This document shows positions 1-64,000 of a stretch of 64,000 nucleotides of DNA, piece by piece; within the stretch, counting starts at the first letter, position 1; each line of letters starts with the position of its first letter. The notes beneath the pieces are model-generated. The model ran no database searches. It was not told the DNA's origin and saw only the letters and a list, made by a program, of their open reading frames with translations. This DNA comes from Micavibrio aeruginosavorus EPB. GTDB lineage: Bacteria; Pseudomonadota; Alphaproteobacteria; Micavibrionales; Micavibrionaceae. Location: assembly GCF_000348745.1 (NCBI RefSeq), contig NC_020812.1:753444-817443 (forward strand). Direction: 5' to 3'. Both the position numbers and the translations under genes were made by a program.

Positions 1-390
1 GGCGGTGGCGCGCAACATACCAATCGGGTCGATACCAAAATGGTAATAGAAGCGGCGGTCTTCGATGGCCAGAACCGCGTGGATCAAATCCGGCGGCAAT
101 TCCGCCACGGTGACGTTGACACCCTTCAGCTCGCCATACCGGGCGACCATTTCACCACGATCATCGCGAATGGTGATGGCGGCTTTGCGTTCAAAATCCG
201 GCTTGTCGATCAGTTTCGGCAGTTCCGCGCCATACCATGCGATCACCAGCGACAGGGCAATAAAACCCCACAGCCCCGCAACAATGCACCAGCGCAAGGC
301 GCGGCGGAGCAACCCCTCCTGCGGACGGGATTTGCGGGAGCGGGTGCTTTTACGCGTTGTGCTTTTCTGCGATGTCTTCTTTTTGGCCAT
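1..390 (-). CDS. Class A penicillin-binding protein (PBP1A type), 5' part only
   Basis: The start codon is the complement of CAT at 388-390 and the gene runs off the left edge, so only about 130 N-terminal residues are visible. They show a Lys/Arg/Ser-rich cytoplasmic head, one transmembrane segment (about residues 33-50), then the beginning of a glycosyltransferase family 51 domain with the hallmark EDRRFYYHFGID, which contains the catalytic glutamate. Class A PBPs polymerise and crosslink peptidoglycan at the inner membrane. The transpeptidase part is outside the window, so PBP1A versus PBP1C versus a monofunctional transglycosylase cannot be settled. The very basic head is typical of alphaproteobacterial copies. 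Confidence 0.85.
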   Translation of the reverse strand, partial: MAKKKTSQKSTTRKSTRSRKSRPQEGLLRRALRWCIVAGLWGFIALSLVIAWYGAELPKLIDKPDFERKAAITIRDDRGEMVARYGELKGVNVTVAELPPDLIHAVLAIEDRRFYYHFGIDPIGMLRATA

Positions 391-478
391 GGCGGCGTGA
401 TACGGTCTTTTCAGTGTTTCAGCAAGAAATATAGGCCCAACATGCCCAAAATAGGGCAGGAAATGGGTTTTTTACGGA

Positions 479-1012
479 TTATGAGCAATCCATCCAATAC
501 CGGCGGCGGGCCGGGAACTGGGCGGTGGCTGCGGTTTCTTCTTCAAACGTACAGCCCGCACCTTCGATAATCTCAATCGCCGATACATTGTCGGGCGATA
601 CGGTGATCAGGGCTTTTTCCAGGCCAATATAATTGGCGTAGGGGCGTGATTTGGTCAGGATTTTCTTGCCATAGCCCTTGCCACGCATGGAGGGACGGAT
701 AGCGAAATAAATATTGCCGCCCCATTTTTCCAAGTGCCAGTTCAGGCGATGGCGGATTTTCACAGTGCCCAGATAATGGTCATCCTTCACAAACCATAAA
801 ACCGTTTCCGGCACAGGGTCGGCCCAATCCTGTAGCGGCTGGTGTTCGACCCCGCGTTCAGTCCGCAACATTTTGACGAAGCCGTCAAAATCCGCCCGCA
901 GGTCGAGCATGTCGTAATATTTCAGGCGGTCTTCCGCATGAAATTCGGCCAGCGCTTCAAGGTAGCTGTCTTTATATTCGATATCGGGGCGGACGAGATG
1001 CGAAGCGGTCAT
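479..1012 (-). CDS. GNAT-family N-acetyltransferase
   Basis: A 177-residue protein starting at the ATG whose complement lies at 1010-1012, four bases after the mgtE stop; upstream in-frame codons would overlap mgtE. The middle holds the acetyl-CoA binding motif of GNAT enzymes, RPSMRGKGYGKKIL, followed by an Asn-containing segment (VSPDNVSAIEIIEGAGC) typical of the C-terminal half of the fold. It resembles predicted acetyltransferases of the YjbC/RimL-like group that act on small molecules or proteins. The substrate is unknown. The tight spacing suggests transcription with mgtE and maeB. Confidence 0.8.
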   Translation of the reverse strand: MTASHLVRPDIEYKDSYLEALAEFHAEDRLKYYDMLDLRADFDGFVKMLRTERGVEHQPLQDWADPVPETVLWFVKDDHYLGTVKIRHRLNWHLEKWGGNIYFAIRPSMRGKGYGKKILTKSRPYANYIGLEKALITVSPDNVSAIEIIEGAGCTFEEETAATAQFPARRRYWMDCS

Positions 1013-1016
1013 GGTT

Positions 1017-2453
1017 TTACAAAAGGAAAATCGTTGCCAGGCCGAGGAAGGCGAAGAAGCCCACAATATCGGTCATGGTGGTTAAAAATACTACGGCGGA
1101 GGCCACAGCCGGGTCGGCCCCCAATTTGTTCAGCACAATGGGAATGCCCGCGCCAAACAATCCGGCGTTAATCAGGTTGATGATCAGCGCCATGCCAATC
1201 ACAACGCCCAGCATCGGGTTGCTGAACACAAATCCGGCGACGCAGCCGATCAGGATGGCAAAGATGCACCCGTTGATGGCGCCGACCAGAATTTCTTTGA
1301 TCACGATGCGGCGTTCGTTGATGGATGACAATTCCCGTGTGGCCAAGGCACGCACCGCCACGGTCAAAGCCTGTGTTCCCGCATTACCGCCCATGGAGGC
1401 CACAATCGGCATCAACGCGGCCAGCGCCACAAGCTGTTCAATTGTATTGCTGAACAATGAAATGACCGCCGCCGCGGAAAAGGCCGTGAACAGGTTCACA
1501 AACAGCCACGGAAACCGCGCCCGTGTTGTGCCGCGAATGTTGCTGTACAAGTCATCCTGACCCACACCGCCGAGTTTCAGGAAGTCTTCCTGGGCTTCTT
1601 CGTCGATAACGTCCACGATGTCGTCAACCGTGACCACGCCGATCAAGCGGCCCGATTCATCAACAACCGGGGCAGATGTCAGGTTTTCACGGCGGAACAA
1701 TTGCGCCACTTCTTCCTGGTCCATCGTGGCCGGGATCGGGTGGATGTCTTCCAACCTTAAATCTTCCAGCTTTTCCGATCGTTTCGACCGGACAACGCGG
1801 TTCAACGGAATGATGCCGACAACGTGATAGGCCGGGTCGATAACGAACAAGTCAAAAAATTCATCCGGCAATTCTTCGGTCGCGGCGCGCAGGTAATCAA
1901 TGGTTTTACCAATGGTCCAGAATTGCGGCACAGCCACAAATTCCCGCTGCATCAGACGCCCGGCGGATTCTTCCGGGAAGTTCAAACCTTCTTCCAGCGT
2001 GATCCGGGTCTTGGCGGACAGGAAACGAATAACTTCGTGCTGGAAATCGTCCGGCAGGTCGATGATCAGATCCAGCGCATCGTCACTGTCCATTTCGGAA
2101 ATCAGGGCGGCAACCTGCCGCGCCGGCATTTCCGTCAGAACCTTGCGGCGCAGGCCGCTATCCAGTTCCGAGAACACATACGGATCGAGCAGATCGCCAT
2201 GGGTCTGGAGGAGGGTCTGGCGATCTTCGTCCTCAACCTTTTCGATCAGTTCGGCAATGTCGGCTTCGCTCAGATCGGCCAGCTCGCGCGAGACGACGTC
2301 TTCGTCGCCGTTGCGCAGGGCTTCAACAATCGCCTGAATGTAACGATCGGTTAGACCGAAAACGACATCATCGCCTTCACCCTCGGGCGCGATTTGCGCG
2401 CCGAGGCTGTCGGTGACGTCCTTTTCGATCATATCCTGATCGTTATTATCCAT
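1017..2453 (-). CDS. mgtE: MgtE-type magnesium transporter
   Basis: 478 residues, the normal length for MgtE. The order is an acidic N-terminal superhelical MgtE_N domain (about 30-135), two CBS domains (about 140-265, with the SAPVVDESGRLIGVVTVDDI segment), a connecting helix, and five transmembrane segments in the last 190 residues including the Gly-rich ASMGGNAGTQ motif that lines the ion pore. MgtE is an inner-membrane Mg2+ channel gated by cytosolic magnesium through the N and CBS domains. It starts 31 bases after the maeB stop and ends 4 bases before the GNAT gene, so a three-gene transcript is likely. No magnesium riboswitch can be placed in the 31-base gap. Confidence 0.95.
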   Translation of the reverse strand: MDNNDQDMIEKDVTDSLGAQIAPEGEGDDVVFGLTDRYIQAIVEALRNGDEDVVSRELADLSEADIAELIEKVEDEDRQTLLQTHGDLLDPYVFSELDSGLRRKVLTEMPARQVAALISEMDSDDALDLIIDLPDDFQHEVIRFLSAKTRITLEEGLNFPEESAGRLMQREFVAVPQFWTIGKTIDYLRAATEELPDEFFDLFVIDPAYHVVGIIPLNRVVRSKRSEKLEDLRLEDIHPIPATMDQEEVAQLFRRENLTSAPVVDESGRLIGVVTVDDIVDVIDEEAQEDFLKLGGVGQDDLYSNIRGTTRARFPWLFVNLFTAFSAAAVISLFSNTIEQLVALAALMPIVASMGGNAGTQALTVAVRALATRELSSINERRIVIKEILVGAINGCIFAILIGCVAGFVFSNPMLGVVIGMALIINLINAGLFGAGIPIVLNKLGADPAVASAVVFLTTMTDIVGFFAFLGLATIFLL

Positions 2454-2484
2454 GGGCGATCCCTTTGCGGGTTATGTGTTTTAC

Positions 2485-4800
2485 TTAGACGGCGATGGCC
2501 TGTTTTGGCGCATCCGCTCCGCTTTCTGTTTCATGGACCTGTGCGCTGACGGTGGCCAGTGCGGTCATGTTGATGATCCCGCGCGGCGTAACCGACGGGG
2601 TCAGAATATGCGCCGGCATGGCCAGACCCAGCAGGATCGGGCCAATCGAAATGCCTTCGCCCAGAATGCGCAGCATGTTGAAGCTGATATTCGCGGAATC
2701 GATATTCGGCATAACGAACATATTGGCCACGCCGGTCAGCGTGGAATTCGGCATACTGACGGCGCGGATGGCTTCGGACAATGCGGAATCGGCGTGCATT
2801 TCGCCGTCGATTTCCAGTTCCGGCGCACGGTTGCGAATATCCGCCAATGCGGCCCGCATGCGGCAGGCCGTGTCGGTGTTGCCCGTTCCGAAATTGGAAT
2901 GGGACAGCATGGCGATCTTCGGCTTGATACCAAAACGGGATACTTCTTCGGCGGCCAGAATAGTCATTTCCGACAATTGCGCCACGCTCGGGTTCGGGTT
3001 CACCTGTGTGTCACAGATGAAGAACGTCCCGCGCGGCAGGATCAGCGCGTTCAATGCGGCGGCCGTTTCAACGCCGGGGCGCAGGCCAATAATATCAACC
3101 ACGTCTTTCAGGTGGCTTTGATACTGGCCAACCGTGCCACAAATCATGGCATCGGCCTCACGTTTTTGAACCATCAACGCACCGATAACGGTGAAGTTGG
3201 TCCGCAAAACGGTCCGGGCCACAGCCGGGGTCACGCCGCGGCGTTCCATGATCTGGTGGTACGACGACCAATAATCGCGGTAACGCGGATCGTATTCCGG
3301 GTCGATCAGTTCAAAGTCCTTGCCCATCTTCATGCGCAGGCCCAGGCGTTTCAGGCGGGTTTCCACCACGTCTTTCCGACCGATCAGGATGGGGGACGCC
3401 AGATGTTCGTCCACAACCGTTTGCACGGCGCGCAGGACGCGTTCTTCTTCACCCTCGGCGTAAACAACGCGTTTCGGGTGGGCTTTGGCGCGGCTGAACA
3501 GCGGGCGCATCGCCATGCTGGTGCGATAGGTATAGCTGTTCAGTTTTTCGCTGTATGCAACCCAATCGGTGATCGGGCGTGCTGCTACACCGCTTTCAAT
3601 CGCGGCCTTGGCCACGGCGACGGGCAGGGTGGTGATCAAACGCGGGTCAAACGGCTTCGGAATCAAATATTCCGGACCAAATTCCAGATGTTCGTCCGGA
3701 TACACGGCGGCCACTTCCGCCGTGACTTCCTTGCGCGCCAGTTCGGCAATCGCGTTCACGCACGCCAGCTTCATCTCTTCGTTAATGGCGGTCGCGCCAA
3801 CATCCAGCGCGCCACGGAACAGGAACGGGAAGCACAGAACGTTGTTCACCTGGTTGGTGTAATCGGATCGGCCGGTGCAGATGATGGCATCCGGTTTGGC
3901 TTCGCGCGCTTCTTCCGGCATGATTTCCGGCGTCGGGTTGGCCAGCGCCATGATCAGCGGGGCCTTGCCCATTTTCTTGACCATGTCACCCGTCAACGCC
4001 CCGGCGGCGGACAGGCCGAGGAAGATGTCGGCCCCTTCCAGCGCTTCATCCAGTGTGCGGCTGTTGGTGTCGGCGGCGAATTGTTCCTTGTACGGGTCCA
4101 TCTGTTCGACGCGGCCCTTGTACACAACGCCTTTGCGGTCACAGACGATAATGTTTTTCTTCGGCAGGCCCGCATTCACCAGCAGGTTCAGACACGCCAG
4201 CGCCGCGGCACCCGCGCCGTTGGCGACCAGACGAATATCTTCAAACTTGCGGCCCTTCAGGTGCAGCCAGTTTTTAATGGCGGCGGCAACAATAATCGCG
4301 GTGCCGTGCTGGTCGTCATGGAAGACGGGAATGTTCATGCGTTCTTTCAAACGCTTTTCAACTTCGAAACATTCCGGGGCTTTGATGTCTTCCAGATTGA
4401 TGCCGCCGAACGATGGTTCCAGCGCGGCGATAATTTCAACCAGCTTGTCGACATCCTTTTCATCAACTTCGATATCAATCGCGTCGAGGTTGGCGAATTT
4501 CTTGAACAGGACGGCCTTGCCCTCCATCACCGGTTTGGATGCCAGCGCGCCAATATCGCCCAGCCCCAGAACAGCGGTGCCGTTGGAAATGACGGCAACC
4601 AGATTGCCGCGGCTGGTGTAATCCAGCGCCTTCAGCGGGTCCTTCTCAATTTCCAGACAAGGCACAGCCACGCCGGGGGAATAGGCCAGCGCCAGGTCCC
4701 GCTGGGTTGCCAGCGGTGTGGTCGGGGTAATCGAAATTTTCCCCGGTGTCGGCAGGCGGTGGTATTCAAGGGCGGCGTCGTGCAGCGTGTCTTTCATCAT
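2485..4800 (-). CDS. maeB: NADP-dependent malic enzyme fused to a phosphotransacetylase domain
   Basis: 771 residues, the usual size of MaeB. The N-terminal 430 residues carry the malic enzyme core (SPGVAVPCLEI, GDIGALASKPVMEGK, DDQHGTAIIVAAAI, the NAD(P) fold around VANGAGAAALACL). The C-terminal 340 residues are the phosphotransacetylase-like domain (RVVYAEGEEERVLRA and MICGTVGQYQSHL), which in MaeB is regulatory and binds acetyl-CoA. It converts malate to pyruvate and CO2 with NADPH production. Two adjacent ATGs (4798-4800 and 4795-4797) could start it. It is probably the first gene of the run with mgtE and GNAT. Confidence 0.95.
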   Translation of the reverse strand: MMKDTLHDAALEYHRLPTPGKISITPTTPLATQRDLALAYSPGVAVPCLEIEKDPLKALDYTSRGNLVAVISNGTAVLGLGDIGALASKPVMEGKAVLFKKFANLDAIDIEVDEKDVDKLVEIIAALEPSFGGINLEDIKAPECFEVEKRLKERMNIPVFHDDQHGTAIIVAAAIKNWLHLKGRKFEDIRLVANGAGAAALACLNLLVNAGLPKKNIIVCDRKGVVYKGRVEQMDPYKEQFAADTNSRTLDEALEGADIFLGLSAAGALTGDMVKKMGKAPLIMALANPTPEIMPEEAREAKPDAIICTGRSDYTNQVNNVLCFPFLFRGALDVGATAINEEMKLACVNAIAELARKEVTAEVAAVYPDEHLEFGPEYLIPKPFDPRLITTLPVAVAKAAIESGVAARPITDWVAYSEKLNSYTYRTSMAMRPLFSRAKAHPKRVVYAEGEEERVLRAVQTVVDEHLASPILIGRKDVVETRLKRLGLRMKMGKDFELIDPEYDPRYRDYWSSYHQIMERRGVTPAVARTVLRTNFTVIGALMVQKREADAMICGTVGQYQSHLKDVVDIIGLRPGVETAAALNALILPRGTFFICDTQVNPNPSVAQLSEMTILAAEEVSRFGIKPKIAMLSHSNFGTGNTDTACRMRAALADIRNRAPELEIDGEMHADSALSEAIRAVSMPNSTLTGVANMFVMPNIDSANISFNMLRILGEGISIGPILLGLAMPAHILTPSVTPRGIINMTALATVSAQVHETESGADAPKQAIAV

Positions 4801-4997
4801 ACTTCTCTGGCTGGTGTTTTGGACATAACCCCTGCGGCCATCATGTTTTTGGCTGGCGGGCGGGGGATTCTCAAAATGTGCCCCAACTGACCAGAATTTC
4901 AGGGCTTTTTCAAGGCCGCAGGCGGGGTTGGGGTGTGTTCTCCCGACGGGTCACGCGTGCGCTTCTTGCATAAGTTTTTGTGCAGAGCAAGGAAATG

Positions 4998-5026
4998 TTG
5001 ACATAAAAACGCCGCAGGTGCTAAAC
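4998..5026 (+). promoter_or_regulatory. Candidate sigma-70 promoter upstream of the 138-residue gene
   Basis: TTGACA at 4998-5003 is a perfect -35 hexamer. It is followed after 17 bases by CTAAAC at 5021-5026, with a TG two bases upstream that could act as an extended -10. It lies about 45 bases before the ATG at 5069 within a 268-base gap that is otherwise featureless. The -10 match is imperfect. Confidence 0.45.
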
Positions 5027-5068
5027 CCCGGTCATAGACCTGAGTGACCTCTGCGGAAGGGTAGGACA

Positions 5069-5485
5069 ATGGCGGGTAAAGTCGTTTCTTTTGAATATGT
5101 TGATAAAAAACAGCTGAGCGATATTACGGTGATGACCCGCTTGAGCGACGCGTTCTTGCTGGCCGTCAGCCGCGCGGATGATGCGGTTTTCACCGCGAAA
5201 AAGGACACGTTCACCTTTACGGTCGGGTATGACAGCTTCCTGCGCCTGATGGACCAACTGGTTTTTTACCCGTCGATGGTCGAATCCTTCGCCAAAGCGG
5301 ATGCCCGGATGAAAGAATTTGACGCCCAACGCTCCACGTTCGGTGCCCGTCTGGCGGATTCGTTCCGTTATCACAGCCTGATGGCCTCTGGCCAACCGTT
5401 GGCCGTGTTTGAAGAAAAGATCGATCTGGTTGATGACCTGAAAGTGTCCATCAAGCGTTACGGTCTGGCCAAGGCCCCGAAATAA
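5069..5485 (+). CDS. Hypothetical protein, 138 residues
   Basis: I do not recognise the family. The ATG is preceded by AGGGTAGGACA, a good ribosome binding site. The protein is soluble, without signal peptide or membrane segment, mixed alpha/beta by composition, and moderately acidic with a basic end (VSIKRYGLAKAPK). The product looks like a stable small cytosolic protein, possibly a phasin-like or regulatory protein, but no motif supports a function. It stands alone between the divergent maeB run and the minus-strand gene that ends five bases downstream. Confidence 0.7.
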   Translation: MAGKVVSFEYVDKKQLSDITVMTRLSDAFLLAVSRADDAVFTAKKDTFTFTVGYDSFLRLMDQLVFYPSMVESFAKADARMKEFDAQRSTFGARLADSFRYHSLMASGQPLAVFEEKIDLVDDLKVSIKRYGLAKAPK

Positions 5486-5489
5486 AGGG

Positions 5490-5963
5490 TCAAGGCTTCA
5501 GCGGCAACCCGGTGGTTTGGGCCATAAAGGTCACAAAGGCCGGGTCTTCGCGCAACATCAGTCGGGGCAGGGCGGCGCGGAAATTGGGGCGTTCGCACCA
5601 GATTTCAACGTAATCCAACCACGAGTTCCACATCCGGCGATAGCTGGGCGCCGTTTCCCCCTGCAGTAAAATGAACGCCCGCTCAAACAGGCTGACCAGC
5701 ATTTCATACAGGATCAATTGGCGGCGGGCGGCTTCGGCATCGTCCAGCGGAGTGTCGTGCTGGTCCAGTTCGGGGTGTTCGAACAGTTTTTCCTGAATGC
5801 TGGAATAATGATCCATGAGCTTGTCATAGATTTCTTCCTGTTCGGATTCCCGTTCCTTGTGCTCCTGGATAATAAAGGTCGCGATCGCCAGCGGGATACC
5901 CACCACGGTTGCGACGTAGCTCAATAATTCCATGGTGGTCAGGAAAGACAGGGATTCCAGCAT
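5490..5963 (-). CDS. Hypothetical membrane-anchored protein
   Basis: 157 residues when started at the ATG complementary to 5961-5963. A longer frame to 6020 would run into the tRNA-Leu gene and is rejected. One hydrophobic segment (about residues 11-31, ELLSYVATVVGIPLAIATFII) anchors a cytosolic helical domain rich in charged residues, with conserved-looking aromatic positions (RRMWNSWLDYVEIWCERPNF). This layout, a short N-terminal anchor followed by a helical domain with many Trp/Tyr, resembles small DUF-type proteins in which the tail senses or binds a partner. I cannot assign a role. Confidence 0.7.
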   Translation of the reverse strand: MLESLSFLTTMELLSYVATVVGIPLAIATFIIQEHKERESEQEEIYDKLMDHYSSIQEKLFEHPELDQHDTPLDDAEAARRQLILYEMLVSLFERAFILLQGETAPSYRRMWNSWLDYVEIWCERPNFRAALPRLMLREDPAFVTFMAQTTGLPLKP

Positions 5964-5990
5964 GCTGGTATACCTAAAAAATTTAGAAAA

Positions 5991-6077
5991 TGGTGCGGCC
6001 GAGAAGACTCGAACTTCCACGGGGGTTAGCCCACAGCGACCTCAACGCTGCGCGTCTACCAATTCCGCCACGGCCGC
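5991..6077 (-). tRNA. tRNA-Leu (GAG)
   Basis: Reading the minus strand from 6077, an 87-base tRNA can be folded: acceptor GCGGCCG pairing with CGGCCGC, a D-arm with GGTAGAC, an anticodon arm CAGCG-TTGAGGT-CGCTG giving anticodon GAG (leucine, CUC/CUU), a long variable arm typical of class II tRNAs, a T-arm with GTTCGAGT, discriminator A and an encoded CCA at 5991-5993. Confidence 0.95.
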
Positions 6078-6225
6078 ACGCCGAAAAGATTTGAGGTAGA
6101 GTGGGTTGTGATTATCAGAAGCGCGGGGACTGTGCAAGTGGGGCGCTCCCCAGGGCCCGTCTCCCTTTGGCAGAGGGGGCGTGAAGGGGATTGTGCTGGG
6201 GCGTATTTCGACCTATTTTCCCCCT

Positions 6226-6879
6226 ATGGAAATCAAAACCAGCACCGATCTTGTCGCTTACCCGGACGCCCTTCGTTTTATGGAGGACCGCGTCGCGGCC
6301 ATCCATACCGGAACGGCGGGGGATCTGGTCTGGTTGCTGGAACACCCGGCCCTTTATACGGCGGGGACCAGCGCCAAGGCATCCGATTTGCTGGATGCGC
6401 GCTTCCCGGTTTTTGATGCGGGGCGGGGCGGGGAATACACTTATCACGGCCCCGGCCAGCGCGTCGGGTATGTGATGCTCGATTTAAAGAAGCGCCAGCA
6501 AGTTCCTGATCTGAAAAAATATATCTGGCAACTTGAAGAATGGGTGATCCGTGCTATCGCGACCTTCGGTGTGAAGGGCGAACGACGCGAGGGGCGCGTT
6601 GGTATCTGGGTCGTGACGCCAGCGGGTGAATCAAAAATCGCGGCAATCGGTGTGCGTATCCGCCACTGGATTACTTACCATGGTGTATCAATCAATGTTG
6701 ATCCGGATTTGTCGCACTTCACCGGCATCGTGCCGTGTGGCATTCGTGATTACGGCGTGACGTCCTTAAAGGCGTTGACCGGGGCGGATGTGCCCATGGA
6801 GGCGTTGGACAAGGCGTTGCTGGACGCGTGGGACAGTGTCTTTTCCCTCGCTGACTCTGGCATAAACTCGGCGGCGTGA
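6226..6879 (+). CDS. lipB: Lipoyl(octanoyl) transferase
   Basis: 217 residues from the ATG at 6226; a GTG at 6181 would add a non-conserved lead. LipB moves octanoate from acyl carrier protein to the lipoyl domains of 2-oxoacid dehydrogenases and the glycine cleavage H protein. The family signature [12 protein letters not shown] is present near residue 70. The catalytic pair is visible as Lys in [10 protein letters not shown] and Cys in GIVPCGI. The last 130 bases overlap the 3' end of the oppositely transcribed amidohydrolase gene. Confidence 0.95.
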
Positions 6880-7736
6880 TTGAACGTGTAATCGCGCAAG
6901 GCAGATGAGAACCCTGTCATAGCGGACTGAAGTTGCGCCATTTTTTCGGTATCAACTTCCAGCGTGACCGGGTTCATGTATTGGTCCCGCACCACTTCGA
7001 TCTGGATGCAATGAACGCCCTGATCCGGTGCGGCGAATTGGCGTAACAGATTGGCCCCGGAGAAGGGGTCGTTGCGCGATGTTTTGTATCCGGCTTTTTC
7101 GAAATACGCGGCGGCAAAATCGATCAGGGCGGGGCTGCATGCTGTGCCGTTCAGGTCGCCCAGAACAATGTCGACATCGTGCAGATGTTTTTCCTCCGGC
7201 TTGAAGCGGCGGCGCATGGAGTGCATGTCGCAATACAGGGCAAATCCATGTTCGTCGCGGGCATGGCCCAGCATTTTTTGCAGGGTTTCGTAGTACGGGC
7301 GATAATACGATACGATGCGATTTTGAACTTCGGCGCTGTCGGGGCGCAGATTGTCGTTGAAAATATTGACCATGCCCTTGTCGGGGTGGCGGACATATTC
7401 GGCAAACAGCCCGAATCCTTCCTGAACATAGGGGGTCAGTTTATAGGGCAGGGTCCAGGAATCCCGCAAGGCGGCGGGGTTCAGCTCGTCCTCCGACCGG
7501 TTGAGGTCGATACAGGCGCGGTGGATCAGCATTTCCAGAACCGGACTGCCCGTCGCGGGAATGCCCGTCAGGAATTTTTCCACATGAAGGTCGGAAAGGT
7601 GAGGGAAATCAGATGGTTCGCAGATATAGTCAAAGTGTAATGGGACAACCGTGCCGCTGTGCGGTGTATCGAACACAATGGGCGAGCGGCGGGTGCCGTT
7701 CGGAACATCGTGTATGATAAGAGGTTGATTCACCAT
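6750..7736 (-). CDS. N-formylglutamate amidohydrolase family protein (copy 1)
   Basis: 328 residues. The FGase family fold is supported by FDTPHSG near residue 23, [11 protein letters not shown] near 114, and DMHSMRR near 170, which hold the presumed metal and catalytic residues. Members hydrolyse N-formyl- or related N-acyl amino acids; HutG acts in histidine degradation, but no other hut genes are here, so the substrate is open. The C-terminal 43 residues are low in conservation character and are encoded entirely by the antisense of lipB, so this tail is probably an extension from loss of an earlier stop. The second copy begins 32 bases upstream. Confidence 0.85.
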
Positions 7737-7768
7737 TGAAAAAATACCTGTTTACAAAAAACATCATA

Positions 7769-8698
7769 CTAATCCGCGGCCAGGTTGACAAGGTGGTGTT
7801 CTGCATAATTTGCGGAAAATGTAACCAGTTTGTCGATATCGTCCTTTAGCGCATTGTAATTCTTGTTTCTTTTGTTTTTTACCTCATCCCAGTACAGGGC
7901 TTTGTTGATCTCAATCTGGATGGAGTGGCGGCCCCGGGCCGGATCGGCGTAACGGCGGACCAGTTCCACACCCTTGTACGGGTTGTTCACACTGACTTTG
8001 TAGCCCAAACCTCTTAAGAAATCCCTTAGAGCGTGGGTAAAGGCAATATCGCAACTGGTCCCGTCGCGGTCGCCCAGGACGAAATCCGGCTGCGCTGGGA
8101 ACACGGGCGGCACGGTCGGGGCGGCTGGGAATGGTCCGCGTGCAGGCAGAGTCATGGCCGCGGCCGAGGGCATGGAATGACAGTTAATATGCCAAACCTG
8201 GCCATAGCGATAATGCGCATCATCGATCAGGTGTTTCAGGCACGCGTGATAGGGCAGGTAATAATTCTGGATGCGGTGCTGGATGGCGCGCACCGATAAT
8301 TGTTTGTCATAGACGGGAACGCCCGGTCGAACCAGCCGGCGGATCAACCCGATCCCGGCATAGGATCGCATGCTGGGGCGGAGCGGTCCCGGCCATTTCT
8401 CCGATAGCAAATCGACGTCAATATCGTCTTCGGCCCGATTGGTGTCGATATAGCACCGGGGGAACAGGGCACATAATAATGTGCCGCCCGCATCCGCAAC
8501 GGAGTCAAACAAATGGTCGACGTCGTTATCTTCGGCCCGCTGCAGCATATCGAAGTCACAGGCATATCCAAAATCATCCGGGTAATCGCGCCCGCTGTGC
8601 GGGGAATCGAAAATCACCGGAACTTCGCCCACGCGGGGTTGGGTCACGTGATACAGGCGATCGCGATGTAAGGGTGGTGGAAAAAACTCGACGCTCAT
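7769..8698 (-). CDS. N-formylglutamate amidohydrolase family protein (copy 2)
   Basis: 309 residues when started at the ATG complementary to 8696-8698, which overlaps the TGA of the upstream gene by four bases (ATGA) and therefore looks translationally coupled; a longer frame to 8740 exists but would overlap that gene more. It carries the same blocks as copy 1: FDSPHSGRDYP, DTNRAEDDID, NCHSMPS and, near the end, SIQIEINKALY. It has an insert of about 20 Ala/Pro-rich residues after the CHS motif. A paralogue of the next gene; the substrate is unknown. Confidence 0.87.
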   Translation of the reverse strand: MSVEFFPPPLHRDRLYHVTQPRVGEVPVIFDSPHSGRDYPDDFGYACDFDMLQRAEDNDVDHLFDSVADAGGTLLCALFPRCYIDTNRAEDDIDVDLLSEKWPGPLRPSMRSYAGIGLIRRLVRPGVPVYDKQLSVRAIQHRIQNYYLPYHACLKHLIDDAHYRYGQVWHINCHSMPSAAAMTLPARGPFPAAPTVPPVFPAQPDFVLGDRDGTSCDIAFTHALRDFLRGLGYKVSVNNPYKGVELVRRYADPARGRHSIQIEINKALYWDEVKNKRNKNYNALKDDIDKLVTFSANYAEHHLVNLAAD

Positions 8699-9270
8699 TT
8701 TGGTTTCCATCCAATATGCTGACGGATGGATTTCATCCATGATCTCAAGCTGTGCGCGGTGTTGTCGCGGTGGATGGTGTGGGCGGATTTCACAATGCCT
8801 GCGGCGAAGGCGGCTTGTGCCGCGCGAAATCGTTCGCCCACTTCGGCGGGCGATTGGGCGACGGGGTCGATGGCGCGGATATGATTATCAAACGCCATGG
8901 CCGTTTCAAAAATGGTGGATCCGGCCGTGTCATACGCGGCGGCCACGGCGTTTTGCGCCATGCGGTCCTCGGCCGTCGCCCGGGGAATGGGGGAGCTGTG
9001 ATTCATCTTCACTGCGTCCCAATCCACGGCCCGTTCGGCCAGAGTCAGTTTCAGCGCCACCCATTGCAGATCCAGCGGCCCCCCCAGCATTTCCACCTTA
9101 TATGTAGCGACGGTCTGATCCCCCTTCAGGAACTCAACCGGAATTTGGATGGTCGAGCCCTTGGCCATGGATATGTTCCTGTAAAAATTCCAGAATCCTT
9201 CGTCCACATTGGGGATCGTATGGCCCAATTGGCTGGCGGCGGTGCTGAATTTCTTGTTCAAGGATGGCAT
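8695..9270 (-). CDS. Hypothetical protein preceding the amidohydrolase pair
   Basis: 191 residues from the ATG complementary to 9268-9270; an in-frame TTG at 9315 is possible but less likely. I recognise no family. The first third is beta-rich (TIQIPVEFLKGDQTVATYKVEML), while the rest is helical and Ala-rich with no signal peptide or membrane segment. The four-base overlap with the downstream amidohydrolase implies coupled translation and a shared process, possibly handling of formylated or acylated amino acids or peptides, but this is only inferred from position. Confidence 0.65.
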   Translation of the reverse strand: MPSLNKKFSTAASQLGHTIPNVDEGFWNFYRNISMAKGSTIQIPVEFLKGDQTVATYKVEMLGGPLDLQWVALKLTLAERAVDWDAVKMNHSSPIPRATAEDRMAQNAVAAAYDTAGSTIFETAMAFDNHIRAIDPVAQSPAEVGERFRAAQAAFAAGIVKSAHTIHRDNTAHSLRSWMKSIRQHIGWKPK

Positions 9271-9383
9271 TATGGTGGTTCGACCGTACGGGGCCCCTTT
9301 ACCATTCCGGGGCAAGTTATTATAAGTATTACAGATTTTATCTTAAACCACGCCGCTTGCAAAAGCCTTAACCGGAGCCGGAT

Positions 9384-10691
9384 ATGCACGATCTTCGCGC
9401 CATCAGGGAAAACCCTGAAATATTTGACAAAAACTGGGCCCGTCGGGGTCTGGCGCCGCAAACATCCGCCATTTTGGCCCTGGATGAACAGCGCCGCGCC
9501 CTGCAAACCCAGATGCAGGAGCTGCAAAATCGTCGCAACGTGGCCTCCAAGGAAATCGGCCAGATCAAGGCCAAGGGCGGTGACGCCAGCGCCCTGATGG
9601 ACGAAGTGGCCGCGATCAAGGAGAAAGCCCCCGCGCTGGAGGCTGAAGAAGCCGCTTTGGCCGAAAAGCTGAATGGCATTCTCTCCAGCCTGCCCAATAT
9701 TCTGGATGCCGATGTTCCCGTTGGACCGGACGAAGACCACAACGTCGAAGTCCGCAAGGAGGGCACCCCGAAAACCCAAAGCGGTCCCGACCATGTCGCG
9801 ATTGGCGAGGGTCTTGGGATGATGGATTTTGAAACGGCGGCCAAAATGTCGGGCGCGCGTTTCGTGCTGATGCATTCCGGTCTAGCCCAGATGGAGCGTG
9901 CCTTGGCACAGTTCATGTTGGACACCCACACCCGCGAACATGGTTATACGGAAGTTTCGCCGCCGTTGTTGGTGCGTGACAATGCCGTGTATGGCACCAA
10001 CCAGTTGCCGAAATTTTCCGAAGATCTGTTCCGCACCACCACGGATCACTGGCTGATCCCGACGGCGGAAGTGTCGCTGACCAACATGGCGGCGGACATG
10101 ATTATGGATGCGGAATCCCTGCCATTGCGTGTGACCGCCTTTACCCCATGTTTCCGGTCCGAAGCCGGGGCCGCGGGCAAGGACACCAAGGGCATGATCC
10201 GCCAGCACCAGTTCTATAAAGTCGAAATGGTCACCATCACCACGCCGGACCAATCGGCGGCGGAACATGAACGCATGACCAATTGCGCGGAAAACATACT
10301 GCGCAAACTGGAATTGCCGTTCCGCACGATCATCCTGTGCGAAGGGGATACCGGGTTTGGCGCACGCCGGACCTATGACCTCGAAGTCTGGCTGCCGGGG
10401 CAGGGGAAATACCGTGAAATTTCCAGCTGTTCCAACTGTGGCGACTTCCAGGCCCGCCGGATGAAGGCGCGTATGCGCCGTCGCGGGGGCAAGGATGTTG
10501 AATTCGTCCACACCCTGAACGGATCGGGTCTGGCCGTGGGCCGGGCGCTAATCGCCATTTTGGAAAATTACTATGACCCAGCCGATGGTGGCGTGTTTGT
10601 TCCAACCGTTTTGAAGCCCTATATGGGCGGTTTGGACAAGATTATGCCGCTGGGGGCCGATGCGCGCGTGTTGCAGGCGGCTGCGGGATAA
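9384..10691 (+). CDS. serS: Seryl-tRNA synthetase
   Basis: 435 residues, normal for bacterial SerRS. The N-terminal 105 residues form the antiparallel coiled-coil arm that holds the tRNA ([20 protein letters not shown] and following). The class II catalytic core follows, with motif 2 ([21 protein letters not shown] region) and motif 3 ([18 protein letters not shown]). It charges tRNA-Ser in the cytoplasm. The gene is followed not by surE, as in many proteobacteria, but by a palindromic repeat and then pcm. Confidence 0.97.
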
Positions 10692-10723
10692 AACTTCCGG
10701 GTCTCGCGTTTTTAAGGAAAGAT

Positions 10724-10832
10724 CGTCATGCCCGCCTTGTGCGGGCATCCGGTTTTATAGGGTACGCGGGTGAACCCGCGTACAGATGTCGTGCTGGATC
10801 CCCGCTCGGCGCGCCGCTGGTCGGGGATGACA
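10724..10832. repeat. Composite palindromic (REP-like) element between serS and pcm
   Basis: Three inverted repeats lie in a row: ATGCCCGC/GCGGGCAT (10728-10748), GTACGCGGG/CCCGCGTAC (10762-10783), and a GATCCCCG...CGGGGATGAC arm pair (about 10797-10831). The outer edges read GTCATGCCCGC and GGGGATGAC, so the whole block is itself roughly symmetrical. The similar GTCATCCCGG edges at 50.2 and 50.6 kb suggest one dispersed repeat family. It could also end serS transcripts. The remaining bases of the 202-base gap show nothing else clear. Confidence 0.7.
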
Positions 10833-10893
10833 CGGAAAATGGCCATATTCCCCGTTGTCCCCCGGCCCATGTGTGTTTAGAATCGCCGATGTT

Positions 10894-11586
10894 ATGAACA
10901 CACCCACACCCGCCCCGAAGATTATCCGCCTGATTATGGCCCTGCGCAGTGCAGGCATCACCGACACGGCTGTCCTGAGCGCCATGGAGCGGATTCCGCG
11001 CGAGATCTTTATCCCCCGCGCGATGCAGGATCAGGCGTATGAGGATATTGCCCTGCCCATCGGGCGCGGCCAGACGATCAGCCAGCCTTTCATCGTCGCC
11101 TATATGACCCAGGCGCTAGAGCTGAACGACCGGATGAAGGTGTTGGAGATTGGCACCGGGTCGGGGTATCAGGCGTGCATCCTCTCCAAACTCGTCCGCC
11201 GGGTTTACACGATTGAACGGCACAAGCCATTGTTGGAACATGCCGAGAAGATTTTTGAGCAGTTGAAAATCCGCAACATTACCGCCATTGCCGGGGATGG
11301 GATGAAGGGCTGGCCGCAACAAGCGCCGTTCGACCGTATCATCGTCACGGCGGCCGCGCAGGATTCCCCGCCGCAAGCCTTGCTGGAACAACTGGCCATC
11401 GGCGGCATTATGATTGTGCCCGTAGGCCGCACGGGCCATCAGGTTTTAAAACGGTACAAGCGCGAAGGTGATGATACTTACGCGGTGAAGGATTTGATGC
11501 CGGTTCGCTTCGTTCCGCTTCTGCCCGATTTGGCCCGCTACAGTGAAAATGCCGATGATCCGGTTGAAAATGATGATGGCGCGTAA
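10894..11586 (+). CDS. pcm: Protein-L-isoaspartate O-methyltransferase
   Basis: 230 residues from the ATG at 10894; an earlier in-frame codon at 10855 would add a short unconserved lead. It shows the PCMT motifs: IPREIFIPRAMQDQAYEDIALPIG, QTISQPFIVAYMTQAL, and the SAM-binding motif VLEIGTGSGYQACILSKL, then GDGMKGWP and FDRIIVTAAA. The enzyme methylates isoaspartyl residues so that they can be repaired to aspartate. Its end overlaps the following lipoprotein gene, as in many proteobacteria where pcm and an nlpD-like gene form a unit. The usual partner surE is absent upstream. Confidence 0.95.
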   Translation: MNTPTPAPKIIRLIMALRSAGITDTAVLSAMERIPREIFIPRAMQDQAYEDIALPIGRGQTISQPFIVAYMTQALELNDRMKVLEIGTGSGYQACILSKLVRRVYTIERHKPLLEHAEKIFEQLKIRNITAIAGDGMKGWPQQAPFDRIIVTAAAQDSPPQALLEQLAIGGIMIVPVGRTGHQVLKRYKREGDDTYAVKDLMPVRFVPLLPDLARYSENADDPVENDDGA

Positions 11587-12637
11587 ATGGGTTGTTATTA
11601 TTGCGGGGCTGTTGTTGGTGTCGGGGTGCGGGTCGGCCCCGTATGATGTTCATACCTATAAATTCGGTCAGCATGGCGGCGCGGGCAGTTCCGGGGCCCA
11701 TGTCGTGGCCGCCGGGGACAGTGTTTATGCGCTGGCCGAACGCTATCGTCTGGATATGCGGGATATTATCACGGTCAATAATCTGAATGCGCCCTATACG
11801 CTGGAGCCGGGGCAGCATTTGCTGTTGCCGCCGCCGCGTGAATATAAGGTGCGCGCTGGGGATAGTCTTTATACCGTGTCGCGTTTGTTTGGGGTCAGCA
11901 TCACCGATATTGCGCGGCTGAATAATCTGCGCACACCCTATACCGTCATGGCGGGATCGACGTTGCGGATTCCGGCGACGGCGGTAGAAGAAACCGTAAC
12001 GCGCCAGCATGTTGCCATGAAGGGTGCCGCCAGTGCCGATGTGATTGAGCGTGAAACATTGGCACCAATCAATCCGCCCGCGCGGCCCGGCGCGGTGACG
12101 GCGGAGGCGTTGCCGCCCCCATCCTCATCCACTCAGGTGGCGAAGGCGTCGCCTTCATCCGCGTCTATCCCGGCACCGGATGTGCGTCCGGCCAACCAGG
12201 CGTCGAAAAAACTGGCCGCGAAAGTTCCGGAAACCGTGCCACCCCGCGCATCGTCAAAATTCCTGCGCCCGGTCGATGGCAAGGTGATTTCGTCCTATGG
12301 CGCGAAGGCGGGTGGTCTGCATAATGACGGCATCAATATTCAGGCGGCCAAGGGCGCGCCGGTGAAGGCCGCTGAAAACGGCGTTGTTGTGTATGCCAGC
12401 AATGAAATGAAGGGGTATGGGAATATGGTTCTGATCCGCCATGCGGATCGATGGATGACCGCGTATTCCCACATGGATTCCATCAGCATCAAACGTGGCG
12501 ATACGGTCAAACGTGGGCAGGCGATTGGCACGGTGGGGATGACCGGGTCGGTGGATACGCCGCAACTGCATTTTGAAATTCGCCGCGGGGTTCAGGCGTT
12601 GAATCCTGAAGCCTATCTGGATGGGCGGAAATCATAA
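11570..12637 (+). CDS. LysM/LytM lipoprotein, NlpD/DipM-like amidase activator
   Basis: 355 residues. The first of three consecutive ATGs (11570) gives a compact lipoprotein signal ending LLLVSGC. Two LysM peptidoglycan-binding domains follow (about residues 45-90 and 95-140), then a Pro/Ala/Ser-rich linker, then a LytM (M23) domain over the last 125 residues. The zinc site is degenerate: the canonical HxGID is NDGIN, and the HLHFE motif is QLHFE, leaving only YSH and the second His. This matches catalytically dead activators of cell-wall amidases. The start overlaps pcm and the stop overlaps the next gene by one base. Confidence 0.87.
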   Translation: MMMARKWVVIIAGLLLVSGCGSAPYDVHTYKFGQHGGAGSSGAHVVAAGDSVYALAERYRLDMRDIITVNNLNAPYTLEPGQHLLLPPPREYKVRAGDSLYTVSRLFGVSITDIARLNNLRTPYTVMAGSTLRIPATAVEETVTRQHVAMKGAASADVIERETLAPINPPARPGAVTAEALPPPSSSTQVAKASPSSASIPAPDVRPANQASKKLAAKVPETVPPRASSKFLRPVDGKVISSYGAKAGGLHNDGINIQAAKGAPVKAAENGVVVYASNEMKGYGNMVLIRHADRWMTAYSHMDSISIKRGDTVKRGQAIGTVGMTGSVDTPQLHFEIRRGVQALNPEAYLDGRKS

Positions 12638-13692
12638 TGGGGGGCGTGATTGGCCTGATGGCCGCGGTTCAGCAGGTGGGGTGGCTGGTCGCGGGCCTGT
12701 TCTTCTGGTTTATCGCGTGTGTGATGATCCTGAGTCATATCTATGATCGCCGGACCAAAAAAACCTATAACGGCCAGATTGCGGGTTTGCGCGTGCGCGG
12801 GGATGTGACGAAGGGGAAGGCTGTTTATTATCCGATTGTGTCTTATACAAACGAATCCGGTGCACTGATTGAAGCGGAAACGCGCCACGGATCATCCGGA
12901 TTGGCCGGAAAATTACCGGGGCGGGCCGTGCGCGTGATGCCGGATGCGCATGAACCCGGTGTTGTCACCATTCGCGACGGGTCCGGAATTTTCCTGACGC
13001 TGGTTTTATTGGCAATGGGCGCGGTGCCGATTATAATTGGCGTATCGCAATATCCCGTCACGCCCTATACGATTTTGATCTTTGCCGCTTTCGGGGCGTG
13101 GGTGGCGTGGAAGATTGCGCGCATGATCCGCCCGCGCCATGAATGGCAAAGCCGTGAAGAGTTCCGCCGTCGCAAGGCGGCAGAATTATTGACCAAGCGC
13201 GCAGAGTGCGCACGCATCAACCGCGATGAAGCAATCGTGCAGTTAAAGGCGATTGATGATCTGGCCTTCCGTTTTCTTCCTCTCAGTCTTTTGATCGCTT
13301 TTATTTTTCTGGGTGTTGGTGCATGGGTTGGCTATGACACGGGGACGCTGTTGAAAAACCGCGCCCATGCCGAGGGGCGCGTCGTGGCTCTTGATCGACC
13401 ATCAGGGTCGGATGCGTATTACCCGGTTGTGGAATATCGCACCCATGATGATGAATGGGTGCGCTTTACCGACAAGACGGGCAGCAATGCGCCCAGCGTG
13501 GCGGTTGGGCAGGGCGTTGATGTCATTTACGATGTCCGTAAACCGGACCGCGCCATGATTGGCACAACCGTGCCCGCCGTGTGGATTGTTGTGGTGGCGT
13601 GTGGTCTGGTCGGGTTGGTGGTGCTGGTGGCTGTGATCCGGACCTTTTGCGGCGTTACGATGTGGCGGCGGCGCGGCTATAATATTTTCTAA
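12637..13692 (+). CDS. Membrane protein with two DUF3592-type repeats
   Basis: 351 residues, beginning at an ATG that shares a base with the previous stop (TAATG). Four hydrophobic segments are visible (about 12-33, 113-131, 137-157, 211-233, with another at 314-336). Two extracytoplasmic or cytosolic beta modules repeat the same pattern: KAVYYPIVSYTNESGALIEAET with a G..V.V.PD..EPG end, and DAYYPVVEYRTHDDEWVRFTDK with VGQGVDVIYDVRKPDRA. This is the DUF3592 pattern of small integral proteins of unknown function. Likely co-transcribed with pcm and the NlpD-like gene. Confidence 0.7.
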   Translation: MGGVIGLMAAVQQVGWLVAGLFFWFIACVMILSHIYDRRTKKTYNGQIAGLRVRGDVTKGKAVYYPIVSYTNESGALIEAETRHGSSGLAGKLPGRAVRVMPDAHEPGVVTIRDGSGIFLTLVLLAMGAVPIIIGVSQYPVTPYTILIFAAFGAWVAWKIARMIRPRHEWQSREEFRRRKAAELLTKRAECARINRDEAIVQLKAIDDLAFRFLPLSLLIAFIFLGVGAWVGYDTGTLLKNRAHAEGRVVALDRPSGSDAYYPVVEYRTHDDEWVRFTDKTGSNAPSVAVGQGVDVIYDVRKPDRAMIGTTVPAVWIVVVACGLVGLVVLVAVIRTFCGVTMWRRRGYNIF

Positions 13693-13737
13693 TCCATTGA
13701 TTTTATAATGTTTTTGCCCGTTTGTTGGGGCGTAAAA

Positions 13738-13770
13738 TTCTTGCAATATTTCATAATATCGTACTATTGT
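13738..13770 (+). promoter_or_regulatory. Shared upstream element, copy A
   Basis: TTCTTGCAATATTTCATAAT and the following TATCGTACTATTG contain the inverted repeat CAATATT..AATAT. A nearly identical block occurs before the second paralogue at 15177-15209. Reading CTTGCA/TTGCAA as a -35 and TACTAT as a -10 gives a spacing of 15-16 bases, so it may be a promoter with a built-in operator. It ends about 35 bases before the ATG at 13804. Confidence 0.5.
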
Positions 13771-13803
13771 GCCGCACATTCAGGATCAAGGTACGGCGCG
13801 CAC

Positions 13804-15114
13804 ATGAAAATATGGGGCATCAGTTTTGGGTTTAATCGGCGCAGTGGGGGGACAGAATCTCCACTGGCGTTGCCAGCGCCTGAACAACCCTCCGATATCA
13901 TGCCCGCGTTTCAGCGTGCGGTCTATGGTGTGACGTGCCGCACGCTATCATATCCCGCCGTTGTCGCGGAGGATGCCGTTCATTACCGTGCCCTTGCTAC
14001 CACCATGACATTGGACCAATGGTGCATTCAAAAAATAACAGAGCGCGCAGCTCAGTTGGAAACAGATAAATGCCCGGTTTCCACACCCAACAGAAAAATT
14101 GATGTTGTGAAAGAGGGGCTTTGTTTTTTTGATGCGCTGACTTACCTGGCCCGGGTGGAGCAGGCGGCGCAAACCGATCCGGTGGGCCCGACGCGCAAAG
14201 ATTTGGGCACGGACCATTACGAAGCCTTTGGGCTTTTGCACGATATCATTCCGGATGTGCATGGTATGCCCCAACCGACAATCGGCGGGCATCCGATGGT
14301 TGCCGGGGTTTACGCGGATACGGCAACGGCGGCCTTGCACGATGCGCGGGGGCAGCTGGAATTAAAATCCATGCTGGCCCCAAAGGCGCAGATGGAAGCG
14401 CGCGGTAATGTTCTGAACCTTGGTGAAAAATTGCATAATTTTATGGTTCAGTCGCGCAAGGAAGATGATTTAAAACGTGCGGCGCAAATTATGACGTTGT
14501 GGGTTGATCTATGTGCGGAGATTTGGAACAGAGCCGATATGTGTATCTCTGATGAACGCTATCCGTATTATAACAGTGAACCGTACAATGGTCTTGCTCA
14601 ATCATCGTTAAATGACCGTTACGGTGTTGATATTCAATGTTACCGTTTTGACAGCACATATGATTATCGTGCCAGTGGTGTGTTTTCCCGCTGTGAAAAA
14701 GTTTTAAGCGAAATCAAGACGTTCAGTGCGGAGGAAAGTGCAACGGTTCATTCCTATCTGCGGGAAGCGGCGTATATCGCTATGGTTCAAGACGCGGCGT
14801 ATGTGCTGCGTGAAGCGAAGAATACGTCGGATGAATCGGCCAAGGCGTCAAAAACAATTTCCAGCATCCAGGATTCCGCCGCGCGGTTACAGAGCGAGGC
14901 TAATGGCAAATCGTATTATAAGGATGCCGTTGCAGATGAATATAAACGTCGCTTTATTGCTGATGTTGAAAGTTGGACCATGTTAAAGGCCATGCCGGAT
15001 CACATCGTGTCCGCGGCCAGAGCCATGCAACGCATGGCCGGAGAGGCGGCGCAAATGCGCCATCAGGTCTTGGTGGAGGCAAAAGCCGCCCAGAGCAAAA
15101 ACAGGCTCGGTTAG
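13804..15114 (+). CDS. Unknown family, tandem paralogue 1 of 3
   Basis: 436 residues from the ATG at 13804, which aligns with the starts of its two paralogues; an earlier in-frame codon would swallow the shared promoter-like element. No signal peptide or membrane segment is seen. It shares two blocks with the next two proteins: a block near residue 36 (FQRAVYGVTCRTL, then HYRALATTM..LDQW) and one near residue 110 (FDALTYLARVEQA, DPVG..RKDLGTDHYEAFGL, DVHGMPQPTIGG). The C-terminal half is helical and diverged. I recognise no known domain. Codon use appears more AT-rich than in neighbours. Confidence 0.75.
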   Translation: MKIWGISFGFNRRSGGTESPLALPAPEQPSDIMPAFQRAVYGVTCRTLSYPAVVAEDAVHYRALATTMTLDQWCIQKITERAAQLETDKCPVSTPNRKIDVVKEGLCFFDALTYLARVEQAAQTDPVGPTRKDLGTDHYEAFGLLHDIIPDVHGMPQPTIGGHPMVAGVYADTATAALHDARGQLELKSMLAPKAQMEARGNVLNLGEKLHNFMVQSRKEDDLKRAAQIMTLWVDLCAEIWNRADMCISDERYPYYNSEPYNGLAQSSLNDRYGVDIQCYRFDSTYDYRASGVFSRCEKVLSEIKTFSAEESATVHSYLREAAYIAMVQDAAYVLREAKNTSDESAKASKTISSIQDSAARLQSEANGKSYYKDAVADEYKRRFIADVESWTMLKAMPDHIVSAARAMQRMAGEAAQMRHQVLVEAKAAQSKNRLG

Positions 15115-15176
15115 GCGCAGGGTTGGCTTATCTCACTGATACTCAATAGTTTTTGTTGTGTTTCTTGCCCATAATT

Positions 15177-15209
15177 TTCTTGCAATATTCCATAATATAA
15201 CGCTATCCT
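15177..15209 (+). promoter_or_regulatory. Shared upstream element, copy B
   Basis: TTTTCTTGCAATATTCCATA followed by ATATAACGCTATCCTG matches copy A at 13738-13770 over about 30 bases, including the CAATATT..ATAATAT inverted repeat. The -10-like hexamer is CGCTAT rather than TACTAT. It lies about 53 bases before the ATG at 15262. It implies that paralogue 2 has its own start of transcription under the same control as paralogue 1. Confidence 0.5.
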
Positions 15210-15261
15210 GCCCCATTCTGAAATCGTCGGGGGTATGCCCCCATGTCCGGGACCGTATACG

Positions 15262-16476
15262 ATGAAATGGCTGTCGAAAGATAAGAGTGCGGCGAACCGT
15301 GATGAACGATCATTGCGGGGTCAGTTGCTGGATAATTTCCGCCGGGCCAAATACGGTGCGACATGCCGCACATTGGCATTCCCGACACAGATCGAAGGTG
15401 AAAGCCATTATTACCGCGCCACGGCCCTGACGCCGTTGCTGGATCAATGGATGGTTCAACGTGTTGTCGACCGTCCGGTTTTGCTGGAGCCGTCAAATCT
15501 TCCTGTTACAACGGACAATATCCAGCCGGTTCTCGTGCGGGATGATTTGAATTTTTTCGAAGCCATCGAATATCTGGCCCGGTTTGAAGTGACCAGCAAT
15601 GGTGACCCGGTGGGGGCAGATCGCGATGGCCTCAGTCTGGACCATTACGAATCATTCGCCATGCGTCATGAAATTCTGTTTGACGCGTCCGGTATGCCGC
15701 AACCAACCGTGAACGGGCAGATTGTGACTAACAATGCCTATGCCAAGCAAACAGTTGAAAAATTCAAAGAGATCCAGGATCAAAAGGGCGATCTCTCCGA
15801 TCAGGGCAGTGCCTGGCTGTGTGAAATGTTCAAGCAGAAAAGCCGTCTTGAGCCGTTGGTCATGGATTATCTGCGGAACAACAAGGTCATGCTGGATGGT
15901 CAGTCCGTTCTAAGTGTTATGAAACCCGTAACAGATCTTTTCGATGAAATGTGGCGTGCAAAATCTGTTTATGTATGGGATGCTTCGGAGTGCAAGGACA
16001 AAGGTCTGCGCCGCCTGAAACAGTATTTTGAAGGCAATATTGCCCGCGAACATATGGCGGATAGGGCAAAGACAGTATTTGGCCAATTGCGCAAGGATGC
16101 AAAAGCGCCGTTTTTTTCTCCTGCTGCAAAAAATATGCTGGAAACATTTCTGGATGAAATGGAAGCCATCGCCCTGACGCAGGAGGCTGTGTATCTGACG
16201 CACAGCACAGGCCTGCGCGATAACGAAAAAAATAACTGGATTTTAAAAGAGATCAGAAACCGTTATTTGCAATTGCAGGGGGGTGCCCTATCGGCGCGGT
16301 TCAATCCGTATTCCTCTGCACGCAAGGAATTTGACAGTATTGTCCGTAACGCCATCTTTCTGGACCACGTTCCACCGCATATTACGCACTATGTGCAAGG
16401 TATTCAAAACGGGCGTGAATCGGCATTGAAAACCATAGCAAATATACAGCGCATCAGCGGCAGGTATGTTGAATGA
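15262..16476 (+). CDS. Unknown family, tandem paralogue 2 of 3
   Basis: 404 residues from the ATG at 15262, chosen because it aligns with the paralogues. Block 1 (residues 26-65) reads FRRAKYGATCRTLAF, then YYRATALT.LLDQWMVQRV; block 2 (residues 97-152) reads FFEAIEYLARFEV, DPVGADRDGLSLDHYESFAM, DASGMPQPTVNG. It is closest to paralogue 1 in these blocks. The rest is predicted helical. It is soluble, without signal. Its TGA overlaps the ATG of paralogue 3 (ATGA), so those two are translationally coupled. Confidence 0.75.
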   Translation: MKWLSKDKSAANRDERSLRGQLLDNFRRAKYGATCRTLAFPTQIEGESHYYRATALTPLLDQWMVQRVVDRPVLLEPSNLPVTTDNIQPVLVRDDLNFFEAIEYLARFEVTSNGDPVGADRDGLSLDHYESFAMRHEILFDASGMPQPTVNGQIVTNNAYAKQTVEKFKEIQDQKGDLSDQGSAWLCEMFKQKSRLEPLVMDYLRNNKVMLDGQSVLSVMKPVTDLFDEMWRAKSVYVWDASECKDKGLRRLKQYFEGNIAREHMADRAKTVFGQLRKDAKAPFFSPAAKNMLETFLDEMEAIALTQEAVYLTHSTGLRDNEKNNWILKEIRNRYLQLQGGALSARFNPYSSARKEFDSIVRNAIFLDHVPPHITHYVQGIQNGRESALKTIANIQRISGRYVE

Positions 16477-17801
16477 AGCTGGGTTTTTTAAAAAGCTTCA
16501 GATGGCCTCAATTATTCTCTGTTGAACAACAGGAAGAGCAAAAGTTATTGCCAGCGCCTGCTGAGGAGACGCTGTCCGATGCTTTTTCAAAGGCTGTGTT
16601 CGGGCGAAAATTCCGTACCTGTGAATACACCAACGTCCATTTGCCCGAAGGCAATAGCCAGTATTTAAAGGCCGTTGCCCTGGCCGCCGATCAATGGAAT
16701 GTGGTTAAGGTGTCCCAAGTGGGGGATGATTACACCATCGTTCCCGTTTTGGAAAACGTTCAGTTTGGCAAGGCTGCACAATATTTACTGGAATATGAGG
16801 CCACGGCCCTGGATATGAATTTGATTCCTTGTGGTATGGACAGGGATGCGCTTGGGTTCGACCACGTTGAAAATTTCTGTCTGCGCGAAGGGATTGTTCC
16901 GGACCGTCATGGCCGTTTGCACTTACCCGTAGAAGGGGAAATCGTTACATCCGGAAATTTCGATCCCAATAATATAAAAAAATACGAAAATTTATATGCG
17001 CAAATTCAGTCCAGGGATTTGGTTCTGACGAATGTGTGGAATTCCCAGTGTATTGTCGATCTGTTCGCCCATTATAAAGAGGGCCCGCAATGGAGTGTTT
17101 TACGGCAGGACATTGCCGAAATGCATTGTTTAAAAGAAATCTATTTCGCGGTGCGCTGTGCCGTTTTGATTGAGCAATGTGTTCTGGATATTCAAAACGG
17201 ATCAAAAAAATATAATGATGATCCAATCAATAAAATCACGGGCCTTTTTGTGCTTGATGGGTTTTGGATCAATGATGAAGATATCCGCAGTATGGCCATG
17301 GCTGCGGTCGAAGACCGCAATTTTGCAATCGCGGATCATATCATCGAGCGATCCATTAACATTATTGGAACGCCCGTTGTTGAATTGGCGGATGTTAAAG
17401 AAGACGCCATTCGCTTCCTGCGTGATTTACGCATTTTTGAATGTGTGCGGAAAAGCAAAGACTTGCTTTCAAATGGCGCCCTGTCCATGGGGGCGTATCA
17501 GAAACAGAAAATTGATGAATGGATGTGCACCATGGTCACGATGGCGGGAAACAACGGATATTCTGATGAGCGGACAAGCCATATTCGTGCAGCTATGTGT
17601 GATACAACGCCATTAACCGAACTGCCCGTCGGGGCCATGGATTTTATGGCCAAGCTTGAAGCCAGCTATCGCGAAGCGGCCATGGTCATTGATCGGAAAA
17701 TTGGCAATGATCATCAGAAGGTCAGTGCACACAAATGGTTGCCGCAATCGTCCATAGTCTATGTCACCCGCAAAGGCGGAGATGGCGAATGGGAACCGTA
17801 A
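16473..17801 (+). CDS. Unknown family, tandem paralogue 3 of 3
   Basis: 442 residues, starting inside the previous stop (ATGA). It is the most diverged of the three but keeps both blocks: FSKAVFGRKFRTCEY, QYLKAVALAADQWNVVKV, then FGKAAQYLLEYEATA, CGMDRDALGFDHVENFCL, DRHGRLHLPVEG. The Cys content is higher than in the others. No signal peptide or membrane helix. A strong hairpin with a T-run follows at 17842-17876, closing the transcript. Confidence 0.75.
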   Translation: MKLGFLKSFRWPQLFSVEQQEEQKLLPAPAEETLSDAFSKAVFGRKFRTCEYTNVHLPEGNSQYLKAVALAADQWNVVKVSQVGDDYTIVPVLENVQFGKAAQYLLEYEATALDMNLIPCGMDRDALGFDHVENFCLREGIVPDRHGRLHLPVEGEIVTSGNFDPNNIKKYENLYAQIQSRDLVLTNVWNSQCIVDLFAHYKEGPQWSVLRQDIAEMHCLKEIYFAVRCAVLIEQCVLDIQNGSKKYNDDPINKITGLFVLDGFWINDEDIRSMAMAAVEDRNFAIADHIIERSINIIGTPVVELADVKEDAIRFLRDLRIFECVRKSKDLLSNGALSMGAYQKQKIDEWMCTMVTMAGNNGYSDERTSHIRAAMCDTTPLTELPVGAMDFMAKLEASYREAAMVIDRKIGNDHQKVSAHKWLPQSSIVYVTRKGGDGEWEP

Positions 17802-17841
17802 ATGGCGGTGGCGTGCTGATGCCTTGGGGCGGATACAAAAA

Positions 17842-17876
17842 ACGGCGATCCGGTTAATGGATCGCCGTTTTTTTTG
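17842..17876. terminator. Rho-independent terminator
   Basis: ACGGCGATCC/GGATCGCCGT stem with a seven-base loop, flanked by an A-run on the left and eight T on the right. It can serve both paralogue 3 on the plus strand and the convergent gene ending at 17892. Confidence 0.88.
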
Positions 17877-17891
17877 TATCCGTGTGTTGGG

Positions 17892-18530
17892 TTATGCCGG
17901 CTTCGGTGTGGCCGGGCCTTTTTTCAGCGAGGCCAGACTGGTCAGCGGTTTGGCGTTATCCGGGTTGGCCAGCCATGTGGCGTGAACCATGTGGGCACCA
18001 TCCTGCATGACGATGCAGTCGGCATTGTTGCCGCTGATCCGGTCGCGCAGGGATTTTACGGCGGCTTCGCCGGTGGCTTTCAATTCACCCAACTGCGGTT
18101 GGACCTTGGCAAATGTGCTGGCCAGTGTAGCGGCCATCTGGGCTTTGCCGATCAATCCACCTTTGACGGCACCCAGGAAGCTCATCGCCAGGGCGGGGGC
18201 TTCGCTCTTCAGCGTTTTGCCAACGGTTTTCAGGCTTTCAACGGCGGCGTCCTTGTTGAGGGCCAGGCCGTTGAGGCCATCCCGCTTCAATGCGGTGAGC
18301 ATTTCAACAAGGGATACGGAGTCCTTGGCCGGCGTCCATTCCGGCTGGTTCAACATGCGATACAGGCACAAAGACTGATCCAGTTTACGAATTTTGGTTT
18401 GGTCCAGATTGGTGTAGGTGAGCAGGGCGCTATACACCTTGCGCAGATCGGTCAGTGTACCGGCGACATGATAGTCTTGTCCGCCTTCACTGGCCCCGAC
18501 GGCCAGGACATGGGTTGGTTTTGTGGCCAT
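17892..18530 (-). CDS. Hypothetical protein divergent from the TelA gene
   Basis: 212 residues. The start is the ATG complementary to 18528-18530, preceded by GGAGAAAGAA, a good ribosome binding site; the frame stays open further upstream but without better signals. The N-terminus (THVLAVGASEGGQDYHVAGT, then LTDLRKVYSALLTY) faintly recalls the first strand and helix of caspase-like folds, but no His-Cys dyad is visible and the protein is too short. The rest is Ala/Lys-rich helices. It shares a 199-base divergent promoter region with the TelA-family gene, which suggests a functional link. Confidence 0.65.
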   Translation of the reverse strand: MATKPTHVLAVGASEGGQDYHVAGTLTDLRKVYSALLTYTNLDQTKIRKLDQSLCLYRMLNQPEWTPAKDSVSLVEMLTALKRDGLNGLALNKDAAVESLKTVGKTLKSEAPALAMSFLGAVKGGLIGKAQMAATLASTFAKVQPQLGELKATGEAAVKSLRDRISGNNADCIVMQDGAHMVHATWLANPDNAKPLTSLASLKKGPATPKPA

Positions 18531-18729
18531 TTCTTTCTCCAAAATATTATTTAAATTCAATGCGTTAGTGTTCTTTGATTTGAGTGTAGCCAAAAGGTGC
18601 AAAAAAAGAAAGTAATTTTTCATAAAAAGCTTGCGCGGGCTCAGGGTTGGCTTTATAAATTTCCGTAATATTTTTGCGGCGTGCGCCAAGAACCATAAAA
18701 GGCCAAGAATCATAAAAGGAACGAAAACA

Positions 18730-20172
18730 ATGGTTATGAAAGACGATGAAAACACAGACGTTCAGGTTGAAGTTTTGACCAGCGCGGATGGTGATCAATT
18801 CAACGATGTTCCCGATTATCGTACGGCCGATAAAAAAACACGCGCTGCGATGGATAAGATGATTGCAACGGTCGATTGGGATGATCTCAACACCATCATG
18901 GTTTTCGGCCAGGAAGCTCTGGACGAGGTTGCTGTTGTATCCGATGCGATTAATGATCGCGCGTTAAAGGATGACAGCTTCATGGCGGAGATGCGCAAAT
19001 GCGCAGAAGAAATTGAGAATATGGACGTCAGCGAAACAATGCAGCGCGTTCAGATGTTCGCAAAAGCCAGCCTCAATACGATTGTCGAGAATAAGGGCGC
19101 CGTGGCGACCGGGCTTTTGGGGACGATGCTGATGAACCCTCTCTATGGCCTTTTGGCCGGCATTGGCTTCAAAGGTGCTCAAGTTGCCAAAGAAAAGTAT
19201 GATGCTATCAAAGGCAAGGCCACTGGCGATATAGATCATGGCAAACAGGCAGAAGCCATTCGCGACGATTTGCGCAAAGCCATCCTGAGCACGCGGTCGA
19301 TTGTCAAGCAACTGGAAGATGGACGCGATAAAATCCCGCTCTATGTCAGCGAAGTAAACGCGTTGGGCGCGGCACAAACAAAAGCCGATAAGCTTATGGC
19401 TCTGGTAATCGGTGCGGGAAGGGAGGCACTGCGCCGTCTGCATGAAGATATTTTGCCTAAGATGACAGCGACAGATGCAGCCAGCCTAGATAGGTTGCGC
19501 GAACGCCAGATGGCTGGCCATGTCATGGAGAGAACCATCGACGGGCACATCGCATCACGCGCGATCGGTTTGAACAGCATGGTCGTTCTTTACGAAACAA
19601 AAAGAATGTACGCATCGACCTATTTAAAGTTTCAAGAGCATTTGAATCGGTCCGTTCGAGAATGGAAACGGCAGATTGCCCACGGGAATTTGATGGTTGA
19701 TCAGATGGACCTTCAGTTGGTCGGTACCGCGGCGGATAAAAAGGGAATTGATCTGCACGAAAAGGCGGAAAAATTGCATGAAACAACCCGCCTGATGCAC
19801 CAGAAGAGCATGGGGCAGGGCACCTATGATATGACCAAGATTGCGGAAGCAACGGAACGCCTCGTTAAAAAGATTGGTACAGATCTGAATGAACTGGGTG
19901 AAGCGCGAATTGCGCAGCAGGCCGCGCGGGATCGTTTGAATGCAGCCACGAAAGACCTGGCCTCGAAATTCCAGGAAAGCGTCCAGAAAGACTCGTTCCT
20001 GGTTCTGGAATCAGGCACCAAGAGCGCGGCGGCCCTGGAATTTGAGCAGAGCGCGAAAGTGGACACGCTGGTTGGCGATAATGACAATACGGCACAACCT
20101 GTTGAAGCCAAGCCGGGCGCGAAAAAGCCCCGTGCCCCGCGTGCCGCAAAGCCGAGCGCCAAGCCGAAATAA
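18730..20172 (+). CDS. TelA-family (toxic anion resistance) protein
   Basis: 480 residues from the ATG at 18730, preceded by AAAAGGAACG. The helical layout matches TelA proteins: an N-terminal segment before a long linker, a central pair of helices with the pattern ERTIDGHIASRAIGLNSMVV, a helix ending in SVREWKRQIAHG (compare the WKNQI of TelA), and a C-terminal helical bundle. A Gly/Ala hydrophobic stretch (about residues 122-146) interrupts it. A basic Pro/Ala/Lys tail ends the protein. TelA proteins act in envelope or phage/tellurite stress by an unclear mechanism. The neighbouring tandem paralogues may belong to the same system. Confidence 0.72.
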   Translation: MVMKDDENTDVQVEVLTSADGDQFNDVPDYRTADKKTRAAMDKMIATVDWDDLNTIMVFGQEALDEVAVVSDAINDRALKDDSFMAEMRKCAEEIENMDVSETMQRVQMFAKASLNTIVENKGAVATGLLGTMLMNPLYGLLAGIGFKGAQVAKEKYDAIKGKATGDIDHGKQAEAIRDDLRKAILSTRSIVKQLEDGRDKIPLYVSEVNALGAAQTKADKLMALVIGAGREALRRLHEDILPKMTATDAASLDRLRERQMAGHVMERTIDGHIASRAIGLNSMVVLYETKRMYASTYLKFQEHLNRSVREWKRQIAHGNLMVDQMDLQLVGTAADKKGIDLHEKAEKLHETTRLMHQKSMGQGTYDMTKIAEATERLVKKIGTDLNELGEARIAQQAARDRLNAATKDLASKFQESVQKDSFLVLESGTKSAAALEFEQSAKVDTLVGDNDNTAQPVEAKPGAKKPRAPRAAKPSAKPK

Positions 20173-20220
20173 GGCCTGAAATCTGGCTTAACGGCCTTAT
20201 TTCACAGGAAAATTATGAAC

Positions 20221-20252
20221 AAGCCCGCCAATCGCTTGCGTTTGGCGGGCTT
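20221..20252 (+). terminator. Hairpin, possible terminator after the TelA gene
   Basis: AAGCCCGCCAA pairs with TTGGCGGGCTT across a ten-base loop, 49 bases after the TelA-family stop and 65 before yajC. There is no real T-run, so it may be a weak or factor-assisted terminator. Confidence 0.4.
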
Positions 20253-20316
20253 GTGGCTATAGTCCGGGGACGATTCCACACATCTTTGTTACGAAAAATA
20301 CGAGGGTTTTTGCGCC

Positions 20317-20670
20317 ATGTTTATCTCTATCGCACATGCATCGGCTGATGCCGCCGCCGCAACCGGTTCCACGGGCGGGATGCTGACATCCAACCTGCTG
20401 ATGATCCTGTTGATGGTTGTCATGTTCTATCTGTTGCTGATCCGTCCGCAACAGCGCCGGTTTAAAGAACACCGCGATATGCTGGACGCGCTGAAAAAGG
20501 GCGACAAGGTTCTGACCGCTGGTGGCCTGATTGGTGCAGTAGACTCTATTGATACCGCGAATGGCGAAGTTGTTGTCGATCTGGGCAATGGTTTGAAGGT
20601 GACGGCTCTGCGCTCCACCATCCAGACCCGCATTGATCCGAAACCGGCCAACGACACCGTGAAGAAATAA
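20317..20670 (+). CDS. yajC: Preprotein translocase accessory subunit YajC
   Basis: 117 residues with one transmembrane helix (about 26-45, NLLMILLMVVMFYLLLIRPQ) followed by the YajC signature QQRRFKEHRDMLDALKKGDKVLTAGGLIG. It joins SecD and SecF in the inner-membrane complex that helps the Sec channel use the proton gradient. The N-terminal Ala-rich segment is longer than in E. coli, as is common in alphaproteobacteria. secD starts 30 bases downstream. Confidence 0.95.
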   Translation: MFISIAHASADAAAATGSTGGMLTSNLLMILLMVVMFYLLLIRPQQRRFKEHRDMLDALKKGDKVLTAGGLIGAVDSIDTANGEVVVDLGNGLKVTALRSTIQTRIDPKPANDTVKK

Positions 20671-20700
20671 TATAGACGGTCCAAAGAAGGGCGACCCCCC

Positions 20701-22275
20701 ATGATTTATATTGAGACCTGGAAAAAAATTCTGATCGTTCTGGTCTGTGTTCTGTCGCTGATTTACAGCGCACCGAACCTGCTGGACCAGGCCACGCGGG
20801 ACAAGATGGCCCAGACGATGCCGGGCTTCGTTCCGCACAAGGCGGTCAATCTGGGGCTTGATTTGCAAGGCGGGTCGCACCTTCTGCTCAAAGTCGAATT
20901 GGGCGACGTTCTGACTCAGCGGGCTGATACGCTGGTCCAATCTCTGCGCCCGGAATTGCGCGAGGCGAAAATCGGCTATACCCGGATTGCCCCGGTTCCA
21001 AACGGTGTGCGGGTATCCTTGCGCGCCGATGCCGATGTGGATCAGGTGAAGTCGATCATGCGGAAGCTGGATTCCGACCTGACCGTTCTGGTCAGTGAAG
21101 ACGGGAAAACAGTTGAAGGGACGTTGAGTGAGGTCGCGATGAAAAAGATCGCAGACCAGACGCTGGGCCAATCCATCGAAATCGTTCGTCGCCGCGTTGA
21201 TGAATCCGGCACGCGCGAACCGGTGATCGCGCGTCAGGGCGATGATCGTATCGTTTTGCAATTGCCGGGCGTTGATGACCCGCAACGGATTAAAGAAATT
21301 CTGGGCAGAACCGCCAAGCTGTCCTTCCACATGGTGGATACGGGCCGGTCTGGCACGTCATTGGCCGAGGGGGGCGGGACACGCACGTTGCCGTCCGCCG
21401 ATATGCCGGGTGTGGACATCACCATTTTCCGCCAGCCGATTTTGACGGGCGATATGTTGACCAACGCGCAGCCTTCGTTCCAGCAACAAGGTCCGGCGGT
21501 TAGCTTTAACCTGAATTCCGTCGGGGCTCGCCGTTTTTGTGACGTGACGAGCAAGCCGGAAAATATCGGTCAGCCTTTCGCTATTGTTCTGGATGATGTC
21601 GTCATTTCCGCGCCGGCCATTCGCGAGCCGATTTGCGGTGGTGCGGCCCAGATTTCGGGCAGCTTTACGGTTGAAGAAACCAATGACCTTGCGCTCTTGC
21701 TGCGGGCTGGTGCTTTGCCCGCACCGCTCAGCGTGATGGAAGAACGCACCGTCGGACCGTCTTTGGGGGCGGATTCGGTTGCGGCCGGTAAAACGGCATG
21801 TCTGATGGCGCTGTTGTTCGTCATTATTTTGTCCATGGCTGTTTATGGGTTGTTTGGCGTGTTTGCGTCGGTGGCCTTGCTGCTGAACATGGTGATGATT
21901 ATGGCGATTATGTCGGTGTTGCAGGCGACGCTGACCCTGCCGGGGATTGCCGGTATCGTTTTGACCATCGGTCTGGCGGTTGACGCCAACGTGCTGGTGT
22001 TCGAACGGATGAAGGAAGAATTGCGATCCGGGCGCAGTATTAACTCCGCTTTGGATACGGCCTATCGCCGGGCGCTGACGACCATTACCGACTCCAACCT
22101 GACATCGTTGATTGCGGCCTTGGTCCTGTTCTCCTTTGGTACCGGGCCGATCAAAGGCTTTGCCGTAACCATGACCATCGGCATTATCACGTCATATTTC
22201 TGTTCGCTGGCGTTGACGCGGGCGATGATTGTGACGTGGCTGCACCGCGTTAAACCCAAATCCATCCCGGTCTAA
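20701..22275 (+). CDS. secD: Protein translocase subunit SecD
   Basis: 524 residues. It has one N-terminal membrane helix, a large periplasmic P1 domain starting with the NLGLDLQGGSHLLLKVE signature, and a C-terminal RND-type block of five helices beginning near VGPSLGADSVAAGK, with the family motif LTIGLAVDANVLVFERMKEE. SecD and SecF pull or release secreted proteins on the periplasmic side using the proton motive force. It stands between yajC and secF, with 24 bases to secF. Confidence 0.97.
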   Translation: MIYIETWKKILIVLVCVLSLIYSAPNLLDQATRDKMAQTMPGFVPHKAVNLGLDLQGGSHLLLKVELGDVLTQRADTLVQSLRPELREAKIGYTRIAPVPNGVRVSLRADADVDQVKSIMRKLDSDLTVLVSEDGKTVEGTLSEVAMKKIADQTLGQSIEIVRRRVDESGTREPVIARQGDDRIVLQLPGVDDPQRIKEILGRTAKLSFHMVDTGRSGTSLAEGGGTRTLPSADMPGVDITIFRQPILTGDMLTNAQPSFQQQGPAVSFNLNSVGARRFCDVTSKPENIGQPFAIVLDDVVISAPAIREPICGGAAQISGSFTVEETNDLALLLRAGALPAPLSVMEERTVGPSLGADSVAAGKTACLMALLFVIILSMAVYGLFGVFASVALLLNMVMIMAIMSVLQATLTLPGIAGIVLTIGLAVDANVLVFERMKEELRSGRSINSALDTAYRRALTTITDSNLTSLIAALVLFSFGTGPIKGFAVTMTIGIITSYFCSLALTRAMIVTWLHRVKPKSIPV

Positions 22276-22299
22276 GACACGCGGAGAGGACAGAGCATC

Positions 22300-23256
22300 A
22301 TGATTATTAAACTGATCCAGCTGGTTCCTGATAACCTGAAGATTGATTTCTTCGGCCACCGTTTCTACGCCTTTATGATGAGTTTGATCATCATTGGCGG
22401 GTCGATCCTGTGCCTGGCAACCAAGGGCCTGAATTTCGGGATTGATTTTACCGGTGGTACGGTCATTGAAATTGCCGTGGAAACCGATCCGGATCTGGCC
22501 GGAATGCGCGAAGATTTGAACGCGTTGGGTCTGGGCGATATTTCGATTCAGGAATTTGGCGATGCCCGGTCCTTGATGATCCGCTTGCCGCAACAGGAAG
22601 GTGGTCCGGAAGAACAGCAAGGGGCCATTCAAAAAGTTCAGGACACCCTGATCGCCGAATTCGGCGAAGGTCAGGTTGATTTCCGCCGCACCGAATTTGT
22701 TGGCCCGCAAGTGGGACAGGAATTGAAGCGCGATGGTTTGATTGCGATGATTGTCGCCATTCTGGGCATCATGGGCTACATCTGGATCCGGTTTGAATGG
22801 CAGTATGGGGTGGGGTCTTTGCTGGCCTTGATCCACGACGTCATGGGGATTTTAGGGCTGTTCTCGCTGACGCAGATGCATTTTGACCTGTCGACTTTGG
22901 CGGCCATTTTGCTGGTTGCGGGTTATTCGATTAACGAAACCGTGATCATTTTTGACCGTATCCGCGAAACGATGCGGAAATTCAAAAAGATGCCGATGCC
23001 GGACATTATCAACTATTCCATTAACTCGACCTTGCCGCGGACGGTGATGACGTCGGGTTCAACCATTCTGGCGATTTCGGCGCTGTGGTTGTTTGGGGGC
23101 GAGGTGATCCGCAGCTTTACATCCGCGCTGTTCTTCGGGATTTTGATTGGTACGCACTCGTCCTATTTCGTGTCGGCACAATCTTTGTTTTATCTGAAGC
23201 TGCGCCCGAATCCGAACGATGCGGAAAACGGCAACAGCGAAGAAGTGGCCGCATAA
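22300..23256 (+). CDS. secF: Protein translocase subunit SecF
   Basis: 318 residues with six membrane helices. The FGIDFTGGTVIEI signature occurs after the first helix, and the C-terminal core contains VAGYSINETVIIFDRIRE and the NSTLPRTVMTSGST motif. It partners with SecD. The next gene starts six bases after its stop, so the operon continues into the Mth938-domain gene. Confidence 0.97.
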   Translation: MIIKLIQLVPDNLKIDFFGHRFYAFMMSLIIIGGSILCLATKGLNFGIDFTGGTVIEIAVETDPDLAGMREDLNALGLGDISIQEFGDARSLMIRLPQQEGGPEEQQGAIQKVQDTLIAEFGEGQVDFRRTEFVGPQVGQELKRDGLIAMIVAILGIMGYIWIRFEWQYGVGSLLALIHDVMGILGLFSLTQMHFDLSTLAAILLVAGYSINETVIIFDRIRETMRKFKKMPMPDIINYSINSTLPRTVMTSGSTILAISALWLFGGEVIRSFTSALFFGILIGTHSSYFVSAQSLFYLKLRPNPNDAENGNSEEVAA

Positions 23257-23262
23257 TCCATC

Positions 23263-23631
23263 ATGGATGTCACACCGCTCGTCCCCTCTGGGGCCCAAAT
23301 TATCCAAGCCTATGCGGATGGAACATTCCGCATATCCGGCACGGTGCATGATGGGGCGGTTATTGTCTTTCCAGACCAGACAGTCAATTGGACCGTGTCC
23401 ACAGACATGGGTGTGGATGATTTTGCGCCGCTTCTGGCACGCGCCAGCGAATTGGATGTCGTGCTTCTGGGCCTGGGGGCCGGGGTGGCAAACCCGCCCT
23501 TTGAACTGCGCCGCGCTCTGAAGGACCGCGGTCTGGCGGTGGATTTCATGGATACCGGCGCGGCGTGCCGCACGTATAATGTTTTGATGGCGGAAGGGCG
23601 GCGCGTGGCCGCAGCTCTTTTGCCGGTTTAA
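23263..23631 (+). CDS. Mth938-domain protein (NDUFAF3 family)
   Basis: 122 residues, a single Mth938-like domain: the GAQIIQAYADGTFRISG start, LLGLGAGVANPPFELRRAL in the middle and GLAVDFMDTGAACRTYNVLM at the end. Human NDUFAF3 of this family is an early complex I assembly factor. In alphaproteobacteria the gene commonly sits behind secDF, next to a phytoene synthase-like gene related to NDUFAF6. Here that gene lies 2.6 kb further on. A role in respiratory complex I assembly is an inference. Confidence 0.85.
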   Translation: MDVTPLVPSGAQIIQAYADGTFRISGTVHDGAVIVFPDQTVNWTVSTDMGVDDFAPLLARASELDVVLLGLGAGVANPPFELRRALKDRGLAVDFMDTGAACRTYNVLMAEGRRVAAALLPV

Positions 23632-23656
23632 CCGCTAGCCAATTTGAGGAATAAAA

Positions 23657-24457
23657 ATGGCTGATCCAACGATGATGGCAAACCTTGCCACTGACATGAC
23701 GATTGTTCAGATGTTGTCCAGCCCGGCCGTGTGGCTGAGCTTTGCAACGCTGGCCTTGCTGGAGGTTGTTCTGGGGATCGACAATATTATCTTCCTGTCG
23801 ATCATTACCGACAAGTTGCCGAAACATCAGCAACCACTGGCCCGCAAAATCGGGTTGGGATTGGCTTTGTTGATGCGGATTATTCTGCTGTCGATGGTGG
23901 CGTGGATTGCGACCCTGACCACGCCGGTCTTTACGTTCTTCGCAGGTCCTGAAGGGTTGGACCCGCATACGGTATCGTGGCGTGACATGATTATGCTGGG
24001 TGGTGGTTTGTTTCTGCTGTGGAAAGGCACGGGCGAAATTCACCACACGATGGAAGGGCATGACGAAGATGTGACAGGCAAGAAATCCGCCGTCTTTGGC
24101 TGGGTTATTGTTCAGATCGCCATTCTTGACCTTGTGTTCTCGCTGGACTCGGTGATTACCGCGGTGGGTATGGCCGAACATTTGCCGGTGATGATTGCCG
24201 CCGTGGTGTTTGCCATTGCCGTTATGTTGTTTGCGGCCGAGCCGGTCAGCAAATTTGTGCATGATCACCCGACGATTAAAATGCTGGCCCTCAGCTTTAT
24301 TTTGCTGGTGGGTGTGGTGTTGATTGCCGATGGCCTGCACCTGCATATTCCGAAGGGATACCTGTACTTCGCCATCGCGTTCTCGTTGGGTGTGGAAACG
24401 CTCAACCTGCTGGCGGCCAAGCGTCGCGTGCGGCAGAAGGCGGAAGCCGCGCATTAA
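23657..24457 (+). CDS. TerC-family integral membrane protein
   Basis: 266 residues with seven or more membrane segments. The TerC hallmarks are present: the LLEVVLGIDNIIFLSII block with Asp-Asn in the first helix pair, and LDLVFSLDSVITAVGMAEH later, with acidic residues inside the membrane. TerC proteins are linked to tellurite resistance and, in better studied relatives, to manganese export and metal loading of secreted enzymes. The nearby sodB fits a manganese or oxidative stress theme only loosely. A terminator follows at 24481. Confidence 0.9.
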   Translation: MADPTMMANLATDMTIVQMLSSPAVWLSFATLALLEVVLGIDNIIFLSIITDKLPKHQQPLARKIGLGLALLMRIILLSMVAWIATLTTPVFTFFAGPEGLDPHTVSWRDMIMLGGGLFLLWKGTGEIHHTMEGHDEDVTGKKSAVFGWVIVQIAILDLVFSLDSVITAVGMAEHLPVMIAAVVFAIAVMLFAAEPVSKFVHDHPTIKMLALSFILLVGVVLIADGLHLHIPKGYLYFAIAFSLGVETLNLLAAKRRVRQKAEAAH

Positions 24458-24480
24458 TGCGCAGCAGAATGAAAAGAAAA

Positions 24481-24508
24481 ATGCCCGGTTCACCCGGGCA
24501 TTTTTTAT
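24481..24508. terminator. Rho-independent terminator
   Basis: ATGCCCGG/CCGGGCAT stem with a short loop and six T, 24 bases after the terC stop. An A-rich left flank lets it also serve the convergent phosphoesterase gene ending at 24524. Confidence 0.88.
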
Positions 24509-24523
24509 TGTTCATTTTATTAT

Positions 24524-25348
24524 TTACGGGCCGGGTGGGGTATTTGTATTGGTCGCGCGCGACAGCAGGAAGCTGGGCTGGCGAATGCCGTATCCGGTAA
24601 TGCGGATGGATGCATCGTCAATGGTGACCAATGAAAAGGCGCCAATGGCACGACCCAGAACGGTATGGCGTTGGACCAGTGATTGCTGGGTAATATAATG
24701 AATTCCGTTAATTTCATGATGCTGGTTCCGGTGGCGGTGCCCAGCCATGCAGAGGATGACCTTGCCGCTGTCTTCCATCATCTTGCGAATGTCTTTACCT
24801 TCGCGGTAAAAGGCGGGGAAGTAGTTGGTCAAATTTTTCTCAATATACTCATCATCCGCAGCGGAGTTATCCAGCGGGACGTGCGAGAAAACGATGCAGG
24901 GTTTGGTTGCGCGGTTCAGCGCATCGCGGAACCAGTCAATATGGCTGGCCCAGGCGGATAAATACCCGTCGCCATCGCGGCCGTTTACGTTGGGGCTCCA
25001 CAGGATCAGGTTATAATCACCCACATCGACCAGTTGCGATTCCGGCGAATATCCCAAAATGGCGGCGTTATCCGCGCGGGACAGGTTTTTCAAATCGTGA
25101 TTGCCGTTAATCGAATAATGCGGGCCAGAACGCTGGTTAAAGTGGTGCGTCAGTTGTTTCAGGTAATGGGCGTCATCTGCCGGAGTCTTGAGAATGACCC
25201 GGTCCCCCATATCAACTGAAAAATCGACCCCGTTCCCGTTCGCGACTTTGACAAACCGGTCCATAAGCTTCGGTGCCTTGGACCCTTTCTTATTATTGAT
25301 GTCAAAGCCGTAATGAATATCGGTCACGACTGCAAAACGTAACGCCAT
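24524..25348 (-). CDS. Metallophosphoesterase, CpdA-like
   Basis: 274 residues from the ATG complementary to 25346-25348. The calcineurin-like motifs are in order: VVTDIHYG (D.H), DMGDRVI (GD), INGNHDL (GNHD), VFSHVPLD (H), MAGHRHRNQ (GH.H). The absence of a signal peptide places it in the cytoplasm. Related enzymes hydrolyse cyclic nucleotides or nucleotide diesters. The second motif lacks the usual xx after GD but keeps the metal ligand. Confidence 0.82.
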   Translation of the reverse strand: MALRFAVVTDIHYGFDINNKKGSKAPKLMDRFVKVANGNGVDFSVDMGDRVILKTPADDAHYLKQLTHHFNQRSGPHYSINGNHDLKNLSRADNAAILGYSPESQLVDVGDYNLILWSPNVNGRDGDGYLSAWASHIDWFRDALNRATKPCIVFSHVPLDNSAADDEYIEKNLTNYFPAFYREGKDIRKMMEDSGKVILCMAGHRHRNQHHEINGIHYITQQSLVQRHTVLGRAIGAFSLVTIDDASIRITGYGIRQPSFLLSRATNTNTPPGP

Positions 25349-25423
25349 GAATGGGTTATAGCAGATTCGTGTTCGGCCCTCCCAGAAAAATCGCAGGACC
25401 TCCACCGCCTTGAATCGCCAAGG

Positions 25424-25457
25424 AAAAAGGGCCGTTCGCATCGGCAAACGGCCCTTT
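25424..25457 (-). terminator. Terminator after sodB
   Basis: AAAGGGCCGTT/AACGGCCCTTT stem with a ten-base loop, read on the minus strand after the sodB stop at 25483. The T-run is partly within the stem. It separates sodB from the downstream phosphoesterase. Confidence 0.65.
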
Positions 25458-25482
25458 AAATTCTTAATTTGTGCGCTGCGAA

Positions 25483-26109
25483 TTATGCGGCGACTTTCAG
25501 CGGGCCTTTTTCAAACAGCTGGCCGACATAGTCCCAGTTGATCAGGCTGTCGACAAACGCTTCCAGATATTTTTGGCGCGCATTGCGATAGTCGATGTAG
25601 TAGGAGTGTTCCCACACATCGCAACCCAAAATCGGCGTCTTGCCATAGACCAGCGGGTTTTCACCGTTGGCGGTTTTGGTGATTTCCAGTTTGCCCGTCG
25701 CGTTATCAACGGCCAGCCAGCACCAGCCAGAGCCGAATTGCGTCATGCCTGCCTGAATGAAATTGCCGCGGAAGGTGTCAAAACCACCCAGATCGGACGT
25801 AATTTGCGCGTCCAGTTTGCCGGGGATGGATTTTCCGCCACCGTCCTTTTTCATCCAGTTCCAGAAATGGATGTGGTTGTAATGCTGGCCCAGCTGGTTG
25901 AACAGTCCGGCCTTGGATTTGTCCTTGAACGCGGCGACCATCGCTTCTTCCAGCGACAGGTTTTCCAGGCCGGAACCGGCCAGCAGCTCATTGCCCTTGT
26001 CCACATAGGCTTTGTGGTGTTTATCGTGGTGGAATTCCAGCGTTTCACTCGACATAAACGGCTGGAGTGAATCATACGCATAGGGAAGTTCGGGAAGGAT
26101 GAGAGCCAT
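25483..26109 (-). CDS. sodB: Superoxide dismutase (Fe/Mn)
   Basis: 208 residues from the ATG complementary to 26107-26109. Metal ligands are visible in LEFHHDKHHKAYV, QHYNHIHFWNWM and in DVWEHSYYIDY. The protein has no signal peptide and acts in the cytoplasm. Discriminating residues such as GSGWCWL do not decide iron from manganese by eye; alphaproteobacterial copies are often iron or cambialistic. It is monocistronic, with its own terminator. Confidence 0.95.
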   Translation of the reverse strand: MALILPELPYAYDSLQPFMSSETLEFHHDKHHKAYVDKGNELLAGSGLENLSLEEAMVAAFKDKSKAGLFNQLGQHYNHIHFWNWMKKDGGGKSIPGKLDAQITSDLGGFDTFRGNFIQAGMTQFGSGWCWLAVDNATGKLEITKTANGENPLVYGKTPILGCDVWEHSYYIDYRNARQKYLEAFVDSLINWDYVGQLFEKGPLKVAA

Positions 26110-26187
26110 GCTATTCTCCTGATCGCAATTATGGTTATAATCTCTTGCGGTATTAGACCGCTGACCAAGATACATCGCTGACGGGTT

Positions 26188-27015
26188 TTGACAACAGTGA
26201 AAACAAGTAAAGATTCATTAGGGTATGCAGGCGATCTGGTGCGGGATCAGGATCCCGACCGTTTTATGATAACCCTGTTTTTTGATGGTGATGTGCGTGC
26301 GGATTTATGGACGCTTTATGCGTTTCACCATGAAATCGCCAAAACGCGCGAAGTGGTCACCGACACGCATATCGGTTTGATCCGTTTGCAATGGTGGCGT
26401 GACGCCATTGCGGCAATATACGATGGCGGGGCTGTTCCGCATCATCCAATCACCGAACCACTGGCCGATATGATCAAACGGCGCGGGCTGAACCGCGAAT
26501 GGTTTGATGCGGTGATCTATGCCCGGGAATTTGATCTGGAAGATGTTTTGCCGGGAAACTTACCCGGTTTGATCAACTATGCCGATTTCACACAAACGCC
26601 ATTGATGCGTCTGGCCTTGCAAATTACGGGCGATGATGTCGATGCGCCCGATGTTGCGCCGGTTGCGATTGGGTGGGCGTTGTCTGGTTTGATCCGTGCG
26701 GTGCCGTTTCATGCGGGGCAGTCGCGTTGTTTCATGCCGGGTGATTTGATGAACCGGGCGGGACTGTCAACCGATGCGCTGTATGCGGGACGTGATCTTG
26801 ATAAATTGCCCGCAATTATTGCGACCGTACGGGATCAGGCGCACAGCATGATCCAGAATTTGTCCGGCAACAGCCGTTTGGTCCGCCTGTATCATGCCAT
26901 GGCATTGTTCGACCTGGCCCGTGTGGCCAAGGCGCGGGACAACGTTTTCAGGGCAAAATTAGCCCATCGTGGACCGTTTTTCCCGCTTTTGCTGTGGCGT
27001 GCCGCCCGAAAGTAA
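26188..27015 (+). CDS. Squalene/phytoene synthase-fold protein, NDUFAF6-like
   Basis: 275 residues starting at TTG 26188, or at the GTG at 26197. The fold of trans-isoprenyl synthases is seen in FDGDVRADLWTLYAFHHEIAK and IRLQWWRDAI, but both Asp-rich DxxxD motifs needed for prenyl diphosphate chemistry are missing: the first is HEIAKTREVV and the second lies in LSGLIRAVPFH. This loss is typical of the NDUFAF6 (complex I assembly) branch rather than of carotenoid or hopanoid synthases. No other carotenoid gene is near. Confidence 0.8.
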   Translation: MTTVKTSKDSLGYAGDLVRDQDPDRFMITLFFDGDVRADLWTLYAFHHEIAKTREVVTDTHIGLIRLQWWRDAIAAIYDGGAVPHHPITEPLADMIKRRGLNREWFDAVIYAREFDLEDVLPGNLPGLINYADFTQTPLMRLALQITGDDVDAPDVAPVAIGWALSGLIRAVPFHAGQSRCFMPGDLMNRAGLSTDALYAGRDLDKLPAIIATVRDQAHSMIQNLSGNSRLVRLYHAMALFDLARVAKARDNVFRAKLAHRGPFFPLLLWRAARK

Positions 27016-27072
27016 CATTTTGGAAAGGCCCGGGCCCGTATAATGAAGGTGGGTCAAGAAAAGGGGTATTTC

Positions 27073-27357
27073 ATGGCGTTACCGCCGATTATTTCCAATT
27101 TGCCAATCTTCAAGTTCTTCCGTTCGGAAGGGCCGACACAGTCACAACAGCAAACGCAATCCACCCAATCCGGCGGCGGAACATTGCCGCGTGATGTGGT
27201 CGAGGTGTCGGATGCGGCGTTGGACAAACTCAACCAATCACAGGATAAGATCCGCAACGAAGCGCAGGCGCGCGATACGGCGGAAGATGTCCGTGACGAT
27301 CTGGCCGAGAACGAGGATGTGTCCCTCGGTCTGGATGAAGATCGTCTCAGCGCTTAA
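27073..27357 (+). CDS. Small acidic hypothetical protein
   Basis: 94 residues from the ATG at 27073, preceded by AAAAGGGG at good spacing. The start is hydrophobic (LPPIISNLPIFKFF), then a Gln/Ser/Thr-rich linker (QSQQQTQSTQSGGG) leads to an acidic, probably disordered or coiled helix (VVEVSDAALDKLNQSQDKI and beyond). The helix pattern resembles the segments of small flagellar or regulatory adaptor proteins, but I recognise no family. The gene stands 57 bases after the NDUFAF6-like gene and converges on the FecR gene. Confidence 0.6.
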   Translation: MALPPIISNLPIFKFFRSEGPTQSQQQTQSTQSGGGTLPRDVVEVSDAALDKLNQSQDKIRNEAQARDTAEDVRDDLAENEDVSLGLDEDRLSA

Positions 27358-27367
27358 ACTTTCGCCC

Positions 27368-28915
27368 CTATAACGGATTGTTTGCTGTGCTGGGTGTTTC
27401 CGGGCCCAGAATGTGCATCTGCTCAATCGCTTCCTGACGCAGGGCCGGGTCGTTTGGCAAACTGTCCGGCGCGGGCGTTGGCATGGGAGCAGGCATCGGG
27501 GCCGGAGCGGGTGCGGGCGTTACTGATGATGTCGCTGCCTTTGCGTTGTCTTCAATTTTTTCCATTGCATCGGCATCCGGTTTCAAAACGATCGGCGGTG
27601 GGTTGTGCGGATCGGTCGGGCGCGTCGGTTCCGGTACAATCGGTGCGTCGGCGACGGGGGCTGGGCCCTCAGTCGGCGTGGCGGGCTCTGCCGTCGGCGT
27701 TGGTGCGGCGTTTTCCTCAGTCTTTTGTTCGGATGTCGCCGGTGCCGGCGCAGCCTCGTGCGTCTGACCCAATACCGGGTCGGCGATGGTTTGTGCTTCT
27801 GCCTTCGCTTCTGGCTGTGTCTCAGGTGTGGCCGTCGCGTTTGTCGCGGGGGCGTTCAGGGCGTCTTCCGCGCTGATTTCTGTGGGGGCCGTTGTGTCTG
27901 GCACCACGGTGTCTGCCGGAGGTGTCGGGCTTTCGGTTATTGCGCCAACGTTCAGTTCAGCAGCCGGTGCGCCCGCGGTGCCTTTGCGTGCAACGGCGGC
28001 GTCTTTACGGTCTTGTTGTGTGGCGCGGTGGTCGACCAGATGATCGCGATGTTCGGCCTGGATTCGTTTCATGGCATTGCGTTTGCCATACGGGCCCGTT
28101 TGTTCCATCTCAACAAAAATGCCGGGGTTGGCGATGAAGAAGTCACGATAGTCCGCGCGTTGCGTTTCAATGCGTGGGCGCCATGCGGCGACCAGATCGT
28201 CGGCGTTGCCGTTCATCCGTGTGCGGGTTTGCGCCATGGTCAGGGCTTCGGTCGTCCATGGGCGGCCACGTTCCGGGATGGAATTGGCGTTGCGGATAAA
28301 GGTGCCTTCGCCTTCGCGCAGGATGATGCGGCCGCGGTTTGTTTCAATCGTCAATTCGCCTTTCGGGACGTACACGCCGTATAAATCATCGACCATGCCA
28401 GCCCAGACATCGGTGCCGCGAACGGTGATTTTACCGTATCCGGTGACCAGCGTGACGTCAGGGCGTTCGGCATCGGCCACTTGTCCCGGTTGGAAATGGA
28501 ACGGGCCAATCGGGAAACGGAACCGTGCGAAGCTTTGTTTGGAATCCAGATCGTTGAAATTGAAATTATCAATGCCCATTTCGGCCTCGGCGCCGATGGC
28601 CGTGCGGCTGCCGTCGATGAAGGCGATCATGGCGCGGCTGTCTTTGCCCGTGGCAATCACGTCGTGAATGGAAATGGGGGCGCCAACGGTCAGTTGTTCC
28701 GCCGTTGCACCGGCACCACCCCGCAGGATCATGGCCGTACCATCAATCGCCACCACCGTGCCGATGGAGGGCAGCGTGCGCGCGCTTTCCTCGTTCACCG
28801 CAGATGCAGGTGCAGATGATTGCACATCTTGTGCCATGGCGGGCAAAGCAAGAGCCGTCAAGGCCATGGCCGAGGTTACAACGCTGCTCAGGAGAATGTG
28901 ACGATAGTGGCTCAT
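27368..28915 (-). CDS. FecR-domain envelope protein with Pro/Ala-rich tail
   Basis: 515 residues. A signal peptide is clear (about 1-29, ending LPAMAQD). The FecR domain runs from about 48 to 200, with SIGTVVAIDGTAMI, IHDVIATGKDSRAMIAFIDG, VTGYGKITVRGTDVWAG and RIILREGEGTFI. A charged helical stretch follows (MKRIQAEHRDHLVDHRATQQ), and the last 170 residues are rich in Ala, Pro and Thr and presumably extended. Unlike FecR of iron uptake, there is no receptor or sigma factor nearby, so this is likely one of the stand-alone periplasmic FecR proteins of unknown function. Confidence 0.82.
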   Translation of the reverse strand: MSHYRHILLSSVVTSAMALTALALPAMAQDVQSSAPASAVNEESARTLPSIGTVVAIDGTAMILRGGAGATAEQLTVGAPISIHDVIATGKDSRAMIAFIDGSRTAIGAEAEMGIDNFNFNDLDSKQSFARFRFPIGPFHFQPGQVADAERPDVTLVTGYGKITVRGTDVWAGMVDDLYGVYVPKGELTIETNRGRIILREGEGTFIRNANSIPERGRPWTTEALTMAQTRTRMNGNADDLVAAWRPRIETQRADYRDFFIANPGIFVEMEQTGPYGKRNAMKRIQAEHRDHLVDHRATQQDRKDAAVARKGTAGAPAAELNVGAITESPTPPADTVVPDTTAPTEISAEDALNAPATNATATPETQPEAKAEAQTIADPVLGQTHEAAPAPATSEQKTEENAAPTPTAEPATPTEGPAPVADAPIVPEPTRPTDPHNPPPIVLKPDADAMEKIEDNAKAATSSVTPAPAPAPMPAPMPTPAPDSLPNDPALRQEAIEQMHILGPETPSTANNPL

Positions 28916-28992
28916 TTTAAAACTCTTTCCATGGATGCGGATGGCCCGATTCTGAAGGCCGGCACAGTATCGGGGTGGATTTTGGCGGATTT

Positions 28993-29025
28993 ACGGCCCG
29001 ATCTCAATGAAATCGGGCCGTTTTT
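28993..29025. terminator. Hairpin with T-run between the lipase and the FecR gene
   Basis: ACGGCCCGAT/ATCGGGCCGT stem followed by TTTTT on the plus strand. The flanking genes both lie on the minus strand and the T-run is on the other strand, so the direction is odd. It could end a plus-strand antisense transcript, or it may simply be a structured repeat. Confidence 0.4.
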
Positions 29026-29055
29026 ATAGGGTTTTCCGCAGTATTGGTGGGTTTA

Positions 29056-29718
29056 TCAGTGTAATTTGGGGAAATGCCCGTCCTTGAGGAAGGATAGAAT
29101 GCCCCGGCGGGCCGCCGGATTGTTCATGATAAAGGCATGGGCGGCGGGCACGGTCATATGATCGGCCATGCCAGGAAGCTTGGTGCTCTCCACCGTGACC
29201 AGCCCGTCATTCGGGCCGACGGATGCAGGGCCGAACATTGACATGACGGCGCTGGTCCCCGCGATGATGCCCAGTTCAAAGTCAACAGGGTGATCGCCGT
29301 AAGGCGCGCGGGATTCGGTCGTCAATTCCTGCCCAGCAGGGCCGAAGAAGGCTTTGTAGAACCAGATGTCTTTCAACAGGTCGGCCACTTCGCTGCCTTT
29401 GTTCGGCGGCCCCATCATCACCACGCGGCCCAGATTGGGCGGGCGGTGCCGTTCGATATAGGCGCGCGCCACCAATCCACCCATGGAATGGGTGACGAAA
29501 TGAATTTGATCAAACGCATTAAACGCGTCGTGGTGGACCAGTTTTTTATGAATTTCCGCGGTCAAGCGATCAATCGTCTTGTCGGTGGATGGATAAGACA
29601 GATTCAAAACGGCATAGCCGGAATCTTCCATAAATTCGGCCAGCCCCGACATGATAATACGGGGTTGGGCGATGCCATGCATCAGGACGACGAGTTGTTT
29701 TTCAGTATTGGCGGTCAT
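29056..29718 (-). CDS. Alpha/beta hydrolase (lipase/esterase type)
   Basis: 220 residues. The nucleophile elbow is THSMGGLVARAYIERH, and the oxyanion region is LMHGIAQPRI. Asp and His candidates lie in GPNDGLVTVESTK and PAAHAFIM near the end. Without a signal peptide it should be cytoplasmic. It resembles esterases related to triacylglycerol lipases such as the PGAP1-like group. Its start overlaps the stop of the thioredoxin-NHL gene by four bases (ATGA), so the two are coupled. Confidence 0.83.
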   Translation of the reverse strand: MTANTEKQLVVLMHGIAQPRIIMSGLAEFMEDSGYAVLNLSYPSTDKTIDRLTAEIHKKLVHHDAFNAFDQIHFVTHSMGGLVARAYIERHRPPNLGRVVMMGPPNKGSEVADLLKDIWFYKAFFGPAGQELTTESRAPYGDHPVDFELGIIAGTSAVMSMFGPASVGPNDGLVTVESTKLPGMADHMTVPAAHAFIMNNPAARRGILSFLKDGHFPKLH

Positions 29719-31202
29719 TTTTTCTGCGGTTCGGTGATGTCCAAAACGCGATGGTCGCCCGTTGCGGGGTCAAACACAACAATGCGGTGGTTGTTGGTGT
29801 CGGCAATCCACAATTTACCGTCAATCGCGGCCACATCACCCGGTTCGTTCAGGGGCAGCCCCTTCAGATCCATGGTGGCCAGTTGGCCGCTTTGCAGATC
29901 ATAGGTGCGCAGGGCGTTGTTATAGGTGTCGGCCAGAACAATCTGGTCGTTCAATACTGTCAAACCCTGTGCGTGTTGCAGGCGGGCATCTGGATATGCG
30001 CCATCAACCAAGCCGAAATCAAACAACCCGGTGCCGACCAGTGTTTGAACGCTGTTGTTCTGCACACGGCGCAGGGCCGAGCTTTCTGCATCAACGAAAT
30101 ACAGGGTGGAGCCAATATTTTTCAATCCGCTGGGTTGGGCCAGGGTGGCGTTTAAAGCCGGGCCATCGCCAACGGCTTCGGCACCGCTGCCCACCATCAC
30201 CTGCATCGTGCGGGCGGCGGGGTCATAGCGCCAGAGTTGATGCACACCGGCCATGGCAATGGCGACCGACCCATCAGGCAGGGATTCAACATCCCAAGGG
30301 GAAGCGAGTTCCGTGGTCATGGCCTTTTGCGCTTTAAACGGTGGAGAAAATGTCCGCTTGCCATTCCCGGACAATGTCATGACCGATCCCGTGTCCAGAT
30401 TGGCGACGCGCAGCATGTGGTTGTCGGTATCGGCGATGTACAAATTGCGCCCGATCAAAACCATGCCACGCGGGTGGTTAAATTTTGCCATGACGAATGA
30501 TCCGTCACGGTGACCGGCTTCGCCGGACCCGATGGTCATCTTTACGGCCCCGGCACGATCGAGAACGAGAATACGGTTATGGCCCGAATCCGCGACGAAA
30601 ATCATGTCGCCAGCATTCTCAATCCGTGCGGGAAAGGACAGGGCGGATGTTTTTGTCCGCACCGGAACCAGTGTTGAAATGTCAGTGAATGGGGGTGTAA
30701 TGCCAGCCGTGGCCGCAGATACGGCGGCATCAATCGCGGTGCGGTGACCTTCGCCAGACCAGCGCGCGGCCTCGCGTCCATCCGGACCGATCAGGATTTG
30801 TGTCGGCCATGCGCGGACGCCAAAGCTCTTCCAGATGGCATAATCAGAATCGTTGATGACCGGGTGGTTCAGCCCAAAACGTTGCGCAGCGGCCAGAATA
30901 CGTTCATTGCCTTTTTCGCCTTCGAATTTGGCGGAATGCACACCGATGACCAGAAGTTTTTCGCCATGTTTGCGTTCCAGGAAATCAAGGTCGGGAACAA
31001 TCTGCATGCAATTGATGCAGCCATAGGTCCAGAAATCGAGCAAAACGGCGCGGCCCTGCAAATCCTGCATCGTCACGGGGCGTGTGATGTTCAACCATCC
31101 ACCCGCGCCGCCGGGTAACAAGCGGTCATAGACGCTATCCTGTGCTTGCGCCGGAAGGATCGAGATGATCGACAAAAACAAGGCAAGCAGGATCGTGCGC
31201 AT
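29715..31202 (-). CDS. Secreted thioredoxin-NHL repeat protein (NHLRC2-like)
   Basis: 495 residues with a signal peptide (about 1-20, ISILPAQAQD). A thioredoxin-like domain (about 35-165) contains TYGCINCMQIVPDL, a CINC redox pair. From about 180 to the end there are repeated blades of an NHL beta-propeller (SGHNRILVLDRAGAV, DTDNHMLRVANLDTG, DAESSALRRVQNN, DTYNNALRTYDLQ, DTNNHRIVVFDP). This architecture is that of eukaryotic NHLRC2. The bacterial substrate is unknown; periplasmic thiol chemistry or carbohydrate or protein binding would fit. Confidence 0.87.
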   Translation of the reverse strand: MRTILLALFLSIISILPAQAQDSVYDRLLPGGAGGWLNITRPVTMQDLQGRAVLLDFWTYGCINCMQIVPDLDFLERKHGEKLLVIGVHSAKFEGEKGNERILAAAQRFGLNHPVINDSDYAIWKSFGVRAWPTQILIGPDGREAARWSGEGHRTAIDAAVSAATAGITPPFTDISTLVPVRTKTSALSFPARIENAGDMIFVADSGHNRILVLDRAGAVKMTIGSGEAGHRDGSFVMAKFNHPRGMVLIGRNLYIADTDNHMLRVANLDTGSVMTLSGNGKRTFSPPFKAQKAMTTELASPWDVESLPDGSVAIAMAGVHQLWRYDPAARTMQVMVGSGAEAVGDGPALNATLAQPSGLKNIGSTLYFVDAESSALRRVQNNSVQTLVGTGLFDFGLVDGAYPDARLQHAQGLTVLNDQIVLADTYNNALRTYDLQSGQLATMDLKGLPLNEPGDVAAIDGKLWIADTNNHRIVVFDPATGDHRVLDITEPQKK

Positions 31203-31245
31203 TCTTCGCTCCGTTTCAATAAAGGTCTAAATATAAAATTACGCT

Positions 31246-32616
31246 TTACGCAGCCAGACGCTGTTGCTGGACCAGCCATTGGTCCAAATCGCGCAGGGCC
31301 CGGGACGTCAATGCCCGTTTTTTATCACCACCACGCACCGGGCGCCCGCGACCGTCGGTTTCATCCACCGGAGGAAACAGGCCGAAATTCACGTTCATTG
31401 GCTGGAATGTTTCGGCATTCGCGCCGCCCGTAATATGGCTGAGGATCGCGCCCATGGCGGTTGTTTGCGGCGGCGCGATCAGGGCTTGGCCCAGACGTTC
31501 GGCGGCGGCAAAGCGACCGGCCATAATGCCGACGGATGCGCTTTCCACATATCCTTCGCATCCCGTGATTTGTCCGGCGAAGCGCAGACGCGGCATGGCC
31601 TTCATCCGCAATTGTCCGTCCAACAATTTGGGGGAGTTGATAAAGGTATTGCGGTGCAGGCCACCCAGGCGGGCGAACACGGCATCTTCCAATCCCGGGA
31701 TCATTTTCAATACGCGCGTTTGTTCGGCGTATTTCATTTTGGTCTGGAACCCAACCATATTGTACAGCGTGCCGAGCGCGTTATCCTGACGCAATTGCAC
31801 GACGGCATAGGGGCGTTCGCTGGTGTGCGGGCTGGTCAGGCCGACGGGCTTCATTGGGCCGAAACGTAATGTCTCCGGTCCGCGTGAGGCCATAACCTCG
31901 ATCGGCATGCAGCCTTCGAAATACGGCGTGTTGGCTTCCCATTCCTTGAATTCAGTTTTTTCGGATGTCAGCAACGCGTCAATGAAGGCGTAATACTGAT
32001 CCTTGTTCATGGCGCAGTTGATATAGTCTTTACCCGTACCCGCCGGGCCTTCTTTATCATAGCGCGACTGGAACCACGCGGCATCCATGTTGATGCTGTC
32101 TTTGTACACGATCGGCGCGATGGCGTCGAAGAACGCCAGTTCGTTTTCACCACCCAGATTTTTAATCGCATCGGCCAGCGCCGGGGATGTTAACGGGCCG
32201 GTGGCGATAATGACGCTGTCCCAGTCTTCCGGGGGCAGGCCAGCTACTTCACCACGTTCAATGGTGACGAGCGGATGTTCGTTCAAGGCCTTGGTCACAG
32301 AATCCGAAAACGCATCACGGTCCACGGCCAATGCGCCACCCGCGGGAACGGCGTGTTTGTCGCCCATCTGCATAATCAGCGAATTGCATTTGCGCATTTC
32401 CGCATGCAACAGGCCAACAGCATTTTGTTCCGCATCATCCGACCGGAACGAGTTGGAGCAGACAAGCTCCGCCAATCCTTCGGTCTTGTGCGCGTCGGTG
32501 GGGCGGTTGGGCCGCATTTCGTGGAGAATAACGGGCACGCCAGCCTGCGCGATTTGCCATGTGGCTTCGCTTCCGGCCAGACCGCCGCCAATGACATGAA
32601 TGGGTTTTACGGTCAT
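31246..32616 (-). CDS. trmFO: Methylenetetrahydrofolate-tRNA-(uracil-5-)-methyltransferase
   Basis: 456 residues. The FAD-binding start [16 protein letters not shown] is followed by the TrmFO-specific [23 protein letters not shown] and later by [14 protein letters not shown] and [21 protein letters not shown]. It makes 5-methyluridine at position 54 of tRNA from methylenetetrahydrofolate, in the place of TrmA. The stop is nine bases before the GNAT gene's end, with both transcribed in the same direction, so a shared transcript is likely. Confidence 0.97.
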
Positions 32617-32624
32617 GGGTCTGA

Positions 32625-33278
32625 TTACGAATCTTTATAGAGGTCGATGTTCTTGGAATAGTAGCTGCCCGAACGGTAGAAACCGTTGCGCTGGTACAGG
32701 CGTTCGGCATCTTCGGCGCCGATATCTGTATCCAGTTCCAGCAATTTGCAACCTTCCTCCATCGCACGGCTTTCGGCGAATTTGATCAGCTGCGCGCCGT
32801 AACCCTGGCCACGGTGGCTGGCTTCGACCACAACGTGTTCGATATAGGTCACAAACCCGTCATGAATGTTGTGGTTCGGCATAATGCCGATCACGCCGAC
32901 AACTTCGCCGCCGATTTGCGCCACGAACATCCGGTATCCGGTCGCACGGGCGACGAACACGCGGCGGGCATAGGTTTGCATATCCAAATGCGGGAACAGT
33001 TGATGAATGATGGGATAGGCGCGGTGGTAATCGGCATCCGAACGGGCTTCGCGCACAACCATGCGCGGGTTTTTCCCGTTCGCCTTTTTCTTCGCGGCCT
33101 TGGCCGCCGCGTTGCGTTGGGCGGAGGTTGTTTTCTTCGCCGGGGTTAAAGGCTGTTTGCCTTTGCGTGTCAGCGTAGAGGCCTTTGCCTTTTTCGTATC
33201 TTTTTTTGGGGCGGCCTTCTTGGTTGTTGTTGCTTTCTTAGCGGGGGCGGCTTTGCGCGTTGTCGTTTTTTTCGACAT
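32625..33278 (-). CDS. GNAT acetyltransferase with histone-like Lys/Ala-rich tail
   Basis: 217 residues from the ATG complementary to 33276-33278; a start at 33303-33305 is also possible. The first 72 residues contain about 21 lysines with Ala, Thr and Pro repeats ([20 protein letters not shown]), like histone H1 or bacterial Hc1/AlgP tails. The GNAT domain follows, with [20 protein letters not shown] for acetyl-CoA and [12 protein letters not shown] near the end. The tail should bind nucleic acid or other polyanions. It is directly upstream of trmFO on the same strand. Confidence 0.82.
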
Positions 33279-33386
33279 GGGACACCGTTTCTTTTCTTGC
33301 GTCATCAATGATGTGAATGATGGCCGCAACCTTAGCATAGTGATGGGGACGCGGCAATATTACCATAATATCATGGTTTTCGTGAT

Positions 33387-34199
33387 TTAGGCGGCAATGC
33401 TGGATTTCTGCGGGGTTAAGGCCCGTTTCATCATGCGGTCCCAGACCATTTTCCGCGATGGATCACCCTTGATCAGGGTATCAATGATCTTCCACCGGCG
33501 GGAAAAGGACGGGTTGGCATAGTTGTACAAAGCACGGCTGAGCGTTGTTGCACCATGTTCCAGATGCGGGCTGCATAAAATCGCATGTCCTTTGCCCACG
33601 TTGCATTCAATAATCGCGGCGGGGGACCCGGGCAATGTGGTGTAGCGTGCCAGAATTTTTGTATTGGGGGCGTCTTCGGCCCCGACAAAAACCGGGCCGC
33701 CATTGTAATGCACGGTGGCGGGGATGGCCCCGCCGGAATTTATGGAGTCGTCCAGCCATTCAATCTGGGCGGCGTGGTTCCATGATTTTGTGACGTCGCG
33801 GTCTTCGATAAAATCCATGACCGGGCCGATGGCCGTGCCGGGGAAGAAATTGAGTTCGCGCGCACCGATGATGGATTGGCCTTCGATCCCCTCGGCCCAT
33901 TTTATATCGCGGCTGGCGTAATATGCGCCGGCGCACAGGCCGAGATAGGCCCCACCTTCTTCAACATAATGACGCAGGATTTTATTGCCCGCGCCATTCA
34001 GTTTTTCACAATTATACAGATCGGCACCGCCCGGCATGATGAACAGATTGACGGACTTGTTCAAAATACCGGTCTGCAAATCCCCGGCATCGCACGTTGT
34101 TACGGCGAATGGGCCATACGCATCGCGCAAGGCGCGGTGCAATTGCGCATTGTTGTGAACGTAATCTTCGTACACCAGAATACGGGGTGTTGCGGTCAT
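33387..34199 (-). CDS. BPL_N (glutamine amidotransferase-like) protein
   Basis: 270 residues from the ATG complementary to 34197-34199, with a strong GGAGGA upstream. It begins with PRILVYEDYVHNNAQLHRAL, then IMPGGADLYNCEKLNG, and the nucleophile elbow YLGLCAGAYYASRDIKW with a catalytic-type Cys; a HLEHG motif near the end supplies the histidine. This matches the N-terminal domain of eukaryotic biotin-protein ligases found as a stand-alone bacterial protein, of unknown activity. The gene stands 79 bases from the polymerase gene on the same strand. Confidence 0.8.
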   Translation of the reverse strand: MTATPRILVYEDYVHNNAQLHRALRDAYGPFAVTTCDAGDLQTGILNKSVNLFIMPGGADLYNCEKLNGAGNKILRHYVEEGGAYLGLCAGAYYASRDIKWAEGIEGQSIIGARELNFFPGTAIGPVMDFIEDRDVTKSWNHAAQIEWLDDSINSGGAIPATVHYNGGPVFVGAEDAPNTKILARYTTLPGSPAAIIECNVGKGHAILCSPHLEHGATTLSRALYNYANPSFSRRWKIIDTLIKGDPSRKMVWDRMMKRALTPQKSSIAA

Positions 34200-34277
34200 G
34201 GTTTGTCCTCCGGAATGAAGAGGATTTTTGCAGGATTTATTGCGATCGGGCAAATGAAAAGGGGCTGTTTCTGGCGC

Positions 34278-35570
34278 TTATTCGCTGAATTCCGCCAAAT
34301 CCGGCACGCGGGAGAAGGCGATTTTGGTGCCCACGAACCCGGCCTGTGTTTTGGGTGATACGCCCAGCCGCAGGGATTCCGCCCCGTATTTTGTGTTGAT
34401 TTTATCCATCACGGCGGACAGGGCATCGTCCTTTGCCGTTTGTTGACGCACTGTGGGGGATATGGTGTCGAACAAATCATTGGTGATTTCGTCCGCGCGG
34501 CAAAGTTTATAAAGCGACACCGAAACTTTACGCATTTGTTGGGCGTGTGTTTCGTCCATCATCGCATCCCACATGTCATCGAGAGCGCGCAGGAAGGAGA
34601 AATTATCCTGTGCGGGCGGCAGGCGGGCTTCCGCCGCCCAGCGTGTTTCCGTGCGCGTGACGGGGTCGATAATGCGGGTGGAAAAATTTAACCGCGCGGC
34701 GAAAAATTCTTCACGGCGTAATCGTGTGGCGGCTTTGATCAACAGGCGGCGGGCCACTTCCCGCGCGGCATCGGGGCGACGCAGGGCAGGGTCCAGGATA
34801 CGGCTGTGGCCAAAGACGGATCGGTCGGTTTCGGTATCGGGCACATCATAACCGCGCAGATTGTACCAAAACCGTTCGCCCGCAACACTGCCCCAGATGC
34901 GGCGGGCGTGTTTGGGCGATGTGTGCCACAGGCTTTCAACGCTTGTGATACCGGATTTTTTCAACCGTTCATTCATGGCCACGTTAATACCGGGAAGGTC
35001 GGTCAGCTTCAGCGCGAAAAGTCTTTCGGCCATTGTTTCCGGTTCCAGAATGACAAACCCGTCCGGCTTTTTCATGTCAGTTGCGACCTTGGCCAGAAAA
35101 CTGTTCGGGGCAATACCGATGGAACATTTGATCTGTGTGCCGACATGATCGCGCAACCCCATCTTGATCCGGTGGGCCAGCGCGGTGGCGGATTCCACAT
35201 TCCGTTTGTTCGGGGGCAAGCGGCTGGACAGTTCATCAATCGACCAGATTTTATTGATGGGCGTATGGCGGATGACTTCGTCCAGAATTTTGTGGTGATA
35301 AATCACATATTGGTCATGTCGCGCGGGAACGCAAACCAGTTTGGGGCACATGCGTTTGGCCTCACGAATAATGGTTCCGGTTCGCACGCCATACAGTTTT
35401 GCTTCATACGATGCGGCGATGGCGCAGGTGTGATCCGTCATCATCGGAACAACGGCCACGGGCCGTCCACGCAAGGCAGGATTCAGCTCTTGTTCAACGC
35501 TGGCGAAGTAGCTGTTCAGGTCGAGGAACAGCCATTGCAAACCGGATTGTTCGGGCGGGGTAAAGTTCAT
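34278..35570 (-). CDS. Y-family (DinB-like) DNA polymerase
   Basis: 430 residues from the ATG complementary to 35568-35570; the longer open frame upstream is antisense to rlmJ. Catalytic acidic residues are visible in WLFLDLNSYFASVEQ and KIWSIDELSSRL, with GIAPNSFLAKVATDMKKPDG for the palm, then the ITSVESLW and HARRIWGSVAGERFW helix-hairpin-helix part, and a little-finger domain. It copies past DNA lesions. Unlike typical DinB, the second motif lacks the Ala-Phe (SIDEA) sequence. Its role as DinB versus a plasmid-type UmuC is not decided. Confidence 0.85.
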   Translation of the reverse strand: MNFTPPEQSGLQWLFLDLNSYFASVEQELNPALRGRPVAVVPMMTDHTCAIAASYEAKLYGVRTGTIIREAKRMCPKLVCVPARHDQYVIYHHKILDEVIRHTPINKIWSIDELSSRLPPNKRNVESATALAHRIKMGLRDHVGTQIKCSIGIAPNSFLAKVATDMKKPDGFVILEPETMAERLFALKLTDLPGINVAMNERLKKSGITSVESLWHTSPKHARRIWGSVAGERFWYNLRGYDVPDTETDRSVFGHSRILDPALRRPDAAREVARRLLIKAATRLRREEFFAARLNFSTRIIDPVTRTETRWAAEARLPPAQDNFSFLRALDDMWDAMMDETHAQQMRKVSVSLYKLCRADEITNDLFDTISPTVRQQTAKDDALSAVMDKINTKYGAESLRLGVSPKTQAGFVGTKIAFSRVPDLAEFSE

Positions 35571-35684
35571 GGTCGGGCACGCGATATTTTTAGGATTATA
35601 TGCCTGAATTATAGAGGACAACAAGAACAATTCAAGAACAAATATTCCCCGCTGTAAGGCGCTGAATATGCTAAAGAAAGAACC

Positions 35685-36524
35685 ATGAATTATCGCCACA
35701 TCTACCACGCTGGAAATTTTGCAGACGTCATCAAGCATATCGTGCTGATGCGGGTGCTGGATTATCTGAAGCAAAAGGACAAGGCGTTCTTCGTTCTGGA
35801 CACCCATGCCGGCATTGGCCTTTACGATCTGGATGCCGATCAGGCGCGCCGGACGGCCGAAGCCGATGACGGGATCGCCCGCGTGATGGCGCATGCCGAT
35901 ACCGCGCCGGATGCTGTGCGCGCCTATGTCGATCTGGTCCGTGGCTTTAACCGGGGGGATGAATGGCGGACCTATCCGGGGTCGCCCGCGATTACGCACA
36001 GCCTGATCCGTGACCAGGACCGCATGGTGGTCAATGAATTGCATCCCGATGATGTTGTGACGCTGGATTATAATATGGGGCGGGACGACCGGGTGCGTGT
36101 GGAACATATGGACGCGTATCAGGCGATCAAGGCGTTGCTGCCGCCGCCGGAACGGCGCGGCATGGTTCTGGTCGATCCGCCGTTTGAAGTCACCGATGAA
36201 TTTGCCCGCATGACCAAGGCGCTGGTCGATGCGCATAAACGCTGGGCCACCGGGGTGTATGCGTTTTGGTACCCGATTAAGGACCCGCGGGTGATTGCCC
36301 GGTGGCACAATGATCTGGCCGATACGGGAATTCCCAAGATTATGGCGGTCGATTTCATGATCCGCCCGGCCAGCGACCCCACCCGCCTGAACGGCAGTGG
36401 GCTGGTTTTGGTGAATGCGCCATGGACGTTGGAATCGGAATTGAATACAATTCTGCCATGGTTGGTTTCGACCCTGACGAATGGGGCGGGGTCATTTACC
36501 ATTACACGTCTGACGGGGGAATAA
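35685..36524 (+). CDS. rlmJ: 23S rRNA (adenine(2030)-N6)-methyltransferase
   Basis: 279 residues, the usual RlmJ length. It begins MNYRHIYHAGNFADVIKHIV, contains DTHAGIGLYDL and ends its catalytic part with VLVDPPFEVTDEF, where DPPF is the adenine N6-methyltransferase motif. It modifies A2030 of 23S rRNA. The next gene's ATG lies two bases after its stop, so the TerB-like gene is co-transcribed. Confidence 0.95.
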   Translation: MNYRHIYHAGNFADVIKHIVLMRVLDYLKQKDKAFFVLDTHAGIGLYDLDADQARRTAEADDGIARVMAHADTAPDAVRAYVDLVRGFNRGDEWRTYPGSPAITHSLIRDQDRMVVNELHPDDVVTLDYNMGRDDRVRVEHMDAYQAIKALLPPPERRGMVLVDPPFEVTDEFARMTKALVDAHKRWATGVYAFWYPIKDPRVIARWHNDLADTGIPKIMAVDFMIRPASDPTRLNGSGLVLVNAPWTLESELNTILPWLVSTLTNGAGSFTITRLTGE

Positions 36525-36526
36525 CC

Positions 36527-37021
36527 ATGACGGATCAAACACAGGGCCAAGGGCAGGATATGTCGGACAGCCGCTTCCACATGTGGCGGGCCATTTTCGC
36601 GATGGCCCACGCCGATTCCGTCGTGACGAACGAAGAACGCGCGTTCATGTACAAAATTCTGACGGAAGAACCGCTCTCCGCTATTCAGCGCGCGCAGTTG
36701 GAACGTGATATTTCCGCACCACAATCCATCCCCGATATGTTTGCAAAAATTACAGATCCGGACGATCGGAGCCAGTTTTTCTACTTCGCCCGCATGTTGG
36801 TCTGGACCGATGGTGATTTTGGGGCGCAGGAACAAAAGATCCTGCTGGAACTGAACAAGGCCCACGTCAAAATGACGGACATGGATTCCTTCACCGGCGA
36901 TATGGCGTTTGAACTGGATGAAGAAGACAAAATGAACATCCTGTTCGACCACACAGCGGTCGAAGAAGGGGCGCAGGGCGGATTGCTCGGCGCGTTCTAT
37001 CGTCGGTTCAGGAAGAAGTAA
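36527..37021 (+). CDS. TerB-like protein
   Basis: 164 residues from the ATG at 36527, two bases after rlmJ. After a short Gln-rich lead the helical core reads FHMWRAIFAMAHADSVVTNEERAF, MVKILTEEPLS-type and FYFARMLVWTDGDFGAQEQK. The two D..V..nE/D..f patterns are the metal-site helices of TerB-fold proteins. Such proteins are linked to tellurite and stress resistance and to other metal-dependent scaffolding. The ends are charged and variable. No membrane segment. Confidence 0.62.
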   Translation: MTDQTQGQGQDMSDSRFHMWRAIFAMAHADSVVTNEERAFMYKILTEEPLSAIQRAQLERDISAPQSIPDMFAKITDPDDRSQFFYFARMLVWTDGDFGAQEQKILLELNKAHVKMTDMDSFTGDMAFELDEEDKMNILFDHTAVEEGAQGGLLGAFYRRFRKK

Positions 37022-37028
37022 AAAAACC

Positions 37029-37598
37029 TTACGGGAATGCCCGAACCCCGTCATGCCGTGTATAGGCAATGTTGGTGGGTGGTTCGTTGAGTGGATTGCC
37101 CGGATAGGCCGATCCATCAAATTTCAATGCGACTTGTCGCGCGGGTTCCCATGATTGACCGCGGACTTCGATCACAATATCACGCCATCCGTTGTTTTGT
37201 GTTTCCGCGACCAGAATGGGGCCGCGAATGGGCATGATGTTGCTGATGGGGGTGAAGGTTTCGTTATCAGCCTTCATCACGATCATGCTGCATCCGGAAA
37301 TGCTACACCAGTAATTGTGCGGGCCTTTCATCATCACCAACGCATCCCGGCGTCCATCATTATCCAGGTCAACGCGCAGAAAATCATATTGGCTAAACGC
37401 CGGGCCGCGGCCCGATTTGATCATGCTGGCGATGGATTGTTCCAAAGCCTTGTCACTGGGGTCTTTTGGGGCCAGGAAATCCGGCATCGGCGTCAGCGGA
37501 CCGTCGGGAAGGGCGGCCATTTCGGGCGAAGATCCGCATCCTGCCAAAGACAGGGCCAACGTTGCAACAATGACAGGAATGAAACGACGCAAATGCAC
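37029..37598 (-). CDS. Predicted lipoprotein
   Basis: 189 residues. The signal ends LALSLAGCGSS, a clean lipobox. After about 50 residues, a sequence of VDLDNDGRRDALVMMKGPHNYWC recalls FG-GAP/Dockerin-type calcium loops of secreted proteins, and a second Cys pair (WCSISGC) may form a disulfide. No known enzyme motif. The product should be anchored in the outer membrane. It converges with the TerB-like gene, leaving seven bases between their stops. Confidence 0.68.
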   Translation of the reverse strand: MHLRRFIPVIVATLALSLAGCGSSPEMAALPDGPLTPMPDFLAPKDPSDKALEQSIASMIKSGRGPAFSQYDFLRVDLDNDGRRDALVMMKGPHNYWCSISGCSMIVMKADNETFTPISNIMPIRGPILVAETQNNGWRDIVIEVRGQSWEPARQVALKFDGSAYPGNPLNEPPTNIAYTRHDGVRAFP

Positions 37599-37756
37599 AG
37601 ACCTTGCGAAAGAAGCAGGGGGGAAAGATCCCCGCCGCCCCGAATCTGATCACCGGGGACAAGCGGGGTTTGATAGGCGATTGTCCAAGGCCGCGTTCGA
37701 TTTGGCAAGGGTTTGCCCCGCAATGGCGTCATTGGCATGTGGACAAAATTGGGGGC

Positions 37757-39541
37757 TTATGACGGGCTTGAGGGAGATGGGGGTTGGGCCTGTACTTTTT
37801 GGGCCTCTTCATCCTCAAGCTTTTTCCAATCTGGTTTTCCGACAACGGTTTTGGGAAGCTCTTCGGTCCGGGTTTCGAAATAACGGGGAATTTCCATGGC
37901 GTGCAATTTATCGGCCAGGAAGGTGCGCCATTGTTCGGCGGTGGGTTTGTCGGTTGCATCGTCCTTGTACCGGATAAAGGCTTTGACCGATTCCTTCACC
38001 GTGCCCTTGTTGACGCCAATCACAACACATTCCGCAACGGATGGATGGGTATAAAGCGCCTGTTCCACCATGTTCGGGTAAACCTTGAACCCATTGATGG
38101 CCAGCATCCGTTTCAGGCGATCGGTGATAAACACATAACCATGGTCGTCGATGTGGCCAATATCACCGGTACGGAAAAACCCATCGCGTGTCATGGTTTT
38201 TCGTGTTTCGTCGGGTTTGTTCCAATATCCGCGCATAACCTGTGGCCCGCGAATACAAATTTCCCCGGTGGTTCCAGTGGGGAGTGATATATCAGGGTTT
38301 TCCGGGTCGACGATTTTGATTTCCGTGCGCGGCAAAGGTTGGCCGACGCTGGCGGGATGATCTTCGCCGCAGGGTGGGTGGCTTGTGGCCACAGGGCTGG
38401 TTTCCGACAGGCCATAGCCCTGATAGACACCACAGCCGGTGGCTTTTTCAAACGCGGCTTTAACATCGGGGGGCAGGGCGGCACCGCCGGAAATGACGGC
38501 CCGGATGCTTTTCAAATTGTAATATTCCAGATCTTTGTGCGCGACGATCCCCTGTAACATGCGGGGCACAGCGGGGAATACGGTGGGGCGATGTTTATGA
38601 ATGGCCTCCAGCGTTGCGGTCATGTCACGCGGGTTGGGCAGGATGATCAGTTCCGATCCCGTGGCCATGGCGTTGATCAATCCAACGGTCAGGCCAAAGA
38701 TGTGAAAGAATGGAATGCTGACCAAAAATTTTTCGCGGCCCATTTGAATCAGGGCCGGGTCATGGTCCCGGTCCGGACGGGCGCCAAACATTTCTTCGAT
38801 CTGCTTCACATTCGCGGCGATGTTGAAGTGAGAGAGCATCGCACCCTTTGGCGTTCCAGTGGTTCCACCCGTATATTGCAACAAGGCGATATCATTCGGA
38901 TGAATATTCACCGGGTATGGTTTGATGCCGTATAAGCCTAAATCGCTGAACGTGCGGATGGCCGGGCTGCTGCGGTCGGGGCTGAAAACATCTTTGCGTT
39001 TAAAGAAGCGGAATAAAATGGATTTAAACGTCGGCAACATATCCGCCATGGGACAGACGATCAGCTTTTTCAACGATCCGTCTTTGATCAAGTCCGGTGC
39101 GCTGTTTTTGGCATCGCCATATTGTTTTAAATCCAGCGCCACCATCACTTCGGTGCCGCTGTCCGCGATTTGTTTGCGCAATTCGTCGGCGGTGTACAGG
39201 GGGCTGAAATTTACAATCGTCGCACCCAGTTTCAACGCCGCAAACATCATCACCGGATAAAATGGCGTGTTCGGCATGTATAATCCGACACGGGTACATT
39301 TGCCGACGCCTTGTTGTTGCAATCCGGCGGCGGTGCGATCGACCATCTGGCCAAATTCGCGATAGGTGATGTGTTTGCCCATGAAATTGATAAAGGGGCG
39401 ATTGGTATAACGGTGCAGGGCCTGGTTCAGGGCGTCCACCAAAGTGATCCGCGGGATGGCTGCGTCCCATTGTGCGCCCGGCGCATAATGTTCCGACGGC
39501 GGAGCAATGCTCCGCGTGGTGCGAGAATTCTTCTCTGTCAT
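37757..39541 (-). CDS. fadD: Long-chain fatty acid-CoA ligase
   Basis: 594 residues from the ATG complementary to 39539-39541, preceded by AGGGA; a start at 39598 is also open. AMP-binding enzyme motifs are in order: LQYTGGTTGTPKGAMLSH, ISGGAALPPDV, GYGLSETSP, GEICIRGPQVMRGYW, and the TGDIGHIDDHGYVFITDRLKR hinge with a KxxK-type lysine near the end (TVVGKPDWKKLEDEE). It activates fatty acids for beta-oxidation or for lipids. A divergent relationship to the FadE gene at 58.8 kb is functional, not positional. Confidence 0.93.
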   Translation of the reverse strand: MTEKNSRTTRSIAPPSEHYAPGAQWDAAIPRITLVDALNQALHRYTNRPFINFMGKHITYREFGQMVDRTAAGLQQQGVGKCTRVGLYMPNTPFYPVMMFAALKLGATIVNFSPLYTADELRKQIADSGTEVMVALDLKQYGDAKNSAPDLIKDGSLKKLIVCPMADMLPTFKSILFRFFKRKDVFSPDRSSPAIRTFSDLGLYGIKPYPVNIHPNDIALLQYTGGTTGTPKGAMLSHFNIAANVKQIEEMFGARPDRDHDPALIQMGREKFLVSIPFFHIFGLTVGLINAMATGSELIILPNPRDMTATLEAIHKHRPTVFPAVPRMLQGIVAHKDLEYYNLKSIRAVISGGAALPPDVKAAFEKATGCGVYQGYGLSETSPVATSHPPCGEDHPASVGQPLPRTEIKIVDPENPDISLPTGTTGEICIRGPQVMRGYWNKPDETRKTMTRDGFFRTGDIGHIDDHGYVFITDRLKRMLAINGFKVYPNMVEQALYTHPSVAECVVIGVNKGTVKESVKAFIRYKDDATDKPTAEQWRTFLADKLHAMEIPRYFETRTEELPKTVVGKPDWKKLEDEEAQKVQAQPPSPSSPS

Positions 39542-39668
39542 AACGATCCCTGTCTGTTCGATCCGCTCTTTTAAGGCCAGGCGGTATGGAATCTGCATAA
39601 CAGTCTGTTTTTATACTGTAAACCCACCTCCAATGTTGCGGATGCACAGTATAAATAGATCTTTCGAC

Positions 39669-41861
39669 CTAGTATCCCGCGGCATGCGGGCGTGTCATAT
39701 AGGCCTGAAAGGCCCCGATGCTTTCATTAAACAGGGTCAGCAGCCTGTGGATAACGTCAATCGGTGGCGTGACGCCACCGCGGATTGGATCGGATTGTTC
39801 GTCCAAAAGCTGGCGGCAATATTGGGCCAGACGGCTCAGCCCGAAATTGCCGGCCACACCGGTCATGGAATGCAAGTCACCGCGCGGGATCGATCCCGAT
39901 TCTTCCAGAGTCGTCAGGATTCGTTCAGCATCCAAAATAAAATCGTGGAAGAGTTTAAGAAGCTGGTCATCACCGATATAGCTTGAAAACTGCTCCACTT
40001 GCTCCGCGTTGAGAAGGGGAATGGGCAGCAAATCATTGGCAATGACGGGCGGTGTAACAAACGGGTCATCCGTTCCGAGGCCCAAAACGGAATCGATGGT
40101 TTTATAAAGTTTCAGGGCATCCACCGGTTTGACCAGGCATTCATCCATTCCGGCTTCCAGGCAGGCCTTCATCTCCTCGGGCAGGGCGTGCGCGGTTAAG
40201 GCCACGATGGGCAGATCCATGGCCGACAACCCCAGCTCTTCGCGAATGACCGTGGTGGCCTCGATCCCGCTCATTCCGGGCATTTGAATATCCATCAGGA
40301 TCATGTCGTATGGCCTGGATTTCACGGCCTCGATCGCGGCATAGCCGTTATCGACGATGTCAAAGCTGTATCCACCTTTTCGAAGTTGGGCGGAGACCAA
40401 AGCCTGGTTCATCGGGATGTCTTCGGCGATCAGGATATGGGCTTTTTCAAGCTGTTGTGTCGTGGCCTGTTCGGGTTCAGGGGTGTTGCTGACCGGGATA
40501 ATCCCATCGGCCACCAATGTGGGCAGCGTGACGGTAAAGGTTGTGCCTTTTCCCTGTTCGCTGTTCACCGTGATTTTCCCATCCATCTGGGTCATCAGGT
40601 TCAGTGCGATACTCAACCCCAGGCCAGTGCCGCCGAAATTGCGCGTGATGGATGTGTCCGCCTGTTCAAAGGCTTCGAAAATGACTTTTAACTTATCTTC
40701 GGCAATCCCGATCCCCGTATCGGTGACAGAAATGGTCAGCATTTCATTCTGTTCGTTTATCGGGCTGGAATGCAAAGCCAGCCGGACCGATCCCGATTGC
40801 GTGAATTTCAAGGCGTTGGACAGAAGGTTCATGACCACCTGACGCAGGCGTAATTCGTCATTGACGATATATTCCGGAACGTTCGGCCCAATCACCATGT
40901 GCAGTTCCAGGCTTTTGCGATCCGCATCCGGTTGCACCAGATCGATACAGCTTTCCATCAAACTGCGAATGTTAAACGTGTGTTTGACGATTTTCATTTT
41001 TCCGGCCTCGATCTTCGAAAAATCGAGGATGTCATCAACCAGCAGGATCATAGAAGACACGGCGGAATGAATTTGTTTCAGGTAATAATCCTGCGTTTCA
41101 TCCAGTTTTGTCTTGCGCAACAGCTCGCTGAACCCGAAAACCCCGTTGATGGGGGTGCGAATTTCATGGCTCATTTTGGCCAGAAACAGGGACTTGGCTT
41201 TTGTGGCTTCTTCGGCGCGTTTTTCGCTGGCGGCCAAATCGTCGACCAGTTCATGGCGGCGTAAATCCTGTAACATGATGAGGCCGAAAACAAAGGTCCA
41301 GAACGCCGTGGTCATGTACAAGGCCTGAATAACGCCAGATGCGATAATTTCTCTGGCGGAAAAAGGCATCAGGAAAAAGACAGACAATGTGATGATTGGC
41401 GATACGATGGAGAACAGCAGGATATTCAGAACACCAATCCGTTGATTGTTTTGGTCCAGCCATGCGCGATAGGCCAGGCCGCAACCAACCGAAATCCACA
41501 TACCCATGATCGCGGTGGGAACCCCCAGCCCGCCAAAATAAGCCCGCGTGGCCGATGTGATGAGGGCGGCAATCGCCGCCGGAATCGGGCCGACAAAGAA
41601 GGCGCAGATGGCCAGAATGGCATTCCGCGCATCCAGAACCACTTCGCTGGAATAACGAACCGCCATGGCAATCATCAACGAGGCCAGGCACCCGAAAACA
41701 ATGCCGACGATAATTTTGCGGCGCGCTGTGTTCTGTGACCGGGACCAGTCTTCGGCCAGCCCGAACAGCGCAAAGATCCCGACCGTGATCAGGAAATGTT
41801 CGGCAATGGTTTGGAGCGAGGTCACGCTGTCCGTCGGGAAAAGAAAAGTTTTACTGTGCAT
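39669..41861 (-). CDS. Hybrid histidine kinase with 5TM sensor, receiver and HPt domains
   Basis: 730 residues. A 5TMR-LYT-type membrane sensor (residues 20-200, with DARNAILAICAFFVGP and the GG.G motif), a HisKA domain with the phospho-His in SHEIRTPING (His232), an HATPase domain with NLLSNALKF, DTGIGI and GGTGLGLSIA, a receiver with the phospho-Asp in LMDIQMPGM (about Asp524), and a C-terminal HPt with His in DLHSMTGVAGNFG (about 664). It should relay phosphate internally. Its response regulator partner is not in the window. The signal is unknown. Confidence 0.93.
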   Translation of the reverse strand: MHSKTFLFPTDSVTSLQTIAEHFLITVGIFALFGLAEDWSRSQNTARRKIIVGIVFGCLASLMIAMAVRYSSEVVLDARNAILAICAFFVGPIPAAIAALITSATRAYFGGLGVPTAIMGMWISVGCGLAYRAWLDQNNQRIGVLNILLFSIVSPIITLSVFFLMPFSAREIIASGVIQALYMTTAFWTFVFGLIMLQDLRRHELVDDLAASEKRAEEATKAKSLFLAKMSHEIRTPINGVFGFSELLRKTKLDETQDYYLKQIHSAVSSMILLVDDILDFSKIEAGKMKIVKHTFNIRSLMESCIDLVQPDADRKSLELHMVIGPNVPEYIVNDELRLRQVVMNLLSNALKFTQSGSVRLALHSSPINEQNEMLTISVTDTGIGIAEDKLKVIFEAFEQADTSITRNFGGTGLGLSIALNLMTQMDGKITVNSEQGKGTTFTVTLPTLVADGIIPVSNTPEPEQATTQQLEKAHILIAEDIPMNQALVSAQLRKGGYSFDIVDNGYAAIEAVKSRPYDMILMDIQMPGMSGIEATTVIREELGLSAMDLPIVALTAHALPEEMKACLEAGMDECLVKPVDALKLYKTIDSVLGLGTDDPFVTPPVIANDLLPIPLLNAEQVEQFSSYIGDDQLLKLFHDFILDAERILTTLEESGSIPRGDLHSMTGVAGNFGLSRLAQYCRQLLDEQSDPIRGGVTPPIDVIHRLLTLFNESIGAFQAYMTRPHAAGY

Positions 41862-42027
41862 CTGAATACGGTTGACTATATCTTGGGCTGAAAATCAGGG
41901 CATATTACCCCCCTTTGGGGCGAGGGCGAGTCTTTATTTTCCATTTTCCCGGCTTTTTCCAATGTCTGGACAGAGCGGCTTTCTGGCACTAAAGAATCTA
42001 AAGTCTATAAAAACAGGGAGTTATATT

Positions 42028-43200
42028 ATGTCCTCTCAGGCAAACGATCCAATTGTCATTGTTGGTATGGCCCGTACCCCCATGGGTGGATTTCAGGGCG
42101 ATTTTGCCAATCTGACCGCCCCGGACCTGGGCGCGGCGGCCATTCGTGCGGCATTGCAACGATCCGGCGTGGCGGGCGTGGATGAAGTGATCATGGGCAA
42201 TGTCCTGTCCGCGGGTCAGGGGCAGGCCCCGGCGCGGCAGGCCTCCATCGGTGCCGGCATTCCGAATTCTGTGGGCTGCACCACCATTAATAAGATGTGT
42301 GGATCGGGGTTAAAGGCCGTCATGCTGGCGCATGATCTGATTGCCGCCGGGACCAATGATGTGATGGTTGCGGGCGGTATGGAAAGCATGACCAACGCGC
42401 CCTATCTGCTGCCCAAGGCGCGGGGCGGGTACCGCATGGGCCATGGCCAGGTGATCGATCATATGTTCATGGACGGTTTGGAAGACGCCTATGACCGCGG
42501 CAAACTGATGGGCGTATTCGCCGAATTGTGCGCCGGTGAATATCAATTCACGCGGGAGGCACAGGACGCGTTTGCCATTGAATCCCTGACCCGTGCGCAG
42601 AAGGCCGATTTTGCCGCGGAAATCATTCCCGTGACCGTCAAAGCGGGCAAGGAAGAGAAAGTTATTTCCATCGACGAACAACCCGGCAAAGCGCGCCCGG
42701 ATAAAATTCCGGGATTGAAACCGGCGTTCAAGCCGGATGGCACCGTCACGGCGGCAAATGCCAGTTCGATTTCCGACGGGGCCGCGGCGCTTGTGTTAAT
42801 CCGCCGAAGTGCGGCGGAAAAAGGCGGTCATAAAATTCTGGCCACGATCGCCGGGCATTCGACCTTTGCGCATGAACCATCATGGTTCACGACCGCGCCG
42901 GTCGGGGCGTTGAAAAAACTGTCCGACAAAACCGGATGGGCGATGAAGGATGTGGATTTGTTTGAAATCAACGAAGCCTTCGCCGTTGTCACCATGGCGG
43001 CGATGAAGGATTTGGATTTGCCGCATGACAAGGTGAACGTGCATGGTGGCGCGTGTGCCCTGGGCCACCCGATAGGCGCGTCTGGCGCGCGTGTTCTGGT
43101 CACACTGATCGCGGCGTTGGAAAAATATGATCTGAAACGCGGTATGGCGACCCTGTGCATCGGCGGGGGCGAAGCTGTGGCGGTGGCTGTAGAGCGCTGA
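42028..43200 (+). CDS. Acetyl-CoA acetyltransferase (thiolase)
   Basis: 390 residues from the ATG at 42028, preceded by AGGGAG; the longer frame upstream lacks similarity. Thiolase residues are present: nucleophile Cys91 in NKMCGSGLKAV, AGGMESMTNAPY, NEAFAVVTM and GGACALGHPIGASGAR with the second Cys/His. It breaks acetoacetyl-CoA or 2-methylacetoacetyl-CoA, or makes acetoacetyl-CoA. The acyl-CoA dehydrogenase and HSD10-like genes close by suggest the lower isoleucine pathway. Confidence 0.93.
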   Translation: MSSQANDPIVIVGMARTPMGGFQGDFANLTAPDLGAAAIRAALQRSGVAGVDEVIMGNVLSAGQGQAPARQASIGAGIPNSVGCTTINKMCGSGLKAVMLAHDLIAAGTNDVMVAGGMESMTNAPYLLPKARGGYRMGHGQVIDHMFMDGLEDAYDRGKLMGVFAELCAGEYQFTREAQDAFAIESLTRAQKADFAAEIIPVTVKAGKEEKVISIDEQPGKARPDKIPGLKPAFKPDGTVTAANASSISDGAAALVLIRRSAAEKGGHKILATIAGHSTFAHEPSWFTTAPVGALKKLSDKTGWAMKDVDLFEINEAFAVVTMAAMKDLDLPHDKVNVHGGACALGHPIGASGARVLVTLIAALEKYDLKRGMATLCIGGGEAVAVAVER

Positions 43201-43287
43201 AAATAAAAGAAAAATATTTAAGCTGGGCAGGGCGTTCATTCGCCTTACCCTTACTATGGACACTTGAACAAGCAAGGGAGGTTCTCC

Positions 43288-43458
43288 ATGCTTCAATATG
43301 CTGTCCTTTTTCTGATTCTGGCACTGATTGCGGGCTTCTTTGGATTTAGTGGTGTTGCAACCGTGTCGGTTGGATTTGCGAAAATCCTCTTTCTTCTCTT
43401 TGTCGTGCTGTTTGTCCTTTCGGCTGTTTTCGGGCTTATTCGCCGTCCGCATGCCTGA
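43288..43458 (+). CDS. Small DUF1328 (YtjA-type) membrane protein
   Basis: 56 residues from the ATG at 43288, preceded by AAGGGAGG. Two hydrophobic segments (YAVLFLILALIAGFFGFSG and FAKILFLLFVVLFVLSAVFG) with a short basic end (IRRPHA). The size and pattern match the DUF1328 family of tiny inner-membrane proteins induced by stress. Function is unknown. Confidence 0.82.
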   Translation: MLQYAVLFLILALIAGFFGFSGVATVSVGFAKILFLLFVVLFVLSAVFGLIRRPHA

Positions 43459-43537
43459 AAAGAATAACCACAATTTTTTGCATGACAGCATGGGATGACG
43501 CTTTCGTACCGGGCGGACAGCCTGTACGATTGCGCCC

Positions 43538-44677
43538 ATGTTGACCGAAGAGCAAAAATCTATCCGTGATATGGTGCGGGACCTGGCCCGGGACAAAATT
43601 GCCCCGGGTGCGCGCATGCGTGACCAGTTCGCCATGTTTCCACGTGAACAAATTGAATCCATGGCCGAACTGGGCCTGTTGGGAATGCTGATCCCCGATG
43701 AATGGGGTGGGGCGGATGCCGGGGTTCTGAATTTCTGTTTGGCGATTGAGGAAATCGCCGCCGCGGATGGGGCGTTGTCCACTATTCTATCGGTGCATTC
43801 GTCGCCATCGTCCACCTGTATCCTGAAATACGGCAATGATGAACAGAAGGAACGGTTTTTAAAACCGTTGGCATCCGGGCAATGGATCGGTGGCTTTGCC
43901 TTGACCGAACCCGGTGCAGGGTCGGATGCATCGGCCATGAAAACGCGGGCGTACCGTGATGGCGATGATTACGTCATCAACGGGTCCAAGCAATTCATTA
44001 CATCGGGCAAGAATGGCGATGTCATTATTGTCTTTGCCGTTACTGACCCCGATGCCGGGAAAAAGGGCATGTCTGCCTTTATCGTTCCCACCGATACACC
44101 GGGTTATAATGTGACGCGTGTCGAAGAAAAAATGGGCCAGCACGCATCCGACACCTGTGCGCTGAATTTCGATGATATGCGCATCTCCGCCGCCAATCGT
44201 TTGGGCGCGGAAGGGCAGGGGTACGCCATTGCGCTCGCCAATCTGGAAGGGGGGCGCTTGGGCATAGCATCGCAATCCGTTGGCATGGCGCGGGCGGCGT
44301 ATGATGCGGCGTTGTCTTACGCGAAGGACCGGCACAGTTTCGGTCGCGCGTTGATGGATCATCAGGCGGTTGCGTTCAAGCTGGCCGACATGGCAACCCA
44401 GATCGAGGCCGCGCGATTGATGATTCACAATGCCGCCCGAATGAAGGATGCAGGTATCGCCTGCACCCGCGAAGCCTGCATGGCGAAATTATTCGCATCC
44501 GAAATGGCGGAGAGGGTTGTACATGACGCAATCCAGATCCACGGCGGTTATGGCTATCTGGCCGATTTCCCGTTGGAACGGATTTACCGCGATGTGCGCG
44601 TGACAACCATTTACGAAGGCACCAGCGATATTCAACGCATGGTCATCGCCCGCGAGATCGCGAAGGAGAACGCATAA
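43538..44677 (+). CDS. Short/branched-chain acyl-CoA dehydrogenase
   Basis: 379 residues, the size of short-chain FAD acyl-CoA dehydrogenases. FAD-binding patterns GGFALTEPGAGSDA and GSKQFITSG are present, and the catalytic Glu lies in TTIYEGTSDIQRMVIAREI near the end (that position sets the IVD/short-chain type). It oxidises an acyl-CoA to the enoyl-CoA and passes electrons to ETF. With the SDR gene that starts inside its stop and the upstream thiolase, a valine/isoleucine degradation role is likely. Confidence 0.92.
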   Translation: MLTEEQKSIRDMVRDLARDKIAPGARMRDQFAMFPREQIESMAELGLLGMLIPDEWGGADAGVLNFCLAIEEIAAADGALSTILSVHSSPSSTCILKYGNDEQKERFLKPLASGQWIGGFALTEPGAGSDASAMKTRAYRDGDDYVINGSKQFITSGKNGDVIIVFAVTDPDAGKKGMSAFIVPTDTPGYNVTRVEEKMGQHASDTCALNFDDMRISAANRLGAEGQGYAIALANLEGGRLGIASQSVGMARAAYDAALSYAKDRHSFGRALMDHQAVAFKLADMATQIEAARLMIHNAARMKDAGIACTREACMAKLFASEMAERVVHDAIQIHGGYGYLADFPLERIYRDVRVTTIYEGTSDIQRMVIAREIAKENA

Positions 44678-45429
44678 TGGATATTCAAAACCAAACGGTC
44701 ATTATCACCGGCGGTGGGTCGGGTATGGGCGCGGAAACCGCCCGGTCTTTTGCACGGGCCGGGGCCAACGTGGTGTTGTGGGATATGAACCTGCCCGCCG
44801 CCGAAGCCGTGGCGAAAGAGATTGGCGGCGTGGCCGTGCAATGCGATGTGACCAATGAAAACAGCGTGAAGGCCGCGATTGAAGAATCCGGATCCCCCCG
44901 CGTTCTCATCAATTGCGCGGGCATCTTGCTGGGGAAACGGATCGTCGGGCGGGATGGCCCGGCCGATCTGGATCATTTTATGAAGGTCATTAACGTCAAT
45001 CTGGTCGGGACCTATAACACTATGCGTCTGGTCGCCGGGGTGATGACGGGGCTGGATCCGGTGAATGATGACGGCGAACGCGGCGTGATTATCAATGCCG
45101 CATCCATCGCCGCCTTTGAGGGGCAGATGGGCCAAGTGGCCTACAGCGCGTCCAAGGGCGGTATTGTCGGCATGACACTGCCCGCCGCGCGGGATCTGGG
45201 TAAACTGGGCGTGCGGGTGATGGCGATTGCACCGGGCGCGGTGCAAACCCCGATGATCGGCACGATTTCACAGGAATTACAGGATTCCATCGCCGCCAAC
45301 ATCCCATTCCCATCCCGCATGGCGAAACCGGATGAATTTGCGAAACTGGCGTTGCATATCGTGGATAATGCGTACCTGAACGGATCGGTGATCCGGTTGG
45401 ATGGCGCGTCGCGATTGGCGGCGAAATAA
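44677..45429 (+). CDS. HSD10-like short-chain dehydrogenase
   Basis: 250 residues, overlapping the previous stop by one base (TAATG). NAD-binding TGGGSGMG, catalytic Ser in [15 protein letters not shown] and Tyr/Lys in [13 protein letters not shown]. The close match of these blocks and of [20 protein letters not shown] to the mitochondrial HSD17B10 family suggests 3-hydroxy-2-methylbutyryl-CoA (or 3-hydroxyacyl-CoA) dehydrogenase activity in isoleucine breakdown. A terminator follows at 45435. Confidence 0.9.
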
Positions 45430-45434
45430 AATAA

Positions 45435-45466
45435 GAAAAAACCCGGCACAGTGGCCGGGTTTTTTG
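45435..45466. terminator. Rho-independent terminator
   Basis: AACCCGGC/GCCGGGTT stem, six-base loop, with an A-run before and a T-run after. Serves the HSD10-like gene and the convergent gene ending at 45484. Confidence 0.9.
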
Positions 45467-45483
45467 TTTTATGGCCTGTCTTT

Positions 45484-45954
45484 TTACTGCGGGCCGTTCA
45501 TGTCGTTGCGGACCGCTTCGCGTTTTTTCTTATAGCTTGTGTGCACTAAGGCACCGGCGCCGGCCAGAGCGGCGAAAAGCCCTAGCAATCCACAGATGCG
45601 AGTCACAGCCAAGACCGTGCCGTGTCCGGCTTTTTGTCTTTCCCATGTATCCTGGGCACATTTGGCCAATAACGGATCTTGCGGATCAACCCAGATTTTC
45701 ACGGGAGCTTCTACGGTTTCTTTGTCACTGTAATACCATTCCAATTGCCGTTCGGTTTCGCGCGAAACACAACGTTTTTGGTAGTGCGCCCGAATGTCGT
45801 CCTGCGTCATGGCTTTCAATCGGTCATGTTCATCTGAAAGCGTATTCTGCGCGCTGATAAATCCCGATCCGGCAATACCAAGGGCTGTCAGCATAAGTGC
45901 GCCCGCAACCAGATTGAAGGCCATTTTGATTTTGGGGTTGGGTGTATGTGTCAT
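45484..45954 (-). CDS. Two-membrane-segment protein with paired Cys, paralogue 1 of 3
   Basis: 156 residues. Membrane segments at about 13-33 and 114-136 flank a loop of about 80 residues. In the loop, MTQDDIRAHYQKRCVSRETE places Cys62 after a Tyr, and LAKCAQDTWE gives Cys99. The same HY...C..RE and later Cys pattern occurs in the next two genes. The loop is probably periplasmic with a disulfide. The C-terminus is basic (YKKKREAVRN). Family unknown. Confidence 0.72.
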   Translation of the reverse strand: MTHTPNPKIKMAFNLVAGALMLTALGIAGSGFISAQNTLSDEHDRLKAMTQDDIRAHYQKRCVSRETERQLEWYYSDKETVEAPVKIWVDPQDPLLAKCAQDTWERQKAGHGTVLAVTRICGLLGLFAALAGAGALVHTSYKKKREAVRNDMNGPQ

Positions 45955-45997
45955 TTGATTCTCTTTTTTTCGAATAAAGAATTTTTGAATTAAAAAA

Positions 45998-46432
45998 TTA
46001 CGATGGTTTTGGTTCTTTCTTTTTGCCGCCGCCGAGTGCCAGATAGCCAGCCATTACGCCAAAAGTTAGGCATGCGATTCCGGCAAAAATATTAAAATGG
46101 TTGGCGGATTTTGCGACCGCAATGATGGCCTCATGCGTTTTTTGGGGGCATGATTGTACCGATTTTGAATTGGGGTCCGCGGTAATTGTAATCGTGTGTG
46201 GTCCGTTGGCCGTAATCGTTTTTACGGATGTTTCAAACGCCTTTCTGGCTTCGCGTTGAAGGCACAGATCGGCGTAATGGGTCTGGATCGCTTCATCAGA
46301 CAGGTTTTTCTTTTTTTCCAGGGCTTCTGTGCTCATTTTAACGGAAATTGGTGTTGTTGCGCTTGCGATCAGAAAGCTCACACTCAATACACCCATGATA
46401 CAGCGGCCGGGTTTGTTTAAATCGTTCGGCAT
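45998..46432 (-). CDS. Two-membrane-segment protein with paired Cys, paralogue 2 of 3
   Basis: 144 residues. A first hydrophobic segment at about 11-30 and a second at about 112-134 surround a loop with LSDEAIQTHYADLCLQREAR (Cys57) and SVQSCPQKTHEA (Cys95). The layout matches the genes on both sides. The loop is short of hydrophobic residues and has a Thr-rich strand (NGPHTITITADPNS). The C-terminus is basic (GGGKKKEPKPS). Function unknown. Confidence 0.72.
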   Translation of the reverse strand: MPNDLNKPGRCIMGVLSVSFLIASATTPISVKMSTEALEKKKNLSDEAIQTHYADLCLQREARKAFETSVKTITANGPHTITITADPNSKSVQSCPQKTHEAIIAVAKSANHFNIFAGIACLTFGVMAGYLALGGGKKKEPKPS

Positions 46433-46453
46433 TTAAAATTCCTTTTTAAAAAA

Positions 46454-46912
46454 TTAAGGCTTGGGCGCATTCAAACGGCGGGAACGCCAGACCATCCCGC
46501 CAAAGGCGTACAGGCCAACCATGCCGCCGAACAAAACCATGGATTTGTTGATGCTCAAGGCTGTTGCCGCATTTTTTACGGCCCGCGCGTGTTCGTGTTC
46601 GGCGCAATTTTTAACCGGAGTGGAATGCGGTTGAACTGGCACGTCGAAGCGTACGATCTGGTCTTGGTCGCCGGCTTCTATTGTATAGGCCCGTTCCCAA
46701 ACAACATTAAATGCATTACGGCGAACGCACAGGTTCTTGTATGTGGTGTGCGCCTGTTCCGGGGACATGGATTTCAATGCGCTGTGGGTTGCATTCCGAT
46801 CACTGATCATTGCGCCGTTATAGGCGGCAACCGCCGCACCAAAAACCAGGGCCAAGCCGAGGGCTTTGTTGCTGCGCAAATACCAGGGGAGTTTGGGTGT
46901 TTTGTTTGTCAT
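46454..46912 (-). CDS. Two-membrane-segment protein with paired Cys, paralogue 3 of 3
   Basis: 152 residues from the ATG complementary to 46910-46912, after GGGACGG; earlier in-frame starts exist. Segments at about 17-35 and 124-142 enclose a loop with MSPEQAHTTYKNLCVRRNAF (Cys62) and VKNCAEHEHARA (Cys103). Only 21 bases separate it from the next gene. It is first in the transcript of the three and has the most basic C-terminus (WRSRRLNAPKP). Confidence 0.72.
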   Translation of the reverse strand: MTNKTPKLPWYLRSNKALGLALVFGAAVAAYNGAMISDRNATHSALKSMSPEQAHTTYKNLCVRRNAFNVVWERAYTIEAGDQDQIVRFDVPVQPHSTPVKNCAEHEHARAVKNAATALSINKSMVLFGGMVGLYAFGGMVWRSRRLNAPKP

Positions 46913-47063
46913 GGTAAACCGTCCCATTTTTAATAATTTGGCGGAGAATAGGCCTCCTTTCATAATCTGTCAAAAAGTGCGGCCCGGGGGCATTTTGGGC
47001 TGGTGTTTACCTTTGAAACGCCTATTCTTTCAATGAATTAGCCGTATGTGTAGGAGTATTGCC

Positions 47064-47927
47064 ATGACCCCGTCCCAAGCCTTTAAATCCGCCATTGCCG
47101 CCGAAAAACCGTTGCAGATCGTGGGGGCCATCAATGCCTATTCCGCTTTGTTGGCGCGGGACGCGGGGTTTAAGGCGATCTATCTCTCCGGTGCCGGGGT
47201 GGCGAATGCGTCGTTTGGTTTGCCGGATCTGGCGGTGACAACATTGAATGATGTGGTGGAGGATGCGCGGCGCATTACGGGCCGCGTCGATCTGCCGTTG
47301 TTGGTGGATATTGATACCGGATGGGGCGGGGCATTTAACATTGCCCGCACCGCGCGCGAATTTGAACGCGCCGGTGTCGCCTGTGTACATATCGAGGATC
47401 AGGTCGCGCAAAAACGCTGTGGCCACCGTCCGGGCAAGGAACTGGTCGATAAATTTGAAATGGGTGACCGGGTGAAGGCCGCGGTGGATGCGCGGTCTGA
47501 CCTGCTGATCATGGCGCGGACCGATGCGCTGGCGGGTGAGGGGCTGGACGGTGTTATTGAACGCTGCGTTCATTACGTTGAATGCGGGGCCGATATGATT
47601 TTCGCCGAGGCCATGACCGATTTGTCGCATTACAAGAAAATCAAAGATGCGGTGAAGGTTCCGGTGCTGGCCAACCTGACCGAATTTGGCAAAACGGATT
47701 ATTACACCACTGCGCAAATGGCCGATGCGGGTGTGGATATGACGCTATACCCCTTAAGCGCCTTCCGCGCCATGTCTCGTGCGGCGGAAATGGTCTATGC
47801 CACCATTCGCAAGGACGGAACGCAGAAAGACGCCGTTCCATCCATGCAAACGCGCGAAGAATTGTACAAAACTCTTGATTATTATGCGTATGAAGAAAAG
47901 TTGGATGCGCTGTTCGGGAAGAAATAA
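47064..47927 (+). CDS. prpB: Methylisocitrate lyase-like enzyme
   Basis: 287 residues from the ATG at 47064, preceded by AGGAG. The isocitrate lyase/PEP mutase superfamily is clear: [40 protein letters not shown] with the flexible-loop Cys in KRCGH, and [14 protein letters not shown]. In the methylcitrate cycle it splits 2-methylisocitrate into pyruvate and succinate. prpC and prpD lie downstream on the same strand, separated by other genes. 2,3-Dimethylmalate lyase-type specificity is an alternative. Confidence 0.87.
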
Positions 47928-48308
47928 ATGAAACATATTGTTCTCGCGTTTTTGTTAAGTGTCGGTTTTTCAGGGATGGCCCAGGCCGCAACCTGTATGA
48001 CCGGGGATCCGTTCCCGTTCAAAACGCAATACGCGCTGGATGAATGCCCGGCGGATATTCAAGCCTTGCTCAATCGCATGAATGCATGCGCCCATTTTGC
48101 CGGGGAAGAGGCGTATGATGCCGACCGGAAAGTGCAGATTGATGCGGCAATGGCCGAAAACCAGTGTGAAAAATTAGGGTGCGATTTCCAAAAGGTTTTT
48201 GAAACGCACGAAGGCGACATTGTTTATACGGGTATTTTGTTCGAATATGCCCGTGTGGTGTATGGCAGTGACGAAGCCGTTCCCGAATGTGCGGCTGAAA
48301 TAAAATAA
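47928..48308 (+). CDS. Small secreted hypothetical protein
   Basis: 126 residues whose ATG follows directly on the prpB stop. The signal peptide is obvious (residues 1-20, LLSVGFSGMAQAA). The mature part has six cysteines (ATCMTGDP, LDECP, NACAHF, NQCEK, GCDFQ, ECAAE) that could form three disulfides, and an acidic loop. It is probably periplasmic. Its position behind prpB may be coincidental. A terminator follows. Confidence 0.7.
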   Translation: MKHIVLAFLLSVGFSGMAQAATCMTGDPFPFKTQYALDECPADIQALLNRMNACAHFAGEEAYDADRKVQIDAAMAENQCEKLGCDFQKVFETHEGDIVYTGILFEYARVVYGSDEAVPECAAEIK

Positions 48309-48310
48309 AG

Positions 48311-48337
48311 AAAAACCCCGGTTTGTCCGGGGTTTTC
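48311..48337. terminator. Rho-independent terminator
   Basis: AAACCCCGG/CCGGGGTTT stem with a five-base loop, A-rich before and T-rich after. It serves both the secreted-protein gene and the convergent lipoprotein gene ending at 48342. Confidence 0.85.
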
Positions 48338-48341
48338 TGTT

Positions 48342-48848
48342 TCACGGGTGGGGCGCGCCGACCTGCTGGGCCTTCACGCGGATTTTGGCAACATTCAAGG
48401 CCATGCGTGCATCGTTCAGGGCTTCATGGATTGCCTGCCGTGTTTCATATGGTGCGGGTTGGGGTGACCCGTTGCATGCGGCGTTTGTTTTTGTGAAAAC
48501 GTCCAGATAATCCTCTGCCTGTTTCAGAAGTTTCAGGTTTTCCGGTGTGGCGTCGAACGGTTGTTCCAACCACCGCGTAATGGCATTCGTCATACGGATT
48601 GTTGTGTATGCTGTGCAGGGATAAACGACAACGGTTGCCGGGCCATTTTCCATTTCGGATGGAACGGCATATTCCACAATACCGGTGGTCGGGTTGATGG
48701 ATAATGTCCCAAGCGCCAGTCCGTCGGTGTTGAATGTGTGGGCCTGCGGCGGGGTGGGGGCCGTTTCGATTTGTTGTGGCGCGGGTGCAATAGCGGCGCA
48801 GCCGGAAAAGATCAGCGACAAGCCCAGAAGAGCGGCTTTATTTTTCAT
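48342..48848 (-). CDS. Predicted lipoprotein
   Basis: 168 residues. Signal ending GLSLIFSGCAA, a lipobox. A Pro/Thr-rich spacer (QIETAPTPPQ) precedes a domain of about 120 residues with a Cys at VVYPCTAYTT and another at NAACNGS. The second half is helical (LKLLKQAEDYLDVFTKT, QAIHEALNDARMALNVAKIR). No family recognised. Anchoring in the outer membrane is expected. Confidence 0.65.
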   Translation of the reverse strand: MKNKAALLGLSLIFSGCAAIAPAPQQIETAPTPPQAHTFNTDGLALGTLSINPTTGIVEYAVPSEMENGPATVVVYPCTAYTTIRMTNAITRWLEQPFDATPENLKLLKQAEDYLDVFTKTNAACNGSPQPAPYETRQAIHEALNDARMALNVAKIRVKAQQVGAPHP

Positions 48849-49016
48849 GATAACGGGTTCCTACACTGTTCGGTTTAATCGGACAATAGTTGACATAAAT
48901 TCATTGTGCAAGCCTTTTAAAACCCGTTGAAAAACCTTGGGTTTTTGTGCGCTGAACAAAGACTTTCGCCCGCGCACCTGCTACAGAATCGGGATGCTAA
49001 CAGTGAGGATAAAAAG

Positions 49017-50153
49017 ATGACAAACGCAGCCGTAAAACCCGCCCCGAAAAAGACAGGCGGCCTGGCCGGTGTTGTGGCCGGTGAAACCAAAATTTCCGCC
49101 GCCGGTGGGGCGCACACGCTCGAATATCGTGGCTATTCCATTTACGAATTGGCCGAACATGCGGAGTTTGAAGAGGTCGCGTACCTTCTGGTGTACGGTG
49201 AATTGCCGAACGCAAAACAATTAGCGGATTACAAGGCGCGTTTGAGATCGTTCCGCGACATTCCGCAATCGTTGAAAGAGGTGTTGGAGCGTATCCCGGC
49301 CACCGCGCACCCGATGGATGTGATGCGCACGGCGACCTCCTTCCTCGGCAATATCGAGATTGAGGACGCAACCCGCGACCAATACCATGTCACCGACCGT
49401 TTGCTGGGTATTTATCCGGCGGTGCTGTGTTACTGGTGGCACTTTGCCCAGAATGGCAAGCGCATTGATTGCAACAGCGCGGGCGAGGGGATTGCCGACC
49501 ATTTCCTGATGCTGCTGCATGGTCGCGCGCCATCCGCCCTGCATCACAAGGCGATGAATGTGTCGCTGATCCTGTATGCAGAACATGAATTTAATGCGTC
49601 CACCTTTACCGCGCGCATCATCACATCGACCAAGTCGGATCTGTATTCGGCGGTGACCGGGGCCATTGGGGCCTTGCGCGGCCCATTGCATGGCGGCGCG
49701 AACGAAGCGGCCATGGAATTGATCGAAAAATTCGATAGTCCCGATGCGGCGGTGGCCGGTGTCAAACAAATGATGGCGAACAAGGACCTGATTATGGGCT
49801 TTGGCCACCGTGTGTATACCGAGGCCGACCCGCGCAACGTCGTGATTAAATCATGGGCGAAGAAACTGGCCGATGATGCGGGCAATACGGTTTTGTACCC
49901 CGTATCCGAAGCCATCGAAAAATTGATGTGGGATGAAAAACACCTGTTCCCGAACCTCGATTTCTATTCGGCGTCGTCCTATCACTTCATGGGTGTGCCC
50001 ACCCCGATGTTCACGCCGATTTTCGTGATGTCCCGCGTGTCCGGTTGGGCTGCGCATATCATGGAACAACGCGCCAACAATAAATTGATCCGCCCATCCG
50101 CCGATTATACCGGTCCGACGACGCGGACATTCGTGCCAGTAAATCAGCGTTAA
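49017..50153 (+). CDS. prpC: 2-methylcitrate synthase / citrate synthase family
   Basis: 378 residues from the ATG at 49017. Citrate synthase motifs: [14 protein letters not shown] near the start, the first catalytic His in [12 protein letters not shown], the second in [20 protein letters not shown], and Asp in the [20 protein letters not shown] region. The short length and the [10 protein letters not shown] form match the PrpC group that joins propionyl-CoA to oxaloacetate. The neighbouring prpB and prpD support this; citrate synthase activity on acetyl-CoA is the alternative. A TTGACA at 48890 could be part of its promoter. Confidence 0.87.
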
Positions 50154-50163
50154 AACCAAGCAG

Positions 50164-50213
50164 CCGTCATCCCGGAAAACGCGTTAGCGTTTATCCGGGA
50201 TTATTGCCGTGAA
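50164..50213. repeat. REP-like palindrome, left copy
   Basis: CGTCATCCCGGAAAACGCG is followed by TTAGCGTTTATCCGGGA and then TTATTGCCGTGAA. The centre folds into TCCCGGA..AACGC/GCGTTTATCCGGGA. It matches the right copy at 50582-50632 over about 48 bases with only a few differences. The GTCATCCCGG edge resembles the element between serS and pcm. Confidence 0.75.
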
Positions 50214-50217
50214 ATTG

Positions 50218-50508
50218 ATGAAGATATTCTACGTCTACATTTTGGCAAGTAAAAAGGACGGTTTTCTTTATACCGGTCTGACATCCGATTTACCCAAGCG
50301 GATATGGGAGCATAAGGAAGGCGTTGCCGAAGGGCATACAAAATCCTATAGCATCAAGCGTCTTGTGTATTACGAAATCCATGACACGTTCGAGCAGGCG
50401 GAGATCCGCGAAAAGCGAATTAAGCGATGGCGACGCGAATGGAAAGATCGGTTGGTCGAAGAGCGTAATCCAGAATGGAATGATCTCTATTCCGAAATTT
50501 GTAAATAG
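50218..50508 (+). CDS. GIY-YIG nuclease superfamily protein
   Basis: 96 residues from the ATG at 50218; a GTG at 50209 lies inside the repeat. The GIY-YIG core is complete: FYVYILASKKDGFLYTGLTS with the YVY/YTG pair, RIWEHKEG with catalytic Arg, a basic helix with AEIREKRIKRWRRE and a closing NPEWNDLYSEI. Stand-alone proteins of this size (YhbQ type) are common, with no clear function. It is flanked by two near-identical repeats, so the pair could be an associated unit. Confidence 0.87.
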   Translation: MKIFYVYILASKKDGFLYTGLTSDLPKRIWEHKEGVAEGHTKSYSIKRLVYYEIHDTFEQAEIREKRIKRWRREWKDRLVEERNPEWNDLYSEICK

Positions 50509-50519
50509 CACGGCCAAAA

Positions 50520-50550
50520 CCCCGGACAAATCCTTTCGGATTTTCCGGGG
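50520..50550. repeat. Hairpin downstream of the GIY-YIG gene
   Basis: CCCCGGACAAATCC/GGATTTTCCGGGG around a TTTC loop. There is no T-run, but TGACGG follows, so it may be another member of the repeat family or a terminator for the nuclease gene. In the rest of the 234-base gap to marC I see the right repeat copy and a weak GGCCTTGCGGCC hairpin (about 50681-50693). Confidence 0.55.
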
Positions 50551-50581
50551 TGACGGTGGTGTTTTGTGTTTAAAAGTAAAC

Positions 50582-50632
50582 CCGTCATCCCGGAAAATGC
50601 GTCAGCGTTTATCCGGGATTTGTGCCGTGAAG
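50582..50632. repeat. REP-like palindrome, right copy
   Basis: CGTCATCCCGGAAAATGCG and TCAGCGTTTATCCGGGATTT, ending TGTGCCGTGAAGG. It is a direct repeat of the left copy at 50164-50213. Confidence 0.75.
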
Positions 50633-50742
50633 GCACCTGTTAATAAAATGGTGCGCATTGCGCTGAAACGATTGGATAGGCCTTGCGGCCTTCCCGGGTG
50701 ACGATAAAATGGTTCAATTCGAAATTTTGTCATAGGTTTTGC

Positions 50743-51366
50743 ATGTCACCCGATCTGTTCCTCTCGGCCTTTGTCAGTATGTTCGTTGTGGTCGATCCAT
50801 TCGGCACGGCGGCGGTGTTTGCCGCTCTGACGAACAAGCTGGACAAGGCGATGCAGAAACGGATCGCGGTGAAGGCGGTGGTGATTGCGGCCATTATCCT
50901 GGCCACATTCAGTGTTGTGGGCGAACCGTTATTGCGGCACATGTCCATTTCACTGCCCGCGTTCCGGGTGGCGGGGGGCATTTTACTGTTCGTCACGGCG
51001 TTCCGCATGATTATGGGGTTCCACGACCCCGATCAATTGAACTCCGAAAAATCCGCTTATAAAGACCGCAGTGATATCGCTGTCTTCCCGCTGGCCATTC
51101 CGCTTCTGTCGGGGCCGGGCTGTATCACCGCCATCGTCATGTTTGCGACATCGTCCAAAAACATGATCGATTACGCCACGGTGATGACGGCGACGGCGTA
51201 CGTGATGCTGATTGCGCTGGCTTGTTTGTTCTTCGCCGGGTTTTTGGGGCGCATGTTTGGCCCCACGGGCTATGGCATCGTCACCCGCGTCATGGGCATT
51301 TTGCTGGCCGCCATGTCGATCCAATTCCTGTCTGATGGGTTCCATCAGCTGTTCAATATTCAATAA
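50743..51366 (+). CDS. MarC-family integral membrane protein
   Basis: 207 residues from the ATG at 50743. Six membrane segments, with the MarC pattern FVVVDPFGTAAVFAAL at the first and the conserved PLAIPLLSGPGCITAIVMFA later. MarC was named for multiple antibiotic resistance but has been shown not to confer it; the transported substance is unknown. The 24-base gap to prpD suggests co-transcription, though it also may have its own promoter beyond the repeats. Confidence 0.9.
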   Translation: MSPDLFLSAFVSMFVVVDPFGTAAVFAALTNKLDKAMQKRIAVKAVVIAAIILATFSVVGEPLLRHMSISLPAFRVAGGILLFVTAFRMIMGFHDPDQLNSEKSAYKDRSDIAVFPLAIPLLSGPGCITAIVMFATSSKNMIDYATVMTATAYVMLIALACLFFAGFLGRMFGPTGYGIVTRVMGILLAAMSIQFLSDGFHQLFNIQ

Positions 51367-51390
51367 AAAAACCTAGAGGGAGTAACCACA

Positions 51391-52809
51391 ATGTCCGCCA
51401 ACGTCGATTTGAACAACCGCCCCGCACCGGATACCGTCCTGACCGATATCGCCGATTATGTGACGGGGTATCAGGTAAACAGTGATGAGGCGTATCAAAC
51501 CGCGCGTTATTGCCTGATGGATACGTTGGCGTGTGGCATCCTGGCGTTGAAATTCCCAGCCTGTACCAAAATGCTGGGACCAATTGTGCCGGGGACGGTT
51601 GTGCCCAACGCCGTGCGCGTGCCGGGCACGGATCATGCGTTGGACCCGGTGAAGGCCGCGTTTGATATCGGGTGCATGGTGCGCTGGCTGGATTTTAACG
51701 ATACATGGCTGGCGGCGGAATGGGGGCACCCATCCGATAACCTTGGTGCCATTTTATCGGTTGCGCAATATATGCCGAATATGACGATGCGCGATGTTTT
51801 GACCGCGATGATCAAGGCGCATGAGATTCAGGGCTGCCTCGCCCTCGAAAACTCCTTCAACCGTGTCGGGCTGGACCATGTGGTGTTGGTCAAGGTCGCA
51901 TCAACGGCCGTGGCCACGCAAATGCTGGGCGGGTCGTATGACCAGATCGTCGATGCGCTGTCCCATGCATGGGTGGATGGCCAGGCCCTTCGCACCTATC
52001 GCCACGCGCCCAATGCCGGCCCGCGCAAAAGCTGGGCCGCCGGCGATGCCACATCCCGCGCCGTGCGCCTAGGCATGATTGTCGTGCAACAGGGGCAAAT
52101 TGGTTACCCCGGCGTACTGACCGCGTCGAAATGGGGTTTTTATGATGTGTCGTTCAAGGGGAATGAATTCAAATTCCAACGCCCGTATGGGTCGTATGTG
52201 ATGGAACAGATTTTGTTCAAAATTTCCTTCCCCGCCGAATTCCACAGCCAAACCGCGGTCGAGGCCGCCGTGCAATTGCACGACCAAGTGAAAGACCGTT
52301 TGGATCAGATCGAAAAAATTGTTTTAACAACGCACGAAGCCGCCATCCGCATCATTTCCAAAACCGGCCCGCTGCACAACCCGGCGGACCGCGACCATTG
52401 CCTGCAATACATGGTCGCCGTACCGTTGATTAAAGGCAATCTGGTCGCCGAAGATTACGAAGACGATGTCGCCGCCGACCCCCGCATCCAAATGTTGCGC
52501 GATAAAATGGAAGTGGTCGAAGACAAACGCTACAGCATCGACTACCACGACCCAGACAAACGCAGCATCGCCAACGCGGTCCAAATTTTCTTCAAGGACG
52601 GCACATCCACCGCCAAAATCGAAATCGAATACCCCATCGGCCACCGCCGCCGCCGGGCCGAAGGCATGCCGGTGCTGGAAGCGAAGTTCGAGGCGGCGAT
52701 CAAAGCGCATTACAGCGCGGATCAGGCGGCGAAGATCATTGGGTTGTTTAAGGATTCAAAAGCGCTGGATGAGATGAGCGTGAAGGAATTTGTGGGGGCG
52801 TGGGTGTGA
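51391..52809 (+). CDS. prpD: 2-methylcitrate dehydratase (MmgE/PrpD family)
   Basis: 472 residues, close to E. coli PrpD, with AGGGAG upstream. MmgE/PrpD features: the [13 protein letters not shown] start, the active-site region [25 protein letters not shown] with Asp and His, [16 protein letters not shown] and a C-terminal domain with [17 protein letters not shown]. It dehydrates 2-methylcitrate to methylaconitate. The start of the AT-rich Abi-alpha gene overlaps its last bases. Confidence 0.93.
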
Positions 52810-53606
52810 CCAATATAAAAAACGGTATTGACGGTCTGGTTAGCGCAATTGATCTTTGCAAAGAGAGTGAGCATGGTGCCGAAGCCATAAATCAGCTCGG
52901 AAAATCGGCTGTAACAGTTACAAGGGCTATTAATAATTTTTTACTTCCAATAGCTGCGTTTAACTTTGGTTGCGAGAAGGCTAAGGCCTATTTTTCAGAA
53001 CGATTTGAATATGATTTTTCAGAGAAGATGAAGAATGTTGATCCTGAAGATGTTATAGAGCCGAAATCTTCTGTCGCGGCTCAGGCTCTGCAAGGGTTGG
53101 CCTTTTCTCATGAAGAATCTGAGCTTAAGGAGATGTATCTCTCTTTGTTAGCGTCTGCCTCAAATAAAAAGAGCAGAGGATCTGTGCATCCTTCTTATGT
53201 TCAAATCATAAGGGAGATGACTTCGGATGAAGCCAAAATTTTGGCGAGTAGATATGTATTTGGAAGTATCCCCGTTGCGGATATTCATTTGTATAAAGGC
53301 ACTGGCGGATTTAATACAGTCGCAACCAATGTATCCATGTTGGCGGAGAGTGCGGGATGCGATTTTAAAGATATGGGGCCAACGTATATAGATAATTTGT
53401 GCAGATTAGGGGTTTTTGAGATTAAAAGAGATCAACGAATTACAGATGATTCTGCGTATGCTTTTGTTGAAGGTCTGCCCCTTTATAGAGAGTTACAGGA
53501 GTTTGTGTCTAAAAATCCTGTTGGGGCAAGGGTTGAATATAAGAAGAAAGTTATGCATCTAACAACTTTAGGGACGTTGTTTATACGGACGTGCATTTCA
53601 TCGTGA
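52806..53606 (+). CDS. Abi-alpha family protein (DUF4393), probable phage defence
   Basis: 266 residues from the GTG at 52806 (alternative GTG at 52800), which overlaps the prpD stop. Codon use turns clearly AT-rich for the whole gene, unlike prpD and everything around it. The DUF4393 hallmarks are visible: [38 protein letters not shown], then [20 protein letters not shown]. Members are named Abi_alpha for abortive phage infection; the mechanism is unknown. Its TGA is immediately followed by the stop of the convergent MBL gene. Recent transfer into this spot is likely. Confidence 0.8.
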
Positions 53607-54401
53607 TTATAAGAGGATCGTTATTCCCTCCATACTAACAACGATTTTTTGTTTATGCTTCATGCTTATACCTCGTTTGAAGTGCACTTCCGCCTCACCA
53701 TCCATCAACGGCAAATGCACCAAATAAACCGTCACATCCGGCCATGACGGCAACAAGGCTTCGATCTGCGCCCATGTCGTATGTTCGCGGTTGATGTCCA
53801 CATCGATCTTGTTGCAATCGTGGATCAGGATGTCGCCATCACGCAGATGGTCGTAAATCGCCTGTACCGGTTCGGTGTCAGCGGAGAAGACGAGGCGGCG
53901 GTTGGGGCCATCGGTGGTCAGACCGAAGCATGGGGTGGGGCCGTGATTGACCGGAAAATAGGTCAGGGTGATCGACCCGGCGGTGAGGGTGCCGCCATTG
54001 TCGTCCAGTTCATGAAATTCAAACGGGAACATATGCGGGTGGCCGGGCAGGTTCACCGCGTCCAACAACGCTCGTACAGCGCGCAGCGTGGGGGCGTTGC
54101 CGTAGAAATGCAGCGGGTGGGTGCGGCGGTTATCGGCCCGGTACAGGCACCCCTTCACCCAGCTTTGATGGATAAAATTGGGCAGGGCGGCGATATGGTC
54201 GATATGTTCATGGGTCAGGAAGATATGACCGAGGTCTTCAAAGGCGATCCCGGCGGCGGTCAAGCGCTGGACGCACACCCCGTTGCAGTCGATGAGCAGC
54301 CCGTCCCGCGTCATATCGGGGCCGTTTTCCAAAAAAAGTGAGGTATTATGTCGGGTTAGCGAATTTACCGACCCCCCGGTTCCCAGCAAATGACACTTCA
54401 T
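53607..54401 (-). CDS. MBL-fold metallohydrolase (RNase Z/phosphodiesterase type)
   Basis: 264 residues from the ATG complementary to 54399-54401, with a strong GGGGGG-type site. The zinc motif IFLTHEHIDHIAALP (HxHxDH) and later FPVNHGPTPCFG, FSADTEPVQA, ILIHDC-type motifs fit the PqsE/RNase Z-like branch of the superfamily. It begins with LLGTGGSVNSLTRHNTSLF, the strand pattern of RNase Z and related phosphodiesterases. The substrate is unknown. No exosite specific to tRNA is seen. Confidence 0.85.
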   Translation of the reverse strand: MKCHLLGTGGSVNSLTRHNTSLFLENGPDMTRDGLLIDCNGVCVQRLTAAGIAFEDLGHIFLTHEHIDHIAALPNFIHQSWVKGCLYRADNRRTHPLHFYGNAPTLRAVRALLDAVNLPGHPHMFPFEFHELDDNGGTLTAGSITLTYFPVNHGPTPCFGLTTDGPNRRLVFSADTEPVQAIYDHLRDGDILIHDCNKIDVDINREHTTWAQIEALLPSWPDVTVYLVHLPLMDGEAEVHFKRGISMKHKQKIVVSMEGITILL

Positions 54402-54538
54402 ATATGGCCCCCCTGAAGCAGCTTTTGACAGGTTATAGCAGAAGAATCTTGCAGCTTGGGGCAAAAACAGCTAAAAAAGCGGACCTTGAATTAACATAAT
54501 AACAACGCCCCCTCCGGGGTTTCTGGGTAGCGTTTGGG

Positions 54539-55459
54539 ATGACGATCAAAATCATTGGTCACCGTGGGAATGGTCGCACGACCGAAACCCCGTTTGCGCA
54601 GGGCAAGGCCCCGCAACAGACCTTGCTGTCCTTTACCCAAGCGATTGCAAACGGGGCGGACGGTGTGGAATTTGATGTGTTCCTGACCCGCGACCAAATC
54701 CCCGTTGTGATTGATAAGGATATGGCATTCGGCCATATCATTTCCGAAATGGATTGTGCCGATGTGCGCCGCATTCCATTGCCCATGGGGCAGCATATTC
54801 CCACATTGGAAGAAACATTGATCTTGCTGTCCGGGTTGAATGCGACGCGGGCCGACGATGATGATCTGTTCATCAATATTGAATTAAAGGGCCCGAATGT
54901 GGTGAAGCCAACGATGAATGTCGTGGACAGTGTCGCCAACCATTATGGGTTAAAGAAAAGTTCAATTTACTACAGCGCAACCGATCGCCAGAAATTGGTG
55001 GATGTACGGATCCGCGATGCGTATGCGAATATTCAACCCACCATCCTGACCATGGAATTGTTTGCGCCGGAAAAGGTTCACCAGCCGGGGTATTACGTCA
55101 GCCCGCGCACGGCGTATAACAAGGCGGCGTTGGGGGATTTGCGCCAATATATTCGTGACATGGATTGTTGTGCCATTGATGTGCCAACCACCGATATCCG
55201 CCCGCAATTGATTGATGTGGCGAATGATCTGGGCGTTGGTTTTTGTACGCATCCGTCGGGTCCGCGCCGTGTCATTGATGCGGGGAAAACCTATAACGCC
55301 CTGAGCTTATTGCATGCCTACGCGGTGAGCAGCAGAAAATCAGTCACTTTTAAGGTCGATGATATTGCGGCGGGGCGTGCGGTTGTTCATGCTGTGCAGA
55401 AGAAAAAGAGAATGCCCGTTCCGGCATTGGAACATGCGATGGGGACATTGTTTATATAA
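54539..55459 (+). CDS. Glycerophosphodiester phosphodiesterase family, degenerate active site
   Basis: 306 residues. The family is shown by IGHRGNGR at the start, LLSFTQAIANGADGVEFDVF with the metal-binding E and D, LFINIELKG and, near the end, ALSLLHAYAVSSRKSV. The canonical VVxHD after the metal site is VVIDKD, so the second catalytic His is replaced by Asp, and PENT is PQQT. Activity on glycerophosphodiesters is therefore doubtful or altered. No signal peptide, so cytoplasmic. It starts 138 bases from the MBL gene in a divergent arrangement. Confidence 0.75.
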   Translation: MTIKIIGHRGNGRTTETPFAQGKAPQQTLLSFTQAIANGADGVEFDVFLTRDQIPVVIDKDMAFGHIISEMDCADVRRIPLPMGQHIPTLEETLILLSGLNATRADDDDLFINIELKGPNVVKPTMNVVDSVANHYGLKKSSIYYSATDRQKLVDVRIRDAYANIQPTILTMELFAPEKVHQPGYYVSPRTAYNKAALGDLRQYIRDMDCCAIDVPTTDIRPQLIDVANDLGVGFCTHPSGPRRVIDAGKTYNALSLLHAYAVSSRKSVTFKVDDIAAGRAVVHAVQKKKRMPVPALEHAMGTLFI

Positions 55460-55466
55460 ACAATTC

Positions 55467-56123
55467 CTATGGTGTTCCCCACGCCGCGCCGCTGTAGAAG
55501 AAAATTCCCAGACCCACAGTAAAAATCAAACATCCATACAACGCATGTTCAATGCAGGCGAGCCAGAGCGATTGGTGTTTGGCGTAATCACGCGCGAATA
55601 AATATCCGCCAATCACCGTCATGGCCAGCGCGACCCAGTTCAGGAACAGGACGTGCATAAAGCCGAAGGCCAGCGCACTGGCCGCGATGAAACCGCGCCC
55701 GCGTCCAAATAACGGCGCATAGCGGTTATACAGGAAGGTGCGGTAAATCATTTCCTGCGGCCAGACGGAGAGCAGGGGGTAGAACACCATGATCTTCACC
55801 CATAATGATGGGCGTTCCAGCGGCATGGACAGGAATTGATCCGGCATAAATGCCCATGTCATCCCCGCGATGATCGGGGCGAACAGGATGAAGCGCATCA
55901 GCACCGGGCGCAGCCCCGCGCGCAGGCCGGAATCGTTGCGATCCATACCGTGATGTTCGCGCACATAAAGATAGGTGAGGATGGAGCCGATCCACAGCAG
56001 GGTCAGCATCAACCCCCGATCCTTGAGCGCGAGAATAAGAAGCGGTGTGCCACCGAACAGGGCCGCAAATTCAAACGCCAGATAGTATTTGGAAGACAGA
56101 AGCGAACGCAGCCGGGCCATCAT
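55467..56123 (-). CDS. CPBP-type intramembrane protease-like protein
   Basis: 218 residues with six or more membrane segments. CAAX-protease/Abi-type motifs: PQEMIYRTFLYNRY (EExxxR-like, as QEMIYR) and the His motif in FGFMHVLFLNW. The Glu is single rather than paired. Members cleave prenylated or other membrane proteins or act in immunity to bacteriocins. Its ATG overlaps the DUF4402 gene stop by one base (TAATG), so both are translated together. Confidence 0.75.
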   Translation of the reverse strand: MMARLRSLLSSKYYLAFEFAALFGGTPLLILALKDRGLMLTLLWIGSILTYLYVREHHGMDRNDSGLRAGLRPVLMRFILFAPIIAGMTWAFMPDQFLSMPLERPSLWVKIMVFYPLLSVWPQEMIYRTFLYNRYAPLFGRGRGFIAASALAFGFMHVLFLNWVALAMTVIGGYLFARDYAKHQSLWLACIEHALYGCLIFTVGLGIFFYSGAAWGTP

Positions 56124-56683
56124 TACAGATAGATAACCGATACGGTAAACGTGCCAGAATAAGACCCCGCCGCTTGCCCGGCATTCACATTCAACGTAGC
56201 CCCGATGGGGACCAGAACCGTGGCGTTGGTCATGTTGATGGTTTCCATGGCACCGCCGGCATTGGTGTTGATTTGGAAATTATCAACCTGCATCGTGTTG
56301 GCGCCGTTGTACACGGTAACGGTCGGGTCGGTCACGGAAATGACAACGCTGGACCCAACATCGCCGAAAATGCGGATATTTGCTTCGGACGGTGCAGGTG
56401 TGGCGACCTGAGTCACGCCGGTATACGTTCCGGTGCCTGCCGTGTTGATCGTAACGCTGCCCGCGCCGCCGGATACGGCGAACGCACCAAAGTTTAAATT
56501 CTGCGGTGATGTTAGGGCCAGTGTGCTGGGCATAATGACGGCCTGGGCTTGCAACACGCCCGTGGCCGCGTGGGCGGATGGGGCGGGGCCAACGTGTCCG
56601 CCACCCAACACCATTAACGCCGCACCCATGCTGGCCATGCGGGCGGTTTTGGTTTTTGCTGTGGTCTTCGTGTGGCTGTTCAT
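56123..56683 (-). CDS. DUF4402 secreted protein
   Basis: 186 residues from the ATG complementary to 56681-56683. A signal peptide with a long Thr/Lys lead ends near APSAHAATG. The rest is beta-rich with Gly, Thr and Ser: LNFGAFAVSGGAGSVTINTAGTG, then ATLNVNAGQAAGSYSGTFTVSV at the very end, which is the DUF4402 signature of pilin-like or surface beta-sandwich proteins. It probably assembles on the cell surface. It has no usher or chaperone nearby. Confidence 0.8.
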   Translation of the reverse strand: MNSHTKTTAKTKTARMASMGAALMVLGGGHVGPAPSAHAATGVLQAQAVIMPSTLALTSPQNLNFGAFAVSGGAGSVTINTAGTGTYTGVTQVATPAPSEANIRIFGDVGSSVVISVTDPTVTVYNGANTMQVDNFQINTNAGGAMETINMTNATVLVPIGATLNVNAGQAAGSYSGTFTVSVIYL

Positions 56684-56850
56684 TCCGCTTTGGGCTCCTG
56701 CATTCGATTGTACCATGGGTCTGGCCTGTGGCAACAATAGCACCATGGTGTATTCTGTAAATTTAATGGCCAAGGCTTTGTTTTTATTTGGAATGCTGTA
56801 GAATCCCCATGGGTTTTAATTTTCAATCATCCACAACCAAGGGGATAAAC

Positions 56851-57123
56851 ATGGACGATAATCAAAAAGGGGCCAATTGCCCGATGGGGTTCTGCGCCAA
56901 TCTGCCGTTGCACCGTAAAATGATGGTGGTGACGGGCAGTTTGTTTTTGCTGATTTTTATTCTGTCGATGTTTGTGTGGGCTCCGCTCGGGTGGCTCAGC
57001 CTCTTGCTGGCGGGGGGCATGGTTTATGGCGGACTGACCGGAAATTGCCCGTTGACGCGCATGGTCGAAAAACATTGCTGTGCCAAGGGCGGCGCCTGCA
57101 GCACGGATAAGAGCGAAGGCTAA
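56851..57123 (+). CDS. Small membrane protein, DUF2892-like
   Basis: 90 residues from the ATG at 56851, preceded by AAGGGGA. Two hydrophobic segments (MMVVTGSLFLLIFILSMFVW and LGWLSLLLAGGMVYGGLTG) end in GNCPLTRMVEKHCCAKGGAC, a Cys-rich tail that could bind a metal. The fold resembles the C-terminal membrane domain of YgaP-type proteins. A terminator follows at 57125. Confidence 0.65.
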   Translation: MDDNQKGANCPMGFCANLPLHRKMMVVTGSLFLLIFILSMFVWAPLGWLSLLLAGGMVYGGLTGNCPLTRMVEKHCCAKGGACSTDKSEG

Positions 57124-57124
57124 A

Positions 57125-57157
57125 CAAAAAACCCGGCGTGATCGCCGGGTTTTTTTA
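57125..57157. terminator. Rho-independent terminator
   Basis: AACCCGGCG/CGCCGGGTT stem, four-base loop, A-run before and seven T after. It serves the DUF2892-like gene and the convergent FabH-like gene ending at 57161. Confidence 0.9.
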
Positions 57158-57160
57158 TGC

Positions 57161-58282
57161 TCAGACTTTGCGCAGGATTACAGACCCCATCGAATATCCC
57201 GCCCCGAAGGAGCAGAGGATACCTTGATCACCTGATTTCATATCCGCGTGGTGTTTGTGGAACGCAATCACCGATCCGGCGGAACTGGTGTTGGCGTATT
57301 CATCCAGAATAACCGGCGCTTCGCCCGGGTTCGGGTCGCGGCCCAACACTTTTTTGCCAATCAATTCGTTCATGTGCAAATTCGCCTGATGCAGCCACAG
57401 GCGTTTCAGGTCGTCGGCCCGGATCTGGTGTTCCTGCATGTGGTCCAAAATCATGTCGGACACCATCGGGATCACTTCTTTGAAAACCTTGCGGCCTTCC
57501 TGCACGAACAATTTATCCTTGGCTCCAATCCCGTCCGGTGCGGCGCGGTTCAGGAAGCCGAAATTGTTGCGGATGTTGTTAGAAAATTTTGTGCGCAGGC
57601 GCGTGCCGACGATTTCGAACGCGTGCGGGCTGTCCGCGGCGTCTTTACGTTCCAGCAATGTCGCGGTGGCGACATCGCCAAAGATGAAATGGCTGTCGCG
57701 ATCGCAGAAGTTCAAATGGCCGGAACAGATTTCCGGGTTCACCACCAGAATGGCGCGGGCGTTCCCGGCGCGGATCATATCGGCCGCGGCCTGAATGCCA
57801 AACGTGGCGGAAGAACAGGCGACGTTCATGTCAAACCCGAACCCATCAATGCCCAATGCGTCCTGCACCTCAATCGCCATGGCGGGGTACGGGCGTTGCA
57901 TGTTGGAACAGGCAACCAGAACGGCGTCCACATCCTGCGGTTCACGGCCCGCGCGTTTCAAGGCTTCGCGTGCGGCGGTCACGGCCATTTCGGCCAGAAC
58001 GGAAATTTGATCGTTCGGGCGTTCCGGAATATTCGGCGTCATGCGCTTCGGATCCAGAATGCCGGCCTTGTCCATCACGTGGCGGGTTTGAATGCCCGAT
58101 GCCTTCACAATAAATTCCGTGCTGGAATATTGCGCGGCTGGAATTGTTCCGGCTTCGATTTCGGCGGCATGTTCGGCGTTGAACAAATCAACCCATGCGT
58201 TGAAGGCGGTGACCAGTTCATCATTGCTGATGGTCTGGGGCGGGGTGAACAATCCGGTTCCGCTGATGACGATGGCGGTCAT
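57161..58282 (-). CDS. 3-oxoacyl-ACP synthase III-like (FabH/KASIII family)
   Basis: 373 residues, longer than classical FabH (about 317). Catalytic triad: Cys in MNVACSSATFG, His in WLHQANLHMN and Asn in EYANTSSAGSV. The N-terminal extra segment (ALVTAFNAWVDLFNAEHAAE-type) and the lack of fatty-acid synthesis neighbours indicate the group of KASIII-like enzymes that condense other acyl-CoA chains, e.g. beta-ketoacyl-ACP synthases feeding lipid or secondary products. Cytoplasmic. Confidence 0.88.
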   Translation of the reverse strand: MTAIVISGTGLFTPPQTISNDELVTAFNAWVDLFNAEHAAEIEAGTIPAAQYSSTEFIVKASGIQTRHVMDKAGILDPKRMTPNIPERPNDQISVLAEMAVTAAREALKRAGREPQDVDAVLVACSNMQRPYPAMAIEVQDALGIDGFGFDMNVACSSATFGIQAAADMIRAGNARAILVVNPEICSGHLNFCDRDSHFIFGDVATATLLERKDAADSPHAFEIVGTRLRTKFSNNIRNNFGFLNRAAPDGIGAKDKLFVQEGRKVFKEVIPMVSDMILDHMQEHQIRADDLKRLWLHQANLHMNELIGKKVLGRDPNPGEAPVILDEYANTSSAGSVIAFHKHHADMKSGDQGILCSFGAGYSMGSVILRKV

Positions 58283-58371
58283 GATTTTAATCTCTCAAAC
58301 TGTTATGGAACGCGGCAGTCTAGCCAAAGAATGGCCCGGATCAAGCGAAAAACGCTGTTTTCCGGCCTTTA

Positions 58372-58833
58372 TTACGGGGTGTTATCGTTGGCGGACCGGC
58401 GCGGGCACGGGTTTCTGCGGGTGTTCAGGGGGTAGGCGGTGATGACATCATCCCCGTCACGGTCCAGAACGACCCGGACCTTCACCCCGCGGACGGTGTT
58501 TTCCCCGACATGGTAGCCGTTATCCTCCTTGCGCCAGTTTTGGTTGTCATTGGCGGTCATGGTGCGAACGGTGTTGATCACATCATCGGCGGACCAGTCG
58601 GATGGAAATTCGGATTTGCATGGAACGTTCGCGCCGTATAGGTGCCCGCCACCGTAATGATCACCATACAGGATATGTTGAATGGCAGGCTCGCTGATGT
58701 GAATATCCCCGCGCATAAGCCGTTGGTTCGCGGTGTGTGGCGGATCGATGGCCGTGTTGACAATACCAACCACGAACCACGCCATCGCGACCAATGTCGG
58801 GATAACGGCCATCACTGCGGTCTTGCGTTTCAT
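58372..58833 (-). CDS. Membrane-anchored EndoU-family ribonuclease
   Basis: 153 residues. A short basic start and one hydrophobic segment (about 6-27, AVMAVIPTLVAMAWFVVGIV) form a signal anchor or signal peptide. From residue 50 the domain matches bacterial EndoU (PF14436): AIQHILYGDHYGGGHLYG with His53 and His64, CKSEFPSDWSADDVI with Lys73, and DDVITAYPLN with Tyr134 near the end. In CDI and other toxins this domain is the RNase warhead at the end of a large protein. Here it is alone with its own signal, so a secreted or periplasmic RNase. No obvious immunity gene. Confidence 0.83.
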   Translation of the reverse strand: MKRKTAVMAVIPTLVAMAWFVVGIVNTAIDPPHTANQRLMRGDIHISEPAIQHILYGDHYGGGHLYGANVPCKSEFPSDWSADDVINTVRTMTANDNQNWRKEDNGYHVGENTVRGVKVRVVLDRDGDDVITAYPLNTRRNPCPRRSANDNTP

Positions 58834-58840
58834 GTGCGGC

Positions 58841-61096
58841 TTACCCGTTGCGAATGTCCGGTGATTTCACACGGTGCATGGCTGGCCCGGTCAGGGTTTT
58901 GTCAAAATAATCGACCTGAACGATATCATCGCGTGCGTCCTTCATCCGGCGGAGCAGGGCAGCGGTGCTGGCGTCAATCACACCTTTTTCCAGACCTTCA
59001 TCCACCATCTTGGCGTAATCTTCGGTCTGGGACACGATGCCTTTCTTCGCGGCCTTGAACAACGTCACCTCATGCGGGTGGGCCTGGTGCGCCAGTTTGA
59101 ACGTGTATTCCAGACGGGCGATATAATCGCCGCCCGTCGTCGGAGCATAGGTGTTCCACGTCAAATTATCGCGCGCTTCGCCGGGCTTGGACAGGGCTTC
59201 GGCAATTTTCGCATCCAGATCATGTCCCGGTTTGCGGGTCAGGCGGCCAAACGGGAACACCATCGGTTTCAACAACAGGCCAACCAGTTTGTTCGGGTGG
59301 TTTTCAATCACTTCGTGCAAAGCGTTTTCCGCCTTGTGAATGCAATGTGCGGCCGCCCATTGCATGAACGCCTTGTCACTGTCCTTGCGTCCTTCCAGCG
59401 TCCAGCGGCGCAGGACGTTCGAGGCCAGATACAAGTTGCTAAGCGCATCACCCAGCAAAGCGGATGTGCGTTCCTTGCGCATCAATGCTGCCTGTAACGT
59501 CAACATGGTGATGTTGGCGGTGAAGGAAAATGCCGATGCCAGTCGGTTAATCTGGCGATAGAACTTCTCATCCGGTCCGGATTGCGGTGCGTGGGACAAT
59601 GCCCCGCCCGTGAAGCCCATAAAGAGAGAGCGTGCGGCATTGTTGAAAATATTGCCCAGATGTTTGAACAACAATTTTCCGGCAGCGTTCGCATCATCGT
59701 TCTGGGCCGCGCGAATTTCGTCCAGCGTGTAGGGGTGGGCCAGAAACGCGCCCTGACCAAAGATCATCAGGGACCGGGTCATAATGTTGGCCCCTTCAAC
59801 CGTAATGCCAACGGGCACACCTTGGTACAGGCCACCCACCGGGTTGTTCGGCCCCTCGACCACGCCCTTGCCGCCGTGAATGTCCATGGCATCGATCGCC
59901 ACTTGACGACCAGCTTCGGTCGCATGGTATTTCAAAATGGCCGAGGCCACGGCGGGGCGGGCCTGGGTTCCGGCGGCATGCGCCAGATCCAGATCCTGCA
60001 ACGGCAATGTGCGCGCAGCATCGATCATATAGGTCAGGCCGCCAATACGACCCAACGCTTCCTGCACACCTTCCATCCCGGACAGCGGGGTGCCGAATTG
60101 CTGGCGTATAAAGCTGTATGCGCCCGTTGCGCGCGCGGCAAAACGCGACATGCCGCCCGCCGATGCGGGCAGAGAGATCGAGCGGCCGATTGACAGGCAA
60201 TCAACCAGCATGTTCCAACCCTTGCCCGCGTATTCCGGGCCGCCAATAATGGATTCAACCGGAACCACGACATCTTCACCCCAATGCGGGCCGTTTTGGA
60301 ACGGCGACCCCATCGGGCGGTGGCGGTTGCCGCGGGTCAGGCCCTTGGCATCAGCGGGGATGAGGGCAAGGGTAATGCCGATATCTTCTTGATCCCCCAA
60401 CAGATGATCGGGATCACGCAAGCGGAAGGCCAAACCGAACAACGTCGCAACCGGGGCCAGCGTGATATAGCGCTTTTCCCAATTCAGGCGGATATACAGC
60501 TTTTCATCGGGGCCTCTAAAGACGACACCTTCATCCTTCAAATTGGTGGCGTCGGATCCGGCTTGCGGGCTGGTCAGGGCGAAGCAGGGGACTTCGCGGC
60601 CATCGGCCAGACGTGGCAGATATTGATCTTTCTGTTCCTTCGTCCCGTATTGCATCAACAATTCACCGGGGCCGAGAGAGTTCGGAACCATCGCGGTCGC
60701 CGCCACGGTCGCGCTGCGCGATGCGATTTTGGAAACGATGGTGGCGTGGGCATAGGCCGAGAACCCCAGCCCGCCATATTCCTTCGGAATAATCATGCCG
60801 AAGAATTTTTTGCTCTTTAAATAATCCCAGACATCGTCGCCGAGATCTTTCAGCTCATCCCGAATTTTCCAGTCGTCGATCAGGCGGCAGAGTTCTTCGG
60901 TTTCGTTATCGAGGAAGGATTGTTCTTCGGCTGTTAATGTCGGGGCGGGCGTGTTCATCAACCCGGTCCAATCCGGACGACCGGCGAAGATGGATTGTTC
61001 AAATCCAACCGTGCCGGATTCCAGCGCCGCACGTTGCGTGGGGGAGATGCTGCCGTTGACTTTTTTGAACTGCGCGAGGGCGAATTTGCCGAACAT
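58841..61096 (-). CDS. fadE: Acyl-CoA dehydrogenase, FadE type
   Basis: 751 residues from the ATG complementary to 61094-61096, shorter than E. coli FadE (814) but of the same architecture: the N-terminal acyl-CoA dehydrogenase segment (MIIPKEYGGLGFS, FALTSPQAGSDATN), the middle GKGWNMLVDCLSIGRSISLPASA and MDIHGGKGVVEGPNNPVGG, then an additional helical C-terminal domain. It catalyses the first step of fatty acid beta-oxidation. The preceding gene is the EndoU nuclease, eight bases away, so they may share a transcript. Confidence 0.9.
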   Translation of the reverse strand: MFGKFALAQFKKVNGSISPTQRAALESGTVGFEQSIFAGRPDWTGLMNTPAPTLTAEEQSFLDNETEELCRLIDDWKIRDELKDLGDDVWDYLKSKKFFGMIIPKEYGGLGFSAYAHATIVSKIASRSATVAATAMVPNSLGPGELLMQYGTKEQKDQYLPRLADGREVPCFALTSPQAGSDATNLKDEGVVFRGPDEKLYIRLNWEKRYITLAPVATLFGLAFRLRDPDHLLGDQEDIGITLALIPADAKGLTRGNRHRPMGSPFQNGPHWGEDVVVPVESIIGGPEYAGKGWNMLVDCLSIGRSISLPASAGGMSRFAARATGAYSFIRQQFGTPLSGMEGVQEALGRIGGLTYMIDAARTLPLQDLDLAHAAGTQARPAVASAILKYHATEAGRQVAIDAMDIHGGKGVVEGPNNPVGGLYQGVPVGITVEGANIMTRSLMIFGQGAFLAHPYTLDEIRAAQNDDANAAGKLLFKHLGNIFNNAARSLFMGFTGGALSHAPQSGPDEKFYRQINRLASAFSFTANITMLTLQAALMRKERTSALLGDALSNLYLASNVLRRWTLEGRKDSDKAFMQWAAAHCIHKAENALHEVIENHPNKLVGLLLKPMVFPFGRLTRKPGHDLDAKIAEALSKPGEARDNLTWNTYAPTTGGDYIARLEYTFKLAHQAHPHEVTLFKAAKKGIVSQTEDYAKMVDEGLEKGVIDASTAALLRRMKDARDDIVQVDYFDKTLTGPAMHRVKSPDIRNG

Positions 61097-61253
61097 GGAT
61101 CCCGAACTCCTGCCTGTGTTTTTATGGTTGCAAATGAGTTTAGGGTGCGGCGCAGGGCCGTCAATCACAACGCACTGTTTTTATGGCAAAATGGGGATTG
61201 TTTTGGGGTGATTTGCGCCGCAAATTGATGCTGCGGCGCAATATATTTTAGGC

Positions 61254-62213
61254 TTAGGGCTGGCTCTGTTCCCGGATCAGTTGTTTGGCCAGATCCCGAT
61301 ACCGTTCAAAGCTTTTTTGATATTCGTTCAGTTGCTGATTTTTGCGGATGCCTGTGCGGTCCGCAAGCCAGCGGGAGAAGGTGGCCGCATCCATCGCGGA
61401 GATGGTTGGGTGAATTTGGAGCCTCTGGATATCAACCATAAAATAGCTGCGGTGCAGGACGATCTGATGATCCGCGCTCATCGGGGTGAAATGGGTGTGG
61501 AGAACATTCTGCGGCGTGTCTTTTTTCTGCAACGCGTCTTTTAACGCCACCGCGCCGTTCCTTAAAAACGGGACCACGTTGGTCGTATGTTTTTGTTCAT
61601 ACGCCTTGAAGCGTGTGTTGATTTCAACAAAGCATGGTTCATAGGCATCTTTGAACATGTCCCGCAACGGTGCCGGGCGCAGGGCGTAGGTATAGGCTGT
61701 TTTATAGCCATATGTTGTGAAGCCTTGCGCCGGATTGATCAGATTTTCGCCCGTGGCGTCCTTATGACCAGCGACGAAAGCAGCGGTCTGGGCGCAACTT
61801 TCGACCTCTTCCAGATGCAGGGCGTTAAAACGGGCAACGGGCGGAAGGGTAACCGTTTCAATATCAAACATCGTTTTGCGCCAGTGGTGGTGCATTTCAT
61901 GAACGATCATAACGGTGGTTTTGTCGTCCTTGTATGCGGGTGATGCCTGAATCAGGTCATTGCCATAGGAGGCCGATGTTTTGTTTTTCAGCGTATCGGT
62001 CCATTCAAATTTCAGGTTGGTTTTGGATCCGTGCTGGTACAGATATTCCCCGTGTGGGGTACGGCGGATGGTTTGGATAATGGATTGAAGGCGCGCATCC
62101 CCCTTGGCTGGAATATCGGCAAAATCAATCGTCGTGTCATTCGCCTGCGCTGCGCCCATAAACATGGGGAACAGCAGGGGGGTAAATGCAGAAGCAAAGC
62201 GTTTTTTCATCAT
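61254..62213 (-). CDS. Secreted HExxH putative metallopeptidase, paralogue 1 of 3
   Basis: 319 residues with a signal peptide (1-25, ending GAAQAND). The probable zinc site is VMIVHEMHHHWRK (HExxH at 105-109), with the third ligand likely a Glu in LEEVESCAQTAAF (about 135-138). A second Cys lies in DAYEPCFVEIN. The Trp after the HExxHHW motif and the following DATGEN segment are shared with the two upstream genes. This family resembles proteins annotated DUF6782, but I cannot confirm the name. It probably acts in the periplasm or outside the cell. Confidence 0.72.
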   Translation of the reverse strand: MMKKRFASAFTPLLFPMFMGAAQANDTTIDFADIPAKGDARLQSIIQTIRRTPHGEYLYQHGSKTNLKFEWTDTLKNKTSASYGNDLIQASPAYKDDKTTVMIVHEMHHHWRKTMFDIETVTLPPVARFNALHLEEVESCAQTAAFVAGHKDATGENLINPAQGFTTYGYKTAYTYALRPAPLRDMFKDAYEPCFVEINTRFKAYEQKHTTNVVPFLRNGAVALKDALQKKDTPQNVLHTHFTPMSADHQIVLHRSYFMVDIQRLQIHPTISAMDAATFSRWLADRTGIRKNQQLNEYQKSFERYRDLAKQLIREQSQP

Positions 62214-62214
62214 A

Positions 62215-63231
62215 TTATCCTTGTGGAAACAAACCGGATTCTAATGCGGATTTTGGGGTTTTGTTGATGGTTTCAAGCAATTTTTCCGCCGTGCGATCCA
62301 AATCCGCGTCGGCCTGATTTAATTTTTCCGGCTCTTGCGTGGAAACGTTCCGGTTAAACCATGTTTTAAAATCATCGCGGGTCATGGACTGGATGGTTGT
62401 GATGGGCGTGTTGTGAACCAGATCGGTCGTGAAATGCTGTCGGTGCATATGGGTTATTTGTGCGGGGCTGATCCGGTTGAAATATTCATGATACACAGAG
62501 GATGCAGTTTGGGAATCTGTCGCATTTTCCGCCTGTTTGACGACGATGTCGCGAACGTCAGAGACAAAATTAATGTGTTTTTTGTGGTAAATTTTCACCT
62601 GTGCAAAACAGGGTTCATACGCATCGCGCACATAATTCCGATCTTGCGGGTCCATGTCGGCATAATCGCGGGCAATGCCGGCCCCATAGCCTGGTCGCCA
62701 TATAAATTTGATCGCCAGACGCTCCCCCGTCGCATCTTTATGCGCGGCGGCGAAGTGGGCGGTATAGGCACAGGCATCAACCTCGCGCAATTGTGCGCTG
62801 TAATATTGGTCGTGCGGCTTCATCCGCGCATAGGGAACGGGGATTTCCGAGAGTTGCCAGTGATGGCGTATTTCATGAACCAGCGTAGCCAGTGCATGAT
62901 CGTCCGATAGGTCTGTGTACAGAAAACTCGTATTTTCTTTATAGAAGCCGAGGGCGCTATCGGTTTTTTTGTTGTACCACGTGAATGCCATATTGGTGCG
63001 GGCGGCGTATTGGTACAATTCTTCGCCCGCCGCCGATTGCCGCATCCGGCGGACCAGATATTGAATGCGCGGATCACCGCTGGTCTGAATATGCGCGAAT
63101 GATTGGGTGGCGCCAATGTTCTCGGTTCCGGCGTGGGGGCTGGGGTCTTCATGGGCGGCCATAAAAATACCCGCAATACCCAGTGCGCAGGCCCCGATCA
63201 AACCGGCAATGATTTTATCAAAACGACGCAC
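62215..63231 (-). CDS. Secreted HExxH putative metallopeptidase, paralogue 2 of 3
   Basis: 338 residues, starting at a GTG (complement of 63229-63231) only three bases after the previous stop. A membrane-anchor-like start (KIIAGLIGACALGIAGIFMAA) may be a signal peptide or an anchor. HExxH in TLVHEIRHHWQLSE at 119-123, then REVDACAYTAHFAAAHKDATGER and DAYEPCFAQV. The stop is one base from paralogue 1, so the three form one tight transcript. Function unknown. Confidence 0.72.
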   Translation of the reverse strand: MRRFDKIIAGLIGACALGIAGIFMAAHEDPSPHAGTENIGATQSFAHIQTSGDPRIQYLVRRMRQSAAGEELYQYAARTNMAFTWYNKKTDSALGFYKENTSFLYTDLSDDHALATLVHEIRHHWQLSEIPVPYARMKPHDQYYSAQLREVDACAYTAHFAAAHKDATGERLAIKFIWRPGYGAGIARDYADMDPQDRNYVRDAYEPCFAQVKIYHKKHINFVSDVRDIVVKQAENATDSQTASSVYHEYFNRISPAQITHMHRQHFTTDLVHNTPITTIQSMTRDDFKTWFNRNVSTQEPEKLNQADADLDRTAEKLLETINKTPKSALESGLFPQG

Positions 63232-63234
63232 GGG

Positions 63235-64000
63235 TCAGCTTCCCGGTTTTGGAGCAGGGAGGGAATCTTTTATAACCTGACGGTAATAATTGAAGGCATT
63301 TTGCGTCTCCTGTACCGCGGCATTTTCGGCGGACCGGGATTGGGTTTCAATCCATCCCATAAAATCCGCATCATCCATTGCGGCGATATCGGGATGAATG
63401 GTTCCGGTTTTTGTGTCGGTGACAAAGAAAGACCGGAACAGCTTGGCTTTTTCCGCCAATGTCGCCGTTTTAAAATGGGTGTTAAATACGGTTTCGAGAT
63501 TTTTCACATCACTTTTCTTTAATGCGTCCAGCGCGGCATAGGCTGGTCGTGTCATAATGGAAATGTGCGTTTTTTGATATTGATGAAAGACGGGCGCATT
63601 GATTTCGGCAAAGCATTTTTCATACGTGTCGTGCAAATACAGCCGGGTTGTTTTTGCGCGGCGGGCATAATCCTCGGCAATTTTATCGCCGAATGCGGAT
63701 TGTGCATTTTTAATCGGGGGCAGGGGCTTGCCCGTGGCATCGGCGTGTGCGGCGGCAAAAATGGCCGTTTTGGCACAGGCATCCACCTCAACCATCCGGG
63801 CCAGATGGTAACGGTCAACCGGGTCCAGTTTCCATTGGTGCGGCTTCAATGTTTCGCCCTGCCAATGGTGGTACAGTTCGTGAACGATGGCCAAGACGGT
63901 TCGGCTTTTCGTGTGGTCGGCCTGCATGGTGGTCAGACCGGATTCATACGTGCCCAGCGGGGCCAGCGGATTGCGGGGACGCCATTCAAAAACGGCCCCC
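63235..64000 (-). CDS. HExxH putative metallopeptidase, paralogue 3 of 3, 5' end cut by the window
   Basis: The gene enters from the right edge; only the last 254 residues or so are visible. Reading on from the window end gives FEWRPRNPLAPLGTYE, which matches the segment before the HExxH site of the paralogues. The zinc motif is IVHELYHHWQGE, with VEVDACAKTAIFAAAHADATGK and DTYEKCFAEIN after it. It is the first visible gene of the tandem set. Its start and signal peptide are outside the window. Confidence 0.72.
   Translation of the reverse strand, partial: GAVFEWRPRNPLAPLGTYESGLTTMQADHTKSRTVLAIVHELYHHWQGETLKPHQWKLDPVDRYHLARMVEVDACAKTAIFAAAHADATGKPLPPIKNAQSAFGDKIAEDYARRAKTTRLYLHDTYEKCFAEINAPVFHQYQKTHISIMTRPAYAALDALKKSDVKNLETVFNTHFKTATLAEKAKLFRSFFVTDTKTGTIHPDIAAMDDADFMGWIETQSRSAENAAVQETQNAFNYYRQVIKDSLPAPKPGS

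What the first reader, a model, noticed from the sequence alone, without database searches (positions are those of the whole stretch)
13804..17801. Three tandem genes of an unknown family next to a TelA gene
Three genes of 404-442 residues in a row share two conserved blocks (a R-T block near the N-terminus with LDQW/ADQW, and a DP.G..RD.L..DH.E.F block followed by G.P.P.v.G) but no domain I can name. Copies 2 and 3 overlap by ATGA, and copies 1 and 2 share an upstream element. A TelA-family gene and a divergent unknown gene adjoin them. I infer a multi-gene stress or defence module.
Basis: partly seen in the sequence, partly recalled or inferred. Interest (0 to 1): 0.8.

Follow-up and report, generated by a model that had tools for sequence, protein, structure and literature searches.

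The report
TelA-linked expanding adaptor gene family
A predatory bacterium and some of its relatives carry a fast-changing, multi-copy gene family without a known name, linked to a stress-resistance gene called TelA, which suggests a membrane-stress module whose target is still unknown.

Summary
Three tandem genes (436, 404, 442 aa) share a ~160-aa N-terminal domain; none reaches a Pfam, NCBIfam, PADLOC or PHROGs family. The neighbour at 18730-20172 is a divergent TelA-family (PF05816) protein: it misses Pfam itself, but 20 of 25 members of its family match. A domain profile finds the family in 30 of 142 genomes of this order (Micavibrio and Alphaproteobacteria MAGs) and, besides the own genome, in none of a class sample (385) and a phylum sample (398). 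TelA is in 28 of the 142 genomes, both are in 27; 22 of 33 TelA places have a family gene within 3 kb, all on the same strand. The domain is kept (90 of 91 link up) while C-termini fall into 27 groups, a few with ankyrin repeats. Of 60 gene pairs compared between two strains, TelA and copies 2 and 3 are the least conserved. The domain model resembles a WGR fold without the WGR motif; this is suggestive only. Most likely the copies are interchangeable cytosolic adaptors that work with TelA at the inner membrane in envelope protection. That function is inferred, not shown; prey-effector and anti-phage readings stay open.

The parts
13741..13759 (+). Shared upstream element, copy 1 (TTGCAATATTTCATAATAT), 44 bases before g1
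   Evidence: kept in ARL-13 with 1 mismatch
13804..15114 (+). g1, 436 aa: N-terminal family domain plus C-terminal region of group 4
15180..15198 (+). Shared upstream element, copy 2 (TTGCAATATTCCATAATAT), 63 bases before g2
   Evidence: exact in ARL-13
15262..16476 (+). g2, 404 aa: N-terminal domain plus helical C-terminal region; structure model mean pLDDT 85.2
16473..17801 (+). g3, 442 aa: same N-terminal domain, a different C-terminal group (3); start overlaps the stop of g2 (ATGA)
17843..17867 (+). Hairpin after g3 (9 bp stem, 7-base loop, T-run after, A-run before): likely terminator, possibly bidirectional
   Evidence: sequence; the generic scan did not list it
17892..18530 (-). Divergent gene, 212 aa, no named domain; found in 3 of 142 order genomes, all of this genus
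18730..20172 (+). TelA-family (PF05816) protein, 480 aa, highly divergent between strains

Best explanation
The three genes belong to a lineage-specific family of cytosolic two-part proteins: one shared N-terminal domain plus interchangeable C-terminal regions. They work with a TelA-family protein. I think the shared domain docks on TelA, or on a partner common to all of them, at the inner face of the inner membrane. The variable C-termini would each bind a different partner or ligand, so that the set acts as a repertoire of adaptors in an envelope-protection module. Shown: the family, its restriction to the order in the genomes sampled, its co-occurrence and operon-like linkage with TelA, the conserved/variable split, tandem arrays, and unusually fast divergence of TelA, g2 and g3 between strains. 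Inferred: physical interaction, membrane position, adaptor role, envelope stress as the trigger.
For: Family in 30 and TelA in 28 of 142 order genomes, both in 27 (Fisher p 1e-24 by genome, 3e-9 by genus; neither corrects fully for shared descent). 22 of 33 TelA places have a family gene within 3 kb, 22 of 22 on the same strand; in 16 of the 22 TelA comes first. N-terminal domains: 90 of 91 in one similarity component; C-termini: 86 split into 27 groups. Four of 88 complete copies match Pfam ankyrin repeats, a protein-binding repeat. 53 of 94 copies lie in same-strand arrays. TelA is 51%, g2 72% and g3 76% identical to ARL-13 against a median of 93% for 60 gene pairs; TelA dS 2.39 against a median of 0.62. 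TelA is described as forming sub-membrane structures in the Ter system (PMC7824862, passages), and a Listeria telA mutant as more sensitive to nisin and tellurite (PMC12791056, passages citing an older paper). Some relatives' operons also hold an unnamed ~500-aa protein or proteins that look, by eye, as if they had a hydrophobic N-terminal stretch.
Against: No interaction, localisation or phenotype was tested. In the window TelA is probably not in the same transcription unit. 11 of 33 TelA places are not linked: a few lie at contig ends or are fragments, but in G025, G087, G090, G093, G096, G084 and for one copy in G102 the family genes are on other contigs or far away. Three genomes have the family without TelA, one has TelA without the family, and for two of the 27 with both (G100, G106) the TelA match is a short fragment. 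G025 has 23 family matches and one unlinked TelA. 76 of 88 family proteins have no strongly hydrophobic stretch, so membrane contact would be indirect. Profile comparison of the family against TelA finds no homology, which neither helps nor refutes docking.
Confidence: 0.42

Rival explanations
1. Prey-directed effectors: the shared N-terminal domain is a delivery module and the variable C-termini are the active parts, sent into prey; TelA would be a chaperone or platform.
For: Constant N-terminus with variable C-terminus, copy-number expansion, a predatory genus. 32 of 87 copies start with a short aromatic-plus-basic peptide against 31 of 328 naively called other genes, a pattern chosen after seeing the sequences. 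The ankyrin-bearing members match NCBIfam models of ankyrin effectors (best E 9.6e-14), as expected from the repeats alone.
Against: Among 88 complete copies Pfam recognises nothing but ankyrin repeats at E<=0.001. NCBIfam's other matches are single ones (MzaA, adenylate kinase, a leader peptide) and were not traced. The ARL-13 genome paper reports no evidence of type III or IV secretion. The one C-terminus modelled, that of g2, is a bundle of helices.
Confidence: 0.15
2. Anti-phage or anti-plasmid defence, a cut-down Ter-like system in which the copies recognise different invaders.
For: TelA is a component of Ter systems credited with resistance to phages and xenobiotics (PMC7824862 passages). 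Fast divergence fits an arms race. 4 of 88 copies match the candidate-defence model PDC-M72A, best E 6.7e-16; which copies is not shown, presumably the ankyrin ones.
Against: No PADLOC hit for the window's six proteins at E<=1, only scattered hits among 57 flanking proteins, no match for g2 in phage or plasmid records. The flanking Pfam families displayed (25 of 51) are largely housekeeping ones by my reading.
Confidence: 0.15
3. DNA- or RNA-binding regulators: the N-terminal domain is a diverged WGR domain that binds nucleic acid.
For: The five best structural rows for the domain are all WGR domains of PARP1 or PARP2 (Z 4.7-5.2, 80-82 residues, rmsd 3.5-4.2; best other row 4.1). Profile alignment with 14 WGR sequences has the same order of elements and scores above 150 of 150 block shuffles, narrowly (16.8 against a maximum of 16.7, mean 10.4; reversed control 10.0).
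Against: No Pfam WGR hit. The W-G-R motif is absent from the family consensus. hhalign probability is only about 3%. Foldseek alone gives no match at E<=0.001. Z under 8 can be a common arrangement.
Confidence: 0.12
4. Hitchhiking: a rapidly duplicating paralogous family of ordinary cytosolic proteins that merely sits next to TelA by descent.
For: Related genomes share the arrangement, so the counts are not independent; G025 expanded without TelA linkage.
Against: Linkage recurs with different C-terminal groups (0, 2, 5, 7 and singletons) and in both orders, TelA first (16) or family gene first (6). Presence and absence move together within genera: G006 (100% complete) lacks both while G130 has both; G018 lacks both while G053 has both; G003 and G004 (81% and 86% complete) lack both.
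Confidence: 0.16

Closest known systems
XpaC-TelA (YaaN) operons of Bacillus and Listeria
   Same: A TelA-family protein in an operon with a second protein of poorly known function (PMC12791056, passages)
   Different: The partner here is a multi-copy family with a constant N-terminal domain; no Pfam XpaC match
Ter (tellurite/phage/xenobiotic stress) systems with TelA
   Same: TelA component; proposed sub-membrane role (PMC7824862, passages)
   Different: No TerB/C/D/F family among six window proteins or in the 25 families displayed for 57 flanking proteins (26 more families were not displayed)
WGR domain (PF05406; PARP1/2, YehF)
   Same: Similar order of strands and helix by structure and weak profile match
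   Different: No W-G-R motif, no Pfam hit, a longer domain with extra C-terminal elements

Membership tests
TelA (PF05816), for window 18730-20172 | Sequence homology to TelA proteins | tested here: met
   43% identical ortholog in the same genus (G001) passes Pfam's cut-off (34.3-34.8 bits against 30); 4 of 6 homologs scanned singly pass it; 20 of 25 members match at E<=0.01
TelA (PF05816), for window 18730-20172 | The window protein itself scores over the Pfam cut-off | tested here: not met
   no TelA hit at E<=1; I call it a divergent relative by way of its homologs
WGR (PF05406), for the N-terminal domain | Pfam WGR match | tested here: not met
   no hit at E<=1 for g1-g3 and none at E<=0.001 in 88 copies
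WGR (PF05406), for the N-terminal domain | W-G-R signature | tested here: not met
   consensus of 91 domains has no W-G-R; the nearly invariant W aligns before that position
WGR (PF05406), for the N-terminal domain | WGR fold | tested here: inconclusive
   top five VIA-align rows are WGR, Z 4.7-5.2; no Foldseek match at E<=0.001
Ter stress system | TerC, TerD or TerB in the module | tested here: inconclusive
   none in six window proteins; flanks only partly scanned and partly displayed
Anti-phage defence system | PADLOC model match in the window's module | tested here: not met
   0 of 6 window proteins; elsewhere in the family 4 of 88 copies match PDC-M72A
Secreted predation effectors | Delivery out of the predator | not testable with these tools
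   needs fractionation or imaging

The most novel reading that the evidence does not exclude
A TelA-based recognition repertoire peculiar to predatory and related Alphaproteobacteria: a diverged WGR-like domain docks a set of swappable sensor or effector tails onto a membrane-associated TelA scaffold, and the set diversifies by tandem duplication and allele replacement as predator, prey and phage counter each other.
Probability: 0.22. Interest if true: 0.82.

Novelty: new variant of a known kind. Interest (0 to 1): 0.6.

Why it matters
The mechanism of TelA is unclear; one held paper says it is not known for the Listeria protein (PMC12791056, passages). Here TelA has a dedicated, diversifying partner family found only in one order among the genomes sampled, which makes its partners directly testable. 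[quoted passage not shown]

Tried and rejected
Family scans of six window proteins gave no family for g1-g3; the Pfam hits shown at E<=1 (GIT1_C, EspA, Reov_VP3_MTase2) are below their cut-offs and were dismissed. All 88 complete copies: Pfam finds only ankyrin-type families at E<=0.001, at most 4 copies each; NCBIfam gives ankyrin effector models and three single matches that I did not trace; PADLOC gives PDC-M72A in 4. A motif search for ankyrin units picked out only L086 and L087, so the fourth ankyrin-bearing copy is not identified (L087 and L088 were scanned singly). The PDB sequence search with the full-length profile gave mostly designed helical bundles, best E 0.0017 to 2lse, dismissed as helix-bundle similarity; with the domain profile only expansin at E 1.5; with TelA mostly coiled-coil proteins, best E 0.03. 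Foldseek against PDB and viral models with full-length g2: nothing at E<=0.001. VIA rows for the helical part (phage baseplate Z 6.3, bestrophin) are in the range the tool calls common for helical proteins. WGR genes: 0 of 58 relatives, 11 of 385 class genomes, used only as a comparison set. Homology of the family with TelA: none. Rfam: no match at 13000-20700. Promoter scan: 4 sites against 8.1 in shuffles. A 'LPAP'-like head motif is in only 11 of 91 members. Phages and plasmids: no match for g2. Genome and viral contigs: none for g2; for an alignment of seven relatives, eight genome contigs and no viral one.

Rows dropped before counts. Domain comparisons leave out 3 of 94 ORFs with short domain matches; the C-terminus count leaves out 5 of 91 under 100 aa. 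The 94 ORFs include contig-cut pieces (88 are complete) and one gene split over two contigs of G025, counted twice. The place count used 33 of the 40 TelA rows (7 weak or partial ones left out) and 39 of the 88 family rows (those left out lie on contigs without a TelA row or further from it). The TelA alignment leaves out 2 contig-cut ORFs of 27. The 60 gene pairs are those with a match in the ARL-13 stretch; window genes without one are not in the median. Of 82 flanking ORFs around 21 TelA loci (naive gene calls, some probably not genes), 10 were scanned singly, 57 as an alignment, and 15 not at all. No paper in the held library has both Micavibrio and TelA, or both 'WGR domain' and 'toxic anion resistance', on Micavibrio paralogous families, returned one unrelated paper on metal efflux. 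These are the whole basis for saying the family is not in print in that library.
Full report
WHERE IT IS. The window is bases 753444-817443 of a complete 2,458,610-base chromosome. A sister genome in the set is 2,481,983 bases long, the published length of Micavibrio aeruginosavorus ARL-13, a predator that feeds while attached to its prey (abstract). From recall, the window's own length is that of strain EPB. Named records of relatives are Alphaproteobacteria, Rhodospirillales or Rhodospirillaceae MAGs, one of them named Micavibrio sp..

THE OBSERVATION. The element occurs twice in the genome at 0-1 mismatch, both times before these genes, and both sites are kept in ARL-13. A hairpin with a T-run follows g3. 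The own genome holds two more copies elsewhere.

THE FAMILY. A profile of the N-terminal domain (A2, 42 members) finds the family in 30 of 142 genomes of the order, 17 of 54 genera. In a class sample of 385 and a phylum sample of 398 it finds only the own genome; the two samples overlap in part, and the displayed rows of the class sample include three more genomes of the same family, without a match. Matches per genome reach 23, in G025. In the stretches fetched there are 94 ORFs of the family (88 complete; one gene is split over two contigs and counted twice), 53 of them in 22 same-strand arrays; 25 of 31 gaps within arrays are 35 bases or less. In an all-against-all search 90 of 91 N-terminal domains join one component, but 86 C-terminal regions fall into 27 groups, 17 of them single. 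So one module is kept and the other is varied. Of 88 complete copies, 4 match Pfam ankyrin repeats and nothing else is recognised at E<=0.001; two of them, of 721 and 748 aa, were seen singly. g1 and g3 belong to different C-terminal groups (4 and 3); g2 groups only with its ARL-13 ortholog.

TELA. The window protein at 18730-20172 has no TelA match itself, but its family is TelA: orthologs in G074, G085, G001 and G103 pass the Pfam cut-off and 20 of 25 members match at E<=0.01. A TelA profile finds 28 of 142 genomes. Reading the two lists together, 27 have both (two of them, G100 and G106, only by a short TelA match), 3 the family only (G037, G067, G076) and 1 TelA only (G070, at a contig end). 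Of 33 TelA places, 22 have a family gene within 3 kb, all on the same strand. The unlinked 11 are contig ends (G105, G070), a fragment (G100), one at 5.9 kb (G001), and separate places (G025, G102 second copy, G084, G087, G090, G093, G096). In 16 of the 22 TelA is followed by one to three family genes; in 6 (the two Micavibrio strains, three places with the 721-748-aa proteins, and G053) the family gene comes first. Some operons add an unnamed ~500-aa protein before TelA (L098, L104, L134) or, by eye, proteins with a hydrophobic N-terminal stretch after the family gene (L100, L104, L134).

EVOLUTION. For 60 gene pairs of the window with ARL-13, median protein identity is 93% and median dS 0.62. 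TelA (51%), g2 (72%) and g3 (76%) are the three least conserved; TelA has the highest dS (2.39), g2 1.39 and g3 1.03, while yajC-secDF next door are 98-99% identical with dS 0.4-0.5. dS of 1 or more is also seen elsewhere in the window (48342-48848 1.41; 39669-41861 and 23263-23631 1.02). A high synonymous distance beside conserved genes points to allele replacement, above all for TelA; break points were not mapped. g1 (83% with the longest reading frame, 87% with the chosen start) is nearer to ordinary.

STRUCTURE. g2 folds with mean pLDDT 85.2 and the N-terminal domain alone with 92.8: strands, one helix, then small extra elements; the C-terminus of g2 is a bundle of helices. No Foldseek match reaches E 0.001. 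Re-alignment puts PARP1/PARP2 WGR domains in the five top rows (Z 4.7-5.2; next 4.1). A profile comparison with 14 WGR sequences is weak (probability about 3%, P 0.013-0.017); it beats all of 150 block shuffles, but only narrowly (16.8 against a maximum of 16.7, mean 10.4). The W-G-R motif is missing. I call it WGR-like in shape, not a WGR member.

HOW IT MOST LIKELY WORKS. TelA is described as a part of sub-membrane structures in stress systems (PMC7824862, passages), and a telA mutant of Listeria as more sensitive to nisin and tellurite (PMC12791056, passages). The simplest reading is that the shared domain is the common contact, with TelA or with something TelA serves, and that the variable tails choose partners. 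76 of 88 members lack a strongly hydrophobic segment; about a third begin with a short aromatic and basic peptide that could touch membrane (32 of 87 against 31 of 328 naively called genes, a pattern chosen after inspection). Steps shown: family, linkage, variation, fast divergence. Steps inferred: contact, place, trigger.

WHAT SPEAKS AGAINST. No experiment; linkage is not universal; the window's TelA probably has its own transcription unit behind an opposite-strand gene found in only 3 genomes, all of this genus; counts come from related genomes. Defence is not supported for the window and only thinly elsewhere (4 of 88 copies match PDC-M72A; scattered hits in flanks), but it is not excluded. 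Prey effectors are not excluded.

VERDICT. A real, order-specific (in the genomes sampled) and diversifying family without a name in the libraries searched, tied to TelA. It is a new variant of TelA modules. The biology is open but testable.

Noticed in passing
window 12637-13692: A DUF3592 gene ends 111 bases before g1 on the same strand and is also fast-changing (81% identical to ARL-13, dS 0.90); it may belong to the same transcription unit.
   Followed up: partly
L100:3162-4726: Three ~170-aa paralogs, by eye with a hydrophobic N-terminal stretch, follow TelA and the family gene on the same strand; no Pfam hit for the two scanned.
   Followed up: partly
L104:1993-3525, L098:1675-3174, L134:3917-5434: An unnamed ~500-aa protein precedes TelA in three genomes; pairwise E about 1e-80 or better.
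   Followed up: partly
L087:5371-7617, L088:5707-7872, L086:2453-4666: Large family members with TelA as the next gene; ankyrin repeats shown by Pfam for L087 and L088, and L086 shares their C-terminal group. A fourth ankyrin-bearing copy was counted but not identified.
   Followed up: partly
L031, L036, L032, L034, L035, L033, L093 (genome G025): Extreme expansion, 23 matches, in tandem arrays of up to five, with a single unlinked TelA gene.
   Followed up: no
L043:3149-6127 and L049:3602-4849: ARL-13 has two family genes at a locus where the window's strain has only one, so copy number differs between strains.
   Followed up: no
window 46454-46963 and 48342-48848: Two other fast-changing genes in the window: 78% identity, and dS 1.41.
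   Followed up: no
not in window: The NCBI taxonomy copy files Micavibrio aeruginosavorus under Bdellovibrionota, although the relatives found here are Alphaproteobacteria records.
   Followed up: no
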